Virus record (IMG/VR): IMGVR_UViG_3300047352_000503
Location: 1 to 23,418 of that record
Length of the DNA: 23,418 bases
Source of the DNA: a virus
Strand: one strand, 5' to 3'
In this document: positions 1 to 23,418 of the stretch, piece after piece
Layout of the letters: the number at the start of each line of letters is the position of its first letter
How positions within the stretch are numbered: position 1 is the first letter of the stretch
Position numbers and translations under genes: made by a program
Notes under the pieces: model-generated
What the model was told of the DNA's origin: nothing
Seen by the model: the letters and a program-made list of their open reading frames with translations, nothing else
Databases searched by the model: none

Positions 1-1700
1 TATTCTAAAAAAAATTGATCTAATGGAGCTTCTTCCATTGAAAACTTTGTTAGCCCATGAAGTGATCCATTCGAACCCCTCCTATCAACCGTACCAGAAA
101 TATCATAACTATCACAACCAAAAGCACCCAGGTGCTCGTTTCCGGGGTATTTAATTCCATTTTTTTCTATTGTTCTATTTTGAAGATTATATGGTGGTAT
201 CCAACTTATTTTAAATCTTCCTTGTTTATTTGGAGTAAAGATAACTCTTGTATCTACAATTCCATTATACCATTGAAAATTACCTTGACTTATTACATTT
301 GTATTACGCAAATCATTGTTATAATCTATTTGCTCGTAAATTTTACTTAAATTAAATAAAGCTTGTTTAGCTTCATCTCTAAAAGCATGATCTTCTGTTC
401 TTGGAAATTGCCGATATAATTCATTTAAACTATCTTGATCATCTTTTAAACCATCAACTTCGTTTTCCCAATGTTGTATTACTCCTATATCAATTTCTTC
501 GTTGTCGATACCTTGAACAATTTGTTCGGGTGTTTCGAATACAGGAAATCCATAAGTATTAATGAATCCTTCGTAGTTCCATTCCATAGGTATGAACAAA
601 CTATATAATCCTGAGCTAGTCTGTCCATTGCGGTTTCTTTTTGTAACATCAGATTCGTAATATAATTTTTTAAAATTTTTTCCGCCTTTATCAAGTGAAT
701 TAGATGTTGATCCCATCATACACTTACCTATAATTTTACTACCTAATCTTAATGTAGTTTTTGTTACTCGCCAATTATTAAGAATATTGTCAGGTCTTTC
801 CCATTTGCCTGATTCATCGTGTACTAATAATTTTAATTTTTCACCATCATAACTATTGTCTCCAGTGTTTTTCCAATCAATAGTTGTATCTAATCCTTCT
901 AATATTTGTTTTTCACTGGTTTCAGTAATACTCTTTTTAGTAAACTTTGATGCTGGAACCCTGTATGCAAGCTCTGACTTGGGTCGATCCATTCCGTCTT
1001 GTATTGGTTTGAAAAAAAACGGGTAGTTAACTGATATGGGTACAACTTTATCTGTGAACATTTTCTTAGCATCAGAGCCTGATTTGGACAATATCCCAAA
1101 CCGTGCGTCTGAAGTAATTGTAGCTTGATGGACGGTTTCTGCTGAAGACATAAAGCTAAAACCGGATCTACGGTTTTTAAGATAGCACATTCCATAACAT
1201 CGTTTATCGGCTTTGCAGGCTTCCCAAAAAATGAAGAAGAATCTATTAGCCTCTCTGAAGTCTGGCTTCCCAACATCAATTTTGGTGTGCTGCAGGTACA
1301 TATAATGAGAGCCAGTAATATAAGTAGGAATTTTATTATTAATAAACCAATAACCTTCTTCACGCCTTGTAAATTCTCTATTGATATAATCATACCATTT
1401 ATCTTTAAAATTACTAGGATAAGTTTCCCATTCAAATATACTTTTAATTTGATTTAATTCTTTTGGAAAAACGTGAGGTTGCCAAATATTATTATTATTT
1501 TCAACAACTTTAGGTGCTTTAGGTAAGGCTATTACTAAATTTTGTATTTGAATAATATCACCAATGGTACCATCTTTGCTTATAATAATTACATCATGCT
1601 CTTTATTATAACCATACTCCCATTTTTTATACCTATTATTTTTTTTTATTATATTAGGTTTTATTGGGGAAACATTTTGAACCAATGTTTGCGCGTACAT
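1..1700 (-). CDS. terL: Terminase large subunit (packaging ATPase/nuclease), 3' end cut by window edge
   Basis: DNA-packaging motor that pumps the genome into the prohead and cuts it. One uninterrupted frame runs from an ATG at 1700 to the left edge, giving 566 residues with no stop. A Walker A-like loop is at about K175 to S182 (KNRRSGFS; basic residues in place of the classical GK[ST]). A Walker B is at about 291-296 (LLVHDE, acid pair D295/E296). A coupling-type motif is at about 328-333 (MMGSTS). RQFPRTEDHAFRDEA is a familiar TerL segment. GCDSYD near residue 530 fits the first acidic residue of the RNase H-like nuclease domain. The start overlaps the stop of the upstream gene (TAATG), suggesting coupled translation. 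Smaller ORFs inside this stretch in other frames are shadows. The end of the nuclease domain lies outside the window. Confidence 0.9.
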   Translation of the reverse strand, partial: MYAQTLVQNVSPIKPNIIKKNNRYKKWEYGYNKEHDVIIISKDGTIGDIIQIQNLVIALPKAPKVVENNNNIWQPHVFPKELNQIKSIFEWETYPSNFKDKWYDYINREFTRREEGYWFINNKIPTYITGSHYMYLQHTKIDVGKPDFREANRFFFIFWEACKADKRCYGMCYLKNRRSGFSFMSSAETVHQATITSDARFGILSKSGSDAKKMFTDKVVPISVNYPFFFKPIQDGMDRPKSELAYRVPASKFTKKSITETSEKQILEGLDTTIDWKNTGDNSYDGEKLKLLVHDESGKWERPDNILNNWRVTKTTLRLGSKIIGKCMMGSTSNSLDKGGKNFKKLYYESDVTKRNRNGQTSSGLYSLFIPMEWNYEGFINTYGFPVFETPEQIVQGIDNEEIDIGVIQHWENEVDGLKDDQDSLNELYRQFPRTEDHAFRDEAKQALFNLSKIYEQIDYNNDLRNTNVISQGNFQWYNGIVDTRVIFTPNKQGRFKISWIPPYNLQNRTIEKNGIKYPGNEHLGAFGCDSYDISGTVDRRGSNGSLHGLTKFSMEEAPLDQFFLE

Positions 1701-1972
1701 TATTTTGATCTTCTCTCAGCAAATCCGCTGAATGATTCTTTTTTTTCTAGTGGCTTATTTTCTAATAAACTTTTTTCAGCTTCAATACGTGTAAGTATTT
1801 CAAACGCATCAAATATTGCTAATTTTTTTGTTGCTGCTGCATTTTTTAATCTATCTGCAGATATATCATCATCTCCTCCTGTAACAATTTTTTCTTCAGC
1901 TACTTTAATTAATTCTTTAACTGCTTTTTGCCCAGCTTGGATTATATTCAACTTCGTTTCCTTCGTATTCAT
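1700..1972 (-). CDS. Probable terminase small subunit
   Basis: Ninety residues, mainly helical and charged, with NAAATKKLAIFDAFEILTRI in the middle and a basic C-terminus (FAERRSK). The small terminase normally recognises the phage genome end and loads the motor. The call rests on position directly before terL, the shared TAATG stop/start, size, and resemblance of the middle segment to small proteins found before terL in marine phages. There is no clear helix-turn-helix. The ATG lies 56 bases inside the end of the preceding gene in another frame, an unusually long overlap for this genome. No other methionine is available near the N-terminus. It could also be a head accessory protein. Confidence 0.55.
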   Translation of the reverse strand: MNTKETKLNIIQAGQKAVKELIKVAEEKIVTGGDDDISADRLKNAAATKKLAIFDAFEILTRIEAEKSLLENKPLEKKESFSGFAERRSK

Positions 1973-2522
1973 ATTTAATTACTATATCATTAGATTGCAT
2001 ACAATAAAGTCTTTCATTATCAATAATAAAATCCCATTCACTGTTTGGTGTAAACCCAATTAAGTCTCCTGGATTGATTCCAGCAGCTTTTAAGGAGCTA
2101 TTACCATATTTTAATATACCAACAAGCTTTTTTTCTTTATCAAGCGTTAAAACGTCCGTATCAACTATTGGTTTAACAAAACAACGTTCAGATATTGTAT
2201 TCCATTTGTTATTTTGTTTATATAAATACATTTGTGTTATATCACAAAAATATTGATTTTCTTTAAACCATGACCGGCTGTTTTGTTGCTTGCCTTTCAT
2301 GTTATAAAACTTCCTAAAAACATTTTGATGAACAACAACTAAATCACCTTTTTTTATTTTAGTTGAATATGCTATAGGCGTTTCAATTACTAAAGCAATT
2401 CTATTTATTGCTTTCCAATTTTCAATAGATGTATTTAAAATTAATTTTTTATTGTTAATTTTAATTTCATTATTATATCTTTCGCCTGCGGGTTTTATTA
2501 TAAAATCGTATATGCTTTTCAT
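1917..2522 (-). CDS. GroES-like double-domain protein upstream of terminase
   Basis: This 201-residue protein looks like two GroES-type beta-barrels in tandem. The N-terminal half has FIIKPAGERY, a VIETP strand and KKGDLVVVHQNVFR (GD at 59-60), ending in CFVKPI (114-119). The C-terminal half has VGILKYG, then PGDLIGFTPNSEWDFIIDNE (GD at 152-153) and a closing LYCMQSNDIVIKYE, matching the GroES pattern of GD-hVxF, a turn, and a final I-x-DI strand. Proteins of this kind precede the terminase genes in many uncultured marine phages and are often annotated as co-chaperonins. The window also has a separate GroES beside GroEL, so this one may have an assembly role rather than capping GroEL. The fold call is by pattern only. 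Its last 56 bases overlap the next gene. Confidence 0.6.
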   Translation of the reverse strand: MKSIYDFIIKPAGERYNNEIKINNKKLILNTSIENWKAINRIALVIETPIAYSTKIKKGDLVVVHQNVFRKFYNMKGKQQNSRSWFKENQYFCDITQMYLYKQNNKWNTISERCFVKPIVDTDVLTLDKEKKLVGILKYGNSSLKAAGINPGDLIGFTPNSEWDFIIDNERLYCMQSNDIVIKYEYEGNEVEYNPSWAKSS

Positions 2523-2750
2523 TTAATATTGTAGATCATATTCTACAGAAATAGCCATGTTAGAATTAAACTTTTTCCAAGGCATAATTTCATTATTTTT
2601 TTTAATATGAATATTATATGAACTATCTTGATCTTCAAATAAAATGTAAGCTATTTCATGGCCTCCATAAACTTGCTGCCCTATAGCATAATGCATAGCT
2701 TCATTTTTATAATCAGCTCCAATACTTATTTTTCTAATAATAGAAGACAT
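2523..2750 (-). CDS. Conserved hypothetical phage protein, 75 aa
   Basis: Small soluble protein with no signal peptide or membrane segment. Notable features are AMHYAIGQQVYGGHEIAYIL in the first half and a C-terminal NMAISVEYDLQY. The alternating hydrophobic pattern (IHIKKNNEI, ISVEYDL) suggests a beta-rich fold. I recognise the MHY..GQ.VYGGH segment as typical of small proteins next to the coiled-coil/holin cluster in marine phages, but know no function. It ends one base before the start of the GroES-like gene, so the two are probably translated together. The ATG is preceded by an A/T leader without a ribosome-binding sequence. Confidence 0.7.
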   Translation of the reverse strand: MSSIIRKISIGADYKNEAMHYAIGQQVYGGHEIAYILFEDQDSSYNIHIKKNNEIMPWKKFNSNMAISVEYDLQY

Positions 2751-2752
2751 TA

Positions 2753-3010
2753 TTATTCTTTGTTTTCTTCTTCAGGTATTTCAGTATAAGAACCATCTTC
2801 GATATTAATTCTTATTCTACCGTATTTAGTTTCAAGCTCTTGTTTAAATTCCTCAATTTCTTGACTAAGCCCCGCTTGCTGATGCAGTAATGCATGCTTT
2901 TGAGATTCTAACTGCCCTATAGCTTTTATAGTGTCGCTTAAGGTTTCTTGTTGTTTTTGAATTTTTTCTAATTCTTCTGTAGATATAGATGTTGTTTCTA
3001 CTTTTTTCAT
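2753..3010 (-). CDS. Coiled-coil protein, 85 aa
   Basis: Residues 12 to 63 form a long amphipathic helix rich in E, K, Q and L, predicted by eye as a coiled coil. A compact end (YGRIRINIEDGSYTEIPEEE) follows. There is no membrane segment. Proteins with the pattern IGQLESQKHALLHQ are common in marine phages next to the holin. Whether this is a virion scaffold-like protein, an assembly factor or part of lysis is unknown. It lies two bases upstream of the 75-aa gene in the same transcript. Confidence 0.7.
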   Translation of the reverse strand: MKKVETTSISTEELEKIQKQQETLSDTIKAIGQLESQKHALLHQQAGLSQEIEEFKQELETKYGRIRINIEDGSYTEIPEEENKE

Positions 3011-3048
3011 TTTATTAAATTTAATTGTTATTTGTAAATATAATTATT

Positions 3049-3429
3049 TTATTTTGTTTTGTCTTTTATTTTTTCAAAAGTTCGTAGGCCGCCAAGACCA
3101 AGCATGCCTAATAAAACTGTCATTAAATGTTCCATTTGTAAAGCAGGTGGAATATCAATAGGCTTTAATATCCATATAAACAAATCACGAACAATAAAAT
3201 TATAGGCTAAAGCAATTCCGCAAATCCATCCAATAAATGGTCGCCAACCAGCAACAAATATACTACGATGGCCTGCTTCAATTTCATTTATTTTAGTTTG
3301 TAAAGATATTAATTCATTAGGATCTAACTCTTTACCTTTTATTGCTTCTCGTATATCCCAAGCTAAATTACCTATTGGAGTTTTACCCCCGCGTCCACCT
3401 TTTAATAATCCAAGCAATACTTGCCACAT
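3049..3429 (-). CDS. 3TM-type phage holin
   Basis: A 126-residue membrane protein that should form the inner-membrane lesion at lysis. The diagnostic core is AGHRSIFVAGWRPFIGWICG (about 52-71) followed by hydrophobic segments IALAYNFIVRDLFIWIL (about 72-88) and MTVLLGMLGLGGLRTFEKIK (about 103-122). These match the 3TM holin family also found in gene transfer agents. The soluble N-terminal third (WDIREAIKGKELDPNELISL) is typical of that family. The ATG has no Shine-Dalgarno sequence. The M15 peptidase, its likely lysis partner, lies 2.7 kb upstream in the same transcription unit rather than next to it. Confidence 0.8.
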   Translation of the reverse strand: MWQVLLGLLKGGRGGKTPIGNLAWDIREAIKGKELDPNELISLQTKINEIEAGHRSIFVAGWRPFIGWICGIALAYNFIVRDLFIWILKPIDIPPALQMEHLMTVLLGMLGLGGLRTFEKIKDKTK

Positions 3430-3432
3430 AAT

Positions 3433-3906
3433 CTATTGTTTAACCGAGCCTCCACCGCGATTCAATCTTTTTATTTTACTTTCTTGTAGTTTTATCATTG
3501 TTTTTATATCAGGGCCTGACATATTATAATTTTTTGCTATACTAGAAATTCTATTAAATTGTTGTGGATCTGTTCTACTTAATCTTCCAAATGCATCAGC
3601 ATCTTTTTGAGCTTGAAATTGAGTTAATCTATCAGGACCAGGTTGAGACGGTTGTTGTTGTCTACGTGACATTTTTGTTTCAAATTCATTTTCTAAAGAT
3701 TTTAAACTTCTTTTTGTAGGCGTAACTTCTGTTCTAAAAGATCCAGTTCTTGAATCACCAAAACCTTCAGGGGCTGGTCCAAACGGATTTTCTTTTGATA
3801 CTGGTTTTGGATGTCCATCTACATGATTAAACAAAGCGCTAGACTCCATTTTTTTAATTGAGGTAGCTCTATTATCAATAGGCATGTATTTTAAATCTTT
3901 ATTCAT
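3433..3906 (-). CDS. Basic low-complexity protein with DLK-MP-DNR motif
   Basis: A 157-residue protein beginning MNKDLKYMPIDNR. This ATG was chosen over one 60 bases upstream because the upstream one would run into the previous gene and adds an unrelated extension. The N-terminus contains DLKYMPIDNR (4-13) and SSALFNHVDG (22-31), echoed in two neighbouring genes. The middle is rich in P, G, S and Q and probably disordered. The C-terminal part (FNRISSIAKNYNMSGPDIKTMI) could form helices, and the tail is basic and glycine-rich. No enzymatic motif is visible. It may be an internal virion or DNA-binding protein, inferred only from its charge and neighbours. Confidence 0.65.
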   Translation of the reverse strand: MNKDLKYMPIDNRATSIKKMESSALFNHVDGHPKPVSKENPFGPAPEGFGDSRTGSFRTEVTPTKRSLKSLENEFETKMSRRQQQPSQPGPDRLTQFQAQKDADAFGRLSRTDPQQFNRISSIAKNYNMSGPDIKTMIKLQESKIKRLNRGGGSVKQ

Positions 3907-3916
3907 TTTTTTTATA

Positions 3917-4231
3917 TTAAGTTGTTTTATTATATGCTTCTTTTTCCCAAGGTAAATTTGAAGCACCTTCTTTCATTGTTGCACGTGGGTATCTTTTACC
4001 TTTCCAAAATACCGCTGAGTCGTTATAATCTAAATCACCACGACGCATTTGATCTAAATGAACTTGCTCGTGGTTTATAACATTTTTTAACTGCTCTTTA
4101 TTAGTAATATCTTTATTTACTAAAATACTACCATTACGATTAGCCTTACCTAAAACACCCTCACCTAAATTTACATTATAGATAGGAGTATTATCAATAG
4201 TATATGGTGGGTTATTTAAACTGAATGCCAC
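3917..4231 (-). CDS. Small HExxH protein, putative metallopeptidase
   Basis: A 104-residue protein with VINHEQVHLDQ at about 52-61. This is a zincin-type HExxH motif (H54, E55, H58). A downstream LPWEKEAY (about 93-100) supplies glutamates (E96 or E98) at a plausible distance for the third zinc ligand. The layout resembles very small minigluzincin-like peptidases. No signal peptide is visible. The reading frame opens with GTG at 4231, overlapping the previous gene by 20 bases; no better ATG is present. Possible roles are maturation of a virion protein or help in cell-wall passage, but the substrate is unknown. Confidence 0.7.
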   Translation of the reverse strand: MAFSLNNPPYTIDNTPIYNVNLGEGVLGKANRNGSILVNKDITNKEQLKNVINHEQVHLDQMRRGDLDYNDSAVFWKGKRYPRATMKEGASNLPWEKEAYNKTT

Positions 4232-4394
4232 TTTTTTGTTGCTGTTTATATGGGAACATTTTATTTAATGCTTCTTTACGATGACTACATCCGCATGGGA
4301 TGTTTAATCCTTCCGAAACTCTATCTACAATTGTTTTAATTCCTGTAGCAGTAGTAATTTTTTCTACTGTATCACCTAATCCTCTTGATTTCAT
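4212..4394 (-). CDS. Small GLGDT...CGC phage protein, 60 aa
   Basis: Sixty residues with SRGLGDTVEKITTATGIK at the N-terminus, a CGC cluster (about 34-36, within IPCGCSHRKEALNKMFPY) and a short polar tail. I recognise the GLGDT..KIT..TGI...CGC..RKE.LN..FPY pattern as a recurrent small protein of environmental phages. The C-x-C plus H could bind a metal, but there are too few ligands for a classical zinc finger unless it dimerises. Function is unknown. It overlaps the HExxH gene by 20 bases. Confidence 0.7.
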   Translation of the reverse strand: MKSRGLGDTVEKITTATGIKTIVDRVSEGLNIPCGCSHRKEALNKMFPYKQQQKSGIQFK

Positions 4395-4407
4395 TTAATT
4401 ATTTTTA

Positions 4408-5148
4408 TTACATTCTTTTTCCAATACGTTCTGCTCTTTTAGCCATTCTATCATATTTTCTTCTTTGCTTAAGTGCTTTTGATTGATTTTTAGCAATATC
4501 AGATGTACTACTTGAAGACTTAATATTTTTAATAGCTTTTTCACCTTTAGCTCTTGCTTGACTAGCTTTTGCAATAGTCTTTTTTAATCTTCTACTTTTT
4601 CTAGAATTTGTTGCATCTTTAACAATAGGCATAATTTTTAAATCAGCTTTTGCTTCTGCAGATTTAACTTTTGGTCCATCAGTTTTAATTTTTTGTGCAT
4701 AAGTGTTAGTAGTTTTTACAGCTTTAACTTTCTTTCTTGCTTTTACTTTTGGTTTTGTTTTTACCGCCGGCTTTGTTTTAGCTGAAGAGCCTATACCAAA
4801 TCCTTCATTTCCGGATCCATCATTTTGCACACCACTTGTTCCAATAGATTTTATTTGAGTTGGTGGTTTTAATTGATTAGCCGCATAGTTAGCTTGTTTT
4901 TCAGTCATAGGACCAAAATCATTTTTTGCAGATCCAATAGGACCTAAATTGGCTTTATTGGATGTAGACGTTTTTTTAGCAGCTAATTCAGCCATAGTAA
5001 GATTACCAGAAGCTCTTCTTCTTTGTTGCACTTTATCTGCAACTTCTTTAGTACCTATACTTCTTAAAGCTTTTATAATTAACCCGTCAACTTCTAAGGG
5101 AGTTTTATAACCTTTATTAAGATTAAAAAGAGCTGAATTTTTTTTCAT
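4408..5148 (-). CDS. Highly basic, lysine/alanine-rich protein, 246 aa
   Basis: Starts MKKNSALFNLNKGY at 5148, just after the upstream stop. An ATG further upstream would overlap the previous gene and is not preferred. The N-terminal 50 residues look folded. The rest is low complexity: a central Lys/Ala/Pro/Thr tract (AKTKPAVKTKPKVKARKKVK) and a very basic C-terminus with many R and K (QRRKYDRMAKRAERIGKRM). This composition resembles histone-like or internal virion proteins that neutralise packaged DNA, but that role is inferred from charge only. The SALFNLNKGY segment matches one at the end of the upstream gene. No catalytic motif is seen. Confidence 0.7.
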   Translation of the reverse strand: MKKNSALFNLNKGYKTPLEVDGLIIKALRSIGTKEVADKVQQRRRASGNLTMAELAAKKTSTSNKANLGPIGSAKNDFGPMTEKQANYAANQLKPPTQIKSIGTSGVQNDGSGNEGFGIGSSAKTKPAVKTKPKVKARKKVKAVKTTNTYAQKIKTDGPKVKSAEAKADLKIMPIVKDATNSRKSRRLKKTIAKASQARAKGEKAIKNIKSSSSTSDIAKNQSKALKQRRKYDRMAKRAERIGKRM

Positions 5149-5149
5149 G

Positions 5150-5419
5150 TTATTTTTTTGAATTAGCAGGTTTACCCATTTTTGATCCGTAACCTTTGTT
5201 AAGATTTGCAAGCGCAGAACCTCTATTATCAACAGGCATGTCTTTTAAATCTGCCGCAGCTTGTTTAGCAGCAGCTTCTTTGCTCATTCCTTTTGCTTTA
5301 TATTCAGCCATTTTTCCTCCAAAGGCATTACCATTTAAAGGTGCTCCAAATTTATTATTATCTGTTACGCCCTTCATGCTTAAAGGGTGTTTGCTTTGAT
5401 TGTATCCCATTTTTTTCAT
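5150..5419 (-). CDS. Small basic protein with DLK-MP-DNR-SAL motif, 89 aa
   Basis: Glycine- and lysine-rich N-terminus, a short helical stretch (MSKEAAAKQAAADLKDMPVD, about 45-64), then NRGSALANLNKGYGSKMG. The C-terminal motif DLKDMPVDNRGSALANLNKG (57-76) is closely echoed at the N-termini of the downstream 246- and 157-aa proteins. This suggests that the three share a short linear interaction motif or arose by duplication. An internal ATG (MGYNQSK) nine bases in is an alternative start. No known domain is recognised. Confidence 0.65.
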   Translation of the reverse strand: MKKMGYNQSKHPLSMKGVTDNNKFGAPLNGNAFGGKMAEYKAKGMSKEAAAKQAAADLKDMPVDNRGSALANLNKGYGSKMGKPANSKK

Positions 5420-5423
5420 AATA

Positions 5424-5636
5424 TTAGTGTTTCATGTGTTTACTTAAAAAAGATCCATCACTCTTGATGTCCCCTGCTAGTTTTGAAATATGTTTTTCAT
5501 CAGCTGTTTGATTAATATCTTTATATTTACCACCTTTACGCTGATCATCAAGTACATCTCTTTTTAAATAATCAATGTGAGCTTTATCATCCCTCATTGC
5601 GGCACGCACATTACCTTTAGTTATTTTAGTTCCCAT
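5424..5636 (-). CDS. Hypothetical charged protein, 70 aa
   Basis: Rich in K, D and H, with mixed charge and helical character (VRAAMRDDKAHIDYLKRDVL) and a C-terminal DGSFLSKHMKH. There is no membrane segment, cysteine or known motif. It ends four bases before the next gene, inside the same dense cluster of small basic proteins, so it is probably co-transcribed with them. Function unknown. Confidence 0.6.
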   Translation of the reverse strand: MGTKITKGNVRAAMRDDKAHIDYLKRDVLDDQRKGGKYKDINQTADEKHISKLAGDIKSDGSFLSKHMKH

Positions 5637-5657
5637 TTGTTTAATTTTAATTATTAA

Positions 5658-5840
5658 TTATTTTTTGCAACCAAAGTTATTTGCATAATTTGCCATTTCC
5701 CTAACGTCTTTACTATACTTTCCTTTTTTTGCTTTCATTACTGCTGTAGCTGCAGAACAAGCATCTTTAAAACCATTAGCTTTTGCCCATGTTGTAAATT
5801 TACCTCTGTTCGCTTTTTTAATTTGTGGAAATTTTTTCAT
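5658..5840 (-). CDS. Small basic phage protein, KANRGKFTTWAK family-like, 60 aa
   Basis: The start MKKFPQIKKANRGKFTTWAK at 5840 was chosen because the frame upstream of it only shadows the preceding gene. The protein is basic and helical, with KANRGKFTTWAKANGFKDAC at 9-28 and a closing MANYANNFGCKK. I recognise this pattern from marine phage genomes, usually beside a second SFCAR-type basic protein as here. The two cysteines (C28, C58) could form a disulfide or bind a metal. A virion DNA-binding role is plausible but not shown. Confidence 0.7.
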   Translation of the reverse strand: MKKFPQIKKANRGKFTTWAKANGFKDACSAATAVMKAKKGKYSKDVREMANYANNFGCKK

Positions 5841-5850
5841 AATTTTTATT

Positions 5851-6171
5851 TTAGCAGTTCCATCGACGTCGTGCAGCTCTACCTCTTTTAGATTTCCATC
5901 CCTTAGATCTAGCACAAAATGATTTACGTCTTTTCCAAGCTTTACTTCCTTTTTTAAGTTTCTTAGGATCTTTAGTAACTGCCGTTTGAAGTTTACTACC
6001 TGGATTATCTCTTTTATATTTTTTAACACCTTTTTCAGACATACCGCCGCCGGCTGCAGCTCCTGTACCTGTAGACTTAGCTTTATTATAATAGCCTAAT
6101 GACTTCTTTTTTGAAGGAGCAGGTGGCTTTGATCTTTTAAGAAATGGTGAATTTATTTGTACGTACGGCAT
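5851..6171 (-). CDS. Strongly basic SFCAR-type phage protein, 106 aa
   Basis: The first half is low complexity (PPAPSKKKS, GAAAGGG). The second half is extremely basic, with KGSKAWKRRKSFCARSKGWK and a final GRAARRRWNC. The SFCAR plus terminal WNC arrangement is a recurring phage pattern, and the two cysteines may pair or bind a metal. The charge suggests nucleic-acid binding inside the virion. It touches the M15 peptidase stop at 6171 and lies ten bases before the 60-aa basic gene, so the group is likely co-translated. Confidence 0.7.
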   Translation of the reverse strand: MPYVQINSPFLKRSKPPAPSKKKSLGYYNKAKSTGTGAAAGGGMSEKGVKKYKRDNPGSKLQTAVTKDPKKLKKGSKAWKRRKSFCARSKGWKSKRGRAARRRWNC

Positions 6172-6638
6172 TATATTATTTTATATTGTGTTTTACCATC
6201 TTTTCTAAAAGCTTGGAGTATTCTTTTTCTATTTTCCATTTCTGATATAAAACTAAAATGTACCCAGTCGGGATTATGAGAATTTCCATATTCCCATATT
6301 AATTGATCAAAATCTAAATTGTCTTTTATAAAATGAAACATTTCAGCATTTGATTTATAATTATATATATCATCAACATCAATTGCTCTTCCTTCGCAAT
6401 GTTGCGATCTAGAGCTTCCTCCTATTGCTTTATTTAATTCTTCACAGCGAAAAAACGAAGTTACTTTAATTGGTCCTCCAACCCATTCGCGTAGTGGTTC
6501 AAATACTTTATCAGCTACTTGGCTCATGTTTTGCATTTGATATTCTGTTGGTATATTTTCAATACCTTTTCGTATTGCGGTTGAGGATTTTATAGATTCA
6601 CTGTAAGTTATATGTTCGCTAATATACTTACTTTTCAT
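6171..6638 (-). CDS. Peptidase M15-type endolysin (D-Ala-D-Ala carboxypeptidase/L,D-endopeptidase fold)
   Basis: A 155-residue zinc peptidase predicted to cut the peptide cross-links of host peptidoglycan at lysis. The N-terminal helical part leads to IKVTSFFRCEELNKAIGGSS. The zinc-site motif SQHCEGRAIDVDD supplies H80 and D87, and WVHFSF supplies the third ligand H127. E116 in FDQLIWEYG is the likely catalytic base. Length and motif order fit the short M15 phage lysins. No signal peptide is present, so export would depend on the holin. A 50-aa membrane protein is encoded just upstream and a 3TM holin further down, forming a dispersed lysis set. Confidence 0.85.
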   Translation of the reverse strand: MKSKYISEHITYSESIKSSTAIRKGIENIPTEYQMQNMSQVADKVFEPLREWVGGPIKVTSFFRCEELNKAIGGSSRSQHCEGRAIDVDDIYNYKSNAEMFHFIKDNLDFDQLIWEYGNSHNPDWVHFSFISEMENRKRILQAFRKDGKTQYKII

Positions 6639-6643
6639 ATTAC

Positions 6644-6796
6644 TTATTTTTTAGCGCTTTTACTCAAAATATACCACTTATGAATAGTATAACCAATTGT
6701 TAAAAGCAATAAAGTTATTTTTAAATATGCGTCGATGCTCATTAATGAAACCATCAGCGATGCACCATTTATAATGTAAAGCTTCAAATCCGTCAT
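6644..6796 (-). CDS. Small single-span membrane protein, possible second holin
   Basis: A 50-residue ORF opening with ATG at 6796. After MTDLKLYIINGASLMVSLMS comes a hydrophobic helix (about 25-37, LKITLLLLTIGYT) and a basic end HKWYILSKSAKK, giving an N-out/C-in prediction by the positive-inside rule. There may be a second weak hydrophobic stretch around residues 7-19. Its place immediately before the endolysin gene (five-base gap) suggests a lysis role such as a holin or pinholin. The 3TM protein further along could instead be the main holin, making this an accessory. Confidence 0.7.
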   Translation of the reverse strand: MTDLKLYIINGASLMVSLMSIDAYLKITLLLLTIGYTIHKWYILSKSAKK

Positions 6797-6803
6797 TGTC
6801 GAT

Positions 6804-7076
6804 TTAAAATTTAGCATTACCTGTATATCTTTTTACAGACTTAAGGGCATTTGCATCTCCTCCTTTATTAGCTTGAGCTATTGAAGTAATAGGTGTACCT
6901 GCAGGATATGCTTTTGTAGGATATTTAGAAACTTCCATTCCATTGATACCACTACTAGAACCTGGTGCGTGCTGACGATTGTCTTGACTTAAAGGCCCGT
7001 CCCATATATGTGATTCACCTACTATTCCTACTTTTTTATTTTTTGATGCTGCATTGTATGCTTTATCTTCTTTCAT
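6804..7076 (-). CDS. Hypothetical protein, 90 aa
   Basis: A polar protein rich in G, N, K and S with no cysteine or membrane segment. Segments include VGIVGESHIWDGPLSQDNRQ and a C-terminal GGDANALKSVKRYTGNAKF. The composition suggests an extended or disordered structural component. It overlaps the end of the preceding gene by four bases (ATGA-type), indicating coupled translation. I do not recognise the family. Confidence 0.6.
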   Translation of the reverse strand: MKEDKAYNAASKNKKVGIVGESHIWDGPLSQDNRQHAPGSSSGINGMEVSKYPTKAYPAGTPITSIAQANKGGDANALKSVKRYTGNAKF

Positions 7077-7315
7077 TGTGTATTATTTAAATTTGTTGTT
7101 GGTATTTCTCTATCAAATGAATTAGGTATGGGTTGTCCAAATATTTGTGCTCCAGTTTGCATTTCTCTAGGAGTAAATGGTGAGGGAGGCATAGCAGGAC
7201 CCCTACTTGCTTGTCCTGGAATTGGCATAATTCCTTGTAAGTCAGCAGAAGGTAATGTTGTTCCCATAGGATCAACAGCTCCTAAATAACTAAATGCTGA
7301 TTCTTCTTTTTTCAT
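7073..7315 (-). CDS. Proline/glycine-rich hypothetical protein, 80 aa
   Basis: Start set at MKKEESAFSYLG (ATG 7315), directly after the upstream stop. An ATG 18 bases earlier lies within the previous gene. The protein is rich in P, G, M and Q (IMPIPGQASRGPAMPPSPFT) and probably disordered. There is no recognisable domain. Position among small virion-like genes suggests a structural or assembly accessory role, but nothing in the sequence fixes this. Confidence 0.6.
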   Translation of the reverse strand: MKKEESAFSYLGAVDPMGTTLPSADLQGIMPIPGQASRGPAMPPSPFTPREMQTGAQIFGQPIPNSFDREIPTTNLNNTQ

Positions 7316-7316
7316 A

Positions 7317-7763
7317 TTATCTATTTTTATCATTATTTACATTTTTTATTGCAGTTTGCAAAACAATATCAGTGTAAGTTTTACCCCTCATAATTGAATT
7401 TCTTTTTTCACTACTAGGAATATCTTCTTCACCAAGCATAATACGGTACATTCTACTTATTAGCTGTTTACACTTAAATGAAACTTTGTATATGTTATAC
7501 TTTTGAGTAGTTTGATTCCGACGTCTCCATACTTCAATCCAACTCTCTTTCAATAATCTGTTCCAGCGCTTATTATCCCAGCTGTAAGCGTACGTACCTA
7601 TCTTATAATCTTGTTTTGTAAATAATTTAGTGCAATCAAAATAAATTAAAAGCTCTAAATCAGCATCATTTAAATTGTTATTACGACAAGCCCATTTTCG
7701 AATTATTCTATAATGTTTTAGCAAGTTTATATCTCTTAATTCACTTGCTTTAAGCTTTTTCAT
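7317..7763 (-). CDS. Hypothetical basic protein, possibly winged-helix, 148 aa
   Basis: Basic, helix-rich and aromatic. Residues about 14-50 (LKHYRIIRKWACRNNNLNDA and following helix), then WNRLLKESWIEVWRRRNQTT (about 67-86), YNIYKVSFKCKQLISRMYRI and a charged tail. The order of helices followed by a short beta pair resembles winged helix-turn-helix DNA-binding proteins, so a regulator or replication/assembly DNA-binding role is possible. The match is by eye and weak. Its ATG overlaps the groES stop (ATGA), so it appears to be the last translationally coupled member of the chaperonin cassette. Confidence 0.6.
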   Translation of the reverse strand: MKKLKASELRDINLLKHYRIIRKWACRNNNLNDADLELLIYFDCTKLFTKQDYKIGTYAYSWDNKRWNRLLKESWIEVWRRRNQTTQKYNIYKVSFKCKQLISRMYRIMLGEEDIPSSEKRNSIMRGKTYTDIVLQTAIKNVNNDKNR

Positions 7764-8020
7764 AACACTACAACTATATCAGAAGATTTTATAACATGAT
7801 AAGCTGTTTTGTTTATTTCTATAATATGTCCGGCATGTTTATCAAAATATATTTTATCTTTTTGTTTTATGCCTTCAACTTCATCACCTACTGATATTAC
7901 TTCTGCTTCTATATATCTTACATCATCTTTATGAGCATCCGCTAAAAGCAATCCTCCTTCTGTTTTAGATATTTCTTTAGCTGTTTTATTTATTATTAAA
8001 TTTCTACCTATTGCCTTCAT
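7760..8020 (-). CDS. groES: Phage co-chaperonin GroES
   Basis: An 86-residue Cpn10 lid for the GroEL ring. MKAIGRNLIINKTAKEISKT opens the barrel. TEGGLLLADAHKDD is the mobile loop with the GG-[IL]-[IL]-L hydrophobic contact for GroEL. EAEVISVGDEV follows, then the DKIYFDKHAGHIIEINKTAY turn and a final SSDIVVVL in place of the usual E-x-DILAV. ATG at 8020 was preferred over a TTG one codon earlier. It overlaps the groEL end by 17 bases and the next gene by four, so translation is probably coupled. The order groEL then groES reverses the usual bacterial groES-groEL. Confidence 0.85.
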   Translation of the reverse strand: MKAIGRNLIINKTAKEISKTEGGLLLADAHKDDVRYIEAEVISVGDEVEGIKQKDKIYFDKHAGHIIEINKTAYHVIKSSDIVVVL

Positions 8021-9557
8021 CAACTCTTAAATTATTGATTACACAATCTGTAGATAATATTGTAGTTGCAACAGATACTGCATTTGATAATGCACTTTTT
8101 GTAACTAGCAGTGGATCTATAATACCACTTTTAATAAGATTACAACTTTTACCTGTTATTACATTAATACCAGTACCTTCACCTAAAAATGGTCCATATG
8201 TAATACCCGCATTACTTAATATTGTTTTATATGGATATTTAATTGCATTTATAAGTATTTTTTCAGATGTTGATGGATTTTTAATTGAATCAGCCGCATT
8301 ATGTAATGCTATACCTCCACCTGGAACAATACCTTCTTTTATTGCAGCTTTAGTTGCACATATTGCATCTTCAACCCTATCTGATTTTTCTTTTAATTCT
8401 ATATCTGAATTAGCACCTACTTTTACTATTGCTATTTTAGCTGATAAACGAGCTAAGCGCTTTTCTAATCTAATTATTTCTGCAGGAGGTTTATTTTTAT
8501 TTAAATCTTTTTTTATTTTTTTTATAGATTTTAAAACTTCTCCTGAAGGTTCAGAAACTTGAATTATAGTTTCTTCATCTGTTGTAATACTTTTTAAGCA
8601 TGTCCCTAAAAATTCTGGTTTAATAAAATCTAAATCATCACCTAAATCTTCATTAATTATTGTTGCTCCCGTTAACATAGCTAAATCAGTTAACATTTCT
8701 TTTTTAGTTATCCCATATGTAGGAGCATTTATAACATTAACTTTTATATTACCCTTTACTTTATTCATGGCTAAAGCGGCTATAACTGGTTGCTCAATAT
8801 CTGCTACTATTAATAAAGGTTTATTGTTTTTTATAACGTATTCTAATATACTTTGTATTTGTCTTACATTTTCTACTGGTGATTCAATTAATAAAACTTC
8901 CGGATTTTCTAATTCAGCTGTTCTATTTTCTTTACTTGTTATAAAATGAGAGTTTGTTAATCCCTTTTCATATTGAACACCATCTACAATTTCAATTTCT
9001 GTTTCTGCAAGTGATGACATTTCCATCATAACTACACCTGTTTCATCTACTGCTCTAAAAGCATCACCAATTATTTTACCAAGATCAGAATCATTATTAG
9101 TTGAAATAGTAGCTATTTGATCAATCATATTTCCTTTAACAGGAACTTTAATTTTATCTAAATATTTTAAAGTCTTTTTAAGAGCTAATTCAATCCCAAA
9201 TTTAACATCTCTTATACTTATACCTTTATGTATTTTAGAGGCTTCATGAAGTATTGCATGAGCTAATACGGTAGCTGTAGTAGTTCCATCCCCTGCTTCT
9301 TTTACTGTTTTACGAGCTGCTTCTTTTAAAAGTGTTGCTCCCATGTTTTCAACTGGATCTAACAGTATAATACTATCTGCTACAGTTACTCCATCTTTTG
9401 TAATAACAGGTTTACCTGATCCATCTTCCAGCATTACACACTTACCGCCAGCTCCTAATGTAGAGCTGACAGCATTAGTGAGTTTATTTATACCTTCAAA
9501 TACTTTTTCCCTAGCTTCATTTCCAAAGCTAAGGTTTTTGACGATTGCGTCTGACAT
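8004..9557 (-). CDS. groEL: Phage chaperonin GroEL (Cpn60)
   Basis: A 517-residue ATP-driven folding chamber. The equatorial ATP site is intact: TKDGVTVA (D55), AGDGTTTATVLA (D90, T92-T94) and VEDAICATKAAIKEG (D397), aligning with E. coli D52, D87 and D398. GIVPGGGIAL follows as expected. The apical domain contains ENPEVLLIESPVENVRQIQS and KPLLIVADIEQPVIAALAMN, and NAPTYGITKKEMLTDLAMLTG closes it. The protein is about 30 residues shorter than bacterial GroEL and lacks the Gly-Gly-Met C-terminal tail, ending TDCVINNLRVDEGNR. It probably folds phage structural proteins; the partner GroES is encoded next. Sequence departs clearly from cellular GroEL, so recent host capture is unlikely. Confidence 0.93.
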   Translation of the reverse strand: MSDAIVKNLSFGNEAREKVFEGINKLTNAVSSTLGAGGKCVMLEDGSGKPVITKDGVTVADSIILLDPVENMGATLLKEAARKTVKEAGDGTTTATVLAHAILHEASKIHKGISIRDVKFGIELALKKTLKYLDKIKVPVKGNMIDQIATISTNNDSDLGKIIGDAFRAVDETGVVMMEMSSLAETEIEIVDGVQYEKGLTNSHFITSKENRTAELENPEVLLIESPVENVRQIQSILEYVIKNNKPLLIVADIEQPVIAALAMNKVKGNIKVNVINAPTYGITKKEMLTDLAMLTGATIINEDLGDDLDFIKPEFLGTCLKSITTDEETIIQVSEPSGEVLKSIKKIKKDLNKNKPPAEIIRLEKRLARLSAKIAIVKVGANSDIELKEKSDRVEDAICATKAAIKEGIVPGGGIALHNAADSIKNPSTSEKILINAIKYPYKTILSNAGITYGPFLGEGTGINVITGKSCNLIKSGIIDPLLVTKSALSNAVSVATTILSTDCVINNLRVDEGNR

Positions 9558-9584
9558 AATTTAATTAGATTTGATTAGTAATAT

Positions 9585-9875
9585 TTATTTGAAAGTTTTT
9601 ACAACTTTAGGTCCTTCAAGATAACCAATTTTCTTTTTGTAATATTCAATTGAAGCATCAATAGCAGCCTCAGCTCCTTCTAATGTTTCTCTTCTAGTTA
9701 CATCATTCCAATCAGTATCTATTTTAAGATCTTGATATTCAGTTTGAAAAAATCCGTTTGGTAATTGGGTTATACGCCAATTTTCTTTATCAGCGATGTG
9801 CTTCCAAAGGTTTTTGGTTTCTTCTGAAATTTGTGGTTGACTATTCCACGTACTAGTCCGGTAATATAGTGTCAT
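9585..9875 (-). CDS. Hypothetical protein heading the chaperonin cassette, 96 aa
   Basis: A soluble 96-residue protein beginning MTLYYRTSTWNSQPQ. Aromatic- and charge-rich, with NLWKHIADKENWRITQLPNG and NDVTRRETLEGAEAAIDASI. The second half is probably a helix (EGAEAAIDASIEYYKKKI) followed by GPKVVKTFK. There is no catalytic motif or membrane segment. It is the first gene after a 103-base gap that holds an inverted repeat, and it is followed by groEL after 27 bases. It could be a tail component or a chaperonin client; no family function is known to me. Confidence 0.65.
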   Translation of the reverse strand: MTLYYRTSTWNSQPQISEETKNLWKHIADKENWRITQLPNGFFQTEYQDLKIDTDWNDVTRRETLEGAEAAIDASIEYYKKKIGYLEGPKVVKTFK

Positions 9876-9892
9876 TTTGGTATTGGTTTTTT

Positions 9893-9928
9893 AGCTTACA
9901 CAAATTATTATAATGCCAAAGGTAAGCT
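9893..9928 (-). promoter_or_regulatory. Inverted repeat around a TATAAT in the gap before the chaperonin cassette
   Basis: In the longest gap inside the late unit (9876-9978) a perfect 7-bp inverted repeat, AGCTTAC...GTAAGCT, spans 22 bases. Read on the minus strand the interval contains CATTATAATAATTTGTG, so a -10-like TATAAT sits between the arms, about 20 to 40 bases before the 96-aa gene. It could be an operator or a leader hairpin giving the cassette separate control. No good -35 hexamer is visible. It is not the CIRCE element of bacterial gro operons. Confidence 0.35.
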
Positions 9929-9978
9929 TTCTTTAGCATATTGGTTTATAATATATTATTACTTGTTTTTTTTATTTT

Positions 9979-10917
9979 TTAATAGTATAAAATAATAGAA
10001 CCATCTGAGCCTACATAATTAGCACTAGAGTACCCTGCAGCCCCAAGACCATATCCGTGAGCAACTCCATTATTGGGGCCAGCGCTGGGACCATACCCGT
10101 TAGAAGTTGCTCTTCCACCTGCTCCAAATCCATTTATCCCAGGGCCAGGCATTGATGTTGCAGAAACATAAGAACCTCCATTAGCTGTACCTTCTGTGCC
10201 GGCTCCATTAGTTCCATCAGCAGTAGTTAATGTTAAACCTCCTGAAATTGAAGACTCACCTCCATCCTGATAGCCGGTACCCCCATAAGTTGTAGCTTTT
10301 CCTCCATAGCCAATTGCTAATGTTAAGTCTGTTGCAGCGGTAGTTATAGTTGCCATTCCTGATAAAACGCTTCCACCTATTCCACCTCTTGCACCATTAG
10401 CATAAACATAACCAGAAGATCCTCCCCCTACCATAAAATACCCAATTTGAGAATTGTCTGCTAATCCTAAATCACTTGCAGGATTTACCGTAGCTGTATC
10501 CATTTCTACCCAAGTAATCGGAGCACCTCCATTAATTCCTACACCAACATTAGGAGTTACATTGTACATAATTGCACCTGCTCCTATGGTTGTTGCACCT
10601 TGAATTGCACTACCTAAAGTGAAAACTTGAGTAACACCTGTATTGCTATCAGTAACTGAAACTTTAGTACCTGTTAAAAATGCTCTTGCAGCACCCCACA
10701 TAGGAAAACTAGATGCCCAATTTGTAATATCAATATAAGTGCTATTTGGTTGAATATAGCCATTTATTGCTGCTGTTGCTCCTGCATTAAAAATTTTAAA
10801 ATCAGTCCAAGAAGTAGGTGCTCTCATAGAACTGTATATTTTTTGTTTAGTAAAACTTCCGCCTCCTGTAGCTGCTCCTCCGGTAGTTAGTTCTGTTGCT
10901 CCTAAATATATTGCCAT
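9979..10917 (-). CDS. Glycine-rich tail/adhesin protein, 312 aa
   Basis: Begins MAIYLGATELTTGG, the YLG-type N-terminus also seen in the 31-aa peptide at 21111-21206. A beta-rich central part (about 30-160) precedes a glycine-rich domain (about 163-300: FMVGGGSSGYVYANGARGGI and similar), ending GSDGSIILYY. That ending corresponds to the GSGIVILRYP close of the two glycine-rich paralogues upstream in the operon. Such glycine-rich domains in tail adhesins are thought to form polyglycine-helix bundles whose loops bind the host receptor. Probably a tail-tip or fibre-tip receptor-binding protein. Confidence 0.7.
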   Translation of the reverse strand: MAIYLGATELTTGGAATGGGSFTKQKIYSSMRAPTSWTDFKIFNAGATAAINGYIQPNSTYIDITNWASSFPMWGAARAFLTGTKVSVTDSNTGVTQVFTLGSAIQGATTIGAGAIMYNVTPNVGVGINGGAPITWVEMDTATVNPASDLGLADNSQIGYFMVGGGSSGYVYANGARGGIGGSVLSGMATITTAATDLTLAIGYGGKATTYGGTGYQDGGESSISGGLTLTTADGTNGAGTEGTANGGSYVSATSMPGPGINGFGAGGRATSNGYGPSAGPNNGVAHGYGLGAAGYSSANYVGSDGSIILYY

Positions 10918-10927
10918 TTCTTATATT

Positions 10928-11053
10928 TTATGTTGTTATATATATTGTGCTTGCATCATAAGACCCTAGTGCGTCATATGCCGCTTGTGTTAATGTTATT
11001 GTTTTTATGATTGATGAATCTACATTTGTTGATTCTACTAATGTTCCTGCCAT
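10928..11053 (-). CDS. Short tail peptide with LTQAAYDALG motif, 41 aa
   Basis: ATG at 11053, stop TAA at 10928. The core ITLTQAAYDALGSYDASTIY matches a motif in the 807-aa fibre (VSLTSAEYTAIGTKDPNTLY, about 267-286), a small module common in phage tail and fibre proteins (LT..EYDALGTYDPNTLYI). Here the module stands alone as a mini-gene between two glycine-rich adhesins, ten bases before the next start. It may be a detached docking module or a remnant of a larger fibre protein. Confidence 0.65.
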   Translation of the reverse strand: MAGTLVESTNVDSSIIKTITLTQAAYDALGSYDASTIYITT

Positions 11054-11064
11054 TTTATTGTTTT

Positions 11065-12309
11065 TTAACTAAATGTTATTGTTCCTGTTCCTGAAGTAAA
11101 TGTAGTATATTTATCTGTTCCACCACTAACTGTTCCGTTTAAAACTCCTGTGCCTAAACCAGTTCCTACTGTTATTGAGTGAGCGGAAGGATAACGTAGT
11201 ATAACTATTCCTGATCCTCCTGATGGTATAGTTGCGCCAAATGCACCTCCACCAGCTCCCCCGCCGGTATTAGGAGTTCCATTATTTAAAGCTCCAGCAC
11301 CAGGTCCACCATAATATAGTCCAGTGCCTCCACCACCAGAACCTCCAGTTCCAGGTGTTCCAGCACTACCGCTATTTTGACTACCACCACCACCACCACC
11401 TGCATAAAATACAGCAGTTCCTGTTATAGAATTAGAAGCACCAACACCACCGTTACCAGCAACACCAGCACCTGCACTTGCAGCTGAAGCACCAACACCA
11501 CCTGCACCACCACCTCCACCGCCTGTGTAATCTGGATTAGATGTGCCTCCAGCACCTCCAGAATTACCTTGAGATGGGGTTGTAGAAGGTGTATTACCAG
11601 CACCTCCACCTGTTGGCGAATTAAAGCTTCCTCCACCACCAGAGCCACCAGAGTTAGGAAGACTACCTCCACCTTCACCTCTTCCGCCGCCACCGCCAGC
11701 GCTGGTTATTGTATTAAAAACAGAATTATCTCCATTAGACCCGTTTGTGCTAGTGCCTACTCCACCAGCCCCTCCACCACCAACTGTTACTAGATAGTTA
11801 GTTGCGGAATTTATAGCAACAGCTGTGCCTCCATAATTAGTTCTGTATCCACCAGCTCCTCCAGCGCCTCCGCCAGAACCATCACCGCCACCGCCACCGC
11901 CTGCTACAACTAAATAATATGCAGAAATAGTACTAGGTGAATTTACTAATGCATTAGTGCCATCGTTAGCAGCATATTCAGCTAACCAACCTTGAGCTGT
12001 CCCAGAATATATAATACTTACAGCACCTCTTTGATAGTCTATTTTAACATCATTTGCAGATCCATTTATATTAGCTTGAGCTGTTATTTTTATATTATTA
12101 GTTTGTGCGGTACCTGCATAATCGACTATACTTACTATGTCTCCAACAGCAGGGGATGGAGGCATTGTTACAATTATTTCATTAGAAGTTGTATTAACAA
12201 AATAGCCTTGTGATGCTACAGATTGAAAATTACCTGTTTTAACAGTTGCTTGCCAGTCTATACCTAAACCTCCTTGTATAAGTTCTTTTGTTACTTTTGT
12301 TAATGCCAT
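11065..12309 (-). CDS. Glycine-rich tail adhesin A, 414 aa
   Basis: Residues 1-125 form an N-terminal module with DWQATVKTGNFQSVASQGYF, VTMPPSPAVGDIVSIVDYAG and a closing AVSIIYSGTAQGWL. Residues 130-370 are a glycine-rich domain starting YYLVVAGGGGGGDGSGGGAG and ending SGIVILRYP. A short beta-rich C-terminus ends GTGTITFS. The VVAGGGGGG...ILRYP framework is widely seen in phage receptor-binding tips, where polyglycine helices display variable loops. The upstream neighbour is a clear paralogue with one base between the genes, so the pair arose by tandem duplication. Probably surface recognition. Confidence 0.75.
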   Translation of the reverse strand: MALTKVTKELIQGGLGIDWQATVKTGNFQSVASQGYFVNTTSNEIIVTMPPSPAVGDIVSIVDYAGTAQTNNIKITAQANINGSANDVKIDYQRGAVSIIYSGTAQGWLAEYAANDGTNALVNSPSTISAYYLVVAGGGGGGDGSGGGAGGAGGYRTNYGGTAVAINSATNYLVTVGGGGAGGVGTSTNGSNGDNSVFNTITSAGGGGGRGEGGGSLPNSGGSGGGGSFNSPTGGGAGNTPSTTPSQGNSGGAGGTSNPDYTGGGGGGAGGVGASAASAGAGVAGNGGVGASNSITGTAVFYAGGGGGGSQNSGSAGTPGTGGSGGGGTGLYYGGPGAGALNNGTPNTGGGAGGGAFGATIPSGGSGIVILRYPSAHSITVGTGLGTGVLNGTVSGGTDKYTTFTSGTGTITFS

Positions 12310-12310
12310 G

Positions 12311-13486
12311 TTAATGTGTATAAGTACCGTCCCCGGTAAATTTTAAAATTGTTACTCCCGAAACTGTTGATTGATCAACTGTTACTGTACCTGTTGTAGT
12401 TCCTGAATAATTAGCAGTTGGCATTCTTAAAACAACAATACCCGAACCTCCTGCAGCTGCATAAGATCCACCCCTTCCTGCTCCATCTCCCCCATCTCCT
12501 GTATTGGGAGCCCCTGGAGTTGCACCTCCTACTGGTAAATCAGGGTATCTAGGTGTTCCGTTACCACCTACAGCATAAGTTATTGAAGTTCCTGTAATAG
12601 AAACAGGTAAACCAGGGCCTGCACCAAACCAGACATATTTATTAGGTGTAACTGTTTGACCTGCACCACCAGCGCCGCCGCCGCCGCCACCACCATCATC
12701 ATAAGGATTAGAGCTTCCTGTGAGACCATTTGCTCCAGCATAACCTTGAGTGACTGGAGAAGTTACAGCTGCACCTCCACTTCCAAATGGAGTTGCACCA
12801 CCACCAGATCCGCCATCAGCACCATTATTTCCAACACCTTGACCCCCTGCGCGACCGCCACCTGTTGATATTACTGAAATACTTCCACCTACTATAGATG
12901 AATTAGTACCCGAAGTTTGAGCACCTCCACCGGGTCCTACTGTTATTGTATATGTTGTTCCTGGTGATAAAGCAATTTTAGATTCATTAGATGTTCCTCC
13001 CCCAGAAGATGTTCCAAATGAAGTTCTTAATCCACCGGCACCACCACCACCACCACCATTGTCTTGGCCACCTCCAGCACCTCCAGCAACAACTAAAAAA
13101 TCAACTTCACTTGTATTAGGATTTAATGCTGATGTGCCTTCATTAGCAGCAGCTGAAACTACCCAGCCTTGAGTTACATCAGAATATGAAATACGTATAG
13201 CTCCTCTAGTATAATTTACTACTTTTGCTGCACTGGCACCTTCTATATTATTAGAGCTAGTTAAAATAATTTTATTAGTAGAAGCAGTTCCTGCATAATC
13301 TATAATGCCTATTGAATCGCCTACAATTGGTGAAGATGGCATTGTAACAGTAATACTGCCACTTGTAGTATTAACAAAATAACCATTACCAGTGACTGCT
13401 GTAAAGCTTGATGTTTCTACAGAACTTTGCCAATCAAGACCAAGTTCTCCGTCAATCATAACTGGGGGTATTTGTGTTAATGCCAT
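12311..13486 (-). CDS. Glycine-rich tail adhesin B (paralogue of A), 391 aa
   Basis: Same architecture as its downstream neighbour: MALTQIPPVMIDGELGLDWQ, a beta module with GYFVNTTSGSITVTMPSSP and GAIRISYSDVTQGWVV, then a glycine-rich domain from FLVVAGGAGGGQDNGGGGGG to GSGIVVLRMPTAN, and a C-terminal TILKFTGDGTYTH. The N-terminal modules of A and B align almost throughout, while the glycine-rich loops differ, which suggests duplication with diversification of host-binding surfaces. Located between the 332-aa fibre protein and adhesin A. Confidence 0.75.
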   Translation of the reverse strand: MALTQIPPVMIDGELGLDWQSSVETSSFTAVTGNGYFVNTTSGSITVTMPSSPIVGDSIGIIDYAGTASTNKIILTSSNNIEGASAAKVVNYTRGAIRISYSDVTQGWVVSAAANEGTSALNPNTSEVDFLVVAGGAGGGQDNGGGGGGAGGLRTSFGTSSGGGTSNESKIALSPGTTYTITVGPGGGAQTSGTNSSIVGGSISVISTGGGRAGGQGVGNNGADGGSGGGATPFGSGGAAVTSPVTQGYAGANGLTGSSNPYDDGGGGGGGAGGAGQTVTPNKYVWFGAGPGLPVSITGTSITYAVGGNGTPRYPDLPVGGATPGAPNTGDGGDGAGRGGSYAAAGGSGIVVLRMPTANYSGTTTGTVTVDQSTVSGVTILKFTGDGTYTH

Positions 13487-13492
13487 TAGTTA

Positions 13493-14491
13493 TTATGAAT
13501 GAAATATTTGTACATACCCTTTCTGATTTTGCGAACCTGGTCTAGTTGAGCCACTTCTAGAAAATCCCAAAAATCCTTCTGTAGAAGTGTTGAGATTGGG
13601 AAAACTATTTTGAATAGTTGAAGTATTATTTCCAGACCTTGCCTGTTTAACTATTGAATCCGCTAGTTTAATTGTAACCGATCCGCCTGTTTGTGCAAAA
13701 GTTCCAGAGTTTTGTTGTGGAAATGTTGCTTGAACCGAACTTGTAGTTGGTGCCGATACTGTAACTGTCCCCATAGGAAGAAAAGCTCCTACACTATTGT
13801 GAAAAGCTTTGTATGGTGCTGAAATTGTTCCATTAAAAGGAGAAAATCCACCGCCTGGAAATGTAATAGTAAACGCAGAACCCGCAGTACCGTTCGCTAT
13901 ATTATTAGGTGTTATTGTTGGAGTTATTGCATTCCCTGAAGCATCTGTAAATCCCGATACCGTTGGTGAGCCTGTAAATGTATATTGAGAACTCGCACTT
14001 AAAAACCTCAAATCTGACGGAAAAGTAATTGAACTTACTAGAGCAAATTTTGTTCCGCTAATTGTAACAGTATCTGGAACTTGGGCATATGTTACAGTTT
14101 GATTTGGCAAATTTCCTGTTCCGCCTGCAAAACTTACAGCCAATGAGACTGGGTCTGCCGGAGCTAAAGTAATTCCCGAAGGTTCATTTGGGTTTCCAAC
14201 TTGTACTGTAATTTCTGGAACTCCTGCAGTTGCCCAAGAAGAAGCCGGATCGTAATCTGCAGTTGATAACGGATAAAGTTCGCTTATAACTTCTCCACTT
14301 TGATTTGCTGAATCGTGTCCACCTCCTACCATTAATAAACCAACTTCTGCGTGTCCTTCATCGGCAATTTCGTTTTTTACGTTTGTTGGTACAATCCATT
14401 TATAAACTCCTGCTGTGTCAAATATTGATGTTTCTGGTATTGCACCTCCTCCTGCTGCTGCTGCTGGAAAAAAATCTGTAAAATCACTCAT
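13493..14491 (-). CDS. Fibre-like structural protein, 332 aa
   Basis: Begins MSDFTDFFPAAAAGGGAIPE followed by TAGVYKWIVPTNVKNEIADE, a start typical of glycine-rich phage tip proteins. The expected long glycine tract is reduced to LLMVGGGHDSANQ. The body (about 95-290) is beta-rich with Ig-like/IPT-like segments such as DTVTISGTKFALVSSITFPS and GTVTVSAPTTSSVQATFPQQ. The C-terminus is polar (GFLGFSRSGSTRPGSQNQKG). Cysteine-free. It sits between the giant fibre and the adhesin pair, so it is probably part of the same receptor-binding complex. Confidence 0.65.
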   Translation of the reverse strand: MSDFTDFFPAAAAGGGAIPETSIFDTAGVYKWIVPTNVKNEIADEGHAEVGLLMVGGGHDSANQSGEVISELYPLSTADYDPASSWATAGVPEITVQVGNPNEPSGITLAPADPVSLAVSFAGGTGNLPNQTVTYAQVPDTVTISGTKFALVSSITFPSDLRFLSASSQYTFTGSPTVSGFTDASGNAITPTITPNNIANGTAGSAFTITFPGGGFSPFNGTISAPYKAFHNSVGAFLPMGTVTVSAPTTSSVQATFPQQNSGTFAQTGGSVTIKLADSIVKQARSGNNTSTIQNSFPNLNTSTEGFLGFSRSGSTRPGSQNQKGYVQIFHS

Positions 14492-14511
14492 AATTTATTT
14501 TATTTATTTTA

Positions 14512-17500
14512 TTATTGTCCTATAATCACCCAACCTTTTGTTGCGCCTGAATATATTATTTCAAAACTTGCAGTTGCATTATTTAATGTTAAATCTGTTG
14601 CGCTACCCATTATTAAACTTCCGTTTCTTGCAAGTACACACGTTGCAACCCCTGACAAGTTACTAATTTTTATTGAATCTCCATTTGCAGGCGTAGCGGG
14701 TAATGTTAATGTTAAATTTGCTGTAAATACATATAATGTATTTTTAACTCCTGTTATACTTGTTGATATTGTTTGAGTAGCATAATTAGAAGGAGTAATA
14801 GTAACAAGTGATGCACTTGTAATAATCATGACTTCTATAATATCTCCTGTTGCTGGTGCACCTGCAGTAAATGATAATGTACTACCCGCTATATTATATG
14901 TAGTTTTATTTTGATATACACCATTGATATATACATTAGTAAAATTAATATTTGCTGGTGCTGCTGGTAAATTAAATGCAATGGTTGTGCCATCACCTGT
15001 AGTTTGATAATTAGTTAAACTATTTGCCCCTGGAACTACACTACTTGCTACTGTAGTTATTACTTCAATAGAAAGTCCTGTTGGAGGTGCAGTAGTAAAT
15101 GCTAATGTTGTACCTGTTACAGTATATGTTTCTTTTTCTTGATAAACACCATTTATAAATACATTAGTAAATAAATTTGAAAATGGAGCATTTGATAATA
15201 TAAAGTCAGTTGTTGTACCATCACTTGTATAATCATTTTTTACAAGAGAAGAAGTAACACCACCTATATAAGATTTTATTTGTGAAAGATTTGCATGCTT
15301 TACAGTATTCCCATTGCTGAATAAAATATCATCCGCGTCTACAAGTGTATCTGATGTACCATCTGCTGCTGATAATATTATATTACTTGATGTTGTATAA
15401 TCAGGTGTTATTTCTGTAGTAACAACAGGATTAGAATATGAAATAGTGCTTGTTAAACCTTTAGAATTGCCTATTATTCTTAGTTGTCCTGCATCTGGAA
15501 CAGTTTGAGGATTATTATTTCCTGGCGCTGCAGCATCTGCAGAAACATCAAATGAATATGTAGAAGGTATTACCCATTGATTATCTCCTCGTAAAAATGA
15601 AGCTGATCCTGGTGTACCTGTAGCATTTAAATCGCCTGTTAATGTTATAGCACCTGTTTGTGATGTATTAGGAGTAAAGTTTATAAATGTTCCATCAGTT
15701 GCTGTAAATGATGTAAATGGTCCAGCTGCTCTTGGGTCTATAACTTCACCACCCATTCCTGAATGATTAGTACAATAATAATAAAGCTTAGGAGTATCTT
15801 GTTCTAATATTATTTGCGTATACGCACCAGCTGATCCAGGAGTGCCTACTGCTGTAACGCCTGTTGTATATGGAGCGGAAGGTGTATTATCAGCATTAGT
15901 AGAAAATCTTAATGGATGTGTACTATTAGAAGAATCAGATTGATCTAATCTATATGTTATACCCGCTACAAGTTCTAGTGAAATCTGCTGTGCGCCATCT
16001 ATAAAATATTTATTATTGCCTCCTACATTTTGAACTGTTACTATTATTTCATTTATTTCTTCCGAAGCAAGTGTTATATTATTACCTCCCGCTTGTGTAA
16101 TAGTCATGTTACTACCAGCTGTAAATTGAACTGTAGAATCATCAGTTCCTGATGTAGAGGTTAAATTTAAATCTACATTATTTCCGTCGGTAGTTGCATT
16201 TAAATCATAACCTTCACCAGTATTATCTACCCAATCAATTGCAGACCCTGTTGATGATAATATTTGACCAGCTGTTCCAATACCGTTATTAGTATCTGTT
16301 ATGCTTGTTGGTTTAATACTACCCGCTGTTGTTATTAAACCGGTAGTCTCAGTCATTATAGAATCACTTACGGAATTGGTTGCAGAAAATACAGGAATTC
16401 TACCTATAGTACCACCACCTGTTATTGTGCTTGTAGGGGTAGCAGAAGTAATTCTACCTTTTGAATCAACTGTAATACTAGGTGCAAAATAAGTTCCTGC
16501 AGTAACACCTGAATTATTTAAATTTATAGTCATATCATTACCGCCCGATTGAGTAATTTCCATTGCGGATCCAGCGGTAAATTGAACAGTAGATAATAAT
16601 AAACCTCCAGCTTCTAATCTCATGTCTACATTAGATCCATCTGTTACAAGCCCTAACGTTGGATTTAATGCTGATGTTGACTGCAGCGATCCAGTACCAT
16701 CTATAAATTGTGTATTTGTACCTGCTCCTGATAATGTTAATGTTCCTGAATTAGTTACAGGGCTTCCTGTTACTGTAAAAGCAGATGGTGCCGCTAAAGC
16801 TACACTTGTTACTGTACCAACCCCGGGATTATCAGTAGCGCTTGTTATTCTACCTTTAGCATCTATTGTTAAAAATGGAGCTGTGTAGGAAGCAGCCGTA
16901 ACACCCGTATTTGGTAATGAAACTTCTCCTGTAGAAATCGATAATCCTCCCGCTGTTGGAAAACTTGCTATTCCTTTAACTGTATCAGTAGCTACATCAA
17001 TATTCCCTTGTACTTCTGTCCAATCTGAAATTGAAGTAGGATTATCAATATTAGCTATAACTAAATCTCCTATGTTTAATGTAGGGTTCCAAAAGCCACT
17101 AGCATCCCCTGCTACTGTAACAGCGTAAGCCCAACCTTTTTTAATACTATTTGGGCTAGATGTTAGATCAGGGGTGTTTGTAGATGCGTTGTAACCTCCT
17201 TGAAACACTAAACTACCTACAATATTTTGATCAACATAATTTTTTGTAGCCGCATCTTGTGCACTTGTAGGATCTACAATGTTTTGTATTCTATTATTAA
17301 TATTTGTTGTTACATAAGTAACTATATCCCCACCTGTTGCAAGATTTGCCCCTGCTGCTGCCACCGCAGCTGTATTTGCTGCTACTGTAGGATCTGCAGT
17401 TGTACCTCCTATTGTTATTGTATTTACATTGCCAGATGTTACACTGTCTACAGCACCATATCCTAAACCTGCAATATATGATACGATGTCTGCACCAGTT

Positions 17501-18651
17501 GCTAAAGCAGTAGTACCGGATCCTGTTATAGATTGTATTACTGCACTTAATGTAGTGGTAGGTCCTGATCCATTGGTAACAGCTAATTGATTAGGTGTAT
17601 TAGTGTTAATTGTAACCACTCCTGATGCGGGTGCATTTATCCAAGCAATTTCTTTATCTCCATTTACAGTCGTACTAGATAATAATTGACCATCGGTACC
17701 GTTGTTACCAGCTCCGTCTGTAAGATATTTATTTATTTCTGCACCTTGTGTACTAATATTGCCAGCTACTGATATAGTAGTAGCTATTTCTGTCATTATA
17801 GAATCTCCTACTTCTGAAGTAGCTATCCATTTAGTTATTTTACCAGCAGTACCCGTACCTATTACTGTACCACCTCCACCTGGGGTTGCCCATACATTAT
17901 CGCCACGTAAAAATGTTTGATTAGAAGCTGAACCTGTTGCAGATAAATCAGCTGTAACCGTTACTGTTCCTGTTGCTGCTGTATTAGGCGTTAAATTTAT
18001 ATAAGTACCATCTGTAGTTGTAAGACTATTAACTGGAGTAAACCATTGATTGTCTCCACGTAAATAATTACTATTCCCAGCCACACCTGTAGCTGAAAGA
18101 TCAGCTGTTACAGTTACCGCACCCGTTGATGCAGTGTTGGGTGTTAAATTTACAAAAGTACCATCGGTTGTAGTTAATGTATTTACAGGTTCAACCCATG
18201 AATTATCACCCCTTAAAAAATTGGTAGCTGAAGGTGTACCTGTTGCTGAAAGTGAAGCTTGCAGGTTTATATTATTATTTGCTCCTGCTGTTTCTGTTAG
18301 GGTAATGAATGTGCTATCTAATGGAGTTATACCTGCAATACCAGCATTATCTATTATAATACTATTAGCAGTACTATTTGTAAGTGATATACCAGTTCCT
18401 GCAGTTATTGCTACTGTTCCAGCAAGTGCACCTGTACCATCTGCTAATTGTATAGTAGAACCATTACCTTGAGCAACACTTGAAAGAGTAAAAGAATTAC
18501 CAGGTAGAACTGCTGCTAAATCAGCAATCTTAAATTGTCTTGTGGGATTTTCTCTTTCAGGGTTAGGCGATGCAGCATCATAGGTTACTGTACCTATTAT
18601 AAAATCTGATGCCTTCGGCGTAGCCTGAGGATAACTATAAATTATTGCCAT
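14512..18651 (-). CDS. Giant tail fibre with FLRGDN-W repeats and a cupredoxin-like domain, 1379 aa
   Basis: Begins MAIIYSYPQATPKASDFIIG, the same docking start as the 807-aa fibre. Three 51-residue repeats end in [FY]LRGDN-W (145, 196, 247), and a fourth copy lies at about 980-1026. A DPTSAQDAATKNYVD segment (about 465-480) is a classical trimeric fibre motif. Residues about 880-972 form a separate module with H912, then C960-T-N-H963-S-G-M966, the order of a type-1 copper site. Two related modules near the C-terminus each carry NV[FY]INGVYQ-K-TY. The last 80 residues (LTLPATPANGDSIKISNLSG ... FEIIYSGATKGWVIIGQ) repeat the N-terminal module of the glycine-rich adhesins. Likely host recognition. 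Confidence 0.85.
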   Translation of the reverse strand: MAIIYSYPQATPKASDFIIGTVTYDAASPNPERENPTRQFKIADLAAVLPGNSFTLSSVAQGNGSTIQLADGTGALAGTVAITAGTGISLTNSTANSIIIDNAGIAGITPLDSTFITLTETAGANNNINLQASLSATGTPSATNFLRGDNSWVEPVNTLTTTDGTFVNLTPNTASTGAVTVTADLSATGVAGNSNYLRGDNQWFTPVNSLTTTDGTYINLTPNTAATGTVTVTADLSATGSASNQTFLRGDNVWATPGGGGTVIGTGTAGKITKWIATSEVGDSIMTEIATTISVAGNISTQGAEINKYLTDGAGNNGTDGQLLSSTTVNGDKEIAWINAPASGVVTINTNTPNQLAVTNGSGPTTTLSAVIQSITGSGTTALATGADIVSYIAGLGYGAVDSVTSGNVNTITIGGTTADPTVAANTAAVAAAGANLATGGDIVTYVTTNINNRIQNIVDPTSAQDAATKNYVDQNIVGSLVFQGGYNASTNTPDLTSSPNSIKKGWAYAVTVAGDASGFWNPTLNIGDLVIANIDNPTSISDWTEVQGNIDVATDTVKGIASFPTAGGLSISTGEVSLPNTGVTAASYTAPFLTIDAKGRITSATDNPGVGTVTSVALAAPSAFTVTGSPVTNSGTLTLSGAGTNTQFIDGTGSLQSTSALNPTLGLVTDGSNVDMRLEAGGLLLSTVQFTAGSAMEITQSGGNDMTINLNNSGVTAGTYFAPSITVDSKGRITSATPTSTITGGGTIGRIPVFSATNSVSDSIMTETTGLITTAGSIKPTSITDTNNGIGTAGQILSSTGSAIDWVDNTGEGYDLNATTDGNNVDLNLTSTSGTDDSTVQFTAGSNMTITQAGGNNITLASEEINEIIVTVQNVGGNNKYFIDGAQQISLELVAGITYRLDQSDSSNSTHPLRFSTNADNTPSAPYTTGVTAVGTPGSAGAYTQIILEQDTPKLYYYCTNHSGMGGEVIDPRAAGPFTSFTATDGTFINFTPNTSQTGAITLTGDLNATGTPGSASFLRGDNQWVIPSTYSFDVSADAAAPGNNNPQTVPDAGQLRIIGNSKGLTSTISYSNPVVTTEITPDYTTSSNIILSAADGTSDTLVDADDILFSNGNTVKHANLSQIKSYIGGVTSSLVKNDYTSDGTTTDFILSNAPFSNLFTNVFINGVYQEKETYTVTGTTLAFTTAPPTGLSIEVITTVASSVVPGANSLTNYQTTGDGTTIAFNLPAAPANINFTNVYINGVYQNKTTYNIAGSTLSFTAGAPATGDIIEVMIITSASLVTITPSNYATQTISTSITGVKNTLYVFTANLTLTLPATPANGDSIKISNLSGVATCVLARNGSLIMGSATDLTLNNATASFEIIYSGATKGWVIIGQ

Positions 18652-18668
18652 TGTTTATTTTTTAAATA

Positions 18669-21092
18669 TTAAGGTATACACGTTTGACAGTTTCCACTAA
18701 ATGTTCCAGATCCTTGATTCCAAAGTCGATATTGAGAATTACCTCCAAATGTTGAATAATATCCTGATGGAGCATAAGTTGACGTTCCACAACCATTTTG
18801 TGTAGCATACAACTTTGTAGCACTACAGAAATTATTATTATCTGCATATACTGTAATAGGATTACCACAAACAGCAAAAGAACAACAAACACTAGTAACT
18901 TTGTAATACATCTGCATTGCATAACAAGGACTATACAAAATAGCACCTGTTATTGTAATATCTATTGTAGCATTAACACTCTCTGTTCCTGTTGCTGGAA
19001 GAGCGGGATTAAAAGTTGGCCCTGAAGTCCATATATAATCTTGATCTAATGTTATAGTAGGTGTAAAACTATATTGTTGTGGAGGTAAACCAACAACCGC
19101 TGCTGGAGTAGTTACAGTAAAGTTATTGCCACCTGTTATACCACTAGTTATTACATTAGGTGTTATTGTTATATTTTGAGCAACTGCTTCAATTGTACCT
19201 GTTATAGTTGTTGTAACTGTTTCAGATGTTGCAGAAGTCCCCTGGGCATTTACTACTGTTGGTCCCGATGTAAATTGAAACCCACTGTTAGGAGTTACTG
19301 TAGTATTAAAGCTATATGAATTTGGACAATTAGCAGAATCCGTTGCACCTGTTTGATCACCACCTATTGTATATGCTGCAGTAGGTGTAGTTCCTGAGTT
19401 ATTTATTATATTATCTTGAATAGATAAAGTAGTCACACAAGTTGAAGGTGTTGCTGCTTGTATGGTTCCAAGAATTATAGTTGTTACAGTTGTATTAGCT
19501 AGATTACCATGAGCATTATTAATAGAAGGGCCTGATGCCCATTCATATCCTGCATTTGCTATAGCTTGTGTTGCAAATGAAAATCCATCCCCACAATTAC
19601 CAGATCTTGTAGACCCTGTAGTATCACCTTGTAAAGTAAATTCTGTTCCTGTTACTCCACTAGCATTTACATTAAGGGTTACTGTACACTGTGGAGCTGT
19701 TGCAGCTGCTATAGTTCCAGTAACTGATATGGGTACATTTTGATTACCTGTAGCTGTACCTGTGATTGTTCCGCTCGCCGATCCGTTAAAAAACGGCCCG
19801 GATGTAAAAGTAAATCCTGAATTTGCAGAAGCCGATGCTGTAAATGAATAGTTATGAGGACATGTTCCTCCATCAGTTGCAGGAGTTACACTTACCGATC
19901 CATTACCACCACCAGATATATTATTAGTAATAACTGCAGTTGCGGTACACGTACCGGCCGGTATCGCAGCAATCGTACCTGTCAATGTGTTTGTAACTGT
20001 TGCATCTGCAGATATAGTGCCAGAAGGGTTGGTAGCGGCGAAGGCGCTCGAAAAATATTTTCCACTAGCAGGACTAGCAGTAACTGTAAATGCATAAGGT
20101 GTTCCGGCTACACCAACTTGTGTTGCACTATTTACAGGGCCTGTTAAGGTATAGTCGGCTCCTTCAACACCCCCTATAATATTGTTAACTAAGCTTTGAA
20201 TAATTGTAAAGCTAGGGTTAGATGCTATAACTACATATAAAGTATTAGGATCTTTAGTTCCTATAGCTGTATATTCAGCTGATGTTAAACTTACAACCTG
20301 ATTAACCACACCTGTAGTTGTAAATGTATCAGTATTGTTTCTTACATCACCATCATCTCCTGCATCTATATATGTTTTTATCAAATCTACCGCATCTATT
20401 GGTATGGTGCTAAAAGATGTTGATTTTACATTACCTGTTGATACTTGATTAAAAGGAATGTAATCTGTTTGGGTTGGAGTTGTAGGTGTTTCAAATACTC
20501 TTATATAATTATTAGGACCATTAGGTTCAACCTGCAATTCAGGGTTAACCTCAGCTACCCCTGTTTCTATTGCAAGTCCTTTACCAGATTCCACACTCGT
20601 TACTGTCCCCAACGGCACGTTAGCCGCAGAAATTTCTATGCCATTAAATCCGTCATCAGTTAATGTGATGTACGGTCCTGGCTGTAGACTCACTATAGTC
20701 TGCAATAAATCAGATCCGGTGAGTAATATGTTTGCATTTGTGCCACTTTGAGTACTTCTAAGCACATACGTAGTGTTATCTGCGTTTACAGCTGCCCAAG
20801 TATTGTCACCACGAAGGAATGTGGTAGCAGAAGGGGCTCCACCTGCAGTAAGTCCAGCAGTAATTGTCCCAGTTGTAGTAATAGGGCCGCCCGATAAGGA
20901 AACAAAAGTGTCTCCAGTGGTCAATATATTAGTAACGGTACCACCGCCTGGAACACTTGGGTTCACAAGGTCAATAATACTCTGTATCGTAAAGTTTTTT
21001 GTTACATTATTCTTGCCATCTGCATCTGTACCCAATAATAGGTCAGTCGCCACAGGATTCGTCTGGTTAGGATAGCTATAAATTATTGCCAT
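18669..21092 (-). CDS. Tail fibre with five Ig-like repeats and a Cys-rich tip, 807 aa
   Basis: Residues 1-45 match the docking start of the 1379-aa fibre (MAIIYSYP...D.LLGT). One FLRGDNTW repeat lies at 92-99, and the LTSAEYTAIGTKDPNTLY module at about 269-286. Residues about 292-718 hold five repeats of about 85 residues, each with a [YF]SF strand, an xSGP core and a T[GI]TI[AQE] end. The middle three each have a cysteine pair (C382/C411, C469/C500, C552/C589). The last 85 residues contain eight cysteines (723, 736, 737, 742, 756, 768, 802, 805) around YAPSGYYSTFGGNSQYRLWN. This looks like a disulfide- or metal-stabilised receptor-binding tip on an Ig-like stalk. Confidence 0.8.
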   Translation of the reverse strand: MAIIYSYPNQTNPVATDLLLGTDADGKNNVTKNFTIQSIIDLVNPSVPGGGTVTNILTTGDTFVSLSGGPITTTGTITAGLTAGGAPSATTFLRGDNTWAAVNADNTTYVLRSTQSGTNANILLTGSDLLQTIVSLQPGPYITLTDDGFNGIEISAANVPLGTVTSVESGKGLAIETGVAEVNPELQVEPNGPNNYIRVFETPTTPTQTDYIPFNQVSTGNVKSTSFSTIPIDAVDLIKTYIDAGDDGDVRNNTDTFTTTGVVNQVVSLTSAEYTAIGTKDPNTLYVVIASNPSFTIIQSLVNNIIGGVEGADYTLTGPVNSATQVGVAGTPYAFTVTASPASGKYFSSAFAATNPSGTISADATVTNTLTGTIAAIPAGTCTATAVITNNISGGGNGSVSVTPATDGGTCPHNYSFTASASANSGFTFTSGPFFNGSASGTITGTATGNQNVPISVTGTIAAATAPQCTVTLNVNASGVTGTEFTLQGDTTGSTRSGNCGDGFSFATQAIANAGYEWASGPSINNAHGNLANTTVTTIILGTIQAATPSTCVTTLSIQDNIINNSGTTPTAAYTIGGDQTGATDSANCPNSYSFNTTVTPNSGFQFTSGPTVVNAQGTSATSETVTTTITGTIEAVAQNITITPNVITSGITGGNNFTVTTPAAVVGLPPQQYSFTPTITLDQDYIWTSGPTFNPALPATGTESVNATIDITITGAILYSPCYAMQMYYKVTSVCCSFAVCGNPITVYADNNNFCSATKLYATQNGCGTSTYAPSGYYSTFGGNSQYRLWNQGSGTFSGNCQTCIP

Positions 21093-21110
21093 GAAGTAAA
21101 ATTTTGTTGA

Positions 21111-21206
21111 TTATAGTACAGTTTCAGTGCCTAAGTAAATATTTGCCACTGTTTCGTCTCCCAAATATAGGGTTGCTACGGTTTCATCACCTAAATAAAC
21201 TGCCAT
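21111..21206 (-). CDS. YLG triple-repeat tail peptide, 31 aa
   Basis: ATG at 21206, TAA at 21111. The peptide is three copies of a ten-residue unit: VYLGDETVAT, LYLGDETVAN, IYLGTETVL. The unit matches the N-terminus MAIYLGATEL of the 312-aa glycine-rich protein, so it is probably a real tail-related peptide rather than a chance ORF. It is the first gene of the leftward late unit, 18 bases before the 807-aa fibre. The internal repeats are visible in the DNA. It may be a minimal docking element. Confidence 0.65.
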   Translation of the reverse strand: MAVYLGDETVATLYLGDETVANIYLGTETVL

Positions 21207-21485
21207 TGTTCTTTCTCTTTAATATAATAAATATATTTACATGCAAAATTGAAAATTTACACCCCTATATGCGACAATAAGGGGTTACTCTTATATATAA
21301 TAGCCTAACGTCACCTGAATGAAAAAAGTACGTTACAAATATATAATGTGGGGGCTACGCTTTTTTTTTTACATAAAGAAATTTTTGAAAAGTTATTTTG
21401 ATTTTACCCACCTCCCCAATGTTTTCGAGCTTTAGGAAAAATGTTTTGACTTTTGTTGAAATTTTGTATAAGTATTTGACTTTTT
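21207..21485. promoter_or_regulatory. Divergent control region between late (leftward) and small-gene (rightward) units
   Basis: No gene is seen in these roughly 280 bases. Features visible: inverted repeat ACCCC...GGGGT at 21261-21265/21281-21285; perfect 6-bp inverted repeat TAACGT...ACGTTA at 21306-21311/21330-21335; a 10-base T run at 21361-21370 after a G-rich stretch (GTGGGGGC); and, rightward, TTGACT at 21446-21451 with TATAAG at 21467-21472 (15-base spacer, short for sigma-70). A leftward promoter for the late unit must lie here or in the AT-rich stretch at 21215-21250, but no clear consensus can be named. Confidence 0.4.
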
Positions 21486-21518
21486 ACGGGGGAAACACGT
21501 ACTAATTTGGATAATATA
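21486..21518 (+). promoter_or_regulatory. Promoter-like repeat, copy 1
   Basis: First of six gap-free copies of the 33-bp element: ACGGGGGAAACACGT, 7 bases, TGGATAATATA. It ends 22 bases before the ATG at 21541. GATAAT differs from TATAAT at one base and could be a -10. The conserved block extends too far upstream, with no TTGACA, to be an ordinary host promoter. A TATATTTG follows, matching the Bacteroidota -7 consensus TAnnTTTG, in this copy only. Confidence 0.7.
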
Positions 21519-21540
21519 TTTGAATTTAAAATTGTAAATT

Positions 21541-21720
21541 ATGTCACAAATAGATAATCTTAAAATACCTTTTACTAAAGTAGAAATGTACGTAATAGAG
21601 GAAGCAATGGCAGACCTCGCTAACGCAAGTAAAAATCCAAAGCACTGGGAACTCCATGGAAAAATTACTATGGTACTAACTAGAATGATCGTTGATGAAG
21701 CTGTGGGGCCTACCTGGTAG
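21541..21720 (+). CDS. Small helical protein, 59 aa
   Basis: ATG at 21541, TAG at 21718-21720. Helical: FTKVEMYVIEEAMADLANAS, then KHWELHGKITMVLTRMIVDE and a VGPTW end. No signal peptide or cysteine. Base composition is less AT-biased than the other small genes of the array, and codon use looks more like the late genes. Controlled by repeat copy 1 and followed by a GC-rich hairpin pair. The outline of two helices with a KI.mvL.R second helix faintly resembles the 43- and 47-aa proteins downstream. Function unknown. Confidence 0.7.
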   Translation: MSQIDNLKIPFTKVEMYVIEEAMADLANASKNPKHWELHGKITMVLTRMIVDEAVGPTW

Positions 21721-21785
21721 ACCTCGCACGATACCGCGAGCCAACCTCATCCCGCACTTCGAGCCCGACTCGAGGTCGAGCAAAC
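21721..21785 (+). other. GC-rich tandem hairpin island
   Basis: Directly after the 59-aa gene is a stretch far richer in G+C than the rest of the array. Hairpin 1: CTCGC (21723-21727) with GCGAG (21736-21740). Hairpin 2: ACTTCGAG (21756-21763) with CTCGAGGT (21769-21776), 8 bp with one G-T wobble and a CCCGA loop. No T-run follows, so it is not a classical intrinsic terminator. It may stabilise the mRNA 3' end, act in a factor-dependent stop, or be a small structured RNA. Confidence 0.5.
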
Positions 21786-21818
21786 ACGGGGCAAACACGT
21801 CCTGATCTGGATAATAAA
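21786..21818 (+). promoter_or_regulatory. Promoter-like repeat, copy 2
   Basis: ACGGGGCAAACACGT, 7 bases, TGGATAATAAA. It ends 22 bases before the ATG at 21841, the same distance as copy 1. The two copies lie exactly 300 bases apart. It follows the GC-rich hairpin island directly. Confidence 0.7.
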
Positions 21819-21840
21819 TTTATAACTTAAAAAATATATT

Positions 21841-22041
21841 ATGACTATTAGTTTAGACACAATAAATCCTACAATATTTTCAACAAAAATATTAAATAAA
21901 TATAAAATAAAATTAGTTCAAAATATAGAATTAGACAATTGTTTTGAATTAACTTTTGAAGCTTCTAAGAAAAATTTAAAAACCTTTTATAATAAATATT
22001 ATTATACTGGTGAAAGCTTTGAAGATTATATAAATATTTAA
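21841..22041 (+). CDS. Small protein of the array, 66 aa
   Basis: Sixty-six residues rich in N, K, I and Y: MTISLDTINPTIFSTKILNK, then LVQNIELDNCFELTFEASKK and YNKYYYTGESFEDYINI. One cysteine, no membrane span. A beta-strand start with a possible helical end is suggested by the pattern. Very AT-rich codons. Preceded by repeat copy 2. The stop lies seven bases before repeat copy 3, leaving no room for a terminator, so transcription may read through. Family not recognised. Confidence 0.7.
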   Translation: MTISLDTINPTIFSTKILNKYKIKLVQNIELDNCFELTFEASKKNLKTFYNKYYYTGESFEDYINI

Positions 22042-22047
22042 ACTGAC

Positions 22048-22080
22048 ACGGACCAAACACGTCCTAACTTGGATAATATA
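22048..22080 (+). promoter_or_regulatory. Promoter-like repeat, copy 3
   Basis: ACGGACCAAACACGT, 7 bases, TGGATAATATA, then ATTATAA as in copy 4. It ends 24 bases before the ATG at 22105 and serves a two-gene unit (46- and 44-aa ORFs) that ends in a strong terminator. Confidence 0.7.
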
Positions 22081-22104
22081 ATTATAATTTAAAATAAAAA
22101 TATT

Positions 22105-22245
22105 ATGAATATTAAAATTTATGACCAAGAGACTAATAATTATATAGATGAATTATATTTAATGGGTAAAAATAATAAAAAAGAAATTGAAACTAATATA
22201 AAAGAATATTATAATTTAAATAAAATATACTATTCAATAACTTAA
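22105..22245 (+). CDS. Small acidic/asparagine-rich protein, 46 aa
   Basis: ATG at 22105, TAA at 22243-22245. MNIKIYDQETNNYIDELYLM opens the protein, followed by a lysine/asparagine-rich helix (GKNNKKEIETNIKEYYNLNK) and IYYSIT. No cysteine or membrane segment. It is the first gene of a bicistronic unit under repeat copy 3, with eleven bases to the next ATG. Too short for the usual ORF length cut-offs; supported by the promoter element placed before it. Function unknown. Confidence 0.6.
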   Translation: MNIKIYDQETNNYIDELYLMGKNNKKEIETNIKEYYNLNKIYYSIT

Positions 22246-22256
22246 AACTATATACT

Positions 22257-22391
22257 ATGAGTAAAATAATTAAAGAAGATATAAGACAGATATTAGATAA
22301 TTATGAAATAGATGAATTTTCTATGGATAAAGAAGAAGATTTTAAATATTTAGTAAAAAATTTAGTAGATTATGTTAAATTAAATAAATAA
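22257..22391 (+). CDS. Small acidic protein, 44 aa
   Basis: ATG at 22257, TAA at 22389-22391. Helical and acidic: MSKIIKEDIRQILDNYEIDE, a FSMDKEEDFKYL link, then LVKNLVDYVKLNK. Two amphipathic helices would form a hairpin. It has no element of its own and follows the 46-aa gene by eleven bases, so it is probably translated from the same message. A terminator hairpin begins ten bases after the stop. Small acidic proteins are common among phage inhibitors of host enzymes or defence systems, but nothing here identifies a target. Confidence 0.6.
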   Translation: MSKIIKEDIRQILDNYEIDEFSMDKEEDFKYLVKNLVDYVKLNK

Positions 22392-22400
22392 ATAAATATA

Positions 22401-22430
22401 AAACCTCACATTATGTTGAGGTTTTTTTTA
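22401..22430 (+). terminator. Intrinsic terminator after the 44-aa gene
   Basis: AAACCTCA (22401-22408) pairs perfectly with TGAGGTTT (22417-22424) around an 8-base loop. The descending arm runs into T residues from 22422 to 22429. It separates the copy-3 unit from repeat copy 4. Confidence 0.85.
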
Positions 22431-22438
22431 AAACTTAT

Positions 22439-22471
22439 ACGAAGGAAATACGTACACATTTGGATAATATA
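22439..22471 (+). promoter_or_regulatory. Promoter-like repeat, copy 4 (most divergent)
   Basis: ACGAAGGAAATACGT, 7 bases, TGGATAATATA. It carries changes in the upstream block (ACGA for ACGG, ATACGT for ACACGT) but keeps the 7-base spacer and TGGATAATATA intact. It begins right after the terminator and ends 23 bases before the ATG at 22495. Confidence 0.65.
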
Positions 22472-22494
22472 ATTATAACTTTAAAAATATAAAT

Positions 22495-22692
22495 ATGAAT
22501 TCACAAATATTAAATAGTTTAGTTAAAGAAGAATTAAATAAAATCTTTAAAACAGATTATTATGGTACAAAAGAACAAATCTTTAATGAAAAAATAATAA
22601 TGGAAAATGTAATAGTTAAAGAAAATTGTGAAATGAAATATAATGAAAATATAGAAGAATGGTATTTAAGAATCTACGATTTTACAAAATAA
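22495..22692 (+). CDS. Small protein of the array, 65 aa
   Basis: MNSQILNSLVKEELNKIFKT forms an amphipathic helix, then DYYGTKEQIFNEKIIMENVI, and an acidic end containing KYNENIEEWYLRIYDFTK. One cysteine, no membrane segment. The mixed helix and strand pattern suggests a small alpha/beta fold. It is a monocistronic unit: repeat copy 4 in front, a terminator starting about 15 bases after the stop. Not recognised. Confidence 0.7.
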   Translation: MNSQILNSLVKEELNKIFKTDYYGTKEQIFNEKIIMENVIVKENCEMKYNENIEEWYLRIYDFTK

Positions 22693-22707
22693 ATTAAATT
22701 AAAAAAT

Positions 22708-22738
22708 AAAAACCTCTCCCTTAGTTGAGGTTTTTTTT
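22708..22738 (+). terminator. Intrinsic terminator after the 65-aa gene
   Basis: AAAAACCTC (22708-22716) pairs with GAGGTTTTT (22727-22735) around a 10-base loop, with the T run continuing to 22738. Its CCTC/GAGG core is the same as that of the terminator at 22401, suggesting that the cassette boundary was duplicated or selected to be alike. Confidence 0.8.
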
Positions 22739-22747
22739 AAAATCTAC

Positions 22748-22780
22748 ACGGAGCAAACACGTGACTAAATGGATAATAAA
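22748..22780 (+). promoter_or_regulatory. Promoter-like repeat, copy 5
   Basis: ACGGAGCAAACACGT, 7 bases, TGGATAATAAA. It ends only 14 bases before the ATG at 22795, the shortest leader of the set. This limits where transcription could start if TGGATAAT is the -10. Confidence 0.7.
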
Positions 22781-22794
22781 ATAAATATACACTT

Positions 22795-22938
22795 ATGAAA
22801 ATTTCAAACAAAGAAAAATTAATTTTACTAGAAGCTTTATACCCAATAGTAGAAAACGAAATTAAAAACTTTAGACCTAATACCGATTTTAAAAAACACA
22901 AAGAGAAAGCAGATTTATTATATAAACTACGACAATAG
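22795..22938 (+). CDS. Small helical-hairpin protein, 47 aa
   Basis: ATG at 22795, TAG at 22936-22938. MKISNKEKLILLEALYPIVE is a clear amphipathic helix, followed by NEIKNFRPNTDFKKHKEKAD and LLYKLRQ, a second helix. The layout (N-[KL]-[EQ]-K-x-I[IL]L-x-AL, then a polar linker and a leucine/lysine helix) resembles the 43-aa protein at 23220-23351, so the two may be diverged paralogues. The stop codon lies inside the first arm of a long inverted repeat. Function unknown. Confidence 0.65.
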   Translation: MKISNKEKLILLEALYPIVENEIKNFRPNTDFKKHKEKADLLYKLRQ

Positions 22939-23025
22939 CCTGTTATTATATATATATAACTACCTATTGTCACATATAATTGGTATTACATAAATACACA
23001 TAAAGTGTTACACATACAACACTTT
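22931..23025 (+). other. Two successive inverted repeats after the 47-aa gene
   Basis: GACAATAG (22931-22938, including the stop codon) pairs with CTATTGTC (22964-22971). Nested inside are GTTAT (22942-22946) and ATAAC (22956-22960) around a TA-rich loop. A second perfect hairpin follows: AAAGTGTT (23002-23009) with AACACTTT (23018-23025), 8-base loop. Neither has a long T run. They may serve as a termination or RNA-processing region, or as protein-binding sites. The gap from 22939 to 23162 has no strongly supported gene. Confidence 0.5.
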
Positions 23026-23043
23026 GTTACAATACAAATAATT

Positions 23044-23136
23044 TACCCCCTTTTGGGAGATAAAGAAGAATGTACTCAGCTTATTTATTTTCAATGCTTT
23101 ATGAGTTATTCGGCATTAAATTGGGGGTATTTTTTT
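23044..23136 (+). terminator. Possible long-range terminator or switch
   Basis: TACCCCC (23044-23050) can pair with GGGGGTA (23123-23129), which is followed by T residues through 23136, as in an intrinsic terminator. The same C run can instead form a small CCC-TTTT-GGG hairpin with 23055-23057. The two pairings exclude each other. The long intervening loop makes efficient termination uncertain. Confidence 0.3.
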
Positions 23137-23147
23137 ATGTCTGTTGA
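23070..23147 (+). CDS. Possible 25-aa hydrophobic peptide
   Basis: ATG at 23070, TGA at 23145-23147, encoding a hydrophobic peptide (MYSAYLFSMLYELFGIKLGV plus FFYVC) that could span a membrane. It is preceded by GGGAGATAAAGAAGA, the only purine-rich stretch before a start codon in this region that resembles a ribosome-binding site. It has no repeat element of its own and lies between the CCCCC and GGGGG arms described above. Such short ORFs arise easily by chance, so this is weak. Confidence 0.25.
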   Translation: MYSAYLFSMLYELFGIKLGVFFYVC

Positions 23148-23162
23148 CGGAAGTGTAAAAAC

Positions 23163-23195
23163 ACGGAGTAAACACGTGTTGAATTGGATAATATA
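23163..23195 (+). promoter_or_regulatory. Promoter-like repeat, copy 6
   Basis: ACGGAGTAAACACGT, 7 bases, TGGATAATATA. It ends 24 bases before the ATG at 23220. An ATG at 23197 would give a ten-codon leader ORF whose stop overlaps the main start, a possible translational coupling specific to this copy. Confidence 0.7.
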
Positions 23196-23219
23196 AATGA
23201 ACATAAAAACCAAAGCAAA

Positions 23220-23351
23220 ATGCAATTAACAAACTTACAAAAAACAATTATTTTAATAGCTTTAGAAGACTATAATAATACAGAATCTAGAGTTGAAGTA
23301 CAACAAGAAGTTACAAGATTAATTAAAGCATTTGAAAAACATATAAAATAA
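23220..23351 (+). CDS. Small helical-hairpin protein, 43 aa
   Basis: ATG at 23220, TAA at 23349-23351. MQLTNLQKTIILIALEDYNN is a hydrophobic-faced helix. TESRVEVQQEVTRLIKAFEK and HIK form a second. It resembles the 47-aa protein in helix order and in the K-x-I[IL]L-x-AL core. The leader AAAACCAAAGCAAA before the ATG is nearly repeated before the next gene (AAAACCAAAGAAAG), hinting at a shared translation signal. Function unknown. Confidence 0.65.
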   Translation: MQLTNLQKTIILIALEDYNNTESRVEVQQEVTRLIKAFEKHIK

Positions 23352-23370
23352 ACCTTAAAACCAAAGAAAG

Positions 23371-23418
23371 ATGAGCAATATGACCCATTGTAGATTTCAC
23401 AATACTAATTTAGACTTA
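23371..23418 (+). CDS. MSNMTHCRF-type phage protein, 3' end cut by window edge
   Basis: ATG at 23371, open to the right edge; 16 residues visible, MSNMTHCRFHNTNLDL. I recognise this opening from a small protein widespread in phages (MSNMSYCRFQNT..DL.DC), whose function is unknown to me. It is probably a second gene on the copy-6 message, 19 bases after the preceding stop, with an AAAACCAAAGAAAG leader. Confidence 0.65.
   Translation, partial: MSNMTHCRFHNTNLDL

Follow-up and report, generated by a model that had tools for sequence, protein, structure and literature searches.

A tail fibre protein encoded in an IMG/VR virus record of 23,418 bases (the window, analysed over its whole length) carries a segment that almost certainly has the cupredoxin fold, and within which a predicted ligand set of two histidines, a cysteine and a methionine very probably forms a functional metal site. 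The explanation that best accounts for the data, and which we regard as fairly probable, is that of an intact metal-binding cupredoxin with a ligand loop of amicyanin length, serving as an accessory module of the virion surface. The features concerned are the following (aa positions are those of the fibre protein).

14512-18651, minus strand: tail fibre gene, 1379 aa (ORF translation, PHROG tail-fibre matches, Pfam stretches)
15733-16059, minus strand: predicted cupredoxin-fold domain, aa 865-973, 109 aa (AlphaFold2, structural matches, Copper-bind profile match)
15916-15918, minus strand: H912, predicted first His ligand, in an HPLRF motif directly before a strand (36/36 viral nr90 domains)
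15772-15774, minus strand: C960, predicted thiolate ligand, at the end of the strand YYYC (36/36 viral nr90 domains)
15763-15765, minus strand: H963, predicted second His ligand (36/36 viral nr90 domains)
15754-15756, minus strand: M966, predicted axial Met ligand (35/36 viral nr90 domains)
15715-16209, minus strand: block of aa 815-979, a short linker repeat plus the cupredoxin domain (no counterpart in the fibre of L258/L261)
15547-15714, minus strand: fibre repeat TSFTATDGTFINFTPNT...FLRGDN, downstream of the domain (same type as the repeats near aa 145, 196 and 247)

Translation of the minus-strand gene placed H912, C960, H963 and M966 exactly where a preliminary description of this DNA had located them. 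That description had assigned the domain to approximately aa 880-972; the site does lie inside the domain, which is however larger (approximately aa 865-973). Since the entire fibre contains merely two cysteines (960 and 1338) and three histidines (912, 963 and 1119), the cluster of H, C, H and M does not reflect background composition. The C-terminal part of the protein contains stretches matching DUF4183 and Phage_T7_tail in Pfam, and one type of fibre repeat, marked by [FY]LRGDN, was found at aa 145, 196, 247 and 1019, positions which place the cupredoxin domain upstream of the last of these repeats. The terminase of the window was nearest to those of phages of flavobacteria (62.6% to an unclassified spring phage and approximately 40% to Flavobacterium phages), and the host of the virus is therefore probably a member of the Bacteroidota.

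AlphaFold2 modelling of aa 862-976, using an alignment of 34 window and locus sequences, yielded a model with a mean pLDDT of 93.6 and a pTM of 0.86 that contained nine strand segments of at least three residues, in keeping with the cupredoxin fold, a Greek-key beta-sandwich of seven to eight strands. In the numbering of the model, His51 precedes strand 53-56, Cys99 closes strand 95-99 and Met105 is located before strand 106-110. When the PDB was searched with Foldseek, rusticyanin ranked first (E 3.8e-4, probability 1.00), with TM-scores that were moderate and did not exceed 0.58. Cupredoxin-fold copper proteins filled 41 of the top 50 rows, among them further rusticyanins, CueO laccases and nitrite reductases. 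All of the 50 rows listed by VIA-align were copper proteins, headed by the N-terminal cupredoxin domain of the Hyphomicrobium copper nitrite reductase (2dv6; Z 8.7, 3.0 A, 100 residues), and including rusticyanin (2cal; Z 7.9, 3.2 A over 106 residues) and auracyanin A (Z 7.5, 2.9 A over 97 residues). As judged by the ends of the aligned VIA ranges, M105 of the domain is near M148 of rusticyanin. The layout of the strands and the superposition would thus be compatible with a normal type 1 site, and it is from these that we infer the ligand distances. A second, independent model, built for a relative of the domain in a SAR86 lipoprotein (pLDDT 85.5), gave plastocyanin 1b3i (probability 0.99) and pseudoazurin 2ux6 (0.96), the latter carrying an engineered amicyanin loop, as the first two Foldseek hits, and the Hyphomicrobium nitrite reductase and rusticyanin again as the top VIA matches. 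Because the TM-scores are moderate and a VIA Z of 7-9 by itself could mean a common beta-sandwich, the assignment of the fold rests on the consistent list of matches taken together with the sequence evidence.

Pfam scans of the whole fibre and of the domain gave no match to the Copper-bind family (PF00127), and among 34 relatives three showed weak matches (best E 0.039). For a comparison of profile with profile, Copper-bind proteins were collected from genomes, aligned and compared with the domain profile using hhalign, which returned a probability of 94.3% (E 1e-7) for an alignment that spans the domain and has the cysteine and the second histidine in register. In a control with a smaller, pseudoazurin-like set, the reversed phage profile scored 0.2% and the forward profile 78.1%. 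A Woeseiaceae relative (L094/L193), a cadherin-type lipoprotein whose C-terminal domain clearly belongs to the family of the phage domain, reached 24.0 bits with PF00127 when genomes were searched and 20.4 bits when the whole protein was scanned, on either side of the cut-off of 21.2, and is, on these scores, a bridge between the phage domain and the Copper-bind family. A phmmer search of the PDB with the fibre domain gave no match, and a profile search of the PDB, with copper nitrite reductase first (E 0.17) and then antibodies, was too weak for use. One relative matched PF25489 (At5g54830-like) with an E of 4.5e-5, under the cut-off of that family; weak Pfam matches to DUF1833, CBM_4_9, PilE_C and others were taken as chance.

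The type 1 copper set consists of two histidines, a cysteine and an axial methionine or glutamine on a cupredoxin fold. Among 36 non-redundant viral domains from our first viral scan (mean pairwise identity 53%, minimum 19%), 3 of 111 columns were invariant, namely the first histidine, the cysteine and the second histidine; the chance that four predicted sites would cover all three is approximately 4/221,815. Both synonymous codons were in use at each of the histidine and cysteine positions, which argues that the residues, not the DNA, are under conservation. In SAR86, an unanchored profile search found H, C and H intact in 26 of 27 domains. The statements on conservation rest on this search and on the first viral scan, which is the least motif-biased viral set as most of its search peptides lacked the ligands; the second viral scan and the scan of genome contigs were anchored on YxCxxHxxM, and their biased counts were not relied upon. 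H..C-x2-H-x2-M is retained by nearly all homologues, diverse as they are, and the lack of ligand conservation that the preliminary description named as a refutation is excluded. A chance motif is ruled out by the same conservation, and a free cysteine serving in a disulfide is ruled out as well, the domain containing a single cysteine that always occurs together with the two histidines. Together with the confident beta-sandwich model, the blue-copper matches in the PDB and the similarity to the Copper-bind profile, the conservation of the ligands bears out the cupredoxin reading first suggested from the sequence.

Natural cupredoxins vary in loop length and axial residue around a fixed His-Cys-His. 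Three SAR86 copies (L224, L236 and L244) have an axial glutamine in place of methionine, and the loop is one residue longer (C-x2-H-x3-M) in a divergent viral group (L063-L070), variation which, as far as the sequences indicate, is typical of type 1 copper sites. Glutamine is the natural axial ligand of stellacyanin (PMC4059628). The SAR86 copies with axial glutamine would be useful natural controls, as would the first copy in the SAR86 protein L226, in which all of H, C and H were lost together.

The loop of the fibre domain, CTNHSGM, follows the spacing C-x2-H-x2-M, which is that of amicyanin; plastocyanin has C-x2-H-x4-M. Of the motif originally described as amicyanin/plastocyanin-type, the ligand order and the amicyanin spacing hold, and the plastocyanin spacing does not. 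Sharing this loop does not by itself make the phage domain an amicyanin, which is a periplasmic electron carrier of methylamine dehydrogenase, whereas the phage domain is part of a fibre protein. The plastocyanin/azurin family (PF00127, which includes amicyanin and pseudoazurin) resembles the phage domain in its predicted fold and in the ligand order H...C-x2-H-xn-M, with the cysteine at the end of the penultimate strand, the methionine before the last strand and a profile match of 94%. The phage domains differ from this family in falling below Pfam detection, in having HP[LIF]RF around the first histidine and a longer preceding stretch (DQSDSSN), and in being part of a virion protein, members of the family being free periplasmic electron carriers. 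The best structural matches, rusticyanin, auracyanin A and the N-terminal domain of the Hyphomicrobium copper nitrite reductase, share 12-15% identity with the phage domain, and the ligand loops of rusticyanin are longer.

Comparison of closely related fibre genes showed the domain to be present in some and absent from others. The fibre is 92% identical to that of L258/L261 up to aa 814, patchily similar to approximately aa 979 and 64% identical afterwards; in the gene of L258/L259/L261 another fibre repeat takes the place of the linker and the cupredoxin (aa 815-979). The domain is present in L252-L254 and absent from L255 and L258/L259/L261. Near-identical fibre genes are thus maintained in its absence, and on this comparison the domain is an optional, removable addition between fibre repeats. 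This bears on a purely structural use of the metal, in which copper or another soft metal would cross-link the loop end of the sandwich and keep the module folded in seawater, with no part in redox chemistry or recognition. Such a lock would be simple and is compatible with the strict conservation of the ligands and with the position of the module inside fibres. We nevertheless consider it unlikely, since fibres without the module exist and since the SAR86 copy in which H, C and H are replaced retains its fold score (91 bits), suggesting that the fold is probably independent of the metal. The same two observations weaken the proposal of the preliminary description that the site stabilises the fibre; its proposal that copper or iron uptake receptors are exploited is a possible one.

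The accessory surface module that we favour is widespread. In a tblastn search of 50,697 phage records, 109 matched, most of them cyanophages; these infect Synechococcus, Prochlorococcus and other cyanobacteria, the remaining records were phages of Pelagibacter and Methylophilales together with a small number of marine single-cell or unclassified phages, and no match was found under further host names in these records. At least 592 IMG/VR contigs contain the domain, and PLSDB plasmid records gave no match. PHROGs containing members of the family are annotated as tail fibre, baseplate wedge, baseplate wedge-tail fibre connector and virion structural protein. The domain is located within a virion protein encoded directly downstream of the portal gene in cyanophage S-TIM5. 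Pelagiphages HTVC028P and Baldr have it in the tail fibre, close to the C-terminus, and pelagiphage Mosig has it in a gp10-like fibre protein; the ligands are kept in all four phages. One viral protein (L040:3983-5032) holds three domains in tandem, each with a complete ligand set. Cyanophages also encode plastocyanin (petE), itself a cupredoxin; petE is a separate metabolic gene of photosynthetic electron transport, in contrast to the virion domain described here. Among bacteria, 95 of the 203 genomes from the SAR86 order contain the domain, where its carriers are small lipoproteins as well as large proteins with cadherin or Ig-type domains; further copies belong to proteins of Litorivicinus, Porticoccaceae, Woeseiaceae and Burkholderiaceae. 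Bacterial carriers include lipoproteins and proteins bearing cadherin, dockerin or DUF4214. A recurrent SAR86 protein of approximately 636 aa contains a remote relative of the domain in many genomes (E 1e-6 to 1e-12). In a tree of 75 domains, which is weakly resolved (few columns and many open forks) and in which phage and bacterial labels were assigned by inspection, phage and bacterial copies were intermixed, the well-supported branches requiring the label to change no fewer than four times.

As the domain moves among fibres, baseplates, other virion proteins and bacterial surface proteins, a role in surface contact appears most likely, and we tentatively propose accessory adhesion as the main role of the module. 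Ig-like accessory domains of tailed phages are optional beta-sandwich modules of fibres, baseplates and further virion proteins that are spread by horizontal transfer; they are without a type 1 metal site, unlike the phage cupredoxin. The fibre would be made in the apo form in the host cytoplasm, where copper is scarce, and copper would for this reason probably be taken up on or after lysis. Bound copper might then lock the loop face or form part of a recognised surface, and the resulting accessory patch might, with less confidence, aid attachment of the virion to components of the host surface, in the manner proposed for the Ig-like domains of other virions. A point against the loading of a fibre made in the cytoplasm is that cupredoxins are normally metallated outside it.

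The nearest idea in print is that of iron-binding HxH motifs in T4 gp37 and marine phage fibres, the 'Ferrojan/Trojan horse' (PMC11705849). There too a metal is placed in a phage fibre, and a part in marine metal chemistry and in the use of receptors has been proposed for it; those fibres differ chemically in holding iron by HxH pairs, whereas the cupredoxin fibre has a site with Cys and Met in a single chain. The repeated His-x-His of the iron type is absent from the 1379-aa fibre, the histidines of which are merely those at 912, 963 and 1119. A copper version, in which copper or other metal-uptake systems of the host recognise the metal of the fibre, could draw on the published iron precedent for marine and T4 tail fibres (PMC11705849) and on the fact that most of the carriers infect marine picocyanobacteria or other bacteria of the open ocean. 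The domain also occurs in baseplate proteins and in a post-portal virion protein, beyond the tips of fibres, and we consider this version improbable.

The metal of the predicted site is likely to be copper. Metal identity is unreadable from sequence, and assembly in the cytoplasm, which has little free copper, would speak for zinc or iron; a Met or Gln as fourth ligand is however atypical of those metals and the ligand set is that of type 1 copper, leaving zinc or iron as the natural metal with a low probability. Electron transfer is the classical task of type 1 sites, and all of the ligands, the axial Met among them, have been retained, as would befit a device that swaps electrons with partners on the host surface or in the periplasm, or that senses redox state while the virion attaches or its DNA enters; tandem domain copies, however, were found in merely 12 of 186 ORFs, and such a device seems quite improbable. 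That the domain is a metal-free relic, a cupredoxin fold used as a plain Ig-like decoration with a motif kept by common ancestry, is highly improbable: beta-sandwich decorations are common in phage virions, but the ligands are invariant although the remainder diverges to 19% pairwise identity, synonymous codons change and loop lengths vary around them, which contradicts the 'structural relic' considered in the preliminary description.

Blue-copper domains are known as electron carriers and as parts of oxidases. We found no publication in the open-access literature describing a cupredoxin as a structural part of virions, although InterPro may already label such domains automatically. The cupredoxin type is old, and its occurrence as a widespread, ligand-complete module of marine virions would, by that search, be new. 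The present analysis provides a name and a probable ligand chemistry for a segment of cyanophage and pelagiphage proteins that are now labelled 'virion structural' or 'hypothetical'. Since the module recurs across hundreds of viruses from the sea, and in surface proteins of marine bacteria, copper may be present on the exterior of many ocean viruses. A loaded site would put copper on the surface of marine phage lineages numbering in the hundreds, among them those that infect the most abundant bacteria of the ocean, providing a testable link between trace-metal chemistry and infection that parallels the iron hypothesis for phage tails. A broader proposal, that a large share of marine tailed phages bear copper-loaded domains, exchange them with surface proteins of SAR86 and other bacteria, and use the copper for attachment or entry, is doubtful; if true, viruses would have a metal chemistry that is new for them and would contribute to the particulate copper in seawater.

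Several other features were noted around the fibre gene. A second fibre protein, encoded at 18669-21092 on the minus strand, has the N-terminus MAIIYSYP in common with the cupredoxin fibre and a Cys-rich C-terminus. After the fibre genes lie two adjacent glycine-rich paralogues (Pfam Gly_rich_2; 11065-12309 and 12311-13486, minus strand), which could be exchangeable tip adhesins. The virus also encodes a GroEL-type chaperonin (8004-9557, minus strand; phrog_5725, E 3e-126), which is approximately 41% identical to that of the best-ranked phage records. Six exact copies of AAAYACGT-N7-TGGATAATA were found on the plus strand in an AT-rich block between 21493 and 23193, most of them ahead of a very small plus-strand ORF; 0.02 copies would be expected by chance with two mismatches allowed, and the element is probably a repeated early phage promoter.
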